A stretch of 64,000 bases of DNA from Caulobacterales bacterium (GTDB lineage: Bacteria; Pseudomonadota; Alphaproteobacteria; Caulobacterales; Caulobacteraceae). This document shows positions 1 through 64,000 of the stretch, piece after piece (the stretch's first letter is position 1; every line of letters starts with the position of its first letter). A program made the position numbers and the translations under genes. Where the stretch lies: assembly GCA_016183935.1 (NCBI GenBank), contig JACPDR010000007.1, forward strand, positions 1-64,000, written 5' to 3'. Below the pieces are notes generated by a model that saw only the letters and a program-made list of their open reading frames with translations, ran no database searches and was not told where the DNA came from.

Positions 1-139
1 GATGATCATGCCCGGCGACAACGCCGAGCTGAACGTCGAGCTGATCACCCCGATCGCCATGGAAGAGAAGCTGCGCTTCGCCATCCGCGAAGGCGGCCGC
101 ACCGTCGGCGCCGGCGTGGTCTCCAAGATCACCGAGTAA
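1..139 (+). CDS. tuf: Elongation factor Tu, C-terminal fragment
   Basis: The last 45 codons of EF-Tu run in from outside the window; the reading frame starts at base 2 and ends with TAA at 137-139. The visible residues [26 protein letters not shown] and a C-terminus ending VVSKI-TE are the conserved domain III end of bacterial EF-Tu, the GTPase that delivers aminoacyl-tRNA to the ribosome. A strong intrinsic terminator follows at once, so tuf is the last gene of its transcript. The 5' part, and whether str-operon genes precede it, cannot be seen here. Confidence 0.97.
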
Positions 140-168
140 TCGGCGACTTTCAGTCCGCGTAAACAGAG

Positions 169-198
169 CCCCCGCCAGCGCAAGCCGGCGGGGGTTTT
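169..198 (+). terminator. Rho-independent terminator of tuf
   Basis: An 8-bp perfect GC stem (169-176 with 187-194), a ten-base loop and then TTTT, starting 30 bp after the tuf stop codon. Confidence 0.9.
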
Positions 199-212
199 GC
201 ATTCTGGCCCGC

Positions 213-347
213 CGTCATCCTCGGGCTTGACCCGAGGATCAGACCATCCGGTGCTCCGTGGGAGGTCGCACGGGCGACGTCGCAGGGCCGTCCCCGCCGC
301 ACAGCCCGCCCCTCCGTCTGATCCTCGGGTCAAGCCCGAGGATGACG
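213..347. repeat. Dispersed REPIN-like repeat, copy 1
   Basis: A 135-bp element bounded by a perfect 31-bp terminal inverted repeat (213-243 and 317-347). Each arm is itself a hairpin built on CCTCGGG...CCCGAGG, so the unit is two small palindromes facing each other around a ~73-bp centre. A second copy of the same length in reverse orientation lies at 63255-63390 and shares the central GGTGCTCCG and GCCGCACAGCCCGCC segments. It fills most of the gap between tuf and the next gene. I see no open frame that looks coding. Confidence 0.85.
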
Positions 348-460
348 GTGGAGGAGGGCGGAAGAGGGCGGGCGGGCGCGCCAAGCGGAACATTGCCGGT
401 CGGTCGGGGTTTTCGCCGCAGGAACGCCGCGACGGTCGCGGCGCGGACGGGTGGCTTCCC

Positions 461-1777
461 ATGTACGACACGGGTTATGAGTTCATCGGCTGGGAACAGC
501 TGTTCGAGGTGTGGGCGCCGAAGGTGCTCGGCGCTCTCCTGATCCTCGTCGCCGCCTGGTTCATCGGCAAGGCGGTGAAATGGGCCCTGGCCAAGGGGGT
601 CGACCGCATCCCCGGGGCCTCGAAGGCCAATTTGAGCGAGAATCCCAAACACACCGTGGGCGCCAGCCTCGGCGACGTGGCCTTCTGGCTGATCCTCCTG
701 TTCGGCGTGGTCGCCGCCCTCGGCGTGCTCAACCTGGGTCAGGTCGTCACCCCGCTCAACGCCCTGCTGACCCAGGTCATGTCCTTCCTGCCGAACATCC
801 TCGGCGCGGTCCTGATCTTCTTCATCGGCTTCGTGGTCGCCACCCTGGCGCGCCGGGTCACCGAGGCGGCCCTGCAGGCGGCCAACGCCGACCGCTGGCT
901 GGACAAGGCCGGGCTGTCGAGGGCCACGGGCTCGACCGGGGTCAGCGCCGCCGTAGGAACCCTGGTGTTCGTGCTGGTGCTGATCCCGATCACCATCGCG
1001 GCGCTGGAGCAACTCGGCATCGAGTCGCTGACCGTCCCCGCCGTGGCCGTGCTGTCGACGGTGTTCGACGCCATCCCGAGGGTGCTGGCCGCGGCCATCG
1101 TGCTGGCCATCGGCTGGTTCATCGGCCGCTGGGTGGCGCAGGTCGTCGAACGCGTCCTGCCCGCCACCGGCTTCGACCGCAGCGTCTCGAGCGTCATGAG
1201 CCTGGCCTCGAACCGGCCGTCCGTCGAGCCGCCGGCCACGGCCGCGCCCTACGCCGGCGACGTCACCCCGGCCACGGCCGCGGCGCTCGGCGGCGCGCCG
1301 TCGGCCCCGGTCCCGCTGACCCCTTCGCGGGTGGTCGGCAAGCTGGTCATGGTGGCCATCGTCGCCTTCACGGCGGTCGAGGCGGCGCGGCTGCTGCAGT
1401 TCTCGACCCTGGCCATGACCGTCGAGGAAATTCTCGGCCTCGCCGGCCGGGTCATCGTCGGCGGCGTCATCATCACCGCCGGGGTGCTGATCGCCGACGT
1501 GCTGGCGCGCCTCATCAACAAGGGCACGGGCGGGGCGGACGGCTTCGCCTCGACCCTGGTGCGCTGGGCGACCATCGCCCTGGCCACGGCCATGGGCCTG
1601 CGCTTCATGGGCATCGCCGACGACATCGTGCTGCTGGCCTTCGGCCTGGTGCTGGGCGCGGCGGCGGTGGCCGCGGCGCTGGCCTTCGGCCTCGGCGGCC
1701 GCAACGCCGCCGGTCAGGTGGCGCAGAGCTGGGCCGACAAGCTCACGCGGCGGCCCGGCGGACGACCGCCGGCCTAG
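461..1777 (+). CDS. Mechanosensitive ion channel family protein (conserved TM helix repeats)
   Basis: A 438-residue integral membrane protein with about eight hydrophobic segments (roughly residues 22-40, 73-91, 110-130, 165-190, 210-235, 295-315, 325-350 and 375-400). The segments contain repeated PxxLxAxxIxxIGxxxA-type helices (PNILGAVLIFFIGF, PRVLAAAIVLAIGWFIG) typical of the 'conserved TM helix' / CmpX-like group related to small mechanosensitive channels. No C-terminal MscS beta-domain is evident. A proline/alanine-rich linker at about 250-285 splits the protein. The frame is open far upstream through the repeat element, but the residues there are low-complexity, so the ATG at 461 (MYDTGYEF) is the likely start. 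It probably acts in the inner membrane in osmotic or envelope stress. Confidence 0.8.
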   Translation: MYDTGYEFIGWEQLFEVWAPKVLGALLILVAAWFIGKAVKWALAKGVDRIPGASKANLSENPKHTVGASLGDVAFWLILLFGVVAALGVLNLGQVVTPLNALLTQVMSFLPNILGAVLIFFIGFVVATLARRVTEAALQAANADRWLDKAGLSRATGSTGVSAAVGTLVFVLVLIPITIAALEQLGIESLTVPAVAVLSTVFDAIPRVLAAAIVLAIGWFIGRWVAQVVERVLPATGFDRSVSSVMSLASNRPSVEPPATAAPYAGDVTPATAAALGGAPSAPVPLTPSRVVGKLVMVAIVAFTAVEAARLLQFSTLAMTVEEILGLAGRVIVGGVIITAGVLIADVLARLINKGTGGADGFASTLVRWATIALATAMGLRFMGIADDIVLLAFGLVLGAAAVAAALAFGLGGRNAAGQVAQSWADKLTRRPGGRPPA

Positions 1778-1920
1778 TCCCGGGACGGCACAGGTTCGCC
1801 TGCGAGGGGCGGTGCGGGAGCGCCGCCCCTTCGCAATTCGCCGCCGGCGGGATCGGCCTTGCATGGGAACCCCGGTCCGGCGCCTACGTTCGGTTCACGG
1901 ACGTTAGGAATTCAGTAACC

Positions 1921-2049
1921 ATGCGGCGCGCGCTTCGAACCGGCCTGTTCATCGGCACCCTGATCGGCATGTCGGCCTGCGCCGTCACCCCGGACGACGG
2001 GGCTTCGCGCGGGCCCTATGGCGGCGTCGAGATCGGCCGCACCCGCTGA
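1921..2049 (+). CDS. Small predicted lipoprotein (42 aa)
   Basis: A 42-codon frame whose product has a basic start (MRRALRTG), a hydrophobic stretch (LFIGTLIGM) and a lipobox-like end, MSAC, with Cys at about residue 20. The remaining 22 residues are polar and contain GPYGGVEIGRTR. This is the layout of the very small entericidin-like or cryptic lipoproteins common in alphaproteobacteria. It stands alone between the channel gene and the CNNM gene on the same strand. The function is unknown; the call rests on the signal architecture only. Confidence 0.55.
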   Translation: MRRALRTGLFIGTLIGMSACAVTPDDGASRGPYGGVEIGRTR

Positions 2050-2144
2050 TCGCGAAAGGAAATCGTGGCGGTGGGGGCAAAACCCCCGTATCATTCTCCC
2101 TGCGGACGCCGGCTGTCGCGCCGCGCCGGTCTCGCTCCCCCTAG

Positions 2145-3479
2145 ATGTTAGCCATCGCCATCGTCGTCGTACTGCTGCTCGTGGTGCTGAACGGCCTGTT
2201 TTCCATGACCGAACTCGCGGTCGTATCCTCGCGCAAATCCAGACTGCAGAGCCGCGCCGAACGGGGCGACCGCGGAGCGCGGGCGGCGCTGAAGCTGGCC
2301 GAGGAGCCGACGCACTTCCTGTCGGCCGTCCAGGTCGGCATCACCCTGATCGGCATCGCGGCCGGCGCCTACGGGCAGGCGGCCATCGCCGGCGAGCTGA
2401 ACCTCATCCTCGAGGGGCTCCTGCCCGGCCTCGCCGCCTATACCGAGGTGTTCTCGACCGTCCTGGTCATCGTCTTCATCACCTATGTGTCGGTGATCGT
2501 CGGCGAACTCGTCCCCAAGCGGCTGGCCCTGATCTTCCCGGAACCGATCGCCTCCAAGATGGCGGCCCCGATCTCGACCGTCGCCATCGTGCTGAAGCCG
2601 TTCGTGGTGGTGCTGACGGTGTCGACCTCGGCCATCCTCAAGGTCATGGGGGTCAAGGACCGCGACGGCTCGGACGTGACCCAGGAAGAGGTCGAGACCA
2701 TGATCGCCGAAGGCACGGCCTCGGGTCTGATCGAGCCCGAAGAGCAGGAGATGATCGAGGAGATCCTGCGCCTCGGCGACCGACCCATCCGGGTGGCCAT
2801 GACGCCGCGCCACGAGGTGTTCTGGATCGCGCTGAACGACAGCGAGGAACAACTGCGTCAGGAGATCCGGACCTGTCCCTATTCGCGCATCGTGGTGGCG
2901 CGCGAAAACGACGTCGACAACCCCCTGGGCGTTGTTCACAAAAAGGATCTTCTCGACAGCCTGCTGGACAACGGCGAGTTCAACGTCGAGCGGCTGGTGC
3001 AGACGCCGGCTTTCATTCCGCAATCGACCTCGGTCCTGAAGGCGCTCGAGATACTCAAGGCGTCCAAGGTCCACATGGCCTTCCTGGTCGACGAGTACGG
3101 CGCCTTCGAGGGCGTGGTGACGGCCACCGACCTGCTGGAGATGATCGCCGGGAACTTCGACGAGGGCCACGACGAGGAAGAGGCCTATATCCGCCAGCGC
3201 GAGGACGGCAGCTGGATCGTCGACGGCCAGGCCGACATCGAGGAACTGGCCGACGAACTCGGCGAGGACTTCGGCGAGACCGAAGGGTTCCACACCGTCG
3301 CCGGCCTGGTCCTGCACCAGCTGTCGCGGGTGCCGGACGAGGGGGAAATCCTGCAGCTGGGACGGTTCGAGGTCGAGATCATCGACATGGACGACCGCCG
3401 CATCGACAAGCTGCTGTTCCGGCAACTGGTCAAGCCCGAGGACGAGGCCAGCGCCGTCGCGGCGCACCACGACGATTGA
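2145..3479 (+). CDS. Hemolysin/CNNM-family protein with CBS pair and CorC domain
   Basis: 444 residues with the standard HlyC/TlyC-CNNM order. An N-terminal DUF21 membrane domain (about 1-190) starts with a long hydrophobic helix and the segment FSMTELAVVSSRKSRL. A pair of CBS modules follows (about 205-330; MTPRHEVFWI and VDEYGAFEGVVTATDLLEMI). A CorC/HlyC C-terminal domain closes the protein (about 345-430). Family members bind adenine nucleotides through the CBS pair and are linked to Mg2+/Co2+ efflux or tolerance; the haemolysin name is historical. The start at 2145 has little Shine-Dalgarno, so a slightly different start is possible. It sits just upstream of tRNA-Trp. Confidence 0.88.
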   Translation: MLAIAIVVVLLLVVLNGLFSMTELAVVSSRKSRLQSRAERGDRGARAALKLAEEPTHFLSAVQVGITLIGIAAGAYGQAAIAGELNLILEGLLPGLAAYTEVFSTVLVIVFITYVSVIVGELVPKRLALIFPEPIASKMAAPISTVAIVLKPFVVVLTVSTSAILKVMGVKDRDGSDVTQEEVETMIAEGTASGLIEPEEQEMIEEILRLGDRPIRVAMTPRHEVFWIALNDSEEQLRQEIRTCPYSRIVVARENDVDNPLGVVHKKDLLDSLLDNGEFNVERLVQTPAFIPQSTSVLKALEILKASKVHMAFLVDEYGAFEGVVTATDLLEMIAGNFDEGHDEEEAYIRQREDGSWIVDGQADIEELADELGEDFGETEGFHTVAGLVLHQLSRVPDEGEILQLGRFEVEIIDMDDRRIDKLLFRQLVKPEDEASAVAAHHDD

Positions 3480-3490
3480 CCCTTCCGCCC

Positions 3491-3519
3491 TTGAAAAGGG
3501 GCGTGGCGTCGGGCATACG
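3491..3519 (+). promoter_or_regulatory. Candidate sigma-70 promoter for tRNA-Trp/secE/nusG
   Basis: TTGAAA (3491-3496), a 17-bp spacer and CATACG (3514-3519), placed 60 bp before the mature tRNA 5' end in the gap after the CNNM gene. It is inferred by eye only. Confidence 0.35.
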
Positions 3520-3578
3520 CCCCGGTCTGGCGATTACATGCGTCGACGGGGTCACCCGCGGCGCGCTGTGGTTCGTCT

Positions 3579-3654
3579 AGGAGTTTAGCTCAGCTGGTAG
3601 AGCACCGGTCTCCAAAACCGGGGGTCGTGGGTTCGAGTCCCCCAACTCCTGCCA
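3579..3654 (+). tRNA. tRNA-Trp (CCA)
   Basis: A complete 76-nt cloverleaf with encoded 3' CCA. The acceptor stem is AGGAGTT/AACTCCT with discriminator G, the D-arm is GCTC/GAGC, and the anticodon stem CCGGT/ACCGG carries the loop CTCCAAA, giving anticodon CCA. The T-arm is GTGGG-TTCGAGT-CCCCC and contains one U-C mismatch at the 50:64 position. It directly precedes secE, the usual bacterial arrangement. Confidence 0.97.
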
Positions 3655-3724
3655 TTTCCCCTGTCGCCGCCGGATAGGGCTTCCTATCTGGGGGCGGCAG
3701 GATCAATTCTTTGACGGAATAACG

Positions 3725-4009
3725 ATGGCCAAGGCCAAGACCCCGGGGCGCCGCCCCCAGACCGCACAACCCGCCATAGCGGGCGCCGCTGTCGCGGCTG
3801 ATGCGCCGAAGAAGCCGCGGGTCTCGATTCCGCAATTCCTGAGCCAGGTCCGGGCCGAAGGTCGCAAGATCGTGTGGCCGAGCCGAAAGGAGACCTGGAT
3901 CACCTCGGTGATGGTCTTCATCATGGTCGCGCTCGCGTCCACGTTCTTCTTCCTCGTCGACACCGGCCTGGCCTTCGCCTCGCGCATCATCCTGGCCATC
4001 GGTCAGTAA
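3725..4009 (+). CDS. secE: Preprotein translocase subunit SecE
   Basis: 94 residues with a variable basic/alanine-rich N-terminus, the conserved amphipathic segment FLSQVRAEGRKIVWPSRKE at about 38-56, and a single transmembrane helix (about 59-82). This is the minimal one-TM SecE of most bacteria. It stabilises SecY in the SecYEG channel. It lies between tRNA-Trp and nusG, 11 bp before nusG, in the near-universal secE-nusG pair. Confidence 0.96.
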   Translation: MAKAKTPGRRPQTAQPAIAGAAVAADAPKKPRVSIPQFLSQVRAEGRKIVWPSRKETWITSVMVFIMVALASTFFFLVDTGLAFASRIILAIGQ

Positions 4010-4020
4010 GAGAGACGCCC

Positions 4021-4599
4021 ATGACCGACGCCGCTCCCGCCAAGCCTGCCGCCAATCCGCGGCACAAGTGGTACATCGTCCACGCCTACTCGAACTTCGA
4101 GAAGAAGGTGGCCCAGCATCTGCAGGACCAGGCGCGCCAGCAGGGGCTCGAGGACTGCTTCTCGGAAATCCTCGTGCCGACCGAGGACGTCGTCGAGATC
4201 CGCCGCGGCCGCAAGGTCAACTCGGAGCGCAAATTCTTCCCCGGCTACGTGCTGGTGAAGATGGAGATGACCGACGACGCCTATCACCTGGTCAAGAACA
4301 CCCCGAAGGTGACCGGCTTCCTCGGCGCCGCCGGCGGCACCAAGCCGCTGCCGGTCTCGGAGCGTGAGGTCCAGAACATCATCGGCGCCGTGGAAGAGGG
4401 CGTCGAGCGTCCGAAGCCCACCATCCGCTTCGACATCGGCGAGACCGTCAAGGTCATCGACGGCCCGTTCGCCAGCTTCGACGGCCAGGTCGAGAGCGTC
4501 GACGAGGACAACGCCCGCCTGCGCGTGGCCGTGTCCATCTTCGGCCGCCCGACGCCGGTGGATCTGGAATACAGCCAGGTCGAGAAGGTCTCGAACTAG
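4021..4599 (+). CDS. nusG: Transcription termination/antitermination protein NusG
   Basis: 192 residues. The N-terminal NGN domain has WYIVHAYSNFEKKVAQ and the signature FFPGYVLVKMEM; the C-terminal KOW domain (about 140-192) contains GETVKVIDGPFASFDG. NusG binds RNA polymerase, increases processivity, and couples it to Rho or to ribosomal protein S10. The ATG at 4021 fits the family length; upstream codons in frame overlap secE and are not NusG-like. The gene follows secE by 11 bp and ends at a strong terminator. Confidence 0.97.
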   Translation: MTDAAPAKPAANPRHKWYIVHAYSNFEKKVAQHLQDQARQQGLEDCFSEILVPTEDVVEIRRGRKVNSERKFFPGYVLVKMEMTDDAYHLVKNTPKVTGFLGAAGGTKPLPVSEREVQNIIGAVEEGVERPKPTIRFDIGETVKVIDGPFASFDGQVESVDEDNARLRVAVSIFGRPTPVDLEYSQVEKVSN

Positions 4600-4626
4600 G
4601 GCCGGCCTTCACCGGAGGATTTGCAG

Positions 4627-4651
4627 CGGCGGCCCTGACGGGCCGCCGTTT
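4627..4651 (+). terminator. Intrinsic terminator after nusG
   Basis: A perfect 9-bp stem (4627-4635 with 4640-4648) with loop TGAC, followed by a short T-containing tail. It separates the secE-nusG transcript from tRNA-Phe and rplKA. Confidence 0.8.
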
Positions 4652-4773
4652 GCCTTTGTGGCTTCAGCCTTGTAGAGGCTTGGATATGGCTCGCACGCAC
4701 CAGTTCCGATTTAGCGGCTTTCGCTCTTAGCGATCGGTGGTGAGGCGCGTCCTGCGCGCCAGCTGCCTCTCGC

Positions 4774-4848
4774 GGAGGGGTAGCTCAGTGGTAGAGCGGT
4801 AGACTGAAGATCTGCGCGTCGGTGGTTCGATCCCACCTCCCTCCACCA
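4774..4848 (+). tRNA. tRNA-Phe (GAA)
   Basis: A complete 75-nt cloverleaf with encoded CCA. The acceptor is GGAGGGG/TCCCTCC (closing G-U), the D-arm GCTC/GAGC, the anticodon stem GTAGA/TCTGC with loop CTGAAGA (anticodon GAA), and the T-arm GGTGG-TTCGATC-CCACC. Position 37 is G rather than the A usual in bacterial tRNA-Phe. The gene sits between nusG and rplK. Confidence 0.95.
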
Positions 4849-4862
4849 TTTCCCTTCACGCA

Positions 4863-4889
4863 TTGCGTGGATGGGCCCGTTCTAGTATA
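4863..4889 (+). promoter_or_regulatory. Candidate promoter of rplK-rplA
   Basis: TTGCGT followed at 14 bp by TAGTAT, the only AT-rich hexamer between tRNA-Phe and rplK. The spacing is short for a consensus sigma-70 promoter but within the range reported for Caulobacter promoters. This is a visual inference. Confidence 0.35.
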
Positions 4890-4936
4890 CGCGCGCCTCG
4901 CTCCGGATGGGGCGGTGCGGGTTCGCCCGCATAAAT

Positions 4937-4966
4937 CCGTGGGAGGCAGCCATGCCACGACCACGG
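4937..4966 (+). promoter_or_regulatory. Candidate L1-binding leader hairpin before rplK
   Basis: CCGTGG (4937-4942) pairs with CCACGG (4961-4966) and encloses a purine-rich internal strand, 45 nt before the rplK start. L11 operons are classically repressed by L1 binding to a leader that mimics its 23S site. The position and shape suggest that role here; the specific structure is inferred. Confidence 0.4.
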
Positions 4967-5011
4967 CTCACCGGTCCTGATTGAGTTCAGGGCCATTGTA
5001 AGGAGAGACCA

Positions 5012-5443
5012 ATGGCCAAGAAGATTCTCGGCTACATCAAGCTGCAGGTGCCCGCGGGCAACGCCACGCCGTCGCCCCCGATCGGCCCGGCCCTGGGTCA
5101 GCGCGGCGTCAACATCATGGGCTTCGTCAAGGAGTTCAACGCGCGCACCGAGAAGGAAGTGAAGGGCACGCCCCTGCCGACGGTGATCACCGTCTACCAG
5201 GACAAGAGCTTCACCTTCGTCACCAAGACCCCGCCCGCGACCCACTACATCAAGCAGGCCGCCGGCATCACCTCGGGCTCGAAGATGACGGGCCGCGAAG
5301 TGGCCGGCAAGATCACGCGCGGCCAGCTGCGCGAGATCGCCGAAAAGAAGATGAAGGATCTGAACGCCAACGACCTGGACGCGGCGACCAAGATCATCGA
5401 AGGCTCGGCTCGCGCCATGGGCCTCAACGTCGTGGAGGGCTAA
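5012..5443 (+). CDS. rplK: 50S ribosomal protein L11
   Basis: 143 residues, the normal length. It starts [16 protein letters not shown] and carries the conserved [18 protein letters not shown] loop and the C-terminal rRNA-binding GTARSMG-like segment ([13 protein letters not shown]). L11 forms the GTPase-associated centre with 23S rRNA and is needed for RelA activation. A good Shine-Dalgarno (AAGGAGAG) precedes the ATG. rplA follows after 4 bp. Confidence 0.98.
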
Positions 5444-5447
5444 GCAC

Positions 5448-6137
<690 letters not shown>

Positions 6138-6160
6138 TCGACCTGACAGACTGAAGAACG

Positions 6161-6192
6161 CGGCGACGGAGAGCGATCTCCGTCGCCGTTTT
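6161..6192 (+). terminator. Intrinsic terminator of rplKA
   Basis: A perfect 12-bp stem (6161-6172 with 6177-6188), GCGA tetraloop and TTTT. This is the strongest terminator in the window. Confidence 0.95.
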
Positions 6193-6248
6193 CGTTTGCG
6201 CCCCGCCGTTGCAGGCGCGAGGGTGCGGTATCCACAGGGGGGCGGGTC

Positions 6249-6794
6249 ATGCGGTTCATCGCCATCGTTTCAGCTGTCGCGCTGGCCGTCGCGGCCGGGC
6301 CGGTCCTGGCCCAGACGGCCCCGGAGCCCCTGCTGCCGGTGGCGACCGAGACGTCGCCGCCGGACGCCGCGCGCGAGGGGCGCCTCGAGCTGGCCGAACG
6401 CTATCTGGTGCTGACGCAGGGCGGCGACCTGGTGAAGCAGATGCGCGGCCAGATCGAGGAGAGCTACGGCGCCTCGGGGCTGCCGGCCGACCAGCGCGAC
6501 TGGATGGCCGAGGGCATGGGCGACCTGCTGACGGAGGTGATGGAGCTGGCCATCGTGGAGCTACGCGACGACGTGGCCGACAGCTTCACGGTCGAGGAAC
6601 TCGAAACCGCCATCGCCTTCTACGACTCCCCCGTCGGGCGATCGGTCGTGCGCAAGCAGCTGGACATGAACATGGAGCTGCAGGAGGTGATGATGCCGCT
6701 CCTGATGCCGCGGATAACGTCGCTGATGGAGAAGTTCTGCCTGCGCTTCGACTGCTCGGCGATGGGCGAAGCGGCGGCCAAGCAGTTCCGCTGA
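6249..6794 (+). CDS. DUF2059 domain periplasmic protein, paralogue 1
   Basis: 181 residues with a clear signal peptide (MRFIAIVSAVALAVAAGPVLAQ, cleavage after ...VLA). A helical domain follows in which the DUF2059-type motif TVEELETAIAFYDSPVGRSVVRK appears at about residues 115-137. The last 15 residues contain two cysteines (CLRFDC) that could form a disulphide. The family is common in alphaproteobacterial periplasms and has no settled role. A paralogue with the same layout, including FYDTEMGRTIIEK, lies at 9034-9603 on the other side of the Pit cluster. Confidence 0.75.
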   Translation: MRFIAIVSAVALAVAAGPVLAQTAPEPLLPVATETSPPDAAREGRLELAERYLVLTQGGDLVKQMRGQIEESYGASGLPADQRDWMAEGMGDLLTEVMELAIVELRDDVADSFTVEELETAIAFYDSPVGRSVVRKQLDMNMELQEVMMPLLMPRITSLMEKFCLRFDCSAMGEAAAKQFR

Positions 6795-6888
6795 TCTTCA
6801 GGCCGCCAAACCTTCCGTGGACAGACGGGTTGACGCGCCCGGGAAGACGCGGGACTGACCGCATACGGATTCTGCGGGAGATTCTTCG

Positions 6889-7533
6889 ATGCTGGGCTGG
6901 TTCCAGGCGCTGCTGCCCAAGGAAGACAATTTCTTTCGTCTTTTCGACGCCCATGCGGCGACGCTGACCAAGGGCGCCGAGGCGCTGCGCAAGGCGCTGG
7001 ACGGCGGCGACGAGACCGCCCACTGGTGCCAGCGGATTTTCGACCATGAGCACGAGGCCGACAACGTCGCCCGCGACGTGCTGTTCGCGGTGCGGCGCAG
7101 CTTCATCACGCCGTTCGACCGCTCGGACATCCGTGGACTGACCAACTCGCTCGACGACTCCATCGACCAGATGCAGAAGACCGCCAAGGTCATGACGCTG
7201 TACGAGATGCGCGACTTCGCTCCGCACATGCGCCTGCTCGGCGATATCGCGGTCGAGGCGGCGGCGCTGACGGTGGAAGCGGTGGCGCTGCTGCCGGAGA
7301 TGCGAAAGCACCACGGGCGGCTGAACGAGCTGACCGAGAGCATCGCCCGGCTGGAGAGCGACAGCGACACCCTCTACGACGAGGGCATGAGGGCGCTTTA
7401 CCAGGCGCACAGGGGCGGCGACGCCATGGCCTTCATGATCGGCGGCGAGGTCTATGACCACCTCGAGAAGGTCGTCGACCGGTTCGAGGACGTCGCCAAC
7501 CGCATCAGCGGCATCCTGGTCGAGCACCTGTAG
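6889..7533 (+). CDS. DUF47 / PhoU-like phosphate transport regulator
   Basis: 214 residues, almost all helical. It begins MLGWFQALLPKEDNFFRLFDAHA, the typical N-terminus of the DUF47 family, which is structurally related to PhoU. DUF47 genes are nearly always immediately upstream of pit, as here (9-bp gap), and are thought to modulate Pit-type phosphate transport. GGGAG precedes the ATG. The protein is soluble and lacks membrane segments. Confidence 0.9.
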   Translation: MLGWFQALLPKEDNFFRLFDAHAATLTKGAEALRKALDGGDETAHWCQRIFDHEHEADNVARDVLFAVRRSFITPFDRSDIRGLTNSLDDSIDQMQKTAKVMTLYEMRDFAPHMRLLGDIAVEAAALTVEAVALLPEMRKHHGRLNELTESIARLESDSDTLYDEGMRALYQAHRGGDAMAFMIGGEVYDHLEKVVDRFEDVANRISGILVEHL

Positions 7534-7542
7534 GAGCGCCCC

Positions 7543-8544
7543 ATGGACGGCGCCCTGCTGATCCTGATCTTCCTGATCGCCGTCGCCCTGCTGTTCGATT
7601 TCCTGAACGGCCTGCACGACGCCGCCAACTCGATCGCAACCATCGTGGCGACGCGGGTGCTGCCGCCGGTGTATGCGGTCGGCTGGGCCGCCTTCTTCAA
7701 CTTCATCGCCTTCCTGTTCTTCGGCCTGCACGTGGCCGACACCATCGGACGGGGGATCATCGATCCGACGGTCATTTCGGACCAGGTGATCTTCGGGGCC
7801 CTGATGGGGGCGATCAGCTGGAACATCATCACCTGGCTGGCCGGGATACCGTCGTCGAGCTCGCACGCCCTGATCGGCGGCCTGCTGGGGGCGGGGATAG
7901 CCAAGGCGGGCACGGGGGCGGTGGTCGTGGCCGGCGTGACCAAGACGGTGAGCGCCATCTTCCTGTCGCCGGCGGTGGGCTTCTCGCTGGCCCTGGTGCT
8001 GGTGCTGATCGTGTCCTGGGCCTTCGTGAAGGTGAATCCGTCGACCGCCGACAAGGCCTTCCGGCGCATGCAGTTCGTCTCGGCCTCGGCCTATTCCCTG
8101 GGCCACGGCGGCAACGACGCGCAGAAGACCATGGGCATCATCGCCGTGCTGCTGTTCTCGCGCGCGCCGGCCGGATCGGAGTTCGTGGTGCCCTTCTGGG
8201 TCGTCATCACCTGCCAGGCGGCGATCGCCCTGGGCACGCTGTTCGGCGGCTGGCGGATCGTCCACACCATGGGCTCGCGGATCACCCGGCTGAGCCCGCA
8301 GCAGGGCTTCTGCGCCGAGACCGGCGGGGCGATCACCCTGTTCCTGGCCACCGGCATGGGCATCCCCGTCTCGACCACGCACACCATCACCGGGGCCATC
8401 GTCGGCGTCGGCGCCGCGCGGCGCGCCTCGGCGGTGCGCTGGGGCGTGGCGCGCAGCATCGTCACGGCCTGGTTCATCACCATGCCCGCCGCCGCGGCCA
8501 TCGGAGCCCTGTTCTACTGGATCGGCGGAGCGTTCCTGACCTGA
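7543..8544 (+). CDS. pit: Low-affinity inorganic phosphate transporter, Pit family
   Basis: 333 residues with about ten transmembrane helices. The two inverted PiT signature repeats are visible: FDFLNGLHDAANSIATIVATR near the N-terminus and YSLGHGGNDAQKTMGIIA in the second half, plus the SSSHALIGG and VSTTHTITGAI loops. Pit proteins import metal-phosphate complexes driven by the proton gradient. The gene is coupled to DUF47 upstream and overlaps the Nudix gene by one base. It is constitutive in many bacteria and could sustain phosphate uptake if the frameshifted Pst system at 40-43 kb is inactive. Confidence 0.95.
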   Translation: MDGALLILIFLIAVALLFDFLNGLHDAANSIATIVATRVLPPVYAVGWAAFFNFIAFLFFGLHVADTIGRGIIDPTVISDQVIFGALMGAISWNIITWLAGIPSSSSHALIGGLLGAGIAKAGTGAVVVAGVTKTVSAIFLSPAVGFSLALVLVLIVSWAFVKVNPSTADKAFRRMQFVSASAYSLGHGGNDAQKTMGIIAVLLFSRAPAGSEFVVPFWVVITCQAAIALGTLFGGWRIVHTMGSRITRLSPQQGFCAETGGAITLFLATGMGIPVSTTHTITGAIVGVGAARRASAVRWGVARSIVTAWFITMPAAAAIGALFYWIGGAFLT

Positions 8545-8978
8545 TGGCCAAGACCCCCGCCTCCGAGGAGCGCGCCGAGCGGCTGCAGGTCGCGGCCCTG
8601 CCGTGGCGGCGCGGACCGGGCGGCGTCGAGATCCTGCTCGTCACCTCGCGCGAGACGCGGCGCTGGGTCACGCCCAAGGGCGGCCGCATGACCGGCAAGA
8701 CCGACGCTCAGGCCGCCGCCCAGGAGGCGCTGGAGGAGGCCGGGATCGAGGGCGTGGTCGGCGACGAGCCGCTGGGGACGTTCCGCTATCTGAAAATCCT
8801 GAAGCGCCGCGCCCCCCGCTGGTGTGTGGTCGCCCTGTATGATCTCGAGGTGACCGCCGAACATGCCGAGTGGCAGGAGCAGGCGGAACGCGAGCGCGTC
8901 TGGCTGCCCCGCGACACCGCCGCGGCCTGGGTCGACGAGCCCGACCTCAAGGCGTTGATCGCCGCCTTCGAGCCCTGA
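8544..8978 (+). CDS. Nudix hydrolase (DIPP-like)
   Basis: 144 residues. The Nudix helix is present as QAAAQEALEEAGIEG with the metal-binding EExG core, but the first conserved Glu of the full Nudix box is replaced and the leading segment is PKGGRMTGKTD. This matches the short diphosphoinositol-polyphosphate-hydrolase-like Nudix proteins of alphaproteobacteria. A hydrolase of polyphosphorylated nucleotides or inositol pyrophosphates is the likely activity. The ATG overlaps the pit stop codon (TGATG), so translation is coupled to the phosphate transporter. Confidence 0.85.
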   Translation: MAKTPASEERAERLQVAALPWRRGPGGVEILLVTSRETRRWVTPKGGRMTGKTDAQAAAQEALEEAGIEGVVGDEPLGTFRYLKILKRRAPRWCVVALYDLEVTAEHAEWQEQAERERVWLPRDTAAAWVDEPDLKALIAAFEP

Positions 8979-9033
8979 ACCGGGCTTGTGTTCGGCCGCC
9001 CCGTCGCGGACTATGCGCGAAAGGGGGACGACC

Positions 9034-9603
9034 ATGCGCTTGATGATTGTATGTCTGGCGGGAGCCCTGGCGGGCGCCGCCCTGATCGGCTCGCCCGCGC
9101 AGGCCCGGGAAACGCCGCAGGCCGCCGCGGCGCCTTCGGCCCGGCAGCTGGAGCTGACGCGCCGGTACATCAACCTGACGATGACGGACCAGTTCGAGGA
9201 CGCCATTCGCCAGTTGATCGTCGCCCAGTCGTCGCTGGACCCGGATACGCGCGACCTGCCGGCGGAGGACCGGCAATTTCTCGTCGATCTGGCGGCCGAG
9301 CTCACCACGGACATGATTCCGCAGATGATCGAGGCGATGGTGCCGGTCTACGCCAGCGCCTTCACAGAGGCCGAGCTTGAGGCCCTGCTCGGCTTCTACG
9401 ACACCGAGATGGGGCGGACGATCATCGAGAAGACGATGGTGGCGCTGCCCGAGGCGACCCGGGCGACCCTGACGGTGATGCCGCAGCTCATGGACAAGAT
9501 GGCCGCGCGCATCTGCCAGCACTACGGCTGTGAACCGGGCGAACTGGAGGCGTTTCAGCGCGAGATGCGCGGCCACGTCGCGGCGCCGCCGCCTCCCAAA
9601 TAG
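9034..9603 (+). CDS. DUF2059 domain periplasmic protein, paralogue 2
   Basis: 189 residues. The start at 9034 (MRLMIVCLAGALAGAAL) has a GGGGGA ribosome-binding site and gives a clean signal peptide ending in AQA; a longer in-frame start would spoil it. The mature part has the DUF2059 pattern FTEAELEALLGFYDTEMGRTIIEK and a terminal Cys pair (CQHYGC), like the 6249 gene. The C-terminus is a short proline tail. It ends 11 bp from the convergent DUF1203 gene. The role is unknown. Confidence 0.72.
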   Translation: MRLMIVCLAGALAGAALIGSPAQARETPQAAAAPSARQLELTRRYINLTMTDQFEDAIRQLIVAQSSLDPDTRDLPAEDRQFLVDLAAELTTDMIPQMIEAMVPVYASAFTEAELEALLGFYDTEMGRTIIEKTMVALPEATRATLTVMPQLMDKMAARICQHYGCEPGELEAFQREMRGHVAAPPPPK

Positions 9604-9614
9604 CACCGGACTGT

Positions 9615-10085
9615 TCACGCCCGGCTAGCCGCCGCCATGAAGCAGCCGCGCCGGGCCGTGTGCAGGTGGATGGTCGATACCGCCGGGTCGGCGAACCACG
9701 CCTCCAGCCGGTCGGCCAGGTCGCGGCCCTCGACCACGTCGGCGTCCGTCATCATCCAGTCGGCGTCATAGACCCGCGCCGACAACAGGCGGCGGCCCAG
9801 CATGTCCGGGACCTCGCCCGTGGCGGGGACGGCCTGCACGACTCCCTCGCGCACGAAGATCGGGCCCTCGCCGCGATACGGGCTGGCCGGGGCGTCGAGG
9901 TGGCGGTGGTTGACCAGCAGCAGCCGCTCGCCCGGCTCGGCGTCGGCCAGGCTGACCCGGCAGGGCGCGGCGTGCGGGGCGTCGGCGATCATGCGCCGGG
10001 CCCCGATGGCCGCCAGGGCCGCGTCGTCGAGATCGAACAGCGGCCGGAACGGCGCCGGGGAGAGGGCCTGGATGCGAAAGCTCAT
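9615..10085 (-). CDS. DUF1203 domain protein
   Basis: 156 residues matching the DUF1203 layout: MSFRIQALSPAPFRPLFDLDD at the start, CRVSLADAEPGERLLLVNHRH in the middle and a GRDLADRLEAWFADPAVSTIHLHTARRGC C-terminus. The family is widespread, cytosolic and functionally uncharacterised. AAGGAGA lies nine bases before the ATG. The gene is divergent from the peptidase gene, with about 100 bp shared promoter space. Confidence 0.75.
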   Translation of the reverse strand: MSFRIQALSPAPFRPLFDLDDAALAAIGARRMIADAPHAAPCRVSLADAEPGERLLLVNHRHLDAPASPYRGEGPIFVREGVVQAVPATGEVPDMLGRRLLSARVYDADWMMTDADVVEGRDLADRLEAWFADPAVSTIHLHTARRGCFMAAASRA

Positions 10086-10187
10086 GTTCTGGGGTCTCCT
10101 TCACCGCCGATGTGACAGGCGCGGCGGTGGGCGTCTCGCGGCTTTCGGGCGTTGCGTCAGGCGGCCCGCATCCCCAAAAGGAAAGCC

Positions 10188-11990
10188 ATGAACGCCCCCT
10201 TCAAGACCCCCGCCGACCCCGCTGAAGCCCCCGTCTGGGACCTGTCCGACCTATACGCCTCGTCCGCGGACCCGCGCATCGAGGCCGACCTCGAGCGCGC
10301 CCGGGGGCTGGTGGGCGACCTCAACGCCCTGCAGGGGCGGCTGGTGGAGGCGCGGTCGGGCGCCGCCCTGCTCGGCGAACGGCTGGACCGGGCGGTGAGC
10401 CTGTACGAACAGGCGTCGAACCTGCTGGGCGGTCTCGGGGCGTACGCCTTCCTGGCGGCCTCGACCAACCGCAACGACGCCGGCGCGCAGGGCTTCGAGG
10501 CGACCGTGCGCGAGAAGATCACCGCCATCGCCACGCCGACGGTCTGGGTCACGCTGGAGATCAATCAGCTGGAGGGGCCGGAGATCGAGGCGGCGCTGGA
10601 GGCCTGGCCGGCGGCGGCGCGCTGGCGGCCCTGGCTGCGGCGGGTGCGGGCCATGAAGCCGCACGAGCTGTCGCGCGAGCTGGAGACCTTCCTCGCCGAG
10701 CGCGGCCCCATCAGCGCCCAGTGGCCGCGCCTGTTCGACGAAACCATGGCGGCGATGCGGGTGAAGGCCGGCAAGGACGAGCTGACCCTGTCCGAGGCGC
10801 TGAACCGGCTGTCGGACCCGAAGGCGGCGCGGCGCAAGGCGGCGGCCGAAGGGCTGAACGAGGCGCTGGGCGCCCGGACCCAGGCCATGGCGCTGGTGCT
10901 CAACACCGTCGCCGCCGACAAGGCGCTGGAGGACAGGTGGCGCGGCTTCATGCGGCCCGCCGACAGCCGCCACCTGGCCAATGAGGTCGACGGGGACGCG
11001 GTCGACGCCATGGCCGAGGCGGTCGCGGCGGCGTATCCGCGCCTGTCGCACCGCTATTACGCGCTGAAGGCCCGGGCCATGGGCAAGACGACGCTGGACC
11101 AATGGGACCGCAATGCGCCGATCGAGACCCGCGCGCCGCGCGGTTACGACTGGGCCCAGGGCAAGGACCTGGTGCTGGAAAGCTTCGGCGATCTGGGCGG
11201 CGAGTTCGCCGACCGGGCGCGGGGCTTCTTCGAGCGGCCGTGGATCGACGGCAAGGCGCGGCCGGGGAAGCAGTCGGGGGCCTACGCCCATCCGGTGACG
11301 TCGGACCGGCACCCCTATGTGTTCCTGAACTGGATGGGCGAGCGGCGCGACGTGCTGACCCTGGCGCACGAGCTGGGGCATGGCGTGCACCAGACGCTGG
11401 CGGCGGGGCAGGGTAGCCTGCTGGCGGATACGCCGCTGACCCTGGCCGAGACGGCGTCGATCTTCGCCGAGGGGCTGACCTTCGACCGGCTGCTGAAGAC
11501 CGCGCCCAGGGCCGAGCAGCGCGGCCTGCTGGCCGGACGGATCGAGGACGGGCTCAACACCGTGATCCGCCAGATCGCCTTCCACCGCTTCGAGACCCGC
11601 TTCCACGACGAGCGGGCGGCGGGCGAGGTGTCGGTCGAGCGGATCGGTGAACTGTGGCTGGAGGAGATGGGCGGCTCGCTGGGCCCGGCGGTGACGCTCA
11701 ACCCCGGCTATGAGCACTGGTGGAGCTATGTCGGCCACTTCGTGCACTCTCCGTTCTACGTCTACGCCTATGCGTTTGGAGACCTGCTGGTGGCGGCGCT
11801 GATGGAGACGCGGGCCAAGGACCCGGCGGGCTTCACACCGCTGTATCGCGAACTGCTCGCGGGCGGGGGCTCGCGCGGCTATGTCGAGGCGCTGGCGCCA
11901 TTCGGGCTGAACCCGCGCGACCCGGCTTTCTGGACCATCGGGACGAAACGGCTGGAGGGGCTGATCGACCGGTTCGAGGCGCTGGTCTGA
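10188..11990 (+). CDS. pepF: M3 family oligoendopeptidase (PepF type)
   Basis: 600 residues. The thimet/oligopeptidase zinc site is intact: HELGH at residues 394-398 with the downstream ETASIFAEGL helix supplying the third ligand. The N-terminal half is the helical PepF domain (WDLSDLYASS...). The enzyme degrades 6-20-residue peptides in the cytosol and can clear signal-peptide remnants. AAAAGGAAAG lies just before the ATG at 10188, which decides against a start twelve codons upstream. The length is normal for the family. Confidence 0.93.
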   Translation: MNAPFKTPADPAEAPVWDLSDLYASSADPRIEADLERARGLVGDLNALQGRLVEARSGAALLGERLDRAVSLYEQASNLLGGLGAYAFLAASTNRNDAGAQGFEATVREKITAIATPTVWVTLEINQLEGPEIEAALEAWPAAARWRPWLRRVRAMKPHELSRELETFLAERGPISAQWPRLFDETMAAMRVKAGKDELTLSEALNRLSDPKAARRKAAAEGLNEALGARTQAMALVLNTVAADKALEDRWRGFMRPADSRHLANEVDGDAVDAMAEAVAAAYPRLSHRYYALKARAMGKTTLDQWDRNAPIETRAPRGYDWAQGKDLVLESFGDLGGEFADRARGFFERPWIDGKARPGKQSGAYAHPVTSDRHPYVFLNWMGERRDVLTLAHELGHGVHQTLAAGQGSLLADTPLTLAETASIFAEGLTFDRLLKTAPRAEQRGLLAGRIEDGLNTVIRQIAFHRFETRFHDERAAGEVSVERIGELWLEEMGGSLGPAVTLNPGYEHWWSYVGHFVHSPFYVYAYAFGDLLVAALMETRAKDPAGFTPLYRELLAGGGSRGYVEALAPFGLNPRDPAFWTIGTKRLEGLIDRFEALV

Positions 11991-12083
11991 GGCCAGGCGG
12001 CGCGAATTGTCGCCGCCCGCTTGAGCGCGGCGCCGGCCCCGCTATAAGAGCGCCAACCGCTTTTCAGATTCCCGGACCCGATC

Positions 12084-12335
12084 ATGGCCGACCCGCACCA
12101 CGCCGACGCTCACGACGACTACATTCGCGGCTCGCAGAAGATCGACGAGCAGGCGTCGACGTTCGCCCTGTTCGTCGGACTGGCCAAGTGGGGCTCGCTG
12201 CTGACCGCGGCCACCCTGGTGTTCCTGGTGCTGTGGTTCCAGCCCGGCGGCAGCTTCATCGGCGGCGCGATCACCGCCTTCGTGGTTCTGGTCGCGGGCT
12301 TCTTCTTCCTGAAGTCGGGCAAGAAGTCCCACTGA
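12084..12335 (+). CDS. aa3-type cytochrome c oxidase subunit IV family protein
   Basis: 83 residues: a histidine-rich cytosolic start (ADPHHADAHDD), a linker YIRGSQKIDEQASTFALF, then two hydrophobic segments (about 36-52 and 57-77) and a basic tail KSGKKSH. The linker plus TM pattern is that of the small bacterial aa3 oxidase subunit IV, often found next to pntA in alphaproteobacteria. An intrinsic terminator follows, so it is transcribed apart from the pnt operon. Confidence 0.7.
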   Translation: MADPHHADAHDDYIRGSQKIDEQASTFALFVGLAKWGSLLTAATLVFLVLWFQPGGSFIGGAITAFVVLVAGFFFLKSGKKSH

Positions 12336-12344
12336 CAATCCTGT

Positions 12345-12376
12345 CCGTCTCCGCAAGGAGACGGATTCTGTCTTTT
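12345..12376 (+). terminator. Intrinsic terminator before the pnt operon
   Basis: An 8-bp stem CCGTCTCC/GGAGACGG around a GCAA tetraloop, then a T-rich tail ending TCTTTT. Confidence 0.75.
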
Positions 12377-12434
12377 GACGGCCCCCGCTGGATAAGCCTA
12401 ACCTTCCCCGTCCAGTTCTGACGGAGGGATTCGC

Positions 12435-13568
12435 TTGGCTGTCGCCATCGCCGTGAGCCGCGAACGCCGTGATGGCGAGACGCGCTGCGCCGTCACTCCG
12501 GAAACGGTGAAGAAGCTGATCGCCCTCGGGGCGACCGTCGCCGTCGAGGCCGGGACCGGCGCGGGCTCGTCCATTCCCGACGCGGACTATGCGGCGGCGG
12601 GCGCGACGGTAGCCAAGGACCTCAAGGCCGTGCTGGCCGGGGCCGACATCCTGCTGAAGGTGCGGGGGCCGACAGCGCAGGAGACCAGCGCCCTGAAGCC
12701 CGGCGCCGTGGTCGTGGCCCTGCTGGATGCGTATCGCGACAAGGGGACGGTGGCGGCGCTGGCCGGGGCCGGCGTCACCGCCTTCGCCATGGAGTTCGTG
12801 CCCCGGATCAGCCGGGCGCAGGTGATGGACGCCCTGTCTTCGCAGGCCAACCTGGCCGGCTATCGGGCGGTGATCGAGGCGGCCTACGCCTTTGGCAAGG
12901 GTTTTCCGATGATGATGACGGCGGCGGGCACGGTCGCCCCGGCCAAGGTCTTCGTGATGGGCGCGGGCGTGGCGGGGCTGCAGGCCGTGGCGACGGCGCG
13001 GCGGCTGGGGGCGGTGGTCACCGCCACCGACGTGCGACCGGCCTCCAAGGAACAGGTCGAGAGCCTCGGGGCCAAATTCGTCGCCGTCGAGGACAAGGAG
13101 TTCAAGGCCGCCGAGACCGCCGCCGGCTACGCCAAGCCGATGTCGGCCGAGTATCAGGCCAAGCAGGCCGAGCTGACCGCCAGCCACATCGTCAAACAGG
13201 ACATCGTCATCACCACCGCCCTGATCCCGGGGCGGCCGGCTCCGCGGCTGGTCACGGCGGCGCATGTGGCCTCGATGAAGCCGGGCAGCGTGCTGGTCGA
13301 CCTCGCCATCGACAACGGCGGCAACGTCGAGGGCGCGAAGGCGGGCGAGGTGGTGACCACGGCCAACGGCGCGCAGATCGTCGGCTGGACGAACATGGCG
13401 GGGCGGATCGCGGCGGACGCCTCGGCGCTGTACGCGCGAAACCTGAGCGCCTTCGTCGGGCTGATGGTCAAGGACGGGGCGCTGGCGGTGGATCTGGAGG
13501 ACGAGATCCTCAAGGCGGCGGCGGTGACCCACCGCGGAGCCGTGGTGCATGAGGGGGTGAGGGGGTGA
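12435..13568 (+). CDS. pntA: NAD(P) transhydrogenase subunit alpha 1
   Basis: 377 residues. It is the NAD(H)-binding domain I of proton-translocating transhydrogenase. It starts AVAIAVSRERRDGETRCAVTPE and contains the alanine-dehydrogenase-like Rossmann segment KVFVMGAGVAGLQAVATARRLGA and the mobile-loop region. The start codon is TTG, supported by GGAGG eight bases upstream at 12423-12427. With alpha 2 and beta it uses the proton gradient to make NADPH from NADH. The stop codon overlaps a small membrane-protein gene rather than pntAB. Confidence 0.95.
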   Translation: MAVAIAVSRERRDGETRCAVTPETVKKLIALGATVAVEAGTGAGSSIPDADYAAAGATVAKDLKAVLAGADILLKVRGPTAQETSALKPGAVVVALLDAYRDKGTVAALAGAGVTAFAMEFVPRISRAQVMDALSSQANLAGYRAVIEAAYAFGKGFPMMMTAAGTVAPAKVFVMGAGVAGLQAVATARRLGAVVTATDVRPASKEQVESLGAKFVAVEDKEFKAAETAAGYAKPMSAEYQAKQAELTASHIVKQDIVITTALIPGRPAPRLVTAAHVASMKPGSVLVDLAIDNGGNVEGAKAGEVVTTANGAQIVGWTNMAGRIAADASALYARNLSAFVGLMVKDGALAVDLEDEILKAAAVTHRGAVVHEGVRG

Positions 13569-13831
13569 TGCTCCGCCGGGTTGTTCTTTTTGCGGGATGG
13601 GTGACGTTGATCTTGCTGCCAGTGGCTGGTGCGGCCATCGGTTGGACCTCCGTCACCATGTCGTTGCGCGTTGTTCGCTACACGCTCGACCCGGTGACAG
13701 TGACGCGCATAATTCTCCAGGACTTGATGCCTGCGCTGCTGATGATTGGCGCCGGCCTCGCTCTAGGCTGTGGCTGTTTGCTGATGGCGTCGATCGACAG
13801 ACGCCTCTCAGAGTTGGAGGCACGCTCCTGA
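13568..13831 (+). CDS. Unknown small membrane protein inside the pnt operon (87 aa)
   Basis: 87 residues with two predicted transmembrane helices (about 4-26 and 51-73) and a short charged tail DRRLSELEARS. The ATG overlaps the pntA stop codon (TGATG), and its own stop overlaps the pntAB start in the same way, so it is translationally woven into the operon. Base composition is visibly less GC-rich than its neighbours, which suggests later insertion. It has no transhydrogenase signature. The function is unknown; a two-helix modulator or assembly factor is only a possibility. Confidence 0.6.
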   Translation: MLRRVVLFAGWVTLILLPVAGAAIGWTSVTMSLRVVRYTLDPVTVTRIILQDLMPALLMIGAGLALGCGCLLMASIDRRLSELEARS

Positions 13832-14136
13832 TGGAACACGTCGACCCCACCATCTTTCGCCTCGCGATCTTCGTGCTGGCGATCTTCGTCGGCTACTACG
13901 TGGTCTGGTCGGTGACGCCGGCGCTGCACACCCCGCTGATGGCGGTGACCAACGCCATCTCGTCGGTGATCGTGGTCGGCGGGCTGATCGCGGCGGCCGC
14001 CAGCGGCGCCGACGGCTGGATCGCCAAGGGCGCCGGCGTCGCGGCCGTGACCCTGGCCAGCGTCAACATCTTCGGCGGCTTCATGGTCACCCGGCGCATG
14101 CTGGCCATGTACCGGAAGAAGGAACGGCCGAAGTGA
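13831..14136 (+). CDS. pntAB: NAD(P) transhydrogenase subunit alpha 2
   Basis: 101 residues with three to four transmembrane helices. The segment PALHTPLMAVTNAISSVIVVGG is the hallmark of transhydrogenase domain II alpha. It forms the proton channel together with the N-terminal part of PntB. The ATG at 13831 overlaps the preceding stop by one base. A 101-residue unknown membrane-protein gene starts on GTG overlapping the stop (GTGA). Confidence 0.95.
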   Translation: MEHVDPTIFRLAIFVLAIFVGYYVVWSVTPALHTPLMAVTNAISSVIVVGGLIAAAASGADGWIAKGAGVAAVTLASVNIFGGFMVTRRMLAMYRKKERPK

Positions 14137-14438
14137 ACCGGCCGCTCGACACCTATGTCATGGTCGCCATCCCGCTTGCGTTGGCCATGGTGCTCGCGCT
14201 GGTCCTTTTCAGCGGCCGGATGACGCCGGAGACCCGGACCGGCGTCGAGCGCGTGATGGCGGCGGTCTTCTATCCGGTTGCGACATTCTACTGGCTGTGG
14301 CGCGCGGCTGACTTCCTCGGCGAAGGATCACTGCTCAAGTCGGGCGCGATGGCGATTGTGGCGGCCGTCTTCATCGGACTCGGCTTCAAGGCCATCCGCG
14401 CCGGCCGACTGGCGCCGGGCTCGAAGGCCGGCGGATGA
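14133..14438 (+). CDS. Unknown membrane protein inside the pnt operon (101 aa)
   Basis: 101 residues beginning at a GTG that overlaps the pntAB stop by four bases. Three hydrophobic segments are apparent (about 9-27, 40-58 and 69-88), with a conserved-looking FYPVATFYWLWRAADFLGEG between helices. No family is recognised. Tight coupling to pntAB and to the next ORF suggests co-production with transhydrogenase, but nothing in the sequence shows a role. Confidence 0.6.
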   Translation: MNRPLDTYVMVAIPLALAMVLALVLFSGRMTPETRTGVERVMAAVFYPVATFYWLWRAADFLGEGSLLKSGAMAIVAAVFIGLGFKAIRAGRLAPGSKAGG

Positions 14439-14722
14439 CCTTCGACATCCAGCAGTTCGCGGTCGGCGCGTCCTGGGTCGCCACGGCGATCGGGGCGGCG
14501 CTGTGGCTGTGGAGCTGGCTCGGCGAGAAGAACGCCATCCGCAAGCTGCGCTTTCTCGACTGCGGCGTGGTGCTGTTGTTCTCGTCCATCCTGCTACGCA
14601 TCGTGGCGCAGGAGCGGCCGATGAGCATCTGGGACTGGGCCGTGGTTTTCGTCGGCCCGCTGTTCATCGCCGCCGCCCTGTGGCGGCTGGCGCGGACGGC
14701 CTGCCCGCCGCCGGGGCGCTGA
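14435..14722 (+). CDS. Unknown membrane protein inside the pnt operon (95 aa)
   Basis: 95 residues, with an ATG overlapping the preceding TGA (ATGA). Three hydrophobic stretches (about 10-28, 42-57 and 67-86) are rich in tryptophan (LWLWSWLGEKNAIRK, SIWDWAVVF). There is no recognisable domain. It belongs to the same translationally coupled chain as pntAB and the 101-residue ORF, and is followed after two bases by a secreted-protein gene. Confidence 0.6.
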   Translation: MTFDIQQFAVGASWVATAIGAALWLWSWLGEKNAIRKLRFLDCGVVLLFSSILLRIVAQERPMSIWDWAVVFVGPLFIAAALWRLARTACPPPGR

Positions 14723-14724
14723 CC

Positions 14725-15144
14725 ATGACGGCCGGGGCCCATGGGATCGATCGCAGGCGGACCGGACTCCTGGCCGTGCTCGCGGCCGTCCCTGTTCTCG
14801 GCTCCGCCTTTCCGGCGGGCGCGCAGACCTGGGTCGGGGACAGCATCGAAGACGGCATGCACTGGCACGTGTCCGCCCCGGAAGGCGCGAACTGGCGTCT
14901 GGTGTGCCGGTTTCCGCCGGTCACCTACTATCGCAGCGTCTACAACCAGAAAGCCTGGATCAACAGGTTCGAGCGCAGCGGCCGCGGACCGGATTCCGGG
15001 CGGTTGCCGCTGAACGTCGGTCATTGCCATGTCTGGAAGACCGGTGGACGCGGGGCGGTGGCCATTGGTCTGTCGCGGCCCGGCGAGACCGTCGCCGACG
15101 CCACCCGGGACCCGGCGGCCCCCGCCGCGGTCGGCTTCCTGTGA
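14725..15144 (+). CDS. Unknown exported protein inside the pnt operon (139 aa)
   Basis: 139 residues with an export signal: DRRRTGLLAVLAAVPVLGS followed by AFPAGAQ, a possible Tat signal because of the twin arginines before a moderate hydrophobic core. The mature part is about 105 residues, rich in aromatic residues (MHWHVSAPEGANWRL, CRFPPVTYYRSVY), with two cysteines (CRF and GHCHVW) that may pair. No family is recognised. It is odd to find an exported protein between pntAB and pntB. Confidence 0.55.
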   Translation: MTAGAHGIDRRRTGLLAVLAAVPVLGSAFPAGAQTWVGDSIEDGMHWHVSAPEGANWRLVCRFPPVTYYRSVYNQKAWINRFERSGRGPDSGRLPLNVGHCHVWKTGGRGAVAIGLSRPGETVADATRDPAAPAAVGFL

Positions 15145-15169
15145 AGACGCCCCCCTTGAGAGGATCAGC

Positions 15170-16588
<1,419 letters not shown>

Positions 16589-16592
16589 GGTC

Positions 16593-17480
16593 ATGACCTC
16601 GATCCGTTGGCGACGGGGGATCCTGCCGGTCCTCGCCGGCATTGTCGCCGTCTATGCGATCGTGCTCGGCGCGATGTTCTTCATGCAGCGCGACCTGCTC
16701 TACTATCCGGTCGCGGCGGGGGCCTCGCCGGATCCCGGCGGGCCGTCGATACAGGTCGTTCAGATCGACACAGAGGACGGCGAGCGTCTGGTGGGCTGGT
16801 GGCTGCCGGCCGAAGCCGACAATCCGACGATCCTGTTCTTCAACGGCAACGCCGCGGGTCTGGCCGTTCAGGAAGGGCGCTGGCGGCGCATTGCGGACAG
16901 GGGCGTCGGCTTCCTCGCCATCGGCTACCGCGGCTATGACGGCTCCACCGGCCGACCGACCGAGGCGGGGCTGCACAAGGACGCCGAGGCCGCCTACGAG
17001 TGGTTGGCCCGGCGCGTCGAACCGTCCCGGATCGTCATTCACGGCTTCTCGCTGGGCAGCGGGGTGGCCGTCCGGCTCGCCAGCCAGAGACCGGCCCGCG
17101 CGGTCGTGCTGGAAGCGCCCTACACCTCGACGGTCGATGTCGCGGCCAAGGCCTATCCGTGGGCGCCGGTGAGCCTGCTGATGCTCGACCAATACCGTTC
17201 GCGGGACATTATCGACCTGATCGACGCGCCGGTTATGGTCATCCACGGCGATGCCGACGAGGTGGTCCCCTTCGATCAGGGATGGGCGCTGTATCGGATG
17301 GCGCGGCCGCCGAAGGCCTTCGTGCGCATGGTCGGCTCGAACCACAGCACACTCGTGCGCGACGGGGGATACGACCATATCTGGCGCTTCCTGGGCCTGC
17401 CGCCGGGACCGCCGAGCGCCGCCGAGGGTCATCAGGCGCGCTCGGCGATAGTCGCCGACGGGTTGGAGCTCTCGCGATGA
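16593..17480 (+). CDS. Membrane-anchored alpha/beta hydrolase (BEM46/ABHD13-like)
   Basis: 295 residues with one N-terminal membrane anchor (about 8-30) followed by MQRDLLYYP, a typical start of BEM46/ABHD13-like hydrolases. The catalytic triad is complete: Ser153 in GFSLGSG, Asp222 in HGDADEVVP and His251 in GSNHSTL. The oxyanion-loop region FFNGNAAG is present. The substrate is unknown, probably an ester or thioester at the membrane. The gene starts four bases after pntB and overlaps the CYTH gene (ATGA), so it may be read with pnt. Confidence 0.85.
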   Translation: MTSIRWRRGILPVLAGIVAVYAIVLGAMFFMQRDLLYYPVAAGASPDPGGPSIQVVQIDTEDGERLVGWWLPAEADNPTILFFNGNAAGLAVQEGRWRRIADRGVGFLAIGYRGYDGSTGRPTEAGLHKDAEAAYEWLARRVEPSRIVIHGFSLGSGVAVRLASQRPARAVVLEAPYTSTVDVAAKAYPWAPVSLLMLDQYRSRDIIDLIDAPVMVIHGDADEVVPFDQGWALYRMARPPKAFVRMVGSNHSTLVRDGGYDHIWRFLGLPPGPPSAAEGHQARSAIVADGLELSR

Positions 17481-18001
17481 CCGACCCCGCCGCCCTCGGC
17501 TTCCTGAAGCCGGAGAAATACGCCGCGGTGGAGCGGGAGCGGCGTTGGCTGTGTCGAGGGTTGCCGGATCAGCCGGTGCTGCGGGCCGAGGCGATCCGGG
17601 ACCTGTATGTCGAGGGTTCGCGACTGCGGCTGCGCGAGGCGCGGCCGGTCGGGGGCGGTCCGACCATCTACCGGTTGTCGAAGAAGGCGGATCTGGCCCC
17701 GGAGCGCCGGCTGATCACCACCCTGTACCTGAGCGAGGCGGAATACGTCCTGTTCGCCGGCCTGCCGGGGCGGGGGCTGGAGAAGACGCGGCATTACTAC
17801 GCGGCTGTCGGGGCGACGCTGTCGGTGGACCGGTTCGAGGGCGCGCTGGCGGGGCTGTTCCTGGCCGAGGCGGAGTTCGCCGACGACGCGGCCATGGCGG
17901 CGTTCCCGCACCCGGCCTTCACCGTGCGTGAGGTGACCGACGATCCGCGCTATACCGGCGGCGAACTGGTCAGGATGAGCATCCCTGACGAGGGAGGTTG
18001 A
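17477..18001 (+). CDS. CYTH domain protein (triphosphate tunnel family)
   Basis: 174 residues. The N-terminal EKYAAVERERRWLCRG corresponds to the ExExK start of CYTH domains, with an Arg in place of the Lys. Alternating charged beta strands follow (SRLRLREAR, IYRLSKKAD, GLEKTRHYY, LSVDRFEG, LFLAEAEF) that line a cationic tunnel in this superfamily. Members hydrolyse inorganic triphosphate or thiamine triphosphate, or bind polyphosphate; the activity here cannot be told. It overlaps the hydrolase gene upstream by four bases and ends just before the DUF1801 gene. Confidence 0.8.
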   Translation: MTDPAALGFLKPEKYAAVERERRWLCRGLPDQPVLRAEAIRDLYVEGSRLRLREARPVGGGPTIYRLSKKADLAPERRLITTLYLSEAEYVLFAGLPGRGLEKTRHYYAAVGATLSVDRFEGALAGLFLAEAEFADDAAMAAFPHPAFTVREVTDDPRYTGGELVRMSIPDEGG

Positions 18002-18003
18002 GC

Positions 18004-18426
18004 ATGGCTGCTGAAGCCAGGACCAAGCCGACCGCCGTCTCCGTCGGCGATTTCATCGCGGCGGTGGAGGATCCGAAGCGGCGCGCCGACGCCGAGGCCG
18101 CGTGCGCCCTGCTGGCGGAGGCCACGGGAGAGCCGGCGACGATGTGGGGCCCGTCGATCGTCGGCTTCGGCGCGTACCATTACCGCTACGCCAGCGGCCA
18201 CGAGGGCGACGCGCCGCTGGTCGGTTTCTCGCCGCGCAAGGCCAACCTGGTCTTCTACCTGTCAGGCTGCGACGAGGGCCGGGATGACCTGTTGGCCCGG
18301 CTGGGCAAGCACAAGGCCGGCAAGGGCTGCGTCTACGTCAACAGGCTGTCGGACGTGAATCCAGTGGTGCTGAAGCAGATGGCGGTCGCCACGGCCGACC
18401 AGTTGCGCGCGAGGTATCCCGGCTAG
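18004..18426 (+). CDS. DUF1801 domain protein
   Basis: 140 residues with the DUF1801/YdhG-like fold pattern: TVEDFIAAVEDPKRR-type start (SVGDFIAAVEDPKRRADAEA), GPSIVGFGAYHYRYASGHEGD, then FSPRKANLVFYLSG and GKGCVYVNRLSDVN. Relatives are small cytosolic proteins, some called iron chaperones by analogy with frataxin folds, mostly uncharacterised. AGGGAGG lies six bases before the ATG at 18004. It is the last gene of the pntB-hydrolase-CYTH run and converges on the sulfotransferase, with a four-base overlap of coding ends. Confidence 0.78.
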   Translation: MAAEARTKPTAVSVGDFIAAVEDPKRRADAEAACALLAEATGEPATMWGPSIVGFGAYHYRYASGHEGDAPLVGFSPRKANLVFYLSGCDEGRDDLLARLGKHKAGKGCVYVNRLSDVNPVVLKQMAVATADQLRARYPG

Positions 18427-19907
18427 CGGCCGTAGGCGTCGAAGAACGGCTTCAGATGCGTCTCATACCGCTTCCACGCCTCCTTGGACGAGGCGTACAT
18501 CGGCTTCCTGACCTGGGCGAAGCTGGCGGTGGTGACGGCGCGCTCGGTCTTGTGGAAGTCGCGAACCCCTTCTTCCCACTCCAGCCCGGCGTGCTCGATG
18601 ATCCGCCGCATCCAGGTGTCCGGATCGTCGACCAGGCCCTCGTAGGGCACGGTCAGCAGGCTGTCGCCCAGCACCGCCGACCAGTGGGCGTGCAGCCGGT
18701 CCTCGCCCTTGAAATAGGCGGCGATGTCGGTCAGCGACCGGGTCCAGTCGACCCCCTTGGCGAAACGGGTGCGGTAGCAGGACCAGGCGATCCCGGCGGG
18801 CGCGCGGCGCAGCCAGATCAGCCTGGCCTTGGGCAGCACCTGATGGATCAGGCCGAGATAGCGGGTCTGGTTCAGCGTCTTGTCGACGATCCGCCCGGTC
18901 TTGCCGAAGCGCTCGTCGACCAGATGCAGATAGGCGCGGGCGATACGGCTGGGCAGGGTCGCCGCGTCGGGCCGGTCGAACGAGGCGCGGACCTCGTCCG
19001 GCGTATAGCCCTTGATGGCCATGGCGGCGGGCCGGAACAGATTGGCCTCGGCCCCGTCGACCACCTGGGAATGGCTGACCAGGATCTGCTCGACCAGCGT
19101 GGTGCCCGAGCGCGGCAGGCCCAGCACGAAGATCGGCCGGTCGCTGTCGATCGTGCTCTTGGGCAGGCTGTCCATGAACGCGCGGTCGTAGCCGCCGACC
19201 ACGGCGTCGACGAAGGCATCGGCCTGGGCGGCGTTGAAGACGCTGTCGACCTTCTGCAGCCGGGCCGCCTCGTCGAAACAGGCGAAGGCGCGGTCCGTCT
19301 GACCGGCGTCGTCCAGCGCCTTGCCCAGCGCGTAGAGCATGACGATGCGGCTCTGGCTGTTGGCCGCCGAGGTCCCAATGCGCTCGAGCATCGTCTCCAT
19401 CTGCGCGAGGTCGGGATCGTCCGGGGTGAATTTCTTGATGTCGGCGAGCACGTGCCAGGCGTTCTCGGCCCCGAGGTGCACGGTCGGCAGGGCGATGATG
19501 CGGCGAAGGTTGGCGACGGCGGCGTCGTGATCGCCCAGCTGAACCTGGCAGGTGGCGAGGAAGTGCAGGGCCGCCGGGTCGTTGGGCCGCTCGCGGGCCA
19601 GGGCGGCGCCCTCGCGCAGGGCCTCCTGCGTCCGTCCGCTCTGGATCAGCAGCTGGGCGTAGGCCAGTCGCGCCTCGGCGGTCGGGGTGGCGGCGACGTG
19701 TTTGCGCGCGGCGGCCAGGGCCAGGGTGATCTCGCCGATGGTGGCGGCCAGCCGCGACACCGAGGCCCAGCGCGCGCCCAGCGGCGGATCGGCCTGCACG
19801 GCCTTTGCCAGCAGGTAGGCGGCGTCGTCGCGCTCGCGGGCCTGGAACGCGGCCAGCGCGCCGTTGACCAGCTGCGCTCCATCCACCGTCTGCGTCGCCA
19901 TGCTCAT
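18423..19907 (-). CDS. TPR-containing sulfotransferase family protein
   Basis: 494 residues. The N-terminal half is helical tetratricopeptide repeats (about 20-240). The C-terminal half carries the 5'-phosphosulphate loop of PAPS-dependent sulfotransferases, PIFVLGLPRSGTTLVEQIL, and a later 3'-phosphate region (IWLRRAPAGIAWSCYRTRF). Such proteins transfer sulphate from PAPS to carbohydrates or proteins. GGGAGG precedes the ATG at 19907. It is probably transcribed alone; the 76-residue ORF upstream on the same strand may share its promoter region. Confidence 0.87.
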   Translation of the reverse strand: MSMATQTVDGAQLVNGALAAFQARERDDAAYLLAKAVQADPPLGARWASVSRLAATIGEITLALAAARKHVAATPTAEARLAYAQLLIQSGRTQEALREGAALARERPNDPAALHFLATCQVQLGDHDAAVANLRRIIALPTVHLGAENAWHVLADIKKFTPDDPDLAQMETMLERIGTSAANSQSRIVMLYALGKALDDAGQTDRAFACFDEAARLQKVDSVFNAAQADAFVDAVVGGYDRAFMDSLPKSTIDSDRPIFVLGLPRSGTTLVEQILVSHSQVVDGAEANLFRPAAMAIKGYTPDEVRASFDRPDAATLPSRIARAYLHLVDERFGKTGRIVDKTLNQTRYLGLIHQVLPKARLIWLRRAPAGIAWSCYRTRFAKGVDWTRSLTDIAAYFKGEDRLHAHWSAVLGDSLLTVPYEGLVDDPDTWMRRIIEHAGLEWEEGVRDFHKTERAVTTASFAQVRKPMYASSKEAWKRYETHLKPFFDAYGR

Positions 19908-19976
19908 TCACCGTCCTCCCGAGACAGGAGCAGGGCTAGCGGCCCACGCCGGCCGCCGCAAGCCGCACGGCGGAGA

Positions 19977-20207
19977 TCAGGCGGCGATACGGAAGTCCTC
20001 GGCCGGGTCGAAGGCCGGACGGGCTTCGTCCCACAGGGCGTCCTCATCGGCGTAACGGGCCGACAGGCCGGCGTCGATGACGTCGATCACCTGCTCCTCA
20101 AGCCGATCCCAGATCACGGCGAGATCGGCGTAGCCGTCGGCCTCGTAGGGCACGATCAGATAGCGGGAGGCGGCGACGGCGGCGTGGGGGGCGAAGGTGC
20201 GGGCCAT
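19977..20207 (-). CDS. Hypothetical protein (76 aa)
   Basis: 76 residues, acidic and soluble, with a start MARTFAPHAAVAASRYLIVPY and a segment YADLAVIWDRLEEQVIDVID. AGGAG lies eight bases before the ATG, which supports a real gene. It has no recognised domain. It is divergent from the WYL regulator gene 90 bp away and 69 bp upstream of the sulfotransferase. Normal codon use for the window. Confidence 0.6.
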   Translation of the reverse strand: MARTFAPHAAVAASRYLIVPYEADGYADLAVIWDRLEEQVIDVIDAGLSARYADEDALWDEARPAFDPAEDFRIAA

Positions 20208-20296
20208 GGAAGGAACTCCTGAAGCGGTGTTTCTGTCGATGGTTGGATCATGCGGCAGCGTTGCGTCAAAATCGGACGTATGCTTCAGTGGCCGGC

Positions 20297-21286
20297 ATGA
20301 GACACGACAAGGCGGCCATGGTCATCGACCTCGCCCGGCGCATGGCGGCCAGCGCCGAGGGCCTGACGCTGGAGGAGATGTCGCGCGACCTGGGCATGGG
20401 ACGGCGCACCGCCGAACGCCTGCGCGACGCGGTGATCATGCTGTTCCCCCAGACCGAGGAGGTCTCGGACCCGCCGAACAAGCGCTGGCGCATCCGCGGC
20501 GGACTCTCGGCGTTCGAACAGGCCCCGACCGCGACCGAACTGATCGAGCTGACGAAGGCGGCGCAGGCGCTCCGGGCCAGCGGGGAGCCGGGGCGGGCGG
20601 CGGCGCTGGAGGGGCTGGAGCGCAAGCTGAAGTCGGCCATGCGTTCGACCACGCTCAACCGTCTGGCTCCCGACCTGGAGGCGCTGGTGCGGGCCGAGAC
20701 CATCGCCGTGCAGGCCGGGCCGCGGCCCTCCGCCGACGAGGCGGTGCTGGCCGAGATCCGCCAGGCCGTGCTGGCCGGGCGGCCGCTGGGCTTCATCTAC
20801 AGCCGGCCCGGCGCCGAGGCGCGCCGCCGCAGCGTGGCCCCCTGCGGGGTGATGTTCGGCCGCGCCAACTATCTGGTCGCCGCCGACCGCGAGAGCGGCC
20901 GCATCCAGACCTTCCGCCTCGACCGGATGAGCGCCGTCCACGCGGAAGAGGGGGTGGCGTCGCCGCCGCCGGACTTCGACCTGCAGGCCTTCGCCAGCCA
21001 GTCGTTCGGCATCTATCAGGACGAGATCGAGGATGTGGTGTTGAGGGTCTCGCCCGACGGCGCGGCCGAGGCCCGCGCCTGGCGCTGGCACCCGACCCAG
21101 AGCCTCGAGGACCAGCCGGACGGCGGGGTCGTCGTGCGCTTCCGCGCGTCGGGCATGCGCGAACTGGCCTGGCATCTGTTCACCTGGGGCGAGCAGGTGA
21201 CGATTGTCGCGCCCGAACGGCTGAAGACGGTGATGCGGAGCGAACTCGACGGCGCCGCCCGCGCCCTCGATCGGACCCAAGCCTGA
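20297..21286 (+). CDS. WYL-domain transcriptional regulator (YafY-like)
   Basis: 329 residues. An N-terminal winged helix-turn-helix (about 5-65; LTLEEMSRDLGMGRRTAERLRDAV) is followed by a helical linker and a WYL-type domain (about 160-260) in which RPLGFIYSRPGAEARRRSVAPCGVMFGRANYLVA matches the ligand-binding SH3-like barrel. A C-terminal WCX extension closes the protein. WYL regulators sense nucleic acid or nucleotide ligands, often in DNA damage or defence. The ATG at 20297 gives the usual start MRHDKAA. No neighbouring defence genes are visible. Confidence 0.85.
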   Translation: MRHDKAAMVIDLARRMAASAEGLTLEEMSRDLGMGRRTAERLRDAVIMLFPQTEEVSDPPNKRWRIRGGLSAFEQAPTATELIELTKAAQALRASGEPGRAAALEGLERKLKSAMRSTTLNRLAPDLEALVRAETIAVQAGPRPSADEAVLAEIRQAVLAGRPLGFIYSRPGAEARRRSVAPCGVMFGRANYLVAADRESGRIQTFRLDRMSAVHAEEGVASPPPDFDLQAFASQSFGIYQDEIEDVVLRVSPDGAAEARAWRWHPTQSLEDQPDGGVVVRFRASGMRELAWHLFTWGEQVTIVAPERLKTVMRSELDGAARALDRTQA

Positions 21287-21350
21287 CCAAAGCTTAAGCT
21301 GACGAACGCCGGTCGATCGGGTTATGCCGCAACCAGAGGGGGACCTTCGG

Positions 21351-22775
21351 ATGCTCAGGCCCGGACTGGCCGCGCTCGCGGCGTTGACGCTGTTGCTGGG
21401 CGCTTGCGCCACGGTCACGTCCGAAGAGGCGACCGCTCCGGCGAGCGCGGGCCCGGCCGTGACCGTGACCCGCGACGGCGAGTCGTGGACCGCCGACTAT
21501 GTCCTCGACCGCGACGCCCCTGTTTGGGGGTTCTTCCGCTCATCATTGATCGACGGATCGCGTCGGCCGTGGCGGCTTGAACAATGGCGCGTGCTGACGC
21601 CCGGCGTGGTGCTGGAGCGGGTGGGCGACCGTGACGTGCTGCGGGCCGTCGACGGCGGGCCGGCGCCCCGGGCCGTCCGCATCGCCTTCACGCCCAAGGC
21701 CGAGAACCTTGAGGCGGACTATGGCGTCCTGACCTTCACCGACGGATCGGTGGCCCTGCCCGACGGCCAGTTCGACCTCTTCCCGCTCGCCTCCGTCGAG
21801 GCGGCAGCGGCCCTGCCCGACGATCTCAACGGACATCCGATGGACGCCGGCCCGACCACCGTCACCTGGCGCGACCGCGGCGGGCCGATCCTGTTCCGCG
21901 GCCAGCGCGTCGCCGAGGCGACGGAAGCCGGGGCCGACACCTATGTCCTGTTCGGGCAGGCCGACCTGGTCGAGGGGCCGCGACTGACGACGGTGTCCGA
22001 TCCGGAGCTGCCGGGCTGGATCGGGGGCGCCATCGAGGACTTCGCGCCGCGGGTCGCGGACTATTACGCCGGGCGCCTCGGGCCCGGACAGACGGCGCAG
22101 CCGACGATCATGGTCAGCTGGAACGGCCCGACGTCCGAGCTGATGTCGATGGGCGGCAGCGTCATGCCGGGACTGATCGTGATGGCCTTCGAGGGCGAGG
22201 GCGTGGTCGAACCGTCCGGGCAGGTGCTGGGCATGGCGCGCTGGTTTATCGGGCATGAGAGCGCGCATTTCTGGCTCGGCCAGACGGTGCGTTACGAGCG
22301 GGCGCGGGACGCGTGGATCACCGAAGGCGGGGCCGACCTGATGGCTATCCGCGCCCTGAAGGGGATCGATCCCGCCTGGGACGACCGCCGCGAACTGCAG
22401 AAGGAGGTGGATGACTGCGTTGGTCTGGCTGACCAGTCGGTCGCCGACGCCGGCGCGCGCGGCGAGCACCGCGCCTACTACGCCTGCGGCGCGGTCTTCG
22501 CCTTGGTGGCCGAGGCGGTCCAGAAGCGCGCCACGGGCGGGGACTGGTTCGACTTCCTGCAGCCCTTGATCGCTGACAATCGCGAGGACGGGGTTCTCGG
22601 CCGCGACGAATGGCTGTCGGCCCTGGACCGCGTCTCGGGCGACCCGGCGCTGCGCCGCGAGATCGAGACGCTGCTGGACGAGGACTCGGCCGATCCCGCC
22701 GGCGGGATCGCCATGCTGCTCGACCGCGCGGGCGTGGCCCACAGGCGGGAAGGCCCGCGCGTCGTCCTCCTGTAG
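21351..22775 (+). CDS. Lipoprotein with M1-type HExxH-x18-E zinc motif
   Basis: 474 residues. A lipoprotein signal with lipobox LLGAC (Cys19) begins the protein. A beta-rich N-terminal half (about 35-215) is followed by a gluzincin catalytic core: HESAH at 302-306 and Glu325 in WITEGGADL, exactly eighteen residues later, as in M1 aminopeptidases. GGSVMPGLIVM lies 30 residues before the zinc site, where M1 enzymes have their substrate-recognition loop. GGGGGACC precedes the ATG at 21351. A periplasmic or outer-membrane-anchored aminopeptidase-like protein is the best call; I do not recognise a named family. Confidence 0.75.
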   Translation: MLRPGLAALAALTLLLGACATVTSEEATAPASAGPAVTVTRDGESWTADYVLDRDAPVWGFFRSSLIDGSRRPWRLEQWRVLTPGVVLERVGDRDVLRAVDGGPAPRAVRIAFTPKAENLEADYGVLTFTDGSVALPDGQFDLFPLASVEAAAALPDDLNGHPMDAGPTTVTWRDRGGPILFRGQRVAEATEAGADTYVLFGQADLVEGPRLTTVSDPELPGWIGGAIEDFAPRVADYYAGRLGPGQTAQPTIMVSWNGPTSELMSMGGSVMPGLIVMAFEGEGVVEPSGQVLGMARWFIGHESAHFWLGQTVRYERARDAWITEGGADLMAIRALKGIDPAWDDRRELQKEVDDCVGLADQSVADAGARGEHRAYYACGAVFALVAEAVQKRATGGDWFDFLQPLIADNREDGVLGRDEWLSALDRVSGDPALRREIETLLDEDSADPAGGIAMLLDRAGVAHRREGPRVVLL

Positions 22776-22885
22776 CCCTCCCGGGTCTGGGTCGGCTTGG
22801 TTGGAACCGCCGTGATTGGCAGACGTTATGGGCCGTTCCGCGAAATATTGGCCGTCGGGGGCAAAACGTGGGTTCTGGAGATAAG

Positions 22886-24817
22886 TTGGCTTCGCTTCCG
22901 CCCGTTGAAGACCGGTATCGGCTGCTGGTCGACGCCATCACCGACTACGCCATCTACATGCTGGACCGCGACGGCTTCGTGACCAGCTGGAACGCCGGGG
23001 CGCAGCGGTTCAAGGGCTATGCCCCGGCCGAGATACTCGGCGAGCATTTCTCCCGCTTCTACACCGACGAGGACCGCGCGGCGGGCACGCCGGCGCGGGC
23101 GCTGCGAACCGCCGCCGAAGAGGGTCGTTTCGAACAGGAGGGGTGGAGGGTCCGCAAGGACGGCGCGCAATTCTGGGCCCATGTCGTCATCGATCCGGTG
23201 CGTTCGCCGTCCGGGGAGCTGGTGGGTTTCGCCAAGATCACCCGTGACCTGACCGAGCGGAAGAAGGCGGAGGAAACCCTGCGCCGCAGCGAGCAGCAGT
23301 TCAAACTGCTGATCCAGGGGGTGACCGACTACGCCATCTACATGCTGGATCCGACGGGCCGGGTGAACAGCTGGAACGCCGGCGCGGCGCGGATCAAGGG
23401 CTATGCGCCCGACGAGATCATCGGCGAACATTTCTCACGGTTCTACACCGAGGAGGATCGCGAGGCCGGCGATCCGGCCCGGGCGCTGGCCACCGCAGCC
23501 GCCGAGGGGCGGTTCGAGAAGGAGGCCTGGCGGGTCCGCAAGGACGGCAGCCGCTTCTGGGCCCATGTGGTCATAGACGCGATCCGGGACGATGAGGGTG
23601 AAGTCATAGCCTTCGCCAAGGTGACCCGCGACATCACGGAGCGGATGGAGAACCAGCGAGCGCTGGAGGAGGCGCGCGAGGCGCTCTTCCAGTCGCAGAA
23701 AATGGAGGCCATTGGCCAGCTCACCGGCGGTATCGCCCATGACTTCAACAATCTGTTGATGGCGGTGCTCGGCAGTCTCGAACTGGTCAGGAAGCGGACG
23801 CCCTACGATCCCCGCATCACGCCGTTGATCGACAACGCCATGCAGGGGGCCCAGCGCGGGGCCGTCCTGACCCAGCGGATGCTGGCTTTCGCCCGCAAGC
23901 AGGAGCTGAAGATGGAGGTGGTCGACGTGCCGTCTCTGGTCCGTGGCCTGATGAACTTCCTCGACCGCACCATCGGGCCGAACATCGAGGTCAACATGCG
24001 CTTCCCGGGCGACCTGCCCCGGGCGCACACCGATCCGTATCAGCTCGAGGCGGCGCTGATGAACCTGGCCGTAAACGCCCGGGACGCCATGCCGGCCGGC
24101 GGCTCCATCACCATCAGCGCCAAGCCCGAGCGGGTCGGCGACCACGCCACCCTCGCGCCGGGCGACTACATCCGGCTCACCGTCGCCGACACGGGCAAGG
24201 GCATGGATGCGGCGACTCTGGCCCGGGCTACCGAACCCTTCTTCACCACCAAGGGGGTCGGCAAGGGCACCGGGCTCGGCCTCTCCATGGTGCACGGCCT
24301 GGCCGCCCAGTCCGGCGGCTGCCTGTCGATGACCAGCCGCCCGGGTGAAGGTACGCAGGTCGAGCTCTGGCTGCCGATCGCGAGCGCCACGGGCCTGGGC
24401 GTTCCGGCCGTTGAGGCGCAGGATCCCCTGGCCGGAACCGGACGGCGGCTGCTGATCCTCGCCGTCGACGACGACAACCTGGTGCTGACCAACACCGCCG
24501 CCATGCTGGAAGACCTCGGCCACGAGGTGATCGTCGCCTCGTCGGGCAGGGAAGCCCTCGAGATCCTGCGCGGTCGGCCCGATATCGACCTGATCGTCAG
24601 CGACGAGGTGATGCCCAACATGACCGGCTCCCAGTTCGCCCAGGCCGTTCGGCGCGCCCATCCTGGCCTGCCGGTCATCATCACCTCCGGCTATGCGGAC
24701 CTTCCCCCCGACGCGGCGAGCGCCGGCCTGCCGCGTCTGGCCAAGCCGTTCGGCCAGACGGACCTGGCGCTTTTCGTCAACGAGATCATGGACCGTCAGG
24801 TCGCCGCGGCGGAGTAG
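22886..24817 (+). CDS. Hybrid histidine kinase with two tandem PAS domains
   Basis: 643 residues, no membrane segment. Two PAS domains (about 8-125 and 135-250) are near duplicates: both contain TDYAIYMLD, SWNAGA, KGYAP, GEHFSRFYT and FWAHVVID. A HisKA domain with QLTGGIAHDFNNLL (phosphoacceptor His), a HATPase (NLAVNARDAMPAGG, DTGKGM, GTGLGLSMVHGL) and a C-terminal receiver (VDDDNLVL, DEVMPNM, ITSGYAD, KPF) follow. This is the CckA/FixL-like soluble hybrid type. No ATG is near: TTG at 22886 has GGAG five bases upstream, and GTG at 22868 is the alternative. The signal sensed is unknown. Confidence 0.88.
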   Translation: MASLPPVEDRYRLLVDAITDYAIYMLDRDGFVTSWNAGAQRFKGYAPAEILGEHFSRFYTDEDRAAGTPARALRTAAEEGRFEQEGWRVRKDGAQFWAHVVIDPVRSPSGELVGFAKITRDLTERKKAEETLRRSEQQFKLLIQGVTDYAIYMLDPTGRVNSWNAGAARIKGYAPDEIIGEHFSRFYTEEDREAGDPARALATAAAEGRFEKEAWRVRKDGSRFWAHVVIDAIRDDEGEVIAFAKVTRDITERMENQRALEEAREALFQSQKMEAIGQLTGGIAHDFNNLLMAVLGSLELVRKRTPYDPRITPLIDNAMQGAQRGAVLTQRMLAFARKQELKMEVVDVPSLVRGLMNFLDRTIGPNIEVNMRFPGDLPRAHTDPYQLEAALMNLAVNARDAMPAGGSITISAKPERVGDHATLAPGDYIRLTVADTGKGMDAATLARATEPFFTTKGVGKGTGLGLSMVHGLAAQSGGCLSMTSRPGEGTQVELWLPIASATGLGVPAVEAQDPLAGTGRRLLILAVDDDNLVLTNTAAMLEDLGHEVIVASSGREALEILRGRPDIDLIVSDEVMPNMTGSQFAQAVRRAHPGLPVIITSGYADLPPDAASAGLPRLAKPFGQTDLALFVNEIMDRQVAAAE

Positions 24818-24909
24818 GCGCACGGCGATTCAGTCCCTGAACTGGAACCGCCCGCGGGGCGGGTGAAGGATGGAGTTTCCGATCGCCCCACGGCGTCGAG
24901 GAGGATCCC

Positions 24910-25359
24910 ATGAAAGCGCCCCGCACCATGATATTCGCGGCCCTCGCCCTGCTGGCGAGCGTCGCGTCCGCTGCGACTGAACGCCCGCTGGCCATAGACC
25001 CTGCCGACCCGGCTCTCGCCTGGTCCGGCTGTCCGGCGATCTTCCCCCAGGGTTGCGAACTGTCGGTGCTGCATGGCCATCCGGCCCGGCCGAACGCCGA
25101 CCTGTTGCTACGCGTGCCCGGAGGCTCGGTCCTGCCGGCTCACAGCCACACCAGCGCCGAGCGCATGATGCTGGCGGCGGGTCGCCTGAGCGTGAAATAC
25201 CTCGGCGCGCCCGAGCGGGTCCTGACGGGCGGGACCTACGCCTACGGTCCTGCGGGCCTGCCGCACAGCGCCACCTGCGTGAGCGAGGAGCCCTGTGTGC
25301 TGTTCATCGCCTTCGAGGGACCGGTCGACGCGAACGCCTTCGCGGGTTCGCTGGATTAA
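24910..25359 (+). CDS. Exported cupin-domain protein
   Basis: 149 residues with a signal peptide (APRTMIFAALALLASVASA) and a single cupin barrel (about 55-140). In the first cupin motif LPAHSHTSAERMML supplies the metal-ligand histidines and Glu; GPAGLPHSATC is the second motif. Two cysteine pairs (CPAIFPQGC, CVSEEPC) suit the periplasm. AGGAGG lies five bases before the ATG. It may be a metal-binding dioxygenase-like or sensor protein; no substrate can be inferred. It ends eight bases from the convergent regulator gene. Confidence 0.78.
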   Translation: MKAPRTMIFAALALLASVASAATERPLAIDPADPALAWSGCPAIFPQGCELSVLHGHPARPNADLLLRVPGGSVLPAHSHTSAERMMLAAGRLSVKYLGAPERVLTGGTYAYGPAGLPHSATCVSEEPCVLFIAFEGPVDANAFAGSLD

Positions 25360-25367
25360 AGGCGTTC

Positions 25368-26810
25368 TCAGCCCTCGGCGAACGGCCAGGGGCTGACCGA
25401 CTTGGACCAGTCGTCGACCGTCAGCGGCCGGTCGACCGGCGGGGCCGCTCGTTCGGCGCAGGGGTGGCGGTGGCACAGGCGGCAGGCGGGGCCGATGGGA
25501 GTCACCTCCGGGGCGGCGAGGTCGAGGCCGCGGGCGTAGGCCAGCCGGTGCGCGTGCTTCAGTTCGCAGCCCAGGCCGATGGCGAGGTCGTGCCCCTCGG
25601 TGAAGGCGTCGTGGCCCTGACGGTCGACGGTGCGGGCGAGGGTGAACCAGCGCTGGCCGTCCTTGCCGTCCTCGGGCGGAGTCTCGATGATCTGGGTTAT
25701 GACGCGACCGGGCGTGCGGAAGGCGCTGTGCAGCCGCCAGCGCGGGCAGGCTCCGCCGAAGCGTGAGAAGGGAAAGGCTCCTGAGGCGAACCGCTTGGAG
25801 ATGTTTCCTGCCTGGTCGACCCGCATCAGGAAGAAGGGCACGCCGCGGGCCGTCGGTCGCGACAGGGTGGTGAGGCGGTGAGCCGCCTGTTCGAACGACA
25901 CGCCGAAGCGGGCCTGCAGCCGCGCCAGGTCGTAGCCGGTCGCCTCGGCCGTCTGCTGGAAGGCGGGGTAGGGCATCAGCAGGGCGGCGGCGAGGGCGTT
26001 GGTCAGGGACACCTTGAGCAGTCGGCGGGCGGGCTCGTCGGGCGGCGCCGCCGCCTCGGTCAGGGCGGTCAGCTCGGCGTCATGCTCGGACAGGGCCAGC
26101 TGGAAGGCGACGGCGAAGGCGCGGGAGGAGGGGCCCAGCGTCTCGGACAGCAGCAGCCGCTTGCGGTGCGGGTCGTAGCGGCGGGTCCACTCCACCATGA
26201 CCTCGGCCGGCAGGGTGCGGACCGCCAGGCCGTGGCGGGCGAGCAGGCGGGCCCTCGCCCGCATCTCGAACGACTCCCCCGGCGTTTCCGCCTCGAGGAT
26301 ATCGGCCAGCGTCTCGCCCAGCGCATCCAGCTCCGGGAAGTGATTTCGACGCCCCTGGATGTATTCGCGCACCCAGTCGGCGGGGCTGTCGTCGCCGGCG
26401 CCGCCGGTGATGTCCGCCTCGGCGCGGTCGCGGGCGCGGCGGTCGGCGAAGGCGCGGTAGAGCCGCAGCAGGGCGTCGGCGGCGGCGGGCTGGTCCTCGG
26501 CCAGCTGGACGATCTCATGGCGCGGCACCGGCAGGCCCTGGAACAGGGGATCGGCGAAGGCCTCGGCCAGTTCCGACTCGGTCGCCGGACCGCCAGACTG
26601 GCCGAGCGTGCGCAGATCAACGTCGTAGGTGTCGGCCAGACGCAGCAGAAGTTGCGCCGAGACCGGCCGCTGGTTGCGTTCGATGTGGTTGAGATAGCTG
26701 GGGGAAACGCCCAGGTCGGCGGCCATGGCGGTCTGGGTCAGCGCCAGGTCGCGGCGTAGCCGCTTGAGGCGGCCTCCCAGGAACAGCTTGCGGTCGGCGG
26801 TCGCTTCCAT
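25368..26810 (-). CDS. ScfR/RamB-type XRE transcriptional regulator (short-chain acyl-CoA responsive family)
   Basis: 480 residues. An N-terminal XRE helix-turn-helix (about 10-65; LTQTAMAADLGVSPSYLNHIERNQRPVS) is joined to the long IrrE/ImmA-like middle region and a C-terminal domain with a Cys cluster (CPRW and GPACRLCHRHPC) typical of the ScfR group, which includes RamB, MccR and PccR. Relatives control glyoxylate, methylcitrate or propionyl-CoA genes and often lie next to a target. It is divergent from aceA, with repeated operator-like sites between, one of them 11 bp before its own start, so autoregulation is likely. Confidence 0.88.
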   Translation of the reverse strand: MEATADRKLFLGGRLKRLRRDLALTQTAMAADLGVSPSYLNHIERNQRPVSAQLLLRLADTYDVDLRTLGQSGGPATESELAEAFADPLFQGLPVPRHEIVQLAEDQPAAADALLRLYRAFADRRARDRAEADITGGAGDDSPADWVREYIQGRRNHFPELDALGETLADILEAETPGESFEMRARARLLARHGLAVRTLPAEVMVEWTRRYDPHRKRLLLSETLGPSSRAFAVAFQLALSEHDAELTALTEAAAPPDEPARRLLKVSLTNALAAALLMPYPAFQQTAEATGYDLARLQARFGVSFEQAAHRLTTLSRPTARGVPFFLMRVDQAGNISKRFASGAFPFSRFGGACPRWRLHSAFRTPGRVITQIIETPPEDGKDGQRWFTLARTVDRQGHDAFTEGHDLAIGLGCELKHAHRLAYARGLDLAAPEVTPIGPACRLCHRHPCAERAAPPVDRPLTVDDWSKSVSPWPFAEG

Positions 26811-26820
26811 GATCGCATCA

Positions 26821-26903
26821 TGTCACAAAATGACTTAACGGTATGTGTCATATCATGACTCAATGACACGAAATGCGTCTCACACGCTGTGTCATTCGTG
26901 ACT
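26821..26903. promoter_or_regulatory. Repeated operator-like sites between ScfR-type regulator and aceA
   Basis: Three direct copies of TGTCA-n-TGACT: 26821-26835 (5-bp spacer), 26846-26860 (5-bp spacer) and 26890-26903 (4-bp spacer); an extra TGACA at 26864-26868 follows the second. Each copy is an imperfect dyad. Sites 1 and 2 are 25 bp apart, the same face of the helix after about 2.4 turns, and site 1 abuts the regulator start. They are the obvious binding sites for the adjacent regulator. Confidence 0.65.
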
Positions 26904-26964
26904 TACGCATGTTTCCCTCTGCATCACCCGCGGCCGATCCGCCGCGACCCAGCAGGGCCCGACC

Positions 26965-28245
<1,281 letters not shown>

Positions 28246-28259
28246 CCCGGAGACTCCCC

Positions 28260-28469
28260 ATGGAACCCATGTCCCGACCCCAGGCCATCATCGACTTCTG
28301 CCTCGACCCGCTGAAGCTGGACACCGGATCGGAGGCCGAACGGGAGGTCCGCCGCCGGCTCGAGCACGTCATCAAGACCTTCCAGCGCAAGCTGGCCCAG
28401 CCCGTCGCCGTCGACTTCTCGTCGATGCCCTCACAGGTCATCAACGAGGCCGCTCACGGCTACGAATAG
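28260..28469 (+). CDS. Small conserved-looking protein downstream of aceA (69 aa)
   Basis: 69 residues, soluble: MEPMSRPQAIIDFCLDPLKL, then a helical EREVRRRLEHVIKTFQRKLAQPVAVDF and SSMPSQVINEAAHGYE. GGAG lies seven bases before the ATG at 28260; an alternative ATG overlapping the aceA stop adds six residues. No named family is recognised. Position directly behind aceA suggests co-transcription and a link to acetate growth, nothing more. Confidence 0.6.
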   Translation: MEPMSRPQAIIDFCLDPLKLDTGSEAEREVRRRLEHVIKTFQRKLAQPVAVDFSSMPSQVINEAAHGYE

Positions 28470-28482
28470 GCCGGCGTGTCCG

Positions 28483-30816
28483 TCAGGCCGCCATCGACTT
28501 GGCTACCGCTTGCGGCAGGGTGACCAGCAGGTTCAGCAGGTCCGCGGCGTCGAACGGCTTGGCCAGGTGCAGGTCAGCGCCCGCGGCCTCGGCGGCGGCG
28601 ATGTGCTCGGCCAGGGCGTTGGCGGTGAGCATGACGATCGGCGTCCGCGCCAGGCCCATGGCCGTCTCGTGCAGCCGGATTTCCCGCGTCGCGGTCAGGC
28701 CGTCCATGACGGGCATCTGCATGTCCATCAGGATCAGGTCATAGTCGGCGTCTCGCGCCGCCTGGATGGCCTCGGCGCCATCCTCGACGGAGGTCAGGGC
28801 CACGTCGGCCTGGGCGAGGATCATTTCGACCACGCGGCGGTTCACGGGATGATCGTCGGCCAGCAGCACGCGGAGCGTGCGGCGCTCGCCCGCCTCGTCC
28901 TCGGTCAGCGCCGCGCCGGACATCGCCGGCGCCTCGGCCGGCCGGAACGGCACGGTCAGGATGAAGGCCGAGCCTCCGCCCGGCTCGCTTTCGCAGTCGA
29001 GGTCGCCGCCCATCATTTCCGCCAGCTGACGCGAGATGGCCAGGCCGAGGCCCGACCCGCCGAATTTCCGGGTGATCGCCCCGTCAGCCTGTTCGAAGCG
29101 GCTGAACAGCCGCTCGCGGGTCTGACGGTCGAAGCCGATGCCGGTGTCCTCGACCGAGAAGCGCAGGGTGGGCGCGCCGTCCAGCGCCGGGCCGGCCGCG
29201 GCGGTCAGGCTGACGAGGCCCTCGTCGGTGAACTTCACCGCGTTGGAGACCAGATTGGTCAGAATCTGCTTCAGCCGCACCACGTCGCCGGCGATCCAGC
29301 AATCGGCTTCGGGCGCGATCTCGACGAAGAACTGCAGGCCCTTCTCCCGGGCCGAGGCCTCATAGAGCTGGGCGGCGTCGCGCACGGCGCGGCCGAGGTC
29401 GAACGCTTCGTCCGACAGTTCCAGACGCCCGGACTCGACCCGCGCCAGGTCGAGGATGTCGCTGAGCAGCACCTGGAGCGTCCGCCCCGATGACTGGATC
29501 AGCTCCAGCATTTCCGTCTGCTGCGCCGACAGGTCGGTGCCGGCCAGCGCCTGGGCCACCCCGATGACCCCGTTCAGCGGCGTGCGGATCTCGTGGCTCA
29601 TATTGGCCAGGAACTGGCTCTTGGCGGCGTTGGCCGCCTGGGCGGCGTCGCGGGCCTCGGCCAGGGCCCGGGCGTCGTTCTTGAGGTCCGTGATGTCGGT
29701 GCAGACGGTGACGATGCCCCCGGCCGCGGTGCGACGGTCGGCCACGCGCAGCCAGCGGTCGCCGGCGATCCGCTGTTCCATCATGGCGGAGAGGGCGCGG
29801 CGCGAGTCCATGCGCTCGACGATCCAGGCGTCCTCGCGGCCCTCGGCCTCCGCGTACAGGCCCTCGTTCAGGCCGATCTGGATGATCTCGCGAAAGGTCA
29901 TGCCGGCCTGAAGATTCGACGACAGCTCCGGATTCACCTCGTCATAGCGGTTGTTCCACAGCACCAGCCGGTCTTCGGCGTCGAAGAAGGCCAGGCCGTC
30001 CGGCATGGCGTCAATGGCCTCGCGGATCTGGTTCAGGGCGCTGGCCCGCGAGAAATAGCCCATCCAGGCGACAGCGCCGGCGACGGCGACGATGCCCATG
30101 ACCATGACGGTCAGCACGGCCAGCATGGCGGAGGCGGAGAAGCTCGGGCCCAGGCCCCCGGTCGCGGCGAGCGCCCCGGCCGTCGGCGTGACCGCCATGG
30201 CGCTCATGGCCGTGAAATGAAGGAAGATGATCGATGACGCCCCGGCTGCGCAGGTGGCGGCGAACCGGCCGGGGCCCCGGCCGTAGACGAGCGCGCCGGT
30301 CGCCAGGGCGATGGCCAGGCCGCCGACGACGGCGAGGGCCGCCAGCGCGGGATCCCAGCCGATCGATCGGCCCGGCAACTCAAGCGCCGCGACGCCGACG
30401 AAATGCATGGCGGCCACGCCGGACAGGCCGACCATGCCGCCGAACCCGCGGTACAGCCGATTGGCCTTGATCATCAGAATGAACGAGCCAAGCGCCACGC
30501 CGCCGACGCCGAGGGCCAGCGAGGCGAGCGTCAACGACAGGCCGTAGCGAACCTCGCCGCCGGCGTCATAGCCCTGCATGGCCACGAAATGGGTGGAGAA
30601 GGCCGCCACGCCGCCGACGACGGCGCCGACCAGGGCGACTTCACGCCGACGGGCGCGCTGGAGGCCCCGGGCCTCGACGAGCAGACGAAAGGCGGTCCCG
30701 AGTCCGAAGATGCACAGCGCCGCGGCGGCCAGCGTCCAGCGCCAGTCGTGCTCGATCGTCAGGCAGTACAGGATCCGGTCCAAATCGATCCCCTTCGGCC
30801 GGAGAGTATCCGGCAA
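28483..30816 (-). CDS. Hybrid histidine kinase with MHYT sensor domain
   Basis: 777 residues. The N-terminal seven-helix MHYT domain (about 20-250) shows its three repeats as THFVAM (75-80), MHFVGV (137-142) and LHFTAM (199-204), whose Met/His residues are thought to bind copper and sense O2, CO or NO. A PAS domain (about 262-380) follows, then HisKA with His408 in NMSHEIRTPLNG, a HATPase (NLVSNAVKFT, DTGIGF, GSGLGLAIS) and a receiver domain with phosphoacceptor Asp698 in ILMDMQMPVMDG. No separate response regulator is adjacent. It is transcribed away from the M23 gene's 3' end on the same strand. Confidence 0.92.
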   Translation of the reverse strand: MPDTLRPKGIDLDRILYCLTIEHDWRWTLAAAALCIFGLGTAFRLLVEARGLQRARRREVALVGAVVGGVAAFSTHFVAMQGYDAGGEVRYGLSLTLASLALGVGGVALGSFILMIKANRLYRGFGGMVGLSGVAAMHFVGVAALELPGRSIGWDPALAALAVVGGLAIALATGALVYGRGPGRFAATCAAGASSIIFLHFTAMSAMAVTPTAGALAATGGLGPSFSASAMLAVLTVMVMGIVAVAGAVAWMGYFSRASALNQIREAIDAMPDGLAFFDAEDRLVLWNNRYDEVNPELSSNLQAGMTFREIIQIGLNEGLYAEAEGREDAWIVERMDSRRALSAMMEQRIAGDRWLRVADRRTAAGGIVTVCTDITDLKNDARALAEARDAAQAANAAKSQFLANMSHEIRTPLNGVIGVAQALAGTDLSAQQTEMLELIQSSGRTLQVLLSDILDLARVESGRLELSDEAFDLGRAVRDAAQLYEASAREKGLQFFVEIAPEADCWIAGDVVRLKQILTNLVSNAVKFTDEGLVSLTAAAGPALDGAPTLRFSVEDTGIGFDRQTRERLFSRFEQADGAITRKFGGSGLGLAISRQLAEMMGGDLDCESEPGGGSAFILTVPFRPAEAPAMSGAALTEDEAGERRTLRVLLADDHPVNRRVVEMILAQADVALTSVEDGAEAIQAARDADYDLILMDMQMPVMDGLTATREIRLHETAMGLARTPIVMLTANALAEHIAAAEAAGADLHLAKPFDAADLLNLLVTLPQAVAKSMAA

Positions 30817-30869
30817 AGGGGTGAAGAAACCGTGGCCGTAGCGGCGCGAGCGCGGAGCGAACCCGAGCC

Positions 30870-31496
30870 TTAGACGGCGGTGGGATCGACCTTGATCTCG
30901 AAGGCCTGGCCCAGCACCGTGGTCGGATTGACCTGGGCGCTGTTGCGACGGACCTCGAAATGCAGGTGAGGGCCGGTCGAACGGCCGGTCGAACCGACCA
31001 GGCCGATGCGCTCGTCGGCGCTCACGCGATCGCCGGTGGCGACATCGATGCGGCTGAGGTGAGCGTACAGAGTGCTCATGCCGTTCGGGTGGGCCACCTC
31101 GATGAAGCGGCCGTAGCCGCCCGCGTCATAGCCGGTGCGCAGGACCTCGCCCTCGCAGGCGACGAAGACGCTGGTGCCGGCCGGGGCGGCCATGTCGACG
31201 CCCTTGTGGTGGCGCGCCCGGGCTTCGCCGGCGAGGCGACGCAGGCCGAAGGCGGAATTGATGGCGTAGCCCTTCAGCGGAGCGACGAAGGCGATCAGTC
31301 GGGTGATCGGGCCGGCCGGCTGGGCCACGGCGGTCACCGGCGGCGCCTCCGGCACAGCCAGCACGGCGTCGGACGGCGCGTAATAGGGCTCCGGCGCCGG
31401 GGCGGCGGCCATGGCCAGCACGGCGACCGCGCTCAGGGCGGCGGCTTGGCCAGAGTGAAACAGGAACGACCGGGCGGTCGGCAACAGGCGTCGCAT
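30870..31496 (-). CDS. M23 family metallopeptidase (LytM/peptidoglycan hydrolase)
   Basis: 208 residues. The start MRRLLPTARSFLFHSGQAAALSAVAVLAM is a signal/anchor sequence; the C-terminal LytM domain has HHKGVDMAAPAGTSVFV (first zinc ligands), YAHLSRIDV and GSTGRSTGPHLHFEVRRN (HxH). All zinc ligands are present, so an active D,D-endopeptidase is plausible. A longer in-frame start 22 codons upstream would spoil the signal sequence. It acts in the periplasm on peptidoglycan. It lies upstream of the MHYT kinase by 53 bp, on the same strand. Confidence 0.9.
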   Translation of the reverse strand: MRRLLPTARSFLFHSGQAAALSAVAVLAMAAAPAPEPYYAPSDAVLAVPEAPPVTAVAQPAGPITRLIAFVAPLKGYAINSAFGLRRLAGEARARHHKGVDMAAPAGTSVFVACEGEVLRTGYDAGGYGRFIEVAHPNGMSTLYAHLSRIDVATGDRVSADERIGLVGSTGRSTGPHLHFEVRRNSAQVNPTTVLGQAFEIKVDPTAV

Positions 31497-31706
31497 GGCG
31501 GCGTCAGCTCCGTCTTTTCGGCTCAAATTGAGCGGTGAAGGCGCCGGCGGGCCGCGACACACGCGACGCTCGCGGCCGACGACCGGGAGGACGGTCTTTC
31601 TACGGGCCGGGCTGGGCGACTTTGGGGCCGAAAAGGTTCCCCCGGGGTGACAGGAGGTCGCAGCTGTGCCGGAAAAAAGCGCATGAATTCAACGAAATCG
31701 CGCACA

Positions 31707-31740
31707 CGAAAAAGGCGCGGCGCTCGAGAGCGACGCGCCT
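31707..31740 (-). terminator. Intrinsic terminator of the GDSL autotransporter gene
   Basis: Read on the minus strand, an imperfect 12-13-bp GC stem (31740-31714) with a TCGA loop is followed by a run of T residues. It lies 22 bp after the stop codon at 31762. Confidence 0.85.
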
Positions 31741-31761
31741 GATCCGCAATTCCGCGCTCGA

Positions 31762-33600
31762 TTACTGGAGCGGCAAGCGGAAGGTTACGGCGCCGACGTG
31801 ACTGTCGGCGGCGTCGCCGAAACGACCCCGATAGCCGATCGACAGCGTGCCCGGACCGACGTCGGCCTCGAGCCCGGCCGAGGCGATCATCGACCCGCCG
31901 AACGGATCGTCGATGTCGCGCTCGAGCACGTGGGCCGGGTTGCCGGCGATGCCGACCCGGACCGCGTCGCTGCTGTCGCCGAAGGTGTCGCGGTAGCCGC
32001 CCTCGATCCAGAAGCCGAGGCCTTCGCCGCCGCCCTCGGCGCGCAGCGAGACTTCGCCGCTCGCCGCTTGCACGGTGCGGTCCTCATACTGGTACTGGGC
32101 CGCGACGCCCTGTTCGACGTAGCCGTTGACGTCCGTGGACACGAAACTGACCGCCGCGCGGGGCGACAGGGCGATGCCGCCCATGTCGAACCACGTCCCG
32201 GCCTGCAGGCGGGCGCCGAGGCTGCCGCCGTCCGTTTCGCCCGTGTGGACGATCGGCGCCAGCGCCGTGACGCGGGTGATTTCGTCATACTGGTCGATCG
32301 AGCCGCCGGCCGTAGCGTTGACGAACAGGCCGCCCGAGCGCCAGCCCGCGTAGATGTCGAAGGCGTAGGTCTCGACGTCGAACGCCATCGGTCCGGCCTC
32401 GACGTCGGCGGTGCGGAAGGTCCCGGCCATGCCGAAGCGCAGGCTCTCCGACATGACGTGGTCCAGGCCGACCCGGCCGCCCCAGCCGGTGGCTTCGGCC
32501 TCGGCCACGACGCCGCGGGCGTCGGTCTCGACGCTGTCGGCGATGGCGCCGAAGGTCATCTGGGTGCCGGCCTGCCATGATCCCCGCGCCGACAGACCCT
32601 CGCTGGCGAGGTCCAGCAGGTCCTCGCGCTGACGGAAGCCGGTCTCGGCCTGGACCGTCGATTGGGCCCCGAGGTCGCCGTAGTAGAGGTAGTCGTTGGC
32701 CAGGGCGGCGATCAGCCGGTGCCCGGCGGCGGTGGGATGCACGCCGTCCCAGTACAGGTAGCTGTCCGGGTTGGCGCAGACCGTCACGCCGTTGAAGCAG
32801 GAGTCGTGGGCGTTGGTCAGGCCGAACGCGCCCGGGTTGCCCGCCAGCGGGTCGCTGATCTTGTAGAGGTCCATCAGGATGATGTTGGAGCCGGGGTTCG
32901 CCGCCGCGACGCCGAACAGGCCCGCCGACAGCGCCGAGTTAAAGCTCGTTCCGGCGAAGTCCGCCAGCGGCCCCAGCGGCGCGGCCGGCCCCTGGTTGAA
33001 CTGCGGCGTGATGCCGAGCCGCGGCAGGTTCGACACCAGGATGGTGCCCGCGCCCGCGCCGGCCACCGAGTTGACGATGAAGTTGATGTCCGCCGCCGCC
33101 GCGATCGCCGTCGGCTGCATGAAGGCCTGCGGGTTGGTCACGGCCTGTTGCGCGGGCGGCAGGACCGCGAAGGCGTTGAGACGCTGGAAGATATTGTTGG
33201 CGCCGCCGAGGATGCTGACCAGGTCGTTGGAGCCGAACGTGCCGCCGGCGCCGGTGTAGGCCAGAAACTGGTTGCGCATGCCGGGCGGCATGGCCGACAT
33301 GTCGGTCCGGGCGCCGCCGAAGGCGTAGTTGACGCTGCCGGTCACCGGCGCCCCGGCGGTATAGCGGCCGGCGTCGAAGCCCAGCAGTTCCGTGAACACC
33401 GGGCCGTTCGAGAACCGGCCCTGGTAGTAGGGCGGGGAAGTCGGCTGGCCCGCTATGGCGTACAGGTTGCCGTTGTCGCTCAGGCTGTCTCCGAACACGA
33501 CCAGGCGGTCGTAGCTCTGGGCGCTGGCGGTCGAAGCGACCGCGCCGACGGCGGCGACGGCCAGCGCGGCGGCGGCCGCGTTGCGCAGGAAACGAGACAT
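31762..33600 (-). CDS. Autotransporter with SGNH/GDSL lipase passenger
   Basis: 612 residues: a signal peptide (to about residue 27, ...STASA), a GDSL hydrolase passenger (about 30-320) with VVFGDSLSDNGN (nucleophile Ser39) and the DGVHPT Asp/His block, and a C-terminal beta-barrel autotransporter domain (about 345-612) ending VTFRLPLQ with a terminal aromatic-poor strand. Such proteins (EstA/EstP type) expose an esterase on the outer membrane. GGGAGGA precedes the ATG at 33600. It is a single-gene unit with its own terminator. Confidence 0.92.
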   Translation of the reverse strand: MSRFLRNAAAAALAVAAVGAVASTASAQSYDRLVVFGDSLSDNGNLYAIAGQPTSPPYYQGRFSNGPVFTELLGFDAGRYTAGAPVTGSVNYAFGGARTDMSAMPPGMRNQFLAYTGAGGTFGSNDLVSILGGANNIFQRLNAFAVLPPAQQAVTNPQAFMQPTAIAAAADINFIVNSVAGAGAGTILVSNLPRLGITPQFNQGPAAPLGPLADFAGTSFNSALSAGLFGVAAANPGSNIILMDLYKISDPLAGNPGAFGLTNAHDSCFNGVTVCANPDSYLYWDGVHPTAAGHRLIAALANDYLYYGDLGAQSTVQAETGFRQREDLLDLASEGLSARGSWQAGTQMTFGAIADSVETDARGVVAEAEATGWGGRVGLDHVMSESLRFGMAGTFRTADVEAGPMAFDVETYAFDIYAGWRSGGLFVNATAGGSIDQYDEITRVTALAPIVHTGETDGGSLGARLQAGTWFDMGGIALSPRAAVSFVSTDVNGYVEQGVAAQYQYEDRTVQAASGEVSLRAEGGGEGLGFWIEGGYRDTFGDSSDAVRVGIAGNPAHVLERDIDDPFGGSMIASAGLEADVGPGTLSIGYRGRFGDAADSHVGAVTFRLPLQ

Positions 33601-33689
33601 CGATGATCCTCCCTCGGCCGTCATCATGCGACCGTTGCGGGTACTCTGCGCCCGTTTTCGACGTGCGCAAGATGCCGCCGGGGAAGCTT

Positions 33690-35579
<1,890 letters not shown>

Positions 35580-35634
35580 GGCGGGACCTTGGCCGACGTT
35601 CGCAGTTGCAGCAATGCCCGAACGTCGGGCGCGG

Positions 35635-37041
35635 TCAGAACCGGCCGAGGCTGCGCAGCCTGCTGTCGGGCCGTCGGGCGTCGAGCGCCGCCGCGCCGAC
35701 CGCCGCCGCGATGGTGGCCAGCGCCAGGATCGCGCCGCCCTCCTTCGCATGATCCCGCGCATAGACGCCGGCCTCGCCGGCGTAGTGGCGGGCGCGCTTG
35801 CCGTGCTTCTTCAGGGCCTTGCGCGAGGCATGGCGGGTGTCGTGCAGGAAGCGCCGCGAGCGGTGGCTGGCCTCGTCGCCCAACTCCGCGGCGCGTTCGC
35901 CGGCCCCGGTCAGGCCGTGACGCATCGTTTCAGTCAGATCCTCGAAGCGGGTGCGCAGGCCGCTGGCGTCGACCCACCGGCCTGGGCTCACCCGGCCGCG
36001 CAGGGCCTGCAGCCGGGTCGGCCCGGTGCGCTGATTGAGCAGCAGGGTGGCCAGGCCGACGCCGGCCAGGATGGCGACCACACCAGCGGTGACGCCCGGA
36101 TGCTTCCGGACTTCGGCGAGGGCGGAAAACTGTCGGACCATCGGATAATAGACCTCTTCATCGAGACCGTCCTCGGTCGGGTCGTAGAGCCCGTCCTCGT
36201 CCGGCTGCCACGCGGAACGCCTGTCCCGCATAAGGCTAGGAGCGAACCGGGCCATGAGAGGTTCCGCGATGCCGGGCAGGGCCGAATAGAAACTGGCGAT
36301 CAGCCGGCTGCCGCCGCCGACGGTGATCTCGCGGATCGGATGCTCCGCGCAGTACAGGATGGTGTCGGCCACCACATGGGTCGCATAGACCGGCTGCGGG
36401 TTGTGCATCGCGTAGCCGGTCAGGTTACGGGCGTGCTTGTTGTAGGGCGTGTCGATCGCCCCCGGCTTGACCAGGCTGACGGTGATCGGGGCCTGCTCGC
36501 GCATCAGCTCCATGCGCAGGGCGTTGGTGAAACCCTTCACCGCGTGCTTGGAGGCGGAGTAGGCGCCCTGGATCGGGATCGGCGCGTCCGACAGGATCGA
36601 GCCGACGTTGACGATGGCCCCGCCGCCCGGCCGCTCGCGCAGGTGCTCGGCCGCGACCAGAGACCCGTTGACCACGCCCCAGTAGTTGGTCTCGAACAGT
36701 CGCCGCTGGTCCTCCAGCGTGGTCTCGCGCAGGGCCCCGAAGATCGAGATGCCGGCGTTGTTGACCCAGGTGTCGAAACCGCCGAACAGCCGCCGGCACT
36801 TGTCCGCCGCCTCGGCCAGCGCGTCGTAGTCGGCGACGTCGGCGACCGCCCAGGCCGCCCGCGCCCCACTGGCCTGCAGCTCCTCGGTCAGCGCCTTCAG
36901 ATCGCTTTCGCCGCGCGCGATCAGGAAGACGCAGGCTCCGGCCCGGGCCGCCCGTCGCGCCACCGCCAGTCCGATGCCCGAGGTGGCGCCGGTGACCACG
37001 ATGGCCTGCTGTTTCAAGGGCTTGAGCGTCGCTTTGGTCAT
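35635..37041 (-). CDS. SDR family oxidoreductase with membrane C-terminal extension
   Basis: 468 residues, nearly twice a classical SDR. Residues 1-260 are the Rossmann domain: TGATSGIG cofactor loop, NNAG, catalytic Ser (NVGSIL) and YSASK. Residues about 310-335 form a hydrophobic segment (VTAGVVAILAGVGLATLLL), then a charged helical stretch rich in Arg/His, and a second hydrophobic segment (about 435-455). This long tail appears in some membrane-tethered SDRs of unknown substrate. NADP(H) use is suggested by the basic residue after the glycine loop. It may be co-transcribed with the SerB-SerA gene. Confidence 0.85.
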   Translation of the reverse strand: MTKATLKPLKQQAIVVTGATSGIGLAVARRAARAGACVFLIARGESDLKALTEELQASGARAAWAVADVADYDALAEAADKCRRLFGGFDTWVNNAGISIFGALRETTLEDQRRLFETNYWGVVNGSLVAAEHLRERPGGGAIVNVGSILSDAPIPIQGAYSASKHAVKGFTNALRMELMREQAPITVSLVKPGAIDTPYNKHARNLTGYAMHNPQPVYATHVVADTILYCAEHPIREITVGGGSRLIASFYSALPGIAEPLMARFAPSLMRDRRSAWQPDEDGLYDPTEDGLDEEVYYPMVRQFSALAEVRKHPGVTAGVVAILAGVGLATLLLNQRTGPTRLQALRGRVSPGRWVDASGLRTRFEDLTETMRHGLTGAGERAAELGDEASHRSRRFLHDTRHASRKALKKHGKRARHYAGEAGVYARDHAKEGGAILALATIAAAVGAAALDARRPDSRLRSLGRF

Positions 37042-37190
37042 GAAACCGCCGGCTGGATAGGGTCTGTGGGTGGCCTTCAGGAACGGGGCCGCGACCCCGC
37101 CGGTTCCTGCTCTAGCATGCCGCCCTTACCAATCGCGATACGGGCGCCTATCTTGCGGCGCTTCCGCACAACCCCCTTTCGAGGACCGCC

Positions 37191-38108
37191 GTGACCGATC
37201 ACGCGCCCGCCGCCGCGCCGTCTGACAATCTCGCCGCCGCCTTCCAGATCGAGGGCTGGCCGGTGCGCGGCCGCCTGGTCCGTCTCGGCTCGACCATCGA
37301 CGCCATCCTGTCGGCCCACGCCTATCCCGAGCCGGTCGCCGCCCTGCTGGGCGAGGCCTGCGCCCTGGCCGCCCTGATCGGCTCGGCCCTGAAGTTCGAG
37401 GGCCGGCTGATCGTCCAGGCCCAGGGCGACGGCCCGGTCCGCTACGTCGTGGCCGACTACGACACCCAGGGCCACCTGCGCGGCTACTGCCGTTTCGACG
37501 AAGCCGAGGTCGCCGCCGCTTCGCAGGGCTTCGCCCGCCCCGGCGCGAAGACGCTGCTGGGCGAGGGCGTGTTCGTGATGACGCTCGACCGCGGCCCGGA
37601 CTTCGAACGCACCCAAGGCATCACCCCGATCGAGGGCGAGAGCCTGTCGCTGGCCGCCGAACACTATTTCCAGCAGTCGGAGCAGATCCCCACCAAGGTC
37701 CGGCTGGCCGTCGGGGCGGTGACCACGGACGCCGGCACGACCTGGCGAGCCGGCGGGGCGCTGATCCAGCTGATCGCCGGTGACGACGCCCGGGGTTCGA
37801 CCGAGGAGGCGTGGGACCGGTCGCGCGCCCTGTTCCAGACGTTGGCCGACGACGAGCTGATCGACCCGACCGTGTCGCCCGAGACCTTGCTGTTCCGCCT
37901 GTTCCACGAGGACGGCGTGCGGCTGGAGGATGCGCGCGCGCTTCAGGCGGTCTGCCGCTGTTCGAAGGACCGCATCGGCACGGTGCTGGCGTCGTTCGGG
38001 CCGGAGGAGCGGGCCGAAATGGTCGAGCCGGACGGCAAGATCCGGGTCACCTGCGAGTACTGCGCCTCGGTCTATGAGCTGGCACCGGAAGAGATCGTGG
38101 CGGAGTAG
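37191..38108 (+). CDS. hslO: Hsp33 redox-regulated chaperone
   Basis: 305 residues starting at GTG 37191 with GAGGA upstream. The C-terminal zinc/redox switch CxC...CxxC is intact: VCRCSKDRI and then RVTCEYCASVYEL. The N-terminal domain has IEGWPVRGRLVRLGS and YPEPVAALLGEACALAALIGS. Hsp33 holds unfolding proteins under oxidative (HOCl, peroxide with heat) stress when its cysteines are oxidised. It is convergent with the small gene downstream of phoB. Confidence 0.96.
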   Translation: MTDHAPAAAPSDNLAAAFQIEGWPVRGRLVRLGSTIDAILSAHAYPEPVAALLGEACALAALIGSALKFEGRLIVQAQGDGPVRYVVADYDTQGHLRGYCRFDEAEVAAASQGFARPGAKTLLGEGVFVMTLDRGPDFERTQGITPIEGESLSLAAEHYFQQSEQIPTKVRLAVGAVTTDAGTTWRAGGALIQLIAGDDARGSTEEAWDRSRALFQTLADDELIDPTVSPETLLFRLFHEDGVRLEDARALQAVCRCSKDRIGTVLASFGPEERAEMVEPDGKIRVTCEYCASVYELAPEEIVAE

Positions 38109-38123
38109 CGGCGCTACTCCGCC
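38099..38123. other. 25-bp palindrome across the hslO stop codon
   Basis: A 12-bp perfect inverted repeat with a single central base (38099-38110 with 38112-38123) spans the TAG stop of hslO. There is no T-run on either strand, so it is not a canonical terminator, but its place between two converging genes suggests an RNA-3'-end or terminator role. Confidence 0.5.
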
Positions 38124-38157
38124 GGCCGGAACCGGACGAGGCGGGGACCGATGCCGG

Positions 38158-38577
38158 TCAGGTCCGCAGGGCGGTCTCCACCTTCCGGCTCGCCGAGACC
38201 GGGGCGACCTTGCGCTGCATCCGGAAGGTCCCGGACCATTCGCCGTGGATGATCCACTGGCCGCTGACGCTGTTTCCGTCGCCGGAGATCGAGCCGATGT
38301 AGTCGATCGAGTGAACCTGGCCGCCGCCGTTCGGAAATTTCGTGAACGTCAGTTGGCCGTCCAGCCGGCTCCCCTCCAGCGTAGCCGGGATCGGAGGCGC
38401 ATCGGGCGCGCCGAAGACGTCCGGCTCAAGCGTCGTTCCAGTCACATGTCCGCCGCCGTCCCGCAGCTCGGCGGTGAAGGGTGTCGGCGGCAGGTCGTCG
38501 TCGGGGTTCAGTTCGGGATCGACGGGGTAGAAGTAGACGCCTGTCCAGCGACCCGTCAGATTCCGCTCTTCGCTCAA
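38158..38577 (-). CDS. Unknown protein coupled to phoB (139 aa)
   Basis: 139 residues read from a TTG that overlaps the phoB stop (TTGA): LSEERNLTGRWTGVYFYP, then beta-rich, FTAELRDGGGHVTGTTLEPD, DGQLTFTKFPNGGGQVHSIDY, GNSVSGQWIIHGEWSGTFRM. The GxWxGxxxx...SGxWxxxxxxSGxFxM pattern suggests an eight-stranded beta barrel of lipocalin-like or avidin-like type. It is cytosolic (no signal). It is the last gene of the pst/pho transcript. Function unknown. The non-ATG start is inferred from position and from the residues that follow it. Confidence 0.65.
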   Translation of the reverse strand: MSEERNLTGRWTGVYFYPVDPELNPDDDLPPTPFTAELRDGGGHVTGTTLEPDVFGAPDAPPIPATLEGSRLDGQLTFTKFPNGGGQVHSIDYIGSISGDGNSVSGQWIIHGEWSGTFRMQRKVAPVSASRKVETALRT

Positions 38578-39263
38578 CCCCCAAGGTCCAGCGAATACCC
38601 CGCCGAGCGCACCGTCCGGATCGGGTTGACGGTGCCCTCGATGTTCAGCGCCTTGCGCAGGCGGCCGACATGCACGTCCACCGTCCGCGCCTCGACATAG
38701 ACGTCCGAGCCCCACACCGCGTCCAGCAGCTGCTCGCGGCTGAACACCCGGCCGGGGTGCTGCATCAGATGGTCGAGCAGGCGGAACTCGGTGGGGCCTA
38801 GGTGGATCTCGGTCCCGGCCCGGCGCACCCGGTGGGCCACCCGGTCGATGACGATGTCGCCGTGGTTGAGGCGGTCGTCGGCCAGGCCCGGGCGGATGCG
38901 GCGCAGGACCGCCCGGATGCGGGCGTTCAGTTCGACCATCGAGAACGGCTTGGTCATGTAGTCGTCGGCGCCGGTGTCCAGGCCGCGCACGCGGTCGGTC
39001 TCCTCGCCGCGGGCGGTCAGCATGATGACCGGCAGGTTGCGGGTCTCCGCCTTGCCCCGGATGCGCCGGCACACCTCGATGCCGGACAGCTTGGGCAGCA
39101 TCCAGTCCAGCAGCACCAGGTCGGGCAGCCGCTCCTCGATCTGCAGCATGCCTTCCTCACCGTCGGCGGCGATGACGACGCGGTAGCCTTCCTTCTCGAG
39201 GTTGTACTGGACGAGGGTCGCCAGGGCGTCCTCGTCTTCCATCACCAGAACATAGGGCTGCAC
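38574..39263 (-). CDS. phoB: Phosphate regulon response regulator PhoB
   Basis: 229 residues: receiver domain (VMEDEDALA, LLDWMLPKLSG with phosphoacceptor Asp, MLTARGEE, KPFSM) and a winged-helix output domain (about 130-227; VYVEARTVDVHVGRLRKAL...IRTVRSAGYSLD). PhoB is phosphorylated by PhoR under phosphate limitation and binds Pho boxes such as the one upstream of pstC. It follows phoU by 14 bp. Confidence 0.96.
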   Translation of the reverse strand: MQPYVLVMEDEDALATLVQYNLEKEGYRVVIAADGEEGMLQIEERLPDLVLLDWMLPKLSGIEVCRRIRGKAETRNLPVIMLTARGEETDRVRGLDTGADDYMTKPFSMVELNARIRAVLRRIRPGLADDRLNHGDIVIDRVAHRVRRAGTEIHLGPTEFRLLDHLMQHPGRVFSREQLLDAVWGSDVYVEARTVDVHVGRLRKALNIEGTVNPIRTVRSAGYSLDLGG

Positions 39264-39277
39264 GGCGGTTCTCCGGA

Positions 39278-40000
39278 TTACGCGGTCGTCGGCGGTTCGG
39301 GGGAGTCTTCGGCGACGTCGGGGTTCCAGCGCGGGCGTTCGCCGGTGAACTCCTGGCCGGTAACCTCATAGTAGATGGTCTCGGCGATGTTGGTGGCGTG
39401 GTCGCCGATCCGCTCGAGGTTCTTGGCCATGAACAGCAGATGGGTGCAGGCGCTGATCGTGCGCGGATCGCCCATCATGTAGGTCAGCAGCTCGCGGAAC
39501 AGGCTGTTGTAGTGTTCGTCGACCTCGTCGTCGGTGCTCCAGACCGCCATGGCCCGGTCGATCTCGCTGGCGGCGTAGGCGTCCAGCACGTCGCGCAAAC
39601 GCATGGAGACCAGTTTGCCCATCCGCTCGATCGAGCGGGTCAGCGGCTGCATCGGCTGGCCTTCGGCCAGGACCAGGCCCCGCTTGGCGATGTTCTTGCC
39701 GAGGTCGCCGGTGCGTTCGAGGTCGGTGGCCAGCTTCATGGCCGACAGGGTGCGGCGCAGGTCGGAGGCGACCGGCTGGCGCAGGGCGATCAGCCGGATG
39801 GCCTTCTTCTCGATCTCGCGGTGCAGGGCGTCGAGCTTGTGGTCCCGCTCGATTACGGCGCGGCCGAGGGCGACGTCGCGTCGGGCGACGGACTCGATGG
39901 CGTCGGCGACCTGGGCCTCCGCCAGGCCGCCCATGCGGGCGACCTCGGCGGTCAGCTGGTCCAGTTCGTCTCCATAGGCCTTGACGGTGTGCTGGGTCAT
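39278..40000 (-). CDS. phoU: Phosphate signalling protein PhoU
   Basis: 240 residues, two PhoU helical repeats, with the metal-site segments RDVALGRAVIERDHKLDALHREIE and the second-half DDEVDEHYNSLFRELLTYMM, and LERIGDHATNIAETIYY. PhoU links Pst transport to PhoR and restrains the regulon when phosphate is plentiful. It lies 10 bp after pstB. Confidence 0.96.
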   Translation of the reverse strand: MTQHTVKAYGDELDQLTAEVARMGGLAEAQVADAIESVARRDVALGRAVIERDHKLDALHREIEKKAIRLIALRQPVASDLRRTLSAMKLATDLERTGDLGKNIAKRGLVLAEGQPMQPLTRSIERMGKLVSMRLRDVLDAYAASEIDRAMAVWSTDDEVDEHYNSLFRELLTYMMGDPRTISACTHLLFMAKNLERIGDHATNIAETIYYEVTGQEFTGERPRWNPDVAEDSPEPPTTA

Positions 40001-40010
40001 GGGCGGGCTC

Positions 40011-40874
40011 CTAGCCGAAGCGGCCGGTGATGTAGTCGAGCGTGCGCCGTTCGCGCGGGTTGGTGAAGATGTCCTCGGTGTCGCCCATCTCGATCAGCCG
40101 GCCGAGGTGGAAGAAGGCCGTGCGCTGGCTGACCCGCGCCGCCTGGGCCATGGAGTGGGTGACGATGACGATGCAGTAGCGCTCGCGCAGTTCGTCGATC
40201 AGTTCCTCGATCTTGGCCGTGGCGATGGGGTCCAGGGCCGAGCAGGGCTCGTCCATCAGGATGACCTCGGGCTCGACCGCGATGGCGCGGGCGATGACCA
40301 GCCGCTGCTGCTGGCCGCCGGACAGGCCGGTGCCGGGCGAATGCAGCCGGTCGGCGACCTCGTCCCACAGGCCGGCGCGCTTCAGCGAGGCCTCGACGAT
40401 CCCGTCCAGCTCGGCCTTGCCGTCGGCGAGACCGTGGATGCGCGGGCCATAGGCGACGTTCTCGTAGATGGTCTTGGGGAAGGGGTTCGGCTTCTGGAAC
40501 ACCATGCCGACCCGGGCGCGCAACAGGACGGGGTCGACCGACTTCGCATTGACGTCCTCGCCGTCGATCTCGATCCGTCCGGACACCCGGGCGCCCGAAA
40601 TGGTGTCGTTCATGCGGTTCATGGTCCGCAGGAAGGTCGACTTGCCGCAGCCGGACGGGCCGATCAGGGCGGTGACGGTCTTGTCGGCGACATCCAGCGA
40701 GACGTCGAACAGCGCCTGTTTCTCGCCGTAGAAGACCGACACGTCGCGGGCGGCGATCTTGACCGGCGCATTCGGGTCCGCGCTGTGCAGGACAGGGGGC
40801 GGGGCGATGACGGCCGTATCGGCGGTGGATCCGCCTTGAGGACCGTCGGGTGCGCGAAACAGATTGAACTTCAT
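40011..40874 (-). CDS. pstB: Phosphate ABC transporter ATP-binding protein PstB
   Basis: 287 residues, including a 37-residue N-terminal extension. Walker [10 protein letters not shown], the signature LSGGQQQRL, Walker [14 protein letters not shown] and the switch His (VTHSM) are present. It powers high-affinity phosphate import through PstC/PstA. The gene follows pstA by four bases. Confidence 0.97.
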
Positions 40875-40878
40875 ACGA

Positions 40879-42189
40879 CTACCACCGGCGTTCGAAGCGG
40901 CGACGCAGGACGACTGCGGCGGCGTTCATGACGACCATGAAGGTGAGGAGGACCAGGATGGCGGCGGCGGTGCGCTCGTGGAACGCGCGCTCCGAGGCGT
41001 TTTCCCAGATGTAGACCAGCGAGGGCAGGGCGCCGGTCGGCTCGGTCAGGGCGTGGGGGATGCCCGGCACGAAGCTGACCATGCCGATCAGCAGCAGCGG
41101 GGCGGTCTCGCCGAGGGCGTGGGCCATGGAGATGATGGCTCCGGTCATCACGCCCGGCATGGCCAGCGGCAGGGTGTGCTGGAACACGGTCTGGGTCTTC
41201 GAGGCGCCCATGGCCAGGGCCGCCTCGCGGATCGACGGCGGCACCGCCTTCAGCGACGAACGGGTGGCGATGATGATGGTCGGCAGGGCCATCAGGGCCA
41301 GCACCAGTCCCCCGACCAGCGGGCTGGCGCGCGGCAGGTGCATCCAGTTGATGAACAGCGCCAGGCCGAGCAGGCCGTAGATGATCGACGGCACGGCGGC
41401 CAGGTTGTTGATATTGACCTCGATCAGGTCGGTGATCCGGCCCTTGGGCGCGAACTCCTCCAGATACAGGGCCGCGCCGACGCCCAGCGGAATGGCGATC
41501 AGGGCGGTGACCAGCAGCATCAGGGCCGAGCCGATCACCGCGCCAAGCACCCCGGCCAGCTCGGGCTCGGTGGAATCGCCCTTGGTGAACAGGGCGGTGT
41601 TGAAATGGCTCTCGATCCGGCCGTTGGCCTGCATCTGGTCCAGCCAGGCGATCTGCTCGTCGGACAGGCGGCGCTGGGCGGCGGGGGTGTCGAGCGAGAT
41701 CTCGCCCTTGAAATACAGGTCGGCGTCGTCCGACAGCGGCGCGGCGATCGCCACGGTCTGGCCGATCAGGTCCGGGTTCTGCTCGATCCGCCCGGCGGCG
41801 ACGAACTTCAGTTCGGACGAGAACAGGCCGCGCATGGCCGTCGCCTTCGTGCCCTCGGCGTCGTCGGCGATGCCCAGCCGCGCCAGCGCCTGCTCGGCGG
41901 CCAGCAGCTCGAAATTGGTCCCCTGCGGATAGGTCCGGTCGATCCGGGCCGGGTCCATATAGACCGGCACGGTCATGGAGTGGGCGTAGAAGGCCGTGTG
42001 GCCCTGGTCGATGATCCGGCCGAGCAACAGCAGCAGGAAGCCCACCGCCACGCCGATAGCCAGCAGGCCGTACAGCTTGAACCGGCCTTCGCGGGCGTAG
42101 CGCCGCTTCAGGCCGGCGCGCAGCCGGTCGGTGCGGACGGAGCCGTTCGTGCTGGCCATCTCCGGTGGGGGTACGGTCGCCTCAGTCAT
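40879..42189 (-). CDS. pstA: Phosphate ABC transporter permease PstA
   Basis: 436 residues, longer than E. coli PstA because of an N-terminal cytosolic/membrane extension and a ~170-residue periplasmic insert (the DUF3333-containing form found in alphaproteobacteria). The permease core in the last 220 residues has [29 protein letters not shown] and the EAAxxxG loop [17 protein letters not shown]. It pairs with PstC; the start codon overlaps the pstC end by eight bases. Confidence 0.95.
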
Positions 42190-43431
42190 ACTGCTGCCGA
42201 TAGGTCTGGACGATGCGCTGGGCGACGATGTTCAGCGCCAGCGTCACGAGGAACAGGGTCAGGCCGAGGCCGAAGGCGGCCAGGGTCTTGGGGCTGTCGA
42301 ACTCCTGGTCGCCGGTGAGCAGGGTGACGATCTGGACGGTCACCGTAGTCACCGTATCGAGCGGATTGAGCGTCAGCCGCGCCGCCAGGCCCGCGGCCAT
42401 GGTCACGATCATGGTCTCGCCGATGGCCCGCGACATGGCCAGCAGCATCGCGCCCGCCACGCCGGGCAGGGCGGCCGGCAGCAACACCCGCTTGACCGTC
42501 TCGGACTTGGTCGCGCCCATGGCGTAGGAGCCGTCGCGCAGGGATTGCGGCACCGCGTTGATGATGTCGTCCGACAGCGAGCTGACGAACGGGATCAGCA
42601 TGATCCCCATGACGCCCCCCGCCACCAGCGCCATCTGGTTCTGGACCAGCATCAGGTACTGGCCGAGCCCGTCCAGCGGTCCGCCGACCAGCTGCGCCCC
42701 GATGCCGTTGAAGAATTCCCGGAACGCCGGCCCCACGGTCAGGGCGGCGAAGAAGCCGTAGACCACGGTCGGCACCCCCGCGAGCACCTCCAGCACCGGC
42801 TTGACCATCGCCCGGAACACAACACCGGTCCGGCGTACTCCGACAGGTAGATGGCCGCGAACAGGCCCACCGGGGCGGCCACGGTCATGGCGATGAGCAT
42901 GATCAGGAAGGTGCCGGCGAACAGCGGCAGGGCTCCGAACGCCCCGCTCGAGCCGACCTGATCGGCCCGGATCGCCGTCTGCGGGCTCCACTGGGTCCCG
43001 AACAGGAACTCGCCGATCGGCACCGAGGCGAAGAAGCGCAGCGAATCGAACACCAGGGCCGCGATGATGCCGACGGTGATCAGCACGGCGATGGCCGAGC
43101 TCGCGAACAGCAGGCCGACGATCCACGCCTCGACCCGGTTACGGGCCCGCAGCTCGGGCCGGATGCGGCTGAAGGCGAACAGGGCGCCCAGCAGCGCCGC
43201 CAGGGCCGCGCCGGCCGCCGTCGCCGCGGCGCCGATGGAGGGGGTCAGGATGGCCGCGCCGATCAGCACGGCCAGCGCCGGAACCACGGCCCAGATCAGC
43301 GCATACGCGCCGTGCTGGCCCGGGCGCGAATGGGCCCGCACCCCCTGTTGTCGCCGACGCGCGAGCGCGCGTCCGCCCACATAGGCGGCGACGGCGGCGG
43401 CGATCAGCAGCGGCGGGAAAAGCCAGGTCAT
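42182..43431 (-). pseudogene. pstC: Phosphate ABC transporter permease PstC, frameshifted
   Basis: The N-terminal ~201 codons (from ATG 43431 to EYAGP, codon 42828-42826) and the C-terminal ~211 codons (from RAMVKPVLEVLAGVP at 42814 to the TGA at 42184-42182) are both good PstC but lie in different frames. Eleven bases separate the last and first clearly homologous codons, so one base is missing or two are extra in 42815-42825. The N-terminal frame otherwise runs on to a nonsense tail ending at 42739. A restored protein would be ~416 residues with the EAAxxxG-like loop DGSYAMGATKSETVK. It could be a true mutation or a sequencing/assembly error; no classic slippery heptamer is visible. Confidence 0.88.
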
Positions 43432-43524
43432 GTGAATCCGGAACCGGGAATCGGAACGCGCCGGTCGCCCGGTTCGTGCCGGGCGGAAACTGCCCGCGAA
43501 TGGTCAGCGGATTACGACGACGCC

Positions 43525-43542
43525 GTGACAGTTCTGTTACGG
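43525..43542 (-). promoter_or_regulatory. Pho box upstream of pstC
   Basis: On the minus strand CCGTAAC-AGAA-CTGTCAC: two 7-bp repeats close to CTGTCAT with a 4-bp spacer, the exact PhoB box geometry. It overlaps the phoR stop codon and ends 93 bp before the pstC start, with a weak TAATCC-like -10 about 9-10 bp further on. It implies a PhoB-dependent promoter for pstCAB-phoUB independent of phoR. Confidence 0.7.
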
Positions 43543-44970
43543 TGTGCGGCCGCCGGTTTCGACCTGTCCGGCCATGGCCTTGCGCGCCGCCACCGGGAAG
43601 TAGGCGGTGAAGGCCGCGCCCTCGCCCGGGGCGCTCTCCACCGTCAGCCCGCCGCGGTGGCGGTTGACGATATGCTTGACGATGGCCAGCCCCAGCCCCG
43701 TGCCCGCCCGCTCGCCGCTCTTCTGGCCCTCGACCCGGTAGAACCGCTCGGTCAACCGCGGCAGATGCTCGCGGTCCATGCCCGGCCCATGGTCGCGCAC
43801 GGTGACGGCGGCGTAGCGGACCCCCGGCTCACGATCCGGCGTCACCAGCGGCAGCCGCGTCGCGCCTTCGCCTCGGCTGCCCCCGGACCACGGGGCCGAG
43901 ACCTGGTCCAGGGTCACCGTCGGCTGGATGACGATCTCGACCGTGTCGCCCCCGGCCGAGTATTTGATGGCGTTGTCGACCAGGTTCTGGACCACCTGCA
44001 CGATTTCGTCGCGGTCGCCGTGCACCGGCGCGCTGGTCGCCCGGTCCTGCAACACGACCCGCACCTCGCGCTCCGCCGACAGCACGCTGACCGCATCGAC
44101 CACGTCCGAGGCGGCCAGGGCCAGATCGACCCGGCCGGCGGGCGGGATGTGCTCGTTCAGCTCGATCCGGCTCAGCGACAGAAGGTCGGCGACCAGCCGC
44201 CCCATCCGCTCCGCCTGCGTCGCCATGATGTCGAGGAATTTGTCGCGCGCCTTCGGATCGTCCCGGGCATGGCCCTTCAGCGTCTCGATGAAGCCGGCCA
44301 GCGAGGCCAGCGGCGTGCGCAACTCGTGGCTGGCGTTGGCCAGGAAGTCGACCCGCATCAGCTCCATGCGCCGCACCTCGGTCTCGTCGCGCAGCACCAT
44401 CAGGGCCAGCGCCCGCCCGTCGGCCGAGGGCAGGGGCCGGGTCAGGGCGCGCCAGTGCCGCGCCTGCGCCCCGACGCCGCCGTAGTCGGTGCTCCGGGCC
44501 ACGCCCCCGAACAGGGCCTCGTCGACCGCCTCCAGCACCGCCGGGTCGCGCAGGGCCGAGACCAGCAGCGCCCCCTCGCGCGGAATCCGCAGCAGCTCCC
44601 GCGCGGCGGCGTTGGCCAGCACCACCCGGCGATCCCCGATGTCGTCCGCCTCGCCTCCCGACACCACCAGCACCGGGTCCGCCAGCGCCTCGAACAGGCT
44701 GTCGAGCAGGGCCCGGTCCGCGGCCGGTTCGGTCCGCGTCGCTTCCGACGCCGTCCCCGCCGGCCGCGCGGGCCGAGCCATCCGCCGCGCCACCACCCAT
44801 GTCGTCAGCCCTACCAGCGCCGCTCCGGCCAGCAGATAGCCGGCGCTGTCCGGTTGCAGCACCGCCACCCCCAGCAGCACGGCGATGGATACGCCCGCGC
44901 TGGCCCCCGTCGTCCACAGGCGGGATCCGGAGGGCGGCGCGACAGGCGAGGGCGGGGATTCGTAGGGCAT
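43537..44970 (-). CDS. phoR: Phosphate regulon sensor histidine kinase PhoR
   Basis: 477 residues: two N-terminal membrane helices (about 18-60), a PAS-like segment (about 95-205; VVLANAAARELLRIP), HisKA with the phosphoacceptor in FLANASHELRTPLASLAGF, and a HATPase (NLVDNAIKYS, DHGPGMD, GTGLGLAIVKHIV). A linker rich in Gly/Ser sits inside the ATPase domain. It phosphorylates PhoB on phosphate limitation and is the first gene of the pho/pst locus, with its own promoter region upstream, shared with the divergent ABC exporter. Confidence 0.95.
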   Translation of the reverse strand: MPYESPPSPVAPPSGSRLWTTGASAGVSIAVLLGVAVLQPDSAGYLLAGAALVGLTTWVVARRMARPARPAGTASEATRTEPAADRALLDSLFEALADPVLVVSGGEADDIGDRRVVLANAAARELLRIPREGALLVSALRDPAVLEAVDEALFGGVARSTDYGGVGAQARHWRALTRPLPSADGRALALMVLRDETEVRRMELMRVDFLANASHELRTPLASLAGFIETLKGHARDDPKARDKFLDIMATQAERMGRLVADLLSLSRIELNEHIPPAGRVDLALAASDVVDAVSVLSAEREVRVVLQDRATSAPVHGDRDEIVQVVQNLVDNAIKYSAGGDTVEIVIQPTVTLDQVSAPWSGGSRGEGATRLPLVTPDREPGVRYAAVTVRDHGPGMDREHLPRLTERFYRVEGQKSGERAGTGLGLAIVKHIVNRHRGGLTVESAPGEGAAFTAYFPVAARKAMAGQVETGGRTP

Positions 44971-45057
44971 TCAGGATTCCGGTCGGCTCGCCGCCTCTAT
45001 CGCCCGAACATGACACGGATTTCATGACAAAGGCACGCCCGGCGGGGGTCGGGGCTG

Positions 45058-45077
45058 TTGTCAAACGTCCTTTACAA
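45058..45077. promoter_or_regulatory. Dyad in the phoR / ABC-exporter divergent region
   Basis: TTGTCAAA (45058-45065) and CTTTACAA (45070-45077) form an imperfect 8-bp dyad around CGTC, 41 bp before the exporter start. On the complementary strand it contains TTTGACAA, a good -35 candidate for phoR. It is either an operator or overlapping promoter elements. Confidence 0.35.
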
Positions 45078-45118
45078 CCCTACCACTGTCCGCACGGATC
45101 GACATGGGGCGGGAACAT

Positions 45119-46075
45119 ATGGCGGCGGCATTGACGCTCGACGGGGTCAGCAAGCGCTACGGCGACTTCCAGGCCGTGCGCGACCTCAGCTTCCAGGTCG
45201 AGAAGGGCACGATCTGCGGCTTCCTCGGTCCCAACGGCGCGGGCAAGACCTCGACCATCCGCATGATCCTCGGCCTGCAGCCTGCGACCTCGGGGCGCAT
45301 CACCATCCTGGGCGCCGACGACGGCCGCAAGGTGCGCGACCGGCTGGGCTTTCTCCCGGAGGAGCGTGGCCTCTACAAGAAGATGACGCCGGTCGACGCC
45401 ATCGCCTTCTTCGGCGCGCTGAAGGGTCTGCCGACCGGCGAGGGCCGCCGCCGCGCCCGCGAGATGCTCGACGCCCAGGGCCTGGGCGACGCCAAACGCA
45501 AGAAGATGAAGGAACTGTCCAAGGGGATGTCGCAGAAGGTGCAGCTGATCGCCTCGGTGGTGCATCGGCCCGAGTTCGTCATCCTCGACGAGCCCTTCTC
45601 CGGCCTCGACCCGGTCAACCAGCAGGGACTGGAGGGGGTGATCCGCCAGCTGGCCGCCGACGGCGCCACCGTGCTGTTCTCGACCCATGTGATGCAGCAC
45701 GCCGAGCGGCTGTGCGACAAGGTCGTGCTGCTGGCCCGCGGCAAGAAGGCGTTCGAGGGCACGGTGGGCGAAGCCCGCGCCACGGCGCCGCGTTTCCTCG
45801 AGCTGGAAGGCGCCATCGCTCCGGAACAGGCCGCGGGCCTGCCCGGAGTCGGCGGCGTCGAGGTGATCTCCGACGCCGGCGGCGTGCGCGTGCTCAAGGC
45901 GGCGCTGACCCCCGGCGGCCGGGGCCAGGACGCGCTCAAGGCCGCCTTCCTGGGCGGCCTCGACGTGCGCCGCTTCGAACTGCGCGAGCCCGGCCTGCAC
46001 GACGCCTTCATCGGCCTGACCGGCGACAATCCGGACCAGGACCAGTCCGTCAAAGCCGCGGAGGCCGCCCGATGA
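45119..46075 (+). CDS. ABC transporter ATP-binding protein (ABC-2 exporter, NatA-like)
   Basis: 318 residues from the ATG at 45119; an alternative ATG at 45104 adds five. Walker A GPNGAGKTS, signature LSKGMSQKVQL, Walker B FVILDEPFSGLDP and the H-loop STHVM are intact. The C-terminal ~95 residues are the DUF4162-like accessory domain found in NatA-type subunits (FLELEGAIAPEQA). It energises the permease encoded by the overlapping downstream gene. Substrate unknown; NatAB relatives export Na+ or drugs. Confidence 0.9.
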   Translation: MAAALTLDGVSKRYGDFQAVRDLSFQVEKGTICGFLGPNGAGKTSTIRMILGLQPATSGRITILGADDGRKVRDRLGFLPEERGLYKKMTPVDAIAFFGALKGLPTGEGRRRAREMLDAQGLGDAKRKKMKELSKGMSQKVQLIASVVHRPEFVILDEPFSGLDPVNQQGLEGVIRQLAADGATVLFSTHVMQHAERLCDKVVLLARGKKAFEGTVGEARATAPRFLELEGAIAPEQAAGLPGVGGVEVISDAGGVRVLKAALTPGGRGQDALKAAFLGGLDVRRFELREPGLHDAFIGLTGDNPDQDQSVKAAEAAR

Positions 46076-47457
46076 AACGCACCCTGCTGATCGCCCGGCG
46101 CGAATTCGCCGCCTACGCCAAGACGGTGGGCTTCTGGCTGTCGCTGCTGGCTTTTCCGGTCTTCGGCGTCCTCGGCGGCGCCGTTCCCATCCTGATGAAG
46201 ACCAGCGAGCCGATGCGCGAAGTGGTGGTGATCGAGGAGGGGCCGCAGGCCGCCGGCCTCGCCGCAGCCGTCCAGACCGCCCTGCGCGAGGACAGCGAAC
46301 GCCGTCAGCGACGCAGCCGGGAGGCCGCCGCGGAGGCGCAGAAGACCGCCGGCCAGTCGGGAGCCGCCGCCGCGGGCGGCGCCCTCGATCAACTGGGGGC
46401 GCTGAAGATGCGCATCGTCGCCCCGCCGGCTGATCTGGCGGCCGCCGCGCCCGGACAGGCCCGCGAGGACGTCGCCCGCCATTATCTTGGCGATGAGGTT
46501 CCGGAAGAGGCGCGGCTCGACTCCGTGGTGCTGCTCGACCGGACCGACGGCAAGCCGACCGCCCGGGTGTGGACGCGCCGCGCCACCGACGACACGGTCG
46601 AGGACTTCGTGCGGGAGGCCCTCAAACAGGCCAACCGGCGCGAGGTCTTCGCGGCCGTGGGCATCGATTCGAGCGTGGTCGATGCGGCCAACCGCTTCGA
46701 GCCCGAGGTCACCGCCCTGTCGCCGAGATCCTCCAGCGGCGGGGAGGTCTCCTTCCGCGACCAGCTTCCCGGCATCATCGGCCTGGCCTCCGGCTTCATC
46801 CTGTGGTCGCTGATCATCACCGGGGCCTCGATCCTGCTGAACAGCGTGATGGAGGAGAAGTCGAACAAGATCCTCGAGGTGCTGTTGTCTTCGGCCTCGG
46901 CGACGGAAATCCTCACCGGCAAGGTGCTGGGCGTGGCCCTGCTGACCATCACCGTGCTGCTGGTCTGGGGCGGCATCGGCGCGGCGGGTCTGATCGGCGG
47001 CCTGCCGCAGTACGCCGGCATGGTCGGGGAGGTGCTGCTCGAGGGCGGGCTGATCGGCTATTTCCTGGCCTACGCCGTGGGCGGCTATCTGATGTACGCG
47101 GTCCTGTTCGCCGCCATCGGGGCCTTCTGCGAGACGCCGCGCGACGCCCAGACCCTGATGGGCCCGATCATGATGATCCTGATCGTGCCCCTGCTGGTCA
47201 TGCAACTGGCCATCCGCACGCCGGACGCGCCGGTGGTGCAGATCATGTCGTGGGTGCCGTTCTTCACGCCGTTCCTGATGAGCGCCCGGGCCCCGTCCGA
47301 GCCGCCGATGATTGAGATCGTCGGGACCATGGCCGGCATGTTCGCCTTCGCCCTGCTGATGGTCTGGATCGCCGGCCGGGCGTTCCGGGCCGGCGCGCTG
47401 TCCGACGTGAAGCTGAGCTGGAAGGCCTTCGCCAGCGCGATCGGGCGGGGGCGGTAG
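46072..47457 (+). CDS. ABC-2 type transporter permease (NatB-like)
   Basis: 461 residues. One N-terminal membrane helix (about 18-42), a large extracytoplasmic domain (about 45-240) with an Arg/Ala-rich coiled segment, then six helices with the signature NSVMEEKSNKILEVLLSSASATEILTGK, typical of NatB/YhaP-type ABC-2 permeases. The ATG overlaps the ATPase stop (ATGA). Likely forms a two-gene exporter. The substrate is not deducible. Confidence 0.9.
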   Translation: MKRTLLIARREFAAYAKTVGFWLSLLAFPVFGVLGGAVPILMKTSEPMREVVVIEEGPQAAGLAAAVQTALREDSERRQRRSREAAAEAQKTAGQSGAAAAGGALDQLGALKMRIVAPPADLAAAAPGQAREDVARHYLGDEVPEEARLDSVVLLDRTDGKPTARVWTRRATDDTVEDFVREALKQANRREVFAAVGIDSSVVDAANRFEPEVTALSPRSSSGGEVSFRDQLPGIIGLASGFILWSLIITGASILLNSVMEEKSNKILEVLLSSASATEILTGKVLGVALLTITVLLVWGGIGAAGLIGGLPQYAGMVGEVLLEGGLIGYFLAYAVGGYLMYAVLFAAIGAFCETPRDAQTLMGPIMMILIVPLLVMQLAIRTPDAPVVQIMSWVPFFTPFLMSARAPSEPPMIEIVGTMAGMFAFALLMVWIAGRAFRAGALSDVKLSWKAFASAIGRGR

Positions 47458-47463
47458 GCTCCT

Positions 47464-47609
47464 GTCTCCTCCCTGTCGCGAAGCGATGGGGAGGGGGACC
47501 GCGAAGCGGTGGAGGGGCGCCTTTCCGAGTGCACCGCCGCCAGCCCCTCCGTCTCGTCGGCTTCGCCGCCGATCCACCTCCCCATCCGCTGCGCGGACAG
47601 GGAGGAGAC
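47464..47609. repeat. 146-bp palindromic intergenic element
   Basis: Perfect 14-bp terminal inverted repeats (47464-47477 and 47596-47609; GTCTCCTCCCTGTC) enclose further imperfect complementarity (GATGGGGAGG near one end and CCTCCCCATC near the other), so the whole unit can fold as one long hairpin. A central GCGAAGCGG/GAAGCG motif resembles dispersed intergenic repeats of alphaproteobacteria. It has no coding capacity and lies between the exporter gene and rpsU. Only one copy is seen in the window. Confidence 0.75.
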
Positions 47610-47612
47610 AAG

Positions 47613-47647
47613 AAAAAGGCCGCTCCGGTTTCCCGGGGCGGCCTTTT
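47613..47647. terminator. Bidirectional terminator between ABC permease and rpsU
   Basis: An AAAA-GGCCGC...GCGGCC-TTTT stem with a short loop serves both converging transcripts: T-runs exist on both strands. It lies 24 bp past the rpsU stop codon. Confidence 0.9.
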
Positions 47648-47670
47648 GATCTTCAGTTCGTAACGTCGGC

Positions 47671-47925
47671 TTAGCCGCGGGCCGGACCGGCGCCCGGGAC
47701 GCGGGGCTTCGGCGGCGGCAGCAGGCCTTCGCGCTGGGCGCGCTTGCGGGCCAGCTTGCGGGCGCGGCGCACGGCCTCGGCCTTCTGGCGGGCGCGCTTC
47801 TCCGAGGGCTTCTCGTAGTGCACGTGGCGCTTCATCTCGCGGAAGCTGCCTTCGCGCTGCATCTTCTTCTTGAGGGCCTTCAGTGCTTGATCGACGTTAT
47901 TATCGCGAACGAAAATCTGTACCAG
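47671..47925 (-). CDS. rpsU: 30S ribosomal protein S21 (probable CTG start)
   Basis: 84 residues with the complete S21 core: [53 protein letters not shown], then a proline/glycine tail. The family start Met aligns with a CTG codon at 47925-47923, preceded by AAAGGAG with eight bases spacing. No ATG, GTG or TTG in frame lies between the Shine-Dalgarno and the conserved core; the nearest in-frame TTG is about 20 codons upstream, before the Shine-Dalgarno. S21 helps initiate translation at structured mRNA starts. It is divergent from COQ9, a common pairing in alphaproteobacteria. Confidence 0.88.
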
Positions 47926-48113
47926 GTTGAACTCTCCTTTGGCCGCCCGCCGCGTCCTGTGAGGGAGACGGGCAGACAAATAAATCTCATCCTCGTCAGA
48001 CGGGGGTCCGCGAGTGAAGGCGGGCTGATACACGAGCGGCCCCGCCCTGTCCAGATCGTCGCGGCAAGATGTGAAGGCTCGAAACGCCCGCCGGACGGGC
48101 TTATGCTGCCTCC

Positions 48114-48791
48114 ATGACCGATGCGCCACACCTGTCGAACAGCCAGCCCGAAGGGGACTGGGCCGACCGCATGGAGCAGGCGGTTCTGGACACCGCCGTC
48201 GAGCGCGCGCCGGGGCTGGGCTGGAACGGCCGCATGGTCCGCGCCGCCTGCGAGGCGAACGGCCTGTCCCTCGGCGACGAGGAGCTGCTGTTTCCCAACG
48301 GCGCTCGCGACCTCGCCGCCGTGCTGTCGCGTCGCCACGACGACCGGGCGCTGGCGTCGCTCGCGGAGGTCGACCCCCAGTCCCTGAAGATCCGCGAGCG
48401 AATCGCCCGCGCCGTCTCCGCCCGCATGGAGGCCGGCGCCGCCGACCTCGAGGCCACCCGCCGCTGCGCCGCCTTCCTGGCCCTGCCGGTCAACGCCGAT
48501 CTGGGGCTGAAGCTGGCGTGGGAAACGGCGGACGAATTGTGGAACTGGGCCGGGGACACGGCCACCGACTGGAACCACTATTCCAAGCGCGCCATCCTCT
48601 CCGGCATCCTGATCCCGGCCCTGACCATGCGCTGGTTCGACGGCCGCGACGCCGCCGAGGCCTTCGTCGCCCGCCGCATCGATAACGTCATGGCCTTCGA
48701 GAAGTGGAAGGCCGGCAAGGACTTCGACGCCCCGCTGCGGAAGATGACGGATGCTTTGAGCCGGATGCGCTACGGGCCGCGCGCTACTTGA
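48114..48791 (+). CDS. COQ9 family protein
   Basis: 225 residues, TetR-like helical N-terminus and the COQ9 C-terminal domain: [43 protein letters not shown] and [15 protein letters not shown]9 binds ubiquinone intermediates and assists hydroxylation in ubiquinone biosynthesis. It is divergent from rpsU across 188 bp and converges with the next gene, overlapping it by eight bases at the stops. Confidence 0.92.
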
Positions 48792-49284
48792 TGCGGAAAT
48801 AGTAGCCCAGGAAGGTCCCGATCTCGACGCCCACGCCGAGGATCAGGCCGATGACGTTTTCGAAATACAGGCGGCAGCCTTTCGGACTGCCGAAGTCGAG
48901 GTAGGCGACGTTCATTCCGCCGACCAGAGCCGCTTCGAGGATCGTCAGCCGGCCGAAGCCGGTGAAGTCGGCGAAGGTGGGGCAATCGTTGGGACAGCAG
49001 ACGACCGGGCTCCAGTTCTTGACTTCAACCGCAACGGACGCGCCCGCGCCCATGCCGAATCCGATGAAACCGTAGGTCGCGACCTGCCCTGTTTCGACCC
49101 GGCGAATTTCGACGTACTGGGCCGTCAGGGCGATCTTGGCGGGAAACCATTTGAGGAATTTGAAGGCTTTGGCGGCGCGCCCCGAGATATGGGCCGGGTT
49201 ATGCCCGCCAAAGCCGGCGACCAACCGGGCTTCGTAGCAGCAGGAGCCGTCGTTGTGTTTGGTTGAAGGGTCGTCGTGAGACAT
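48784..49284 (-). CDS. Unknown protein with CC/C clusters (166 aa)
   Basis: 166 residues: MSHDDPSTKHNDGSCCYEARLVAGFGG at the start, a basic amphipathic segment (GRAAKAFKFLKWFPAKIAL), a glycine-rich hydrophobic stretch (ATYGFIGFGMGAGASVAVEV), a cysteine group CCPNDCP, and a hydrophobic [18 protein letters not shown]-terminus. The pattern suggests a membrane-inserted or membrane-associated protein. No family recognised. Less GC-rich than flanking genes. The start at 49284 overlaps the stop of a 39-codon ORF (TGATG), with a G-rich ribosome site upstream, so the two are one translational unit. Confidence 0.62.
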   Translation of the reverse strand: MSHDDPSTKHNDGSCCYEARLVAGFGGHNPAHISGRAAKAFKFLKWFPAKIALTAQYVEIRRVETGQVATYGFIGFGMGAGASVAVEVKNWSPVVCCPNDCPTFADFTGFGRLTILEAALVGGMNVAYLDFGSPKGCRLYFENVIGLILGVGVEIGTFLGYYFRIK

Positions 49285-49403
49285 CAGACCACCCCCAAGC
49301 AACGAACAAGGGCGATGAGCGCCGCCCACGCCAGTATTTGAATGAGAACGATGACGGCGACCTCACCGGGGCCGATCGACATCTGGCACTTGTCGCACTC
49401 CAT
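49284..49403 (-). CDS. 39-residue CxxC single-span membrane peptide
   Basis: A 39-codon ORF starting at 49403 with GGAGGG six bases upstream. The product MECDKCQMSIGPGE has a CxxC pair at residues 3 and 6, followed by one transmembrane helix (about 15-35; VAVIVLIQILAWAALIALV) and a short end with a third Cys (RCLGVV). Its stop overlaps the start of the 166-residue gene. The good ribosome-binding site, the translational coupling and a coherent membrane-protein composition argue that it is real. Function unknown. Confidence 0.65.
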   Translation of the reverse strand: MECDKCQMSIGPGEVAVIVLIQILAWAALIALVRCLGVV

Positions 49404-49509
49404 GGCGAACCCTCCAGCCTGTGCATGAGACTAGCACGGCGGTCGGGAAAAGTCATGTTCGCGTAACGCTGGCTTGTGAAACGGGGCGCCGCCGCCGGAT
49501 CGACGAGGT

Positions 49510-50583
49510 CTAAATCGGCTTCACCCGGTTCACATGCCCCATCTTGCGGCCCGGCCGGGCCTCGGCCTTGCCGTAGAGGTGCAGGCGGGCGTCGGGCTCG
49601 GCGGAGAGCGCCGTCCACTGTTCGACCTCGTCGCCCAGCAGATTGGTCATCTCGACGCGGGCGTGCGCCGTGGTCGGGCCAAGCGGCCAGCCGGCGATGG
49701 CGCGGATGTGCTGCTCGAACTGGTCGCAGGCGCAACCGTCCTGGGTCCAGTGGCCGGTGTTGTGGACGCGCGGCGCGATCTCGTTGACCAGCAGCGCGCC
49801 GTTTCCGAGATCGAACAGCTCGACCCCGAGCACGCCGACGTAGTCGAGGCCCTCGAGGATGGCCGTGGCGATTGTGGTCGCGCGCGCTGCGGTCGTCGCG
49901 TCGACTTCAGCCGGCGCGATCGTGGTCTTCAGCACCCCGCCCGCGTGGACGTTCTCGCCCAGCGGATAGACGGCGACGGCGCCGTCGCGGCCCCGCGCCG
50001 CGATCACCGACAGCTCGCGGGTGAAATCGGCCTTCGCTTCCAGGATCGCCGGGCGTTCGCCGATGGCTTGCCAGGCGTCGGCGGCCATCTTCGCCGAACG
50101 CACCCAGACCTGGCCCTTGCCGTCATAGCCCTCGCGCCGGGTCTTCAGCAGAGCCGGCGTTCCCAGCCGTTCCAGACCGGCCAGCAGGTCGTCGAGGTTG
50201 TCGACGGCGACGAAATCGACGGTGGTGGCGCCGACGCCGTTCAGGAAGGTCTTCTCGTCGACCCGGTCCTGCGCCACGGCCAGGGCCTTGGGGCCGGGCG
50301 CGACGAGGGCGCCGCCCTCGGCCAGCGTCGCCACGGAGGCCGCGGGCACGTTCTCGAACTCGAAGGTCACCGCCTGGGCCACCCGGCCCAGCACAGTCAG
50401 GGCGGTGGGATCGTCATAGGCGGCGACGATCTGGCCCTGCGACACCCGGGCCGCCGGGCAGTTCTCCTCCGGATCGAGGATGACCACGTTGAAGCCCAGC
50501 CGGGACGCCGCCTGGCTGAGCATCCGCCCCAGCTGGCCGCCGCCGAGAATGCCGAGGGTCGATCCGGGGGGCAGAACGGCCAC
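49510..50583 (-). CDS. purK: 5-(carboxyamino)imidazole ribonucleotide synthase
   Basis: 357 residues, ATP-grasp enzyme. It starts from a GTG at 50583 directly after the purE stop: AVLPPGSTLGILGGGQLGRMLS, then ATP-grasp segments LLKTRREGYDGKGQ and NEIAPRVHNTGHWT. It converts AIR, ATP and bicarbonate to N5-CAIR in purine synthesis. The order purE-purK and lack of spacing mark a two-gene operon. Confidence 0.96.
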   Translation of the reverse strand: MAVLPPGSTLGILGGGQLGRMLSQAASRLGFNVVILDPEENCPAARVSQGQIVAAYDDPTALTVLGRVAQAVTFEFENVPAASVATLAEGGALVAPGPKALAVAQDRVDEKTFLNGVGATTVDFVAVDNLDDLLAGLERLGTPALLKTRREGYDGKGQVWVRSAKMAADAWQAIGERPAILEAKADFTRELSVIAARGRDGAVAVYPLGENVHAGGVLKTTIAPAEVDATTAARATTIATAILEGLDYVGVLGVELFDLGNGALLVNEIAPRVHNTGHWTQDGCACDQFEQHIRAIAGWPLGPTTAHARVEMTNLLGDEVEQWTALSAEPDARLHLYGKAEARPGRKMGHVNRVKPI

Positions 50584-51075
50584 TCAGTCCTCGACCGTCT
50601 CGTGAACCGCCTCGGTCTGGGCCTCGCGGAAGGCCGTCAGCCGGCCGGCCAGCACGGCGTCCGAGAGGGCGAGAATCTGGGCCGCCAGTATGCCGGCGTT
50701 CTTCGCGCCGGGCTCGCCGATGGCCAGCGTCGCCACCGGCACGCCGCCGGGCATCTGGGCGATCGACAGCAGGCTGTCCATGCCCTTCAGGGCCCTGGAT
50801 TCGACGGGCACCCCCAACACGGGCAGTTCGGTCATCGAGGCCGCCATGCCGGGCAGATGGGCGGCGCCGCCGGCCCCGGCGATGATCACCTTGTAGCCCG
50901 CGGCCCGGGCTCCGGTGGCGAAGTCGAACAGGCGCTGCGGGGTGCGGTGGGCGCTGACCACCCTGGCCTCCCAGGCCACGCCCAGCCGGTCCAAAGCGTC
51001 GGCGGCGTGCTTCATCGTCGGCCAGTCCGAGCGGCTGCCCATGATGATCGCCACTAGAGGCGTCGCGGTCGTCAT
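50584..51075 (-). CDS. purE: 5-(carboxyamino)imidazole ribonucleotide mutase
   Basis: 163 residues with the class I PurE signature: [36 protein letters not shown] and [13 protein letters not shown]. It converts N5-CAIR to CAIR. First gene of purEK, starting with ATG at 51075. The C-terminal 25 residues are an acidic extension ([13 protein letters not shown]). Confidence 0.97.
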
Positions 51076-51200
51076 GAGTCGTGGCCCTTTCCGACGAAAG
51101 CGGCGCGATACAGGACTCGCGTTGCGCCCGCAACCGACGGCGTTAGGCTGAACGCAGGTCGGCGCCCGGTGAGTCGCCGGCCGGGGGAGCCTATTCGACC

Positions 51201-51758
51201 GTGACCGACGTCATCGATCCCATCGCCGAGATCGAGCGCCTGCGCGCCGAGGTCGAGGCCCTGCGCCGCCGCGCCGAGGCGGCCGAGGCGGCGGCCGACC
51301 ACGATGTACTCACGCCCGCCCTGAACCGCCGCGGCTTCATCGCCGCCATGAAGAGCGCCATGGCCTTCTGCCAGCGCCACGACGTTCCCGCGGTGCTGCT
51401 TTACCTCGACCTCGACGGCTTCAAGGGCGTCAACGACAGGCTCGGCCACGCCGCCGGCGACGCGGCCCTGATCCACGTGGCCGAGATGATGCGGTCCAAT
51501 CTGCGCGAGTCCGACGCCGTCGGGCGGCTCGGCGGCGACGAGTTCGGCCTGCTGATGCTCAGCGCCGGTCTCGAGGAGGGCCGCGAAAAGGCCCGCCGGC
51601 TGGCCGAGACGCTGGAGAAGGTCCCGTTCGAATGGGAGGGCCGGTCGGCGGGTCTGGGCGGTTCGTTCGGCGTCCGCGCTCTCGCCGGTCACACCGATCC
51701 CGAGGTCTGGCTCGCCGAGGCCGACGCCGCCATGTGGGTTCGCAAGAAGAGCCGCTGA
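51201..51758 (+). CDS. Small diguanylate cyclase (GGDEF)
   Basis: 185 residues, no membrane segment. A short coiled coil (about 6-33) leads into a GGDEF domain with the intact active site GGDEF at 111-115, the substrate loop [13 protein letters not shown], and an inhibitory I-site RxxD (102-105) five residues upstream. It should make c-di-GMP and be product-inhibited. The start is a GTG at 51201 with GGGGGAG about eleven bases upstream. It is divergent from purE, and converges with a YdcH gene two bases away. Confidence 0.88.
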
Positions 51759-51760
51759 CC

Positions 51761-51988
51761 TCAGGCGATGATGTCGGGCAGGACGATGGCCTCGATCTTC
51801 ACGATCTCGTCGCGCAGGGTGAGCTTCTTCCGCTTCAGCCGCGCGACCATCAGCTGGTCCGGTTGCGGCAACCGCAGCAGCGCCTCGATCGAGGCGTCGA
51901 GGTCGGAGTGTTCGAGGCGCAGCTCTCTGAGCCGGGCGTGAAGCGCCTTTTCTTCCTCGCTTAGAAACGGATCGTCGTCATTCATCAT
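51761..51988 (-). CDS. YdcH/DUF465 family protein, paralogue 1
   Basis: 75 residues: SEEEKALHARLRELRLEHSDLDASIEALL and LKRKKLTLRDEIVKIE, the heptad-like helical hairpin of YdcH (DUF465) proteins. The core HxDLDxxI...LKrxKLxLkDei is intact. Small cytosolic family without firm function. A second YdcH lies at 53230-53403. Two adjacent ATGs at 51988 and 51985 are possible starts. Confidence 0.85.
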   Translation of the reverse strand: MMNDDDPFLSEEEKALHARLRELRLEHSDLDASIEALLRLPQPDQLMVARLKRKKLTLRDEIVKIEAIVLPDIIA

Positions 51989-52023
51989 AGGGCCCCGAAC
52001 GCGGGCTTATAGCGCGCGCCGGC

Positions 52024-52491
52024 TCACGCCGGAAGCCGTTCGGCCAGCTCGACCAGGCCCGCCCGCGGCGTCATTGGCGACCAGCGCCGCGCGACCGCGA
52101 CCAGCGCTTCCAGCACCGGGGCCGGCGCGGCGCCGGGCGGCGGCGAAAGCGCCTCGAGCGCGGCCAGCAGACGGCGCTCCGCCTCCAGTTCGACGGCCTT
52201 GACCTGGGTCCGCACCGCTTCCCGGTCGGCGTTCTCCAGATCCGGATTGGGGCCCTTCAGCGTGCGACGCACGGCGCGCAGCGGCGCGATGGCCGCGTCC
52301 TGCCAGGCCCGGGCGATGTCGCAGCCGGCTTCCAGCGTGTCGGCGTCCGGGGTCCGCCCGGTGCGCGCGGCCCACGCCGCCCACAGCAGCAGGGGCGCGT
52401 TCTGTCCGGCCGCATCCTGCAGATGCAGGCAGGCGTCGCTCACGCCTTCGGCCGCATAGGCCCGCACGGCCCAGTCCCACAGGTCGCTCAT
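52024..52491 (-). CDS. TIGR02444 family protein
   Basis: 155 residues, helical: SDLWDWAVRAYAAEGVSDACLHLQDAAGQNAPLLLWAAW at the start is the family hallmark of TIGR02444 proteins, and WQDAAIAPLRAVRRTLKG follows. Function unknown. Its ATG overlaps the ubiX stop (ATGA), so it is made with UbiX. Confidence 0.8.
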   Translation of the reverse strand: MSDLWDWAVRAYAAEGVSDACLHLQDAAGQNAPLLLWAAWAARTGRTPDADTLEAGCDIARAWQDAAIAPLRAVRRTLKGPNPDLENADREAVRTQVKAVELEAERRLLAALEALSPPPGAAPAPVLEALVAVARRWSPMTPRAGLVELAERLPA

Positions 52492-53114
52492 TCGGTGGTC
52501 ACGCCTTTCAGCCCCGCCCAGCGGCGCACGCTCGACCATTCGAGGCCGAACAGGTCCAGCGCCCGCCCGACCGACTGGTCGACCATCTCCTCGATCGAGG
52601 CCGGTTTCGCGTAGAGGGCGGGCAGGGGCGGGGCGATGATCGCGCCCATCTCCGTCAGCGCGGTCATGGTGCGCAGATGGCCCAGGTGCAGCGGCGTCTC
52701 GCGCACCATCAGCACCAGCGGCCGCCGCTCCTTCAGGACGACGTCGGCGGCCCGGGTCAGCAGGGTCGAGGTCACGCCGGTGGCGATCTCGCTCATGGTC
52801 CGAACCGAGCAGGGCGCGACGATCATGCCCATGGTCCGGAACGAGCCCGAGGCGATCGAAGCGCCGACGTCGTTCAGCCGGTGCGTCACGTCGGCGCGGC
52901 CCATCAGGTCGTCGGCCGACAGATCGGTCTCCTGCGACAGGGTCAGCAGGGCGGCGCGGGTAACGACGAGGTGGCTCTCGACCCCCAGCTCGCGTAGCGC
53001 GTCCAACGTCCGGACGCCGTAAGCCACGCCGGACGCACCGGAAATTCCGACGACGAGGCGTTGGGGGTTCGAGGGGGGCGGGGTCCGCGCCGCTCCGTGC
53101 ACATCTTCGGCCAA
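52488..53114 (-). CDS. ubiX: UbiX family flavin prenyltransferase
   Basis: 208 residues. LVVGISGASGVAYGVRTLDAL is the FMN/phosphate-binding start; APCSVRTMSEIATGVTSTLLTRAADV and ERRPLVLMVRETPLHLGHLRTM are the prenyl-FMN synthase signatures. It makes the prenylated flavin cofactor needed by UbiD in ubiquinone synthesis. The TTG at 53114 has GGAG six bases upstream. The COQ9 gene is 4.5 kb away. Confidence 0.92.
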   Translation of the reverse strand: MAEDVHGAARTPPPSNPQRLVVGISGASGVAYGVRTLDALRELGVESHLVVTRAALLTLSQETDLSADDLMGRADVTHRLNDVGASIASGSFRTMGMIVAPCSVRTMSEIATGVTSTLLTRAADVVLKERRPLVLMVRETPLHLGHLRTMTALTEMGAIIAPPLPALYAKPASIEEMVDQSVGRALDLFGLEWSSVRRWAGLKGVTTE

Positions 53115-53229
53115 TTGGGGCTCCAGGGTGGTCCGTGTCCGGACGCCGGCGGGTCACCGGAATGTGATTCTACAGCCGGTCCAGCCGGGCGCTCAATCTA
53201 GTGGTCCCTTAGACATGGAGGCGCAAGCC

Positions 53230-53403
53230 ATGACCATCGAAGCTCGTATCCGCGAACTGGGAAACCGTCACCGCAATCTGGATGAAACCATCCAGCGCGA
53301 AATGACCCACCCGGCGGCGGACTCGCTTCGCGTCAGGGAGCTCAAGCAACAGAAGCTCCGGCTCAAGGAACAGATCACCAGCCTGGAGGCCCGAGCGCAT
53401 TAG
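53230..53403 (+). CDS. YdcH/DUF465 family protein, paralogue 2
   Basis: 57 residues, TIEARIRELGNRHRNLDETIQREM and LKQQKLRLKEQITSLE: the YdcH helical hairpin. GGAGG eight bases before the ATG at 53230 decides against the ATG fifteen bases upstream, which itself contributes to the ribosome site. It is shorter than the 51761 paralogue. A strong terminator follows. Confidence 0.88.
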   Translation: MTIEARIRELGNRHRNLDETIQREMTHPAADSLRVRELKQQKLRLKEQITSLEARAH

Positions 53404-53427
53404 CGAAGGCCTCCCGCACAAGGAAAG

Positions 53428-53456
53428 ACGGCCCCGGAGCGATCCGGGGCCGTTTT
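53428..53456. terminator. Terminator between YdcH and TrcR genes
   Basis: An 11-bp perfect stem (53428-53438 with 53443-53453) with GCGA loop, then TTTTCATTTT on the plus strand. It serves the YdcH gene and may also stop the convergent TrcR transcript. Confidence 0.9.
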
Positions 53457-53461
53457 CATTT

Positions 53462-54130
53462 TCAGTCCTTCTTGCCGAAGACCGACTCCGCGGTCGGCTC
53501 GGCGCCGCGGCGCTCGCGGGCTTCCGGCACGAATTCCGGTTCGGCGGGCTCGGCGGCGTCGGCGGGCTGCAGGGTGGCGCCGCCCTTCTTGGCGTCGTCC
53601 TTCGCCTTCTTGTCGGCGGCCTTCTTGACCAGTTCGTCCAGCGCCAGCTGGCCGACCAGGCCCAGCGTCACCGGATCGACCGGCTTGATGTTGGCGCTGT
53701 TCCAATGGGTGCGGTTGCGCACGCTCTCGATGGTGGACTTGGTGGTGCCCAGCAGCTTGGCGATCTGGGCGTCGGTCACCTCGGGGTGGTTGCGCACGAA
53801 CCAGGCGATGGCGTCCGGGCGGTCCTGACGGCGCGACACCGGCGTGTATTTCGGGGCCGGCTTGTGGCTCTTCAGCAGTTCGGCGTGGCGGCTGACCACG
53901 GCCTGCATGCGGTAGCTGGAATCGTTCTGGGCCTTGTCCAGTTCCTCGCGGGTCAGCTGGCCGTTGACCAGCGGATCGGCGCCGCGGATGTCGCGGGCCA
54001 CGTCGCCGTCGGCGATGCCGCGCACTTCCAGCGGGTGCAGGCCGCAGAAATCGGCGATCTGCTCGAAGGTCAGGGAGGTGTTGTCGACCAGCCAGACCGC
54101 GGTGGCCTTGGGCATCAGAATGTCGGTCAT
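53462..54130 (-). CDS. trcR: Cell-cycle transcriptional regulator TrcR (DUF1013)
   Basis: 222 residues. LMPKATAVWLVDNTSLTFEQIADFCGLHPLEVRGIADG and DAIAWFVRNHPEVTDAQIAKLLGTTKSTIESVRNRTHWN are the DUF1013 hallmarks, two HTH-like segments. The C-terminal 50 residues are a low-complexity charged/proline tail. The family is near-universal in alphaproteobacteria and has been linked to cell-cycle transcription. It is divergent from the crystallin-like gene. Confidence 0.9.
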   Translation of the reverse strand: MTDILMPKATAVWLVDNTSLTFEQIADFCGLHPLEVRGIADGDVARDIRGADPLVNGQLTREELDKAQNDSSYRMQAVVSRHAELLKSHKPAPKYTPVSRRQDRPDAIAWFVRNHPEVTDAQIAKLLGTTKSTIESVRNRTHWNSANIKPVDPVTLGLVGQLALDELVKKAADKKAKDDAKKGGATLQPADAAEPAEPEFVPEARERRGAEPTAESVFGKKD

Positions 54131-54345
54131 GGGCGTCTTCTGCTTCTTGGTTGGACCCGCCGCGGCAGGTTCCGGATACGACGGCGCCCGACCTTTCGGC
54201 CGGGCGCGGAAGTCACCGATATAGGCTTATTCGCGACAAAAGAAAACGAAAGCCGACATCACCATACAGCCAAGGTTCATCCGGGCTGCTGAACAGTGGC
54301 CCCGCAGGCGCGTTGTGCGTCCATGAAACCCGATGGGAGGGACCC

Positions 54346-55182
54346 ATGCTGATCGAAACACTCGCCGCCATGGCCATGATGTCCGGCGCCGCCACCCAGG
54401 ACCTCGGGGTGCGTGTGGCGCCACGAGGCGACTATCGCGACAGCTGCAGCGGCGAATACGTCAACCGCGGCCGGCTGTACGCCGACTGCCGCGACGACCG
54501 GAACCGGATTCGCGGCACCTCGATCGAACTGAACCGCTGCTCGGACTACGAGATCCGCAACCGCGACGGCTTGCTGGTCTGCGGCCCCCATCGCGGTCAG
54601 TACGAGGATTGGTCCGGCGGAGACGACTGGAACCCGGGCGGTCCTGGGCCGGGACGCGGCGAGATCGTGGTCTATCGGGACGACGGTTTCCGCGGGCGGT
54701 CCGAGTCGTTCCGGGGCGCCATGCCCGACCTTCGTAGCTCGGGCATGGAAAACGCCATCAGCTCCATGCGGATGCGGGGAGACTGGATCGCGTGCACCGA
54801 GGCCAACTTCCGCGGCGAGTGCCAGACCTTCTCTGGTGACGTCAGCAGCCTGCGGGCGGCGGGCATGAACGACCGCATATCGTCCCTGCGGCCGGGTCGC
54901 TACGGCGGTGGCGGTGGCGGCGGCTGGGGGAACACGTCGATCACCGTCTACGCCGACGCCATGTATCGCGGCGAATCCGAGAGCTTCAGCCGCGAAATCC
55001 CCAACATGCGCAACAGCGGCCTGAACGACCGCATCAGCTCGATCCAAGTCCGCGGTCCGTGGCAGGTCTGCACGGACGCCTACTTCCGCGGCCAGTGCCA
55101 GACCATCAACGAGGACGTCTGGAACCTGGAGCAGTGGCGGATGAACGACCGCATCTCGTCGATGCGCCCGCTCGCCCGCTAG
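54346..55182 (+). CDS. Cyanovirin-N-like plus double beta/gamma-crystallin protein
   Basis: 278 residues. A short export signal (MLIETLAAMAMMSGAA) leads into a ~60-residue CVNH-like domain with Cys34, Cys48, Cys65 and Cys79 (DSCSGEY, LYADCRDD, IELNRCSDYEI, GLLVCG). A Gly/Pro linker then joins two beta/gamma-crystallin domains (about 105-185 and 198-275). Each crystallin unit contributes two [D/E/N]-[N/D]-x-x-S-S motifs: 135-140, 175-180, 227-232 and 267-272, the Ca2+-binding pattern. GGGAGGG precedes the ATG at 54346. Probably a secreted, calcium-stabilised sugar-binding protein; both the sugar and the role are inferred from the folds. Confidence 0.82.
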   Translation: MLIETLAAMAMMSGAATQDLGVRVAPRGDYRDSCSGEYVNRGRLYADCRDDRNRIRGTSIELNRCSDYEIRNRDGLLVCGPHRGQYEDWSGGDDWNPGGPGPGRGEIVVYRDDGFRGRSESFRGAMPDLRSSGMENAISSMRMRGDWIACTEANFRGECQTFSGDVSSLRAAGMNDRISSLRPGRYGGGGGGGWGNTSITVYADAMYRGESESFSREIPNMRNSGLNDRISSIQVRGPWQVCTDAYFRGQCQTINEDVWNLEQWRMNDRISSMRPLAR

Positions 55183-56150
55183 GTCGTCAGGACGATCTTG
55201 CCGACGTGGCCGCCCGCCTCGAGCCTGAGGTGGGCGGCTGACGCCTGTTCCAGCGGGAAGGTCGCCTCGACCGGTGGCCGGACCAGCCCCGCCGCCACCC
55301 ACGGCCAGGCGGTCGCCTCGACGGCTGCGATCAGCCGCGCCTTCTCGTCGGCGGGGCGGCTCCGCAGGGTCGAGCCGGTCAGGACGATCCGCTTCATCAT
55401 CAACCGGGCCAGATCGACCTCGGCCAGTGAACCGGACAGGGTGGCGATGACCACCCATCGGCCGAAGGGCTTCAGCACGGCCTGATGCAGAGCGGCGTAG
55501 TCGGCGCCGACCATGTCCAGCACCACGTCGACGCCGCCGAACGCCTTGATCGCGCCCTCCAGATCGTCGGAGCGGGCGTCGAGGCTGAGGTCGGCGCCGA
55601 GCGCCCGCGCCGCTTCGGCCTTGTCGACGCCGCGCGAGGTGGCGACGACCCGGGCGCCGGCCGCCCGGGCCATCTGGATGGCGGTGACGCCGATGCCGCT
55701 GGTCGCGCCGTGGATCAGCAGGGTTTCGCCCGCCTTCAGCGCGCCGGACTCGAAAACGTTGGCGAAAACGGTGCAGACGGTCTCGGGCAGGGCGGCGGCC
55801 TGGATCAGGTCGAGACCGGCCGGGACGGGCAGGGCGTGGCGGGCGTCGACCACGGCGTACTCCGCATAGCCGCCGCCGCCCAGCAGGGCGCAGACCTGGT
55901 CGCCCGGGCTCCAGCGGCTGACGCCGTCGCCGATCTGGTCCACCTCGCCAGCGACTTCCAGGCCCAGGATGTCGGAGGCGCCGGGCGGAGCCGGGTATCG
56001 ACCAAGACGCTGCGCGATGTCCGGCCGATTCACGCCGGCGGCGCGAACGCGGATGCGAATCTGGCCGGGACCGGCGACCGGATCGGGACGTTCCGTCGGC
56101 GTCAGGGCCTCGGCGGAACCCGTTCCGCCGGAGATTTCAACAACCCGCAT
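55179..56150 (-). CDS. NAD(P)H-quinone oxidoreductase (PIG3/zeta-crystallin family)
   Basis: 323 residues of the zinc-free MDR superfamily: AGVNRPDIAQRLGRYPAPPGASDILGLEVAGEV, the NADPH loop ATSGIGVTAIQMARAAGARVVATSRG, and the C-terminal VLTGSTLRSRPADEKARLI typical of PIG3-like quinone reductases. It reduces quinones by NADPH in the cytosol. It converges on the crystallin-like gene by four bases and diverges from DUF1192. Confidence 0.9.
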   Translation of the reverse strand: MRVVEISGGTGSAEALTPTERPDPVAGPGQIRIRVRAAGVNRPDIAQRLGRYPAPPGASDILGLEVAGEVDQIGDGVSRWSPGDQVCALLGGGGYAEYAVVDARHALPVPAGLDLIQAAALPETVCTVFANVFESGALKAGETLLIHGATSGIGVTAIQMARAAGARVVATSRGVDKAEAARALGADLSLDARSDDLEGAIKAFGGVDVVLDMVGADYAALHQAVLKPFGRWVVIATLSGSLAEVDLARLMMKRIVLTGSTLRSRPADEKARLIAAVEATAWPWVAAGLVRPPVEATFPLEQASAAHLRLEAGGHVGKIVLTT

Positions 56151-56231
56151 CCGCTTCCCGTTCTTGCAATCGTCCGTATCCGGGCGTTCAGATAGGCGCT
56201 TGCCTGTCGCTTGGCCAAGAAGGAGGCGGTG

Positions 56232-56435
56232 ATGTTCGAGGATCTGGAGCCCCGTCCGGCGCGGGGAGCGCCCCTGATCGCCCTGACGCGCGAGGACCTG
56301 GACGGCTATTCGGTCGAGGACCTCAAGCAGCGCATCGCTGGGCTGGAGGCGGAGATCGCCCGTTCAAAGGCCGCTATCGAAGGCAAGTCGTCCCAGCGCG
56401 ACGCCGCCGACGCCATGTTCAACTTCCGCTCCTGA
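56232..56435 (+). CDS. DUF1192 family protein
   Basis: 67 residues with EDLDGYSVEDLKQRIAGLEAEIARSKAAI, the DUF1192 helical core, followed by a conserved-looking AADAMF tail. AGGAGG lies before the ATG at 56232. Small alphaproteobacterial family, usually next to rcdA and rpmE as here. Function unknown. Confidence 0.88.
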   Translation: MFEDLEPRPARGAPLIALTREDLDGYSVEDLKQRIAGLEAEIARSKAAIEGKSSQRDAADAMFNFRS

Positions 56436-56517
56436 ATCAGTCTGTTGGCATGGCCGTTGCAGACGCCCTGAACACCGCGCGAAACCGTGCCGGCCGTGAT
56501 ACGGATGCGCCTGCCAC

Positions 56518-57051
56518 ATGAGTCTGACCGAGTTGATGCCCAGCGACGACCCCATCCCCTCGCCCGCCGGACGCAGCCGCGCGGCCGTGGTCGACGATTT
56601 CGCCCGGTCGGAGCTGTTCGACCGGACCTTCCGCGAAGGCATGGAGCTGGTCGAGGAGACCGCCGCCTATCTCGACGGGGACGGCCGGCGGGAATCCAAA
56701 CTGCTGTCCCGGGCCACGGCCCTGGCCTACGCCGGCGAAAGCATGAAGCTGACCACCAGGCTGATGCAGATCGCCTCCTGGCTGCTGGTCCAGCGCGCGG
56801 TGCGCGAGGGCGATATGACGGCGACGACGGCGTGCGAGCCCCGCTATCGCCTCGCCGAGCGCAGGATCGAGACCGAGCCGACCCATCCCGAACTGCCCAT
56901 CGCCCTGATCGAATACGTGGTGCGGGCCGAGAAGCTCTATGACCGCGTGCTGCACCTCGACCGGCGCATGTACCAGGATGCGCCGGAGCAAGAGGCGGTC
57001 AATCCGGTGCAGAGCCAGCTGGACCGGCTGACGGCGGCGTTCCGGACCTAG
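56518..57051 (+). CDS. rcdA: RcdA-type protein (DUF1465), CtrA degradation adaptor
   Basis: 177 residues, helical bundle: FARSELFDRTFREGMELVEETAAYLDG, ESMKLTTRLMQIASWLLVQRAVREGDM and RAEKLYDRVLHLDRRMYQ are the DUF1465/RcdA hallmarks. In Caulobacter RcdA is a polar adaptor that, with CpdR and PopA, delivers CtrA to ClpXP at the G1-S transition. The C-terminus (QSQLDRLTAAFRT) is the flexible tail region. DUF1192 lies 82 bp upstream on the same strand. Confidence 0.85.
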   Translation: MSLTELMPSDDPIPSPAGRSRAAVVDDFARSELFDRTFREGMELVEETAAYLDGDGRRESKLLSRATALAYAGESMKLTTRLMQIASWLLVQRAVREGDMTATTACEPRYRLAERRIETEPTHPELPIALIEYVVRAEKLYDRVLHLDRRMYQDAPEQEAVNPVQSQLDRLTAAFRT

Positions 57052-57129
57052 AGAGCCCGGCGAATGGCTTTCCGCCAGCCTCCATTCACCCGGGCACACG
57101 CCAACGGCATCCAGGGGTGACCTGCGTCC

Positions 57130-57366
57130 CTACTGTCTTCGTCTTGCGCTGAAGACCAGAAAGACCCCGGCGGCAACCACGATCACACCGCCCAGCAAGT
57201 ACGCCCAACCTTCAAGCGTTGGCGGGCCGGATTGCATGCGGAATGCTCGCGCCATCCGGTATGCAGCTTCCCACATGGCCCCTAGCCAAACGAGGTATCC
57301 GACCCCGAGCAGAATGAGCAAGACGCCTGCGATTGAAGACAGCTTCAGTCGTATTGCGGGGCTCAT
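57130..57366 (-). CDS. Small two-helix membrane protein (78 aa)
   Basis: 78 residues with two hydrophobic segments (about 9-31 and 53-73) joined by a basic/aromatic loop and ending in SARRRQ. Visibly less GC-rich than its neighbours. It follows the L,D-transpeptidase gene by 14 bp on the same strand, so it may be co-transcribed. No family recognised. Confidence 0.6.
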   Translation of the reverse strand: MSPAIRLKLSSIAGVLLILLGVGYLVWLGAMWEAAYRMARAFRMQSGPPTLEGWAYLLGGVIVVAAGVFLVFSARRRQ

Positions 57367-57380
57367 CTGTTCGCCAGGAC

Positions 57381-58943
57381 CTACGGCCCGACGTCGTTGG
57401 CGACATTGCGGCCGTCATCGACCGGCTTGGGCAGGCTGACGGCGATGCCGAGCGCCTCGGCCAGCTTGTCGTCGCGGCCATAGACGTCCTCGCGGAAGGC
57501 GACGCGGCCCTGACCGTCGACGAAGGCGGTCCAGTACAGCAGGCGGACGGTGATCTCGCGGCCGGTCTGGATGCGCTTGGTCTCGCGCGTGTCCTGGGCC
57601 TCGTCGAACTCGGCCAGCAGGGCGGGATCGGGCGACAGCAGCAGGCGGGCGAAGTCGACGGCGTTCTCGACCCGCACGCAGCCGTGGCTGCGCTGGCGCA
57701 TGGCCAGGTTGAAGGCGGCCTTGGTCGGCGTGTCGTGCAGGAAGATGGCGTAGCTGTCGCGCAGCTCGAACTTCACATAGCCCAGCGCGGCCGTCGGTCC
57801 GGCGCGCTGCACCACGGTGCCTGAGTCCGTGATGAACATGTTGTTGGCGCGGAGGTAGCCCGGGCCCTTGGGCAGGATCTCGTTGCGGGCGATCGAGGCG
57901 GGCACATACCAGGGCGGGTTGGCCACGACAGAGGCGAACTGCTTCTCGAGGCTGGGCGTCTGGTTGGCGGCCGAGCCGCAGACGACGCGGTTCGAGTGAA
58001 CCGGTTTGCCGTCCTTCCAGTAGACCATGATGGCGGCGGCGGTATTGACCTCGATCCGCTCGGGCGCGAGGTCGCGCTTCAGCCAGCGACGGCGCTCGAG
58101 GTTCAGGGCGATCTGGCGGGCGCGGTCCTCGGACGAGGCGGACAGGGAGCGCTGGGTGCCCGTGCCGATACGGCCGTCGGCGCCCAGGCCATGCCGGACC
58201 TGGAAGCCCTTCACGGCCTGCTCGAGCTCGGGCCCGTAGACATTGCCCATTCCGGCCAGGCGGGCCCCGTCGGCGGCGGCGAGGTCTCCCTCGGCGACCA
58301 ACCGTTCGATAAGAACGGGAATGCGCGGGTCGCTCGCGCCCGGCTCGATCGTCGGACCGGCCTGGAAGACAGGCCAGCTGCGGCCGTCGCGGATCATGCG
58401 GCGATAGCGCACATAGCCCGCCGACAGGTTGGAATAGCCGATGTCGGTCGGGGCCAGCCCCTCGAACCAGTCCACCAGCCGGTTCTGGGCCAGGGCGTCG
58501 TTCAGCCCGACGGGCAGGTCGACGCGGTTCTTCTGCATCTCCCACAGGTCTTCGACCGTCTCGGGCCGCACCCGGCCCTCGGCCAGCACCCGGCCATAGC
58601 CCAGGGCCGCCGCCGTGGTCCGCATCTCGGCCGCAGCGCGGTCGGCGGCCAGCGCCTCGAAATTGAAGAAGTCGCCCTGCGACAGACCATGACGCTCGGC
58701 GCGTCCGGCCGCGCTCCGGAGGGCCTGCAGGCGTTCCGGCGTCCACACCGGCCGCCAGCCGTTCAGCTCATAGAAGGCGCGGACGTCGGGCTGGATCGTC
58801 GCCGGCAACCGGGCCAGCTGGTCGTTGAAGCTGTCGTAGAAGGCGACCGACGACGGATCGCGGGTCTGCGCCCTGGCCGCGAAGCCGCTCGCCGACGCGA
58901 TAGCCGCGGCGGCCGCGCCCAGACCCAGTTGTCGTCGATTCAT
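57381..58943 (-). CDS. L,D-transpeptidase (YcbB-like) with Tat-type signal
   Basis: 520 residues. A twin-arginine start (MNRRQLGLGAAAAAIASASG) leads into an N-terminal scaffold domain, a peptidoglycan-binding domain (about 235-275; VKGFQVRHGLGADGRIGTGT) and the YkuD catalytic domain with QRSHGCVRVENA (catalytic Cys). This is the YcbB/LdtD arrangement, which makes 3-3 cross-links in peptidoglycan or attaches proteins to it. An ATG one codon earlier (58946) is equally possible. It lies downstream of rpmE on the same strand, past a terminator. Confidence 0.92.
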   Translation of the reverse strand: MNRRQLGLGAAAAAIASASGFAARAQTRDPSSVAFYDSFNDQLARLPATIQPDVRAFYELNGWRPVWTPERLQALRSAAGRAERHGLSQGDFFNFEALAADRAAAEMRTTAAALGYGRVLAEGRVRPETVEDLWEMQKNRVDLPVGLNDALAQNRLVDWFEGLAPTDIGYSNLSAGYVRYRRMIRDGRSWPVFQAGPTIEPGASDPRIPVLIERLVAEGDLAAADGARLAGMGNVYGPELEQAVKGFQVRHGLGADGRIGTGTQRSLSASSEDRARQIALNLERRRWLKRDLAPERIEVNTAAAIMVYWKDGKPVHSNRVVCGSAANQTPSLEKQFASVVANPPWYVPASIARNEILPKGPGYLRANNMFITDSGTVVQRAGPTAALGYVKFELRDSYAIFLHDTPTKAAFNLAMRQRSHGCVRVENAVDFARLLLSPDPALLAEFDEAQDTRETKRIQTGREITVRLLYWTAFVDGQGRVAFREDVYGRDDKLAEALGIAVSLPKPVDDGRNVANDVGP

Positions 58944-59028
58944 CACTGTTGCTCTTCGCCCGATTCCACGCAGGATCTGCGTTCACGCCCAAGTGGCCCA
59001 ACGCGGTCATGTTATCGGCGTTCCGGAC

Positions 59029-59063
59029 AAACAGAAAGGCGCCGGTCCGGGGACCGACGCCTT
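59029..59063 (-). terminator. Intrinsic terminator after rpmE
   Basis: On the minus strand, a 13-bp imperfect stem AAGGCG...CGCCTT around CCCC-like loop bases is followed by TTCTGTTTG. It lies 41 bp beyond the rpmE stop. Confidence 0.75.
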
Positions 59064-59103
59064 CGTGATCGTCCTGGCCGTGACTGTGGCCCAAAAGCCA
59101 AAG

Positions 59104-59328
59104 CTACTTCTTGATGAAGCCGCCGAACTTGTTGTTGAAGCGCGAGACGCGGCCGCCGCGGTCCATCAGCTGCTGGTTGCCGCCGGTCCAGGCCGGGTGC
59201 GTCAGCGGGTCGATGTCGAGGTTCAGGACGGCGCCTTCCTTCTGGTAGGTGGAGCGCGTCTTGTAGGTCGTACCATCCGTCATCGTCACGGTGATGAAGT
59301 GGTAGTCGGGGTGCGTATCGGCCTTCAT
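59104..59328 (-). CDS. rpmE: 50S ribosomal protein L31
   Basis: 74 residues: [44 protein letters not shown] and [12 protein letters not shown]. The zinc-binding cysteines of the CxxC form are absent, so this is a C- type L31 usable under zinc limitation. The start at 59328 gives the family's length; further in-frame codons upstream are not L31-like. It is divergent from the ABC exporter. Confidence 0.95.
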
Positions 59329-59376
59329 GGTCGTTATCCGGTCTCTGCGCGATGACGATGCCGACCGTCGGTGCGC

Positions 59377-59408
59377 GAAAATGAGAAAACCCGCCAGCGA
59401 GGGGCGGG
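59377..59408 (-). promoter_or_regulatory. Terminator-like hairpin in the rpmE leader
   Basis: On the minus strand CCCGCC (59408-59403) and GGCGGG (59395-59390) form a stem followed by TTTTCTCATTTT, about 50-60 nt before the rpmE start. No gene lies upstream on this strand for it to terminate, so it is a candidate attenuator for L31 autoregulation. Confidence 0.45.
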
Positions 59409-59461
59409 AATGAGCGGCGGCGTTTACACCGGGGGCCGTTCCGGGGCAAGAGGCGCGCGCC

Positions 59462-61312
59462 ATGACAGACACGACCGCCCCCGCTCCCGATGTCGCCGAC
59501 CTTCACGGACGGCCCGGCGCGGGCGCCCTGCTGATGGAGCAGATGAGCGACGCGGGCCAGCGGCGGGCCAGGCGGCGCGACATCCGCCCGCTGGCTCGGC
59601 TGCTGCCCTACGCCCTGCGCCACAAGGGCCATATGGCCATGGCGGTCGTCTGGCTGATGCTGTCCACCGCCGCCTCGCTGGCTCTGACGGTTTCGGCCCG
59701 CGGGGCCATCGACAACGGCTTCGAGAACGGCGGCGAACGGCTGAACCTGTGGTTCATGGTGCTGGCGGCCAACGCCCTGTTTCTCGGCCTAGCCACCGCG
59801 GTCCGCTACTTCTACGTCACCAAGACCGGCGAGCGCGTCATCGCCGACGTTCGCAAGGGCCTGTTCGGACGCATCCTGACGCTGGATCCGTCGTTCTACG
59901 CCACCATGCGCACCGGCGAGGTGCTGTCGCGCCTGACCACCGACATCGCCCTGGTCGAGACGCTGCTGACCACCTCGGTCTCCTACGCCCTGCGCAACTT
60001 CCTGACCCTGATCGGCGGGACCATCTTGCTGTTCGTGGTCAGTCCCAAACTGACCGGACTGGTGCTGCTGGTCGTGCCGCTTCTGCTCGGCCCGCTGTTC
60101 CTGTTCGGGCGCAAGGTGCGGCGGCTGACCGTGGCCTCGCAGGACCGCTTCGCCAACGCCGTCGGCTTCGCCGGCGAGAGCGTCGACGCCATCGAGACGG
60201 TGCAGGCCTTCGGGCGCGAGAAGAGCGCCATCGCCCGCTTCGGCGACGCGGTCGAGGCGGCTTTCGGCGTGTCGCTGGTGCGGATGAAGGCGCGGGCCGC
60301 CATGACCGCCATGGTCATCGTGGTGATGTTCGGCGGCGTCACCCTGGTGCTGTGGCTGGGCGCGCAGGACGTGATCGCCGGCCGGATGACCCCGGGGGCC
60401 CTGCTGCAGTTCGTTCTGCTGTCGGTGTTCGCCGCCGGCGCGGTCGGCGCGCTCGGCGAGAGCTGGGGCGACGTCCAGAAGGCCGCCGGCGCCATGGAGC
60501 GGATCGACGAGCTGATGCGGGCGACCCCCTCGATCGCTCCGCCCGCCACGATGCACGCCCTGCCGTCGCCGCCCGTCGGCGAGGTGTCGATGTCGGCGGT
60601 GCGGTTCAGCTATCCGGGGCGGCCCGACCTGCCCGCGCTGAAAGGCTTCTCCCTGACCGTGCGGCCGGGCGAGACCGTAGCGCTGGTCGGTCCGTCCGGG
60701 GCCGGCAAGAGCACCGTCTTCCGCCTGCTGCTGCGCTTCTACGATCCGCAGTCCGGCGTGGTGTCGGTGGACGGCGTCGACGTGCGCGAGGCCGATCCCG
60801 TCGCCGTGCGCGACCGCTTCGCCTGGGTGTCCCAGGAAGCGCCGCTGTTCTCGGGATCAGCCAGCGAAAACATCCGCTTCGGACGCGAAGCGGCGACACT
60901 GGATGAGGTCCGCACCGCCGCCGAGGAAGCCCAGGCCCTGAGCTTCATCGACGCCCTCCCGGAGGGTTTCGAGACCCCCCTCGGCGAACGCGGCAAGAGC
61001 CTGTCGGGCGGCCAGCGCCAGCGGCTCGCCATCGCCCGGGCGCTGGTTCGCGACGCGCCGATCCTGCTGCTGGACGAGGCGACCTCGGCGCTCGACGCGG
61101 AGAACGAGCGTCTGGTGCAGGCGGCGCTGGACCGGGCCATGTCGGCGCGCACCACCCTCGTCATCGCCCACCGCCTCGCCACCGTCCTGCGGGCCGACCG
61201 CATCGTGGTGATGGAGGACGGCCGGGTGGTGGAGGAGGGGACCCACAACGCCCTGATGGCCCAGGGCGGCCTGTACGCGCGTCTGGCGGAGCTGCAGTTC
61301 CGGGCGGACTGA
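59462..61312 (+). CDS. ABC transporter, fused permease/ATPase (MsbA/LmrA-like)
   Basis: 616 residues: six-helix type I exporter domain (about 45-330) and an ATPase domain (about 370-600) with Walker [10 protein letters not shown], signature LSGGQRQRL, Walker [13 protein letters not shown] and the H-loop IAHRL. Works as a homodimer in the inner membrane; relatives export lipids or drugs. The ATG at 59462 follows an N-terminal charged cytosolic arm. It is part of the conserved DUF1192-rcdA-rpmE-ABC neighbourhood. Confidence 0.94.
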
Positions 61313-61828
61313 CCCTGTCGCCCAAAAATCGCGAAACCCTGTCATCCCGACACATTTGAACGGCGGATTCCTGGGGTGGAGCGACGCTTCGCAACGATGT
61401 CAAAGACCCATACCGCGCACTGTAGGGCGGCGGTGCGTCAGAATTGGTCGGAGGGCTTCGTCGCCCGGCGGCGGGGGCGATTCCGACGCCCGGCCGCCCG
61501 TCTGGCGAGGCCCGGCCGGCGCATAATCCCGCCCGCGACCGTGAGTCCGTCGTCGTTCCGCAAAGGCCGCGCCTCGTGAGGGCGGGGGTGCACGGGATGA
61601 CAGGGTTTGGCGCTGTTTGGCAGGGATGGCAGGTGTCGGGAATCCACCCCAAGGCGGAGGGGGTGGGCGGCGAAGGTCTGGACGAGAAGGCTGCCCCGGG
61701 GCCTGCCGGCGAGTCCGCTGTCGACCCGTTGCAGACGTTGGAAGGTCGGCTGGCCGCACTCCCTTATTGAGTGGAACGCAAGTGTCATTTCGGTGCTTGG
61801 GTGAGAAGCTAAATCTCAGGAGCGCGTT
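61313..61828. other. Gene-free stretch with a 15-bp inverted repeat
   Basis: 516 bp between the ABC gene and the beta-helix-like gene. A 15-bp perfect inverted repeat AAACCCTGTCATCCC (61334-61348) / its complement (61594-61608) brackets about 245 bp, and a GGGGTGGA element near each arm is also inverted. The open frames here are low-complexity, Arg/Pro-rich and without a convincing start. It looks like a repeat element or the scar of an insertion beside the atypical gene that follows. Confidence 0.5.
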
Positions 61829-61840
61829 GTGGAGGCTACC

Positions 61841-63130
61841 ATGCTCGACGTCGTGACCTGTGTGAAGGATGTCGCCTCTCTCCAGGAGGCGATCCGTAAA
61901 AAGGCTGCGCGCATCGAGATCGAGGGCCAGATCACCGATCTGACCAGCCTTAGGTTGCCCGCCGGCACCCATTTGCGTGGCGCAATCGGCGCAGAACTGC
62001 GCTTCAAGAAGGGGCAGCCGGGGCTGATGCTCAGCGCAGACCACATGATCGCCGATCTGCGCTTGGTGACCGACGAGACCCAAATCGCCCTCGGTTTCGC
62101 AGACGACGCTCATGATCTCGGCACTTTGACGATCAGCAATGTCACGACGGTTGGACGGGTCCATCTGGAGGCCAGCGGAGCGAAGCGTGGCGACCTGAAA
62201 CTGGACAACATCCATGTTGAACGGGCCGACGCGCGGATGGCGGCCCACCGGCCAGCGGGCTTCGGTGTGGAGGTCTTGATTGGGGCGCTCACGGTGTACA
62301 ATTCCTCGAAATCTACAGCGAGCCGCTGGACGTTGACGGCCCGAAACCTGTCGGGCGGCAGCAAGGAACACCCGTTGCGCGGAAGCGGCGTGTTCATTTT
62401 CGGTGGCTGGTTCGTCCCGGTCGATGCCGACCCGAGCCAAGGGCCGGCGCCGACGCAGAAGGGCGGCAATATTGAGTTAGAGCTGCTGACCACCGGCGAA
62501 GTCCATTCAAACGGCGGCATCCCCAACGGCACGTCCAACCTTATAACCGGCGGCGTCTTCGTCGGCTCGGGGGTACATGCCCGGAGCGTCGTTAATGAGG
62601 GTCCGGTCACCACCTATGGACCCAACGACATGGTGCTGGACAACTGGGGCAAGATCGACATCTGGAGGAGCGGCGCAACTGTGGCGTCCTACGGAGCCAG
62701 CGGCATCGGGTTTGTGAACTTCGGGGACATCGACCTCCTAAAGTTGGAGGGCCATATCGAGACCCACGGCACGGGCGCGCGTGGTTTCAACCTCTACGAC
62801 GGCTCACTTAAGGCAGCCGAATTCCAGAGCATCACGACCTACGGCGACGGAGCCATTGGGGTGCAGCTCTCCAAGCCCTTTGGAACGATCGCCGTAAAAG
62901 GAGACATCCGCACCAAAGGCGGCGAAGGCGATAGCTTGGTGCGGGGCAAGCTCGTTCATCTCAAAGCGCACGCCCTGAGCCTCAAACCCGGGACCAAGGG
63001 CGACGAGCTCAAGGTGAAGGGCCAGGTTGTCGCCGAGAACATCGACGTTCCCGACTATGATTTTGCGGCCCCTCCGAGCGTGATCAGCCGGATCGAGGTT
63101 GGCGGGAAGACGATTTCTACCCCTCTCTAA
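61841..63130 (+). CDS. Unknown beta-helix-like protein with 25-residue repeat (429 aa)
   Basis: 429 residues from ATG 61841 (GGAGG five bases upstream); a GTG at 61829 with AGGAG is a rival adding four residues. No signal peptide. The N-terminus has IEIEGQITDL and RLPAGTHLRGAIG, as in pectate-lyase-like beta-helices. The motif [V/I]-x-[S/T]-x-G recurs at 221, 256, 281, 306, 331 and 356; the last five are exactly 25 residues apart, one helix coil each. NEGPVTTYGPNDMVLDNWGKID and SGVFIFGGWFVPVDADPSQ are distinctive. It is visibly less GC-rich than the window and flanked by repeats, suggesting acquisition. I do not know its function. Confidence 0.75.
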   Translation: MLDVVTCVKDVASLQEAIRKKAARIEIEGQITDLTSLRLPAGTHLRGAIGAELRFKKGQPGLMLSADHMIADLRLVTDETQIALGFADDAHDLGTLTISNVTTVGRVHLEASGAKRGDLKLDNIHVERADARMAAHRPAGFGVEVLIGALTVYNSSKSTASRWTLTARNLSGGSKEHPLRGSGVFIFGGWFVPVDADPSQGPAPTQKGGNIELELLTTGEVHSNGGIPNGTSNLITGGVFVGSGVHARSVVNEGPVTTYGPNDMVLDNWGKIDIWRSGATVASYGASGIGFVNFGDIDLLKLEGHIETHGTGARGFNLYDGSLKAAEFQSITTYGDGAIGVQLSKPFGTIAVKGDIRTKGGEGDSLVRGKLVHLKAHALSLKPGTKGDELKVKGQVVAENIDVPDYDFAAPPSVISRIEVGGKTISTPL

Positions 63131-63254
63131 CCTTCGTCCGGACCGCTCTTGGGCGACTGACGGATGTCTTGTTCCGGGCTCAGCGGTATTGTCCGCTACC
63201 CACCCATTGCAGACCTCTGCCATGTCTGCTTCCGGCGTTTTGCCCCCACCCCGC

Positions 63255-63390
63255 CGTCATCCTCGGACTTGATCCGAGGATCAGAGGCGAGAGGCGGGCT
63301 GTGCGGCGGTGACGGCCCCGCGAGCGCGACCGTGAGGCGTTCGACGGAGCACCGGATGATCTGATCCTCGGGTCAAGCCCGAGGATGACG
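63255..63390. repeat. Dispersed REPIN-like repeat, copy 2 (inverted)
   Basis: 136 bp, reverse orientation relative to the copy at 213-347. Ends are CGTCATCCTCGG-A-CTTGA... and the complement, with two mismatches between the arms here. The central part contains complements of the GGTGCTCCG and CCGCACAGCCCGCC blocks of copy 1. It occupies the 322-bp gap between the beta-helix-like gene and sodC; the remaining bases show no gene. Confidence 0.85.
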
Positions 63391-63452
63391 GTTGGGAGAG
63401 GGACGGCGGACGAGACCGCTCTTTCCGGCGAAAGCAACCGCCGCTTACCACC

Positions 63453-64000
63453 CTAACCGGCCGCCATGACGCCGCAGACCACGCGGGCGCCGGCGCCGCC
63501 GATCGGCTGGCTGGTGTGGTCGTCCATGGCGGCGTGGATCACCAGCGCCGAACCGTCGGCGTCCCACAGCCACTGGCCGGGCCCCTCGCGGGCGATCCGG
63601 GCCTCGGTGGTGAAGACCTCGGCGCGGACCCGCCCCTGGGCGTCGGCGAAGACGTTGGGCAGGTCGCCGTCGTCCGGCCCCTCGGCGTTCAGCAGGCCGT
63701 GCGGCGCCTTGGGCTCGCCGTGGTTGATATGGCCGCCCGCCGAGGTGAAGGGCGTGGCGCACTGGCCGGTGGCGTGGATATGGGCGCCGTGCCAGCCGGG
63801 GGTCAGGCCATCCGCCTCGATGCGGATCAGCAGGCCGGTCGGACCCTGCGTCAGTATGGCCCGGCCGACGTTCTCGCCCGCGGCGTTCACCAGGGTGGCC
63901 TCGCCGAAATCGCCGACGGCCGCCCGCTCCGGCGCGTCGGAATAGTCGTTGGCGGTGACGCTGACGCAGGCGCCGAGGGCGGCCACGAGGGGCAGGGCGG
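63453..64000 (-). CDS. sodC: Cu/Zn superoxide dismutase family lipoprotein, 5' end outside window
   Basis: At least 182 residues visible; the frame continues past 64000, so the start codon is not seen. ALPLVAALGAC at the visible start is the end of a lipoprotein signal. The SOD core has WHGAHIHATGQCATPFTSAGGHINH (Cu and Zn ligands, first disulphide Cys), GDLPNVFADAQGRVRAEV, LVIHAAMDDHTSQPIGGAGARVVCGVM (His ligand, Zn/disulphide region). It removes periplasmic superoxide. An internal GTG at 63986 is too far in to be the start. Confidence 0.93.
   Translation of the reverse strand, partial: ALPLVAALGACVSVTANDYSDAPERAAVGDFGEATLVNAAGENVGRAILTQGPTGLLIRIEADGLTPGWHGAHIHATGQCATPFTSAGGHINHGEPKAPHGLLNAEGPDDGDLPNVFADAQGRVRAEVFTTEARIAREGPGQWLWDADGSALVIHAAMDDHTSQPIGGAGARVVCGVMAAG

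Follow-up and report, generated by a model that had tools for sequence, protein, structure and literature searches.

A predicted right-handed beta-helix gene as candidate cargo of a one-gene mobile cassette in a Caulobacteraceae genome

Orphan genes scattered in a patchy way across phyla are common, and the vehicle that carries them is usually unknown. The window analyzed here, a stretch of 64,000 nucleotides of Caulobacteraceae DNA, raises this question for a gene located between an ABC exporter gene and sodC: what does its 429-aa product look like, and how did the gene come to lie there? We consider it rather probable that a one-gene mobile cassette carries the gene as its cargo, with a 210-aa recombinase as the likely actor, and that its product is a ligand-binding protein of a horizontally moving family. 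The features of the locus are the following.

59462..61312, plus strand: ABC exporter (PF00664 and PF00005), resident left neighbor
61313..61712, no strand: resident DNA 3' of the exporter, containing an inverted repeat and largely common to G082, G066 and G002
61713..61738, plus strand: left 26-bp site, G-type, GTCCGCTGTCGACCCGTTGCAGACGT, one of the two weight-matrix matches in the window at threshold 10
61739..63190, no strand: interior of the putative cassette, GC 0.61, with other DNA here in relatives
61841..63130, plus strand: 429-aa predicted right-handed beta-helix protein, putative cassette cargo (ORF, motif register, AlphaFold2, VIA-align)
63191..63216, plus strand: right 26-bp site, C-type, GTCCGCTACCCACCCATTGCAGACCT, oriented as the left one (weight matrix, strict pattern)
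63257..63388, no strand: REPIN-like inverted pair, at the same place in G082 too
63453..63986, minus strand: Cu/Zn superoxide dismutase SodC (PF00080), resident right neighbor, abutting the exporter in G044, G129 and G073

Predicted fold and exposed face

The reading frame starts with an ATG at 61841, giving 429 aa; an alternative GTG at 61829 gives 433 aa. The motif [VI]x[ST]xG occurs in the 429-aa protein at residues 101, 221, 256, 281, 306, 331 and 356. The first-pass annotation of this DNA had described a 25-residue motif without drift from 256 to 356 and an extra motif at 221; both are confirmed, the one at 101 having been missed. The spacing of the five motifs 256/281/306/331/356 is exactly 25 residues, the motif count of the protein was reached in none of 5000 shuffles, and the longest chain of equally spaced motifs in these shuffles was two. 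This exact register is limited to coils 256-356, coil length being variable elsewhere in the protein. The deviant base composition noted for the gene was also recovered when GC was checked, since its GC3 of 0.774 is the lowest of 45 window ORFs (median 0.927), the comparison set being the non-overlapping ORFs of at least 150 aa kept by a GC3-GC2 filter (n = 45).

An AlphaFold2 model obtained from a 12-sequence alignment (pLDDT 90.9, pTM 0.90) contains strands throughout and a single helix at residues 11-19, the N-terminus leading directly into this helix as in capped beta-helices. The best structure in VIA-align was AlgE4 (Z 27.7, rmsd 3.5, 305 aligned), and the Sf6 tailspike reached Z 27.4. 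With Foldseek, nothing in the PDB fell below E 0.001, the best match being pectate lyase A at 0.014, and three viral models were retrieved at E 4e-4 to 6e-4. The search for a solved relative by sequence returned merely two matches, at E 0.37. An actinobacterial relative with 45% identity (L005) is predicted with the same fold (pLDDT 92.1), and its best VIA-align scores were obtained with the Vag8 passenger (Z 26.6) and the Sf6 tailspike (26.5). Parallel coils of ~22-25 residues and an N-terminal cap, as found in the prediction, are those of a right-handed parallel beta-helix, the fold proposed at first pass, and structure prediction returned it for the window protein and its relative alike. 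From these models, the gene is confidently predicted to encode a right-handed beta-helix along nearly the whole chain.

This fold is common to pectin-lyase-like beta-helices such as the AlgE4/AlgE6 epimerases, phage tailspikes and the Vag8 passenger (Z ~23-28), and sharing it with AlgE4 and tailspikes does not show a function. Unlike these proteins, the window protein has no detectable sequence family, apparent signal peptide, tail or autotransporter domain. We propose that it would be a cytosolic, single-domain protein providing an optional accessory trait. Bactofilins and SufB/SufD are cytosolic beta-helices as well, so the first-pass remark that such a location is unusual was overstated.

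Outward positions in the middle strand were assigned by the 25-residue register (offsets 9, 11 and 13); that these point outward is suggested by the mostly hydrophobic offsets 8, 10 and 12 and by the Asn ladder N268/N293. The corresponding residues are conserved in 24 of 25 rows for D267, W269, V292, F294, N317, Y319 and S344, in all 25 for Q342 and in 23 for S365, and close to them D263 (25 rows), N262 and R314 (24 each) and D336 (23) are conserved too. Thus, an almost invariant exposed face spans five coils on one sheet: D267/W269, V292/F294, N317/Y319, Q342/S344 and S365. The divergent paralog of Nocardia acididurans (G530) keeps most glycines and both Asn; all its ladder residues differ. 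Near-invariance in the family together with loss in the paralog speaks for binding or catalysis at this face. From this conservation pattern, the protein probably binds something via the exposed ladder and, solely by analogy of fold, our best guess is that the ligand is most likely a saccharide or another small molecule.

The same ladder of exposed aromatic residues could serve as an assembly face, and the protein could then be a structural cytoplasmic scaffold, a bactofilin-like polymer instead of a ligand binder or an enzyme. Such a role, which we hold to be unlikely while keeping it in view, would agree with the lack of any matched catalytic family: no Pfam, PHROGs or NCBIfam model scored above cut-off for the family, and pectate lyase, alginate epimerase and tailspike families were unmatched by sequence above cut-off, with Pectate_lyase_5 giving a weak match (E 0.042) in 1 of 17 members. 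However, the polar D267, N317, R314 and Q342 are near-invariant on one face across phyla, which better suits a specific ligand, a weak argument given that polymer faces can be conserved too. With ligand binding as the preferred reading, this unnamed family offers a conserved face without assigned function. Membership in a defense system was considered and rejected, PADLOC being blank as well (0 of 17 members).

Spread of the family and the exporter-SodC locus

Relatives in genome contigs were found at 12 loci (Bosea 84%, Pseudaminobacter 79% and ten actinobacterial ones 41-48%), and five plasmid records carry others (Deinococcus at 67%, Cupriavidus, two Caballeronia and Flammeovirga). A single relative is labeled as phage, in the Streptococcus record PP091924 (L020), where the family member neighbors a ClbS/DfsB gene and lies at most ~7 kb from IS66 genes and the gene of an LPXTG protein. 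Since this copy is also near the record end, phage carriage is doubtful and the copy is possibly host DNA. A viral origin of the gene was rejected, since IMG/VR, queried with the alignment of the family, yielded 77 pattern matches and 0 relatives, and blastn of E. coli genomes gave no match to the gene.

Within the genus, 3 of 131 genomes match, at full length solely in the window's genome (G000) and as short weak stretches in the other two. The family is present in 2 of 398 genomes drawn from the phylum (the window's own included), in 2 of 396 from the phylum of a Sinomonas genome and in 11 of 396 from the order of that genome (center included in both), and in 1 of 397 from the order of Bosea, namely the center alone. 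Four of the 11 copies are split or truncated (G933, G1022, G1035 and G1047), and in this actinobacterial order it looks as if the gene was often lost. A 26-row tree groups the window protein with Bosea, Pseudaminobacter and the Deinococcus plasmid (support 100/100), and the main actinobacterial rows lie away from it. The transfer from Actinobacteria envisaged at first pass thus finds no support in the phylogeny, but the patchy spread and this cross-phylum clade do indicate horizontal transfer of the family.

No conserved operon partner emerged across the 28 family loci compared. A medium-chain dehydrogenase/quinone-reductase-like gene is a neighbor at three of them (L010, L011 and L018), too few to build on, and was set aside as a partner. 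Nocardia acididurans carries two divergent beta-helix gene copies ~8 kb apart (L066, contig 14 of G530), with large regulator-like ORFs, one neighbor being AAA_16/LuxR, and a dehydrogenase between or beside them.

A query running from the exporter end to SodC in G044 was searched in 131 genus genomes, and among the matches listed it aligns over nearly its whole length in G044, G129 and G073; the two genes therefore abut in these genomes. The locus is occupied in five others (G000, G082, G066, G064 and G002), where the two genes are on the same contig and separated by 1.2 to 4.2 kb. They are not neighbors in most genomes of the genus, SodC being absent within ~5 kb of the exporter in 9 of the 10 relatives fetched. 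Horizontal arrival, as suggested in the first-pass annotation, is thus upheld by the full-length gene being found in one of 131 genus genomes and by the abutting exporter and SodC genes of three relatives.

Counterparts of the upstream flank in the window, compared together with the final 112 bp of the exporter gene, are present at 75-85% identity in G082, G066 and G002, indicating that this flank is resident together with its inverted repeat (61333-61348 / 61594-61609, one mismatch). The DNA that follows this flank differs in each of the window, G082, G066 and G002. Downstream, the REPIN-like arms are found at 63257-63282 and 63363-63388, and the arm TCATCCTCGGGCTTGACCCGAGGATC occurs 34 times forward and 33 times reverse in the genome, with 0 for the reversed control (up to 3 mismatches). 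The gene had been described as sitting between an inverted repeat and a REPIN-like element. Both are real, according to the repeat arms and the genome-wide arm count, but the inverted repeat belongs to the resident exporter flank and is not an import, and the two direct 26-bp sites bracketing the gene had been missed. Such sites are absent from the three empty loci (0 in G044, G129 and G073); the occupied relatives have five (G082), two besides a weak match (G066), one (G064) and none (G002). At this place, G064 holds a 436-aa minus-strand ORF (L069) with a redoxin/prolyl-hydroxylase-type look by eye.

Short direct sites and the genes between them

The 26-bp site is a near-palindrome with arms GTCCGCT and GCRGAC and an asymmetric core SACCC, according to which G-type (CGACCC) and C-type (CCACCC) sites are distinguished. 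The weight matrix at threshold 10 has 61713-61738 and 63191-63216 as its sole matches in the 64 kb. A strict pattern allowing two mismatches at most is found 17 times in G000 (reversed control 0), 10 in G082, 8 in G066, 9 in G044, 6 in the Bosea genome G523 and 2 in the Pseudaminobacter genome G524; once reversed, it is absent from five of these six genomes and present once in G524. Sites are told from chance solely by the strict pattern and the matrix, looser patterns being near chance (40 window matches for pat2 versus 27.6 in shuffled sequence, 7 versus 5.1 for pat3). As these genomes also served to train the matrix and the loci were picked for holding sites, site numbers are a matter of construction, but orientation, spacing, GC and breakpoints are not.

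In the unselected list of 52 strict-pattern matches, neighboring pairs less than 2.5 kb apart have the same orientation in 18 of 18 cases. The matrix scan covered 24 loci. Of the 52 strict matches, 41 fall in 20 fetched stretches or in the loci of the window, G082 and G066; these comprise all 17 of G000 and, outside G000, mainly paired ones. With weaker matrix partners included, neighboring sites 241-1478 bp apart share their orientation in 31 of 32 pairs (p 1.5e-8), and the sole opposite pair includes a match of score 10.1; an opposite pair 81 bp apart (L106) and a palindrome read on both strands (L109) are outside this count. The 30 plus-plus pairs run from G-type to C-type in 22 cases, the others being G-G (6), C-G (1) and C-C (1). 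When same-strand sites touch, a C-type site is followed by a G-type one at exactly 25 bp (5 of 5), and the resulting C-G double site of ~51 bp is the joint between consecutive cassettes. The two types also differ in their arms, the left one being perfect in 7/34 G-type versus 15/25 C-type sites (p 0.003) and the right one in 24/34 versus 11/25 (p 0.06). Finally, interior GC is below flank GC at 20 of 20 loci (mean 0.61 versus 0.70).

Direct imperfect palindromes as ends, left and right sites of unlike type (G-type followed by C-type in 22 of the 30 plus-plus pairs) and an arm perfection that depends on type would also fit non-autonomous single-strand transposons, in which the hairpins are ends for a Y1 (IS200/IS605-like) transposase and the tandem C-G sites are end-to-end insertions. 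We find this quite improbable, with the weak counterargument that the array presented below adjoins a tyrosine recombinase and not a Y1 transposase and that sites are enriched near homologues of this recombinase. Single sites fold no better than shuffles, and neither does one of three double sites. Rfam applied to eight site loci reached its gathering score for two tRNAs alone, and blastn of plasmids with a double site gave one weak match.

Several observations bear on the cassettes as units. An Imm50-like cassette (its gene matches PF15594 at E 1.6e-4, under the family cut-off) occurs at two unrelated places, on contig C20 of G000 and, in G082, between the exporter and SodC genes. The two copies are 85% identical in DNA over 537 columns, the homology having its left limit at GACCC within the left site and its right limit at most 3 bp from the end of the next site. 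Conversely, G044 and G066 have a right flank in common (95% over 1.8 kb) that starts two bases into the right site, and the cargo beside it differs between them. On contig C32 of G000, the L099 array reads G-cargo-CG-cargo-CG-cargo-CG-cargo-C, which makes four cassettes. Among the remaining cargo are genes for a TPR protein and, in Bosea, for a GrpB protein, as well as a response-regulator receiver domain. As judged by eye, the best ORF runs along the sites in ~18 of 31 intervals and antisense to them in L100, L110, L112, L113 and L114, the remaining intervals being without a clear ORF.

Another account would be that single genes enter variable spots by ordinary homologous recombination and that the hairpins are gene-end signals or REP-like repeats located there by chance. 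It would explain that the exporter-SodC spot is variable both with and without sites, and that a REPIN adjoins it. Direct pairing (18/18 in the strict list, 31/32 with the matrix), the three empty loci without sites, the breakpoints at sites and the fixed 25-bp tandem spacing nevertheless speak against it, and we give it very little credence. We therefore keep to the cassette reading, according to which the two direct sites would bracket the beta-helix gene as the cargo of a one-gene cassette. At the 27 other beta-helix family loci scanned, none has sites flanking both sides, and two have one weak match within 1.5 kb; the cassette would thus be one way in which the gene moves and not its general vehicle.

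A short tyrosine recombinase and known cassette systems

A 210-aa ORF lies on the opposite strand 32 bp past the end of the L099 array, whose terminal site is weak (score 11.9). In L099 coordinates the array covers 1217-3549, with cargo consisting mostly of small ORFs without a clear name, and the recombinase 3582-4214. Its residues 38-194 match Phage_integrase (PF00589, E 2.3e-18), and the motifs LRACDL, QQKTG, HSLRR, LLGH and VRYLG provide the R...K...HxxR...H...Y series of a tyrosine recombinase. Simple tyrosine recombinases are composed of a core-binding and a catalytic domain, as described in PMC8138268, whereas 210 residues leave no space for the former as a domain of its own. A frame-shifted copy of the recombinase adjoins a lone cassette ~8 kb from it.

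From its position beside the array, we infer that the 210-aa recombinase acts on the 26-bp sites. Encoded elsewhere in the genome than the beta-helix gene, it would excise and insert cassettes, presumably via circular intermediates, by recombination in or near the SACCC core, where the crossover point is placed by inference. If true, this would be a little-known route by which bacteria swap single genes, and carriage one gene at a time by short direct sites and a 210-aa recombinase would make patchy gene content explainable and testable; cassette arrays could be mined for new functions, and the compact recombinase with its short site could become a tool.

The organization resembles that of integrons, which are defined in PMC8618304 by intI, attI and attC cassettes. 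Tandem single-gene cassettes, direct sites and a tyrosine recombinase beside the array are common to both. The conserved boxes of attC are GTTRRRY/RYYYAAC. If its attC sites had diverged very far, a true integron or CALIN would account for the one-gene cassettes, the tandem arrays, the direct sites, the double sites of ~51 bp and the tyrosine recombinase at the array end. We nevertheless think it very unlikely, because the recombinase (the array-side one alone was tested) scores 57.7 bits against a cut-off of 220 with the integron-integrase model (XerA/IntI, NF040815) and has no room for a core-binding domain, and because these boxes are not conserved in the 59 listed sites, read by eye. The 26-bp single or ~51-bp double sites, scattered lone cassettes and some antisense ORFs further separate the present system from integrons.

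Genes lying between short two-arm sites of the tyrosine-recombinase type, with an asymmetric core, are also known from the pdif/dif modules of Acinetobacter (XerCD). In dif modules, the 28-bp XerC/XerD sites alternate in inverse orientation, whereas here the sites are direct (31/32 pairs) and a dedicated recombinase is linked. Given the missed integrase model, the lack of attC boxes by eye and the non-inverted layout, we file the cassettes under neither integrons nor dif modules. Somewhat short of an even chance, in our estimate, they form a separate capture system, with its own short recombinase and 26-bp direct sites, that moves single low-GC genes such as the beta-helix gene about on alphaproteobacterial chromosomes, with related recombinases and sites on plasmids and viral contigs from other proteobacteria. 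A literature search by site string and topic, with preprints and most subscription papers outside its scope, gave, among the papers listed, no title on such sites or such a system.

Homologues of the recombinase are found in 431 of 72,556 plasmid records and at 8 viral loci (nearly full length in four). Sites were scanned at 14 homologue loci, made of 4 viral ones and 10 plasmid records chosen out of 40 listed of the 431. With the matrix at 13 or more, 21 matches were obtained in 165 kb, at 10 of the 14 loci, versus 2 (scores 13.5 and 15.2) in 439 kb of 37 loci fetched for other reasons, an unmatched background mostly of other taxa. Shuffled versions of the integrase loci plus four fragment loci gave a mean of 0.4 matches in all, and reversed versions gave none. 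A site scoring at least 20 is present at 4 of the 14 loci and no match at 4, and 3 of the 21 come from a single palindrome read twice. A different core, GGCAC or CGCTC in enterobacterial plasmids, is seen in several of the homologue-linked sites. On a Pantoea agglomerans plasmid (L132, 6019-7528), a recombinase homologue adjoins a gene whose annotated product is a right-handed parallel beta-helix repeat protein.
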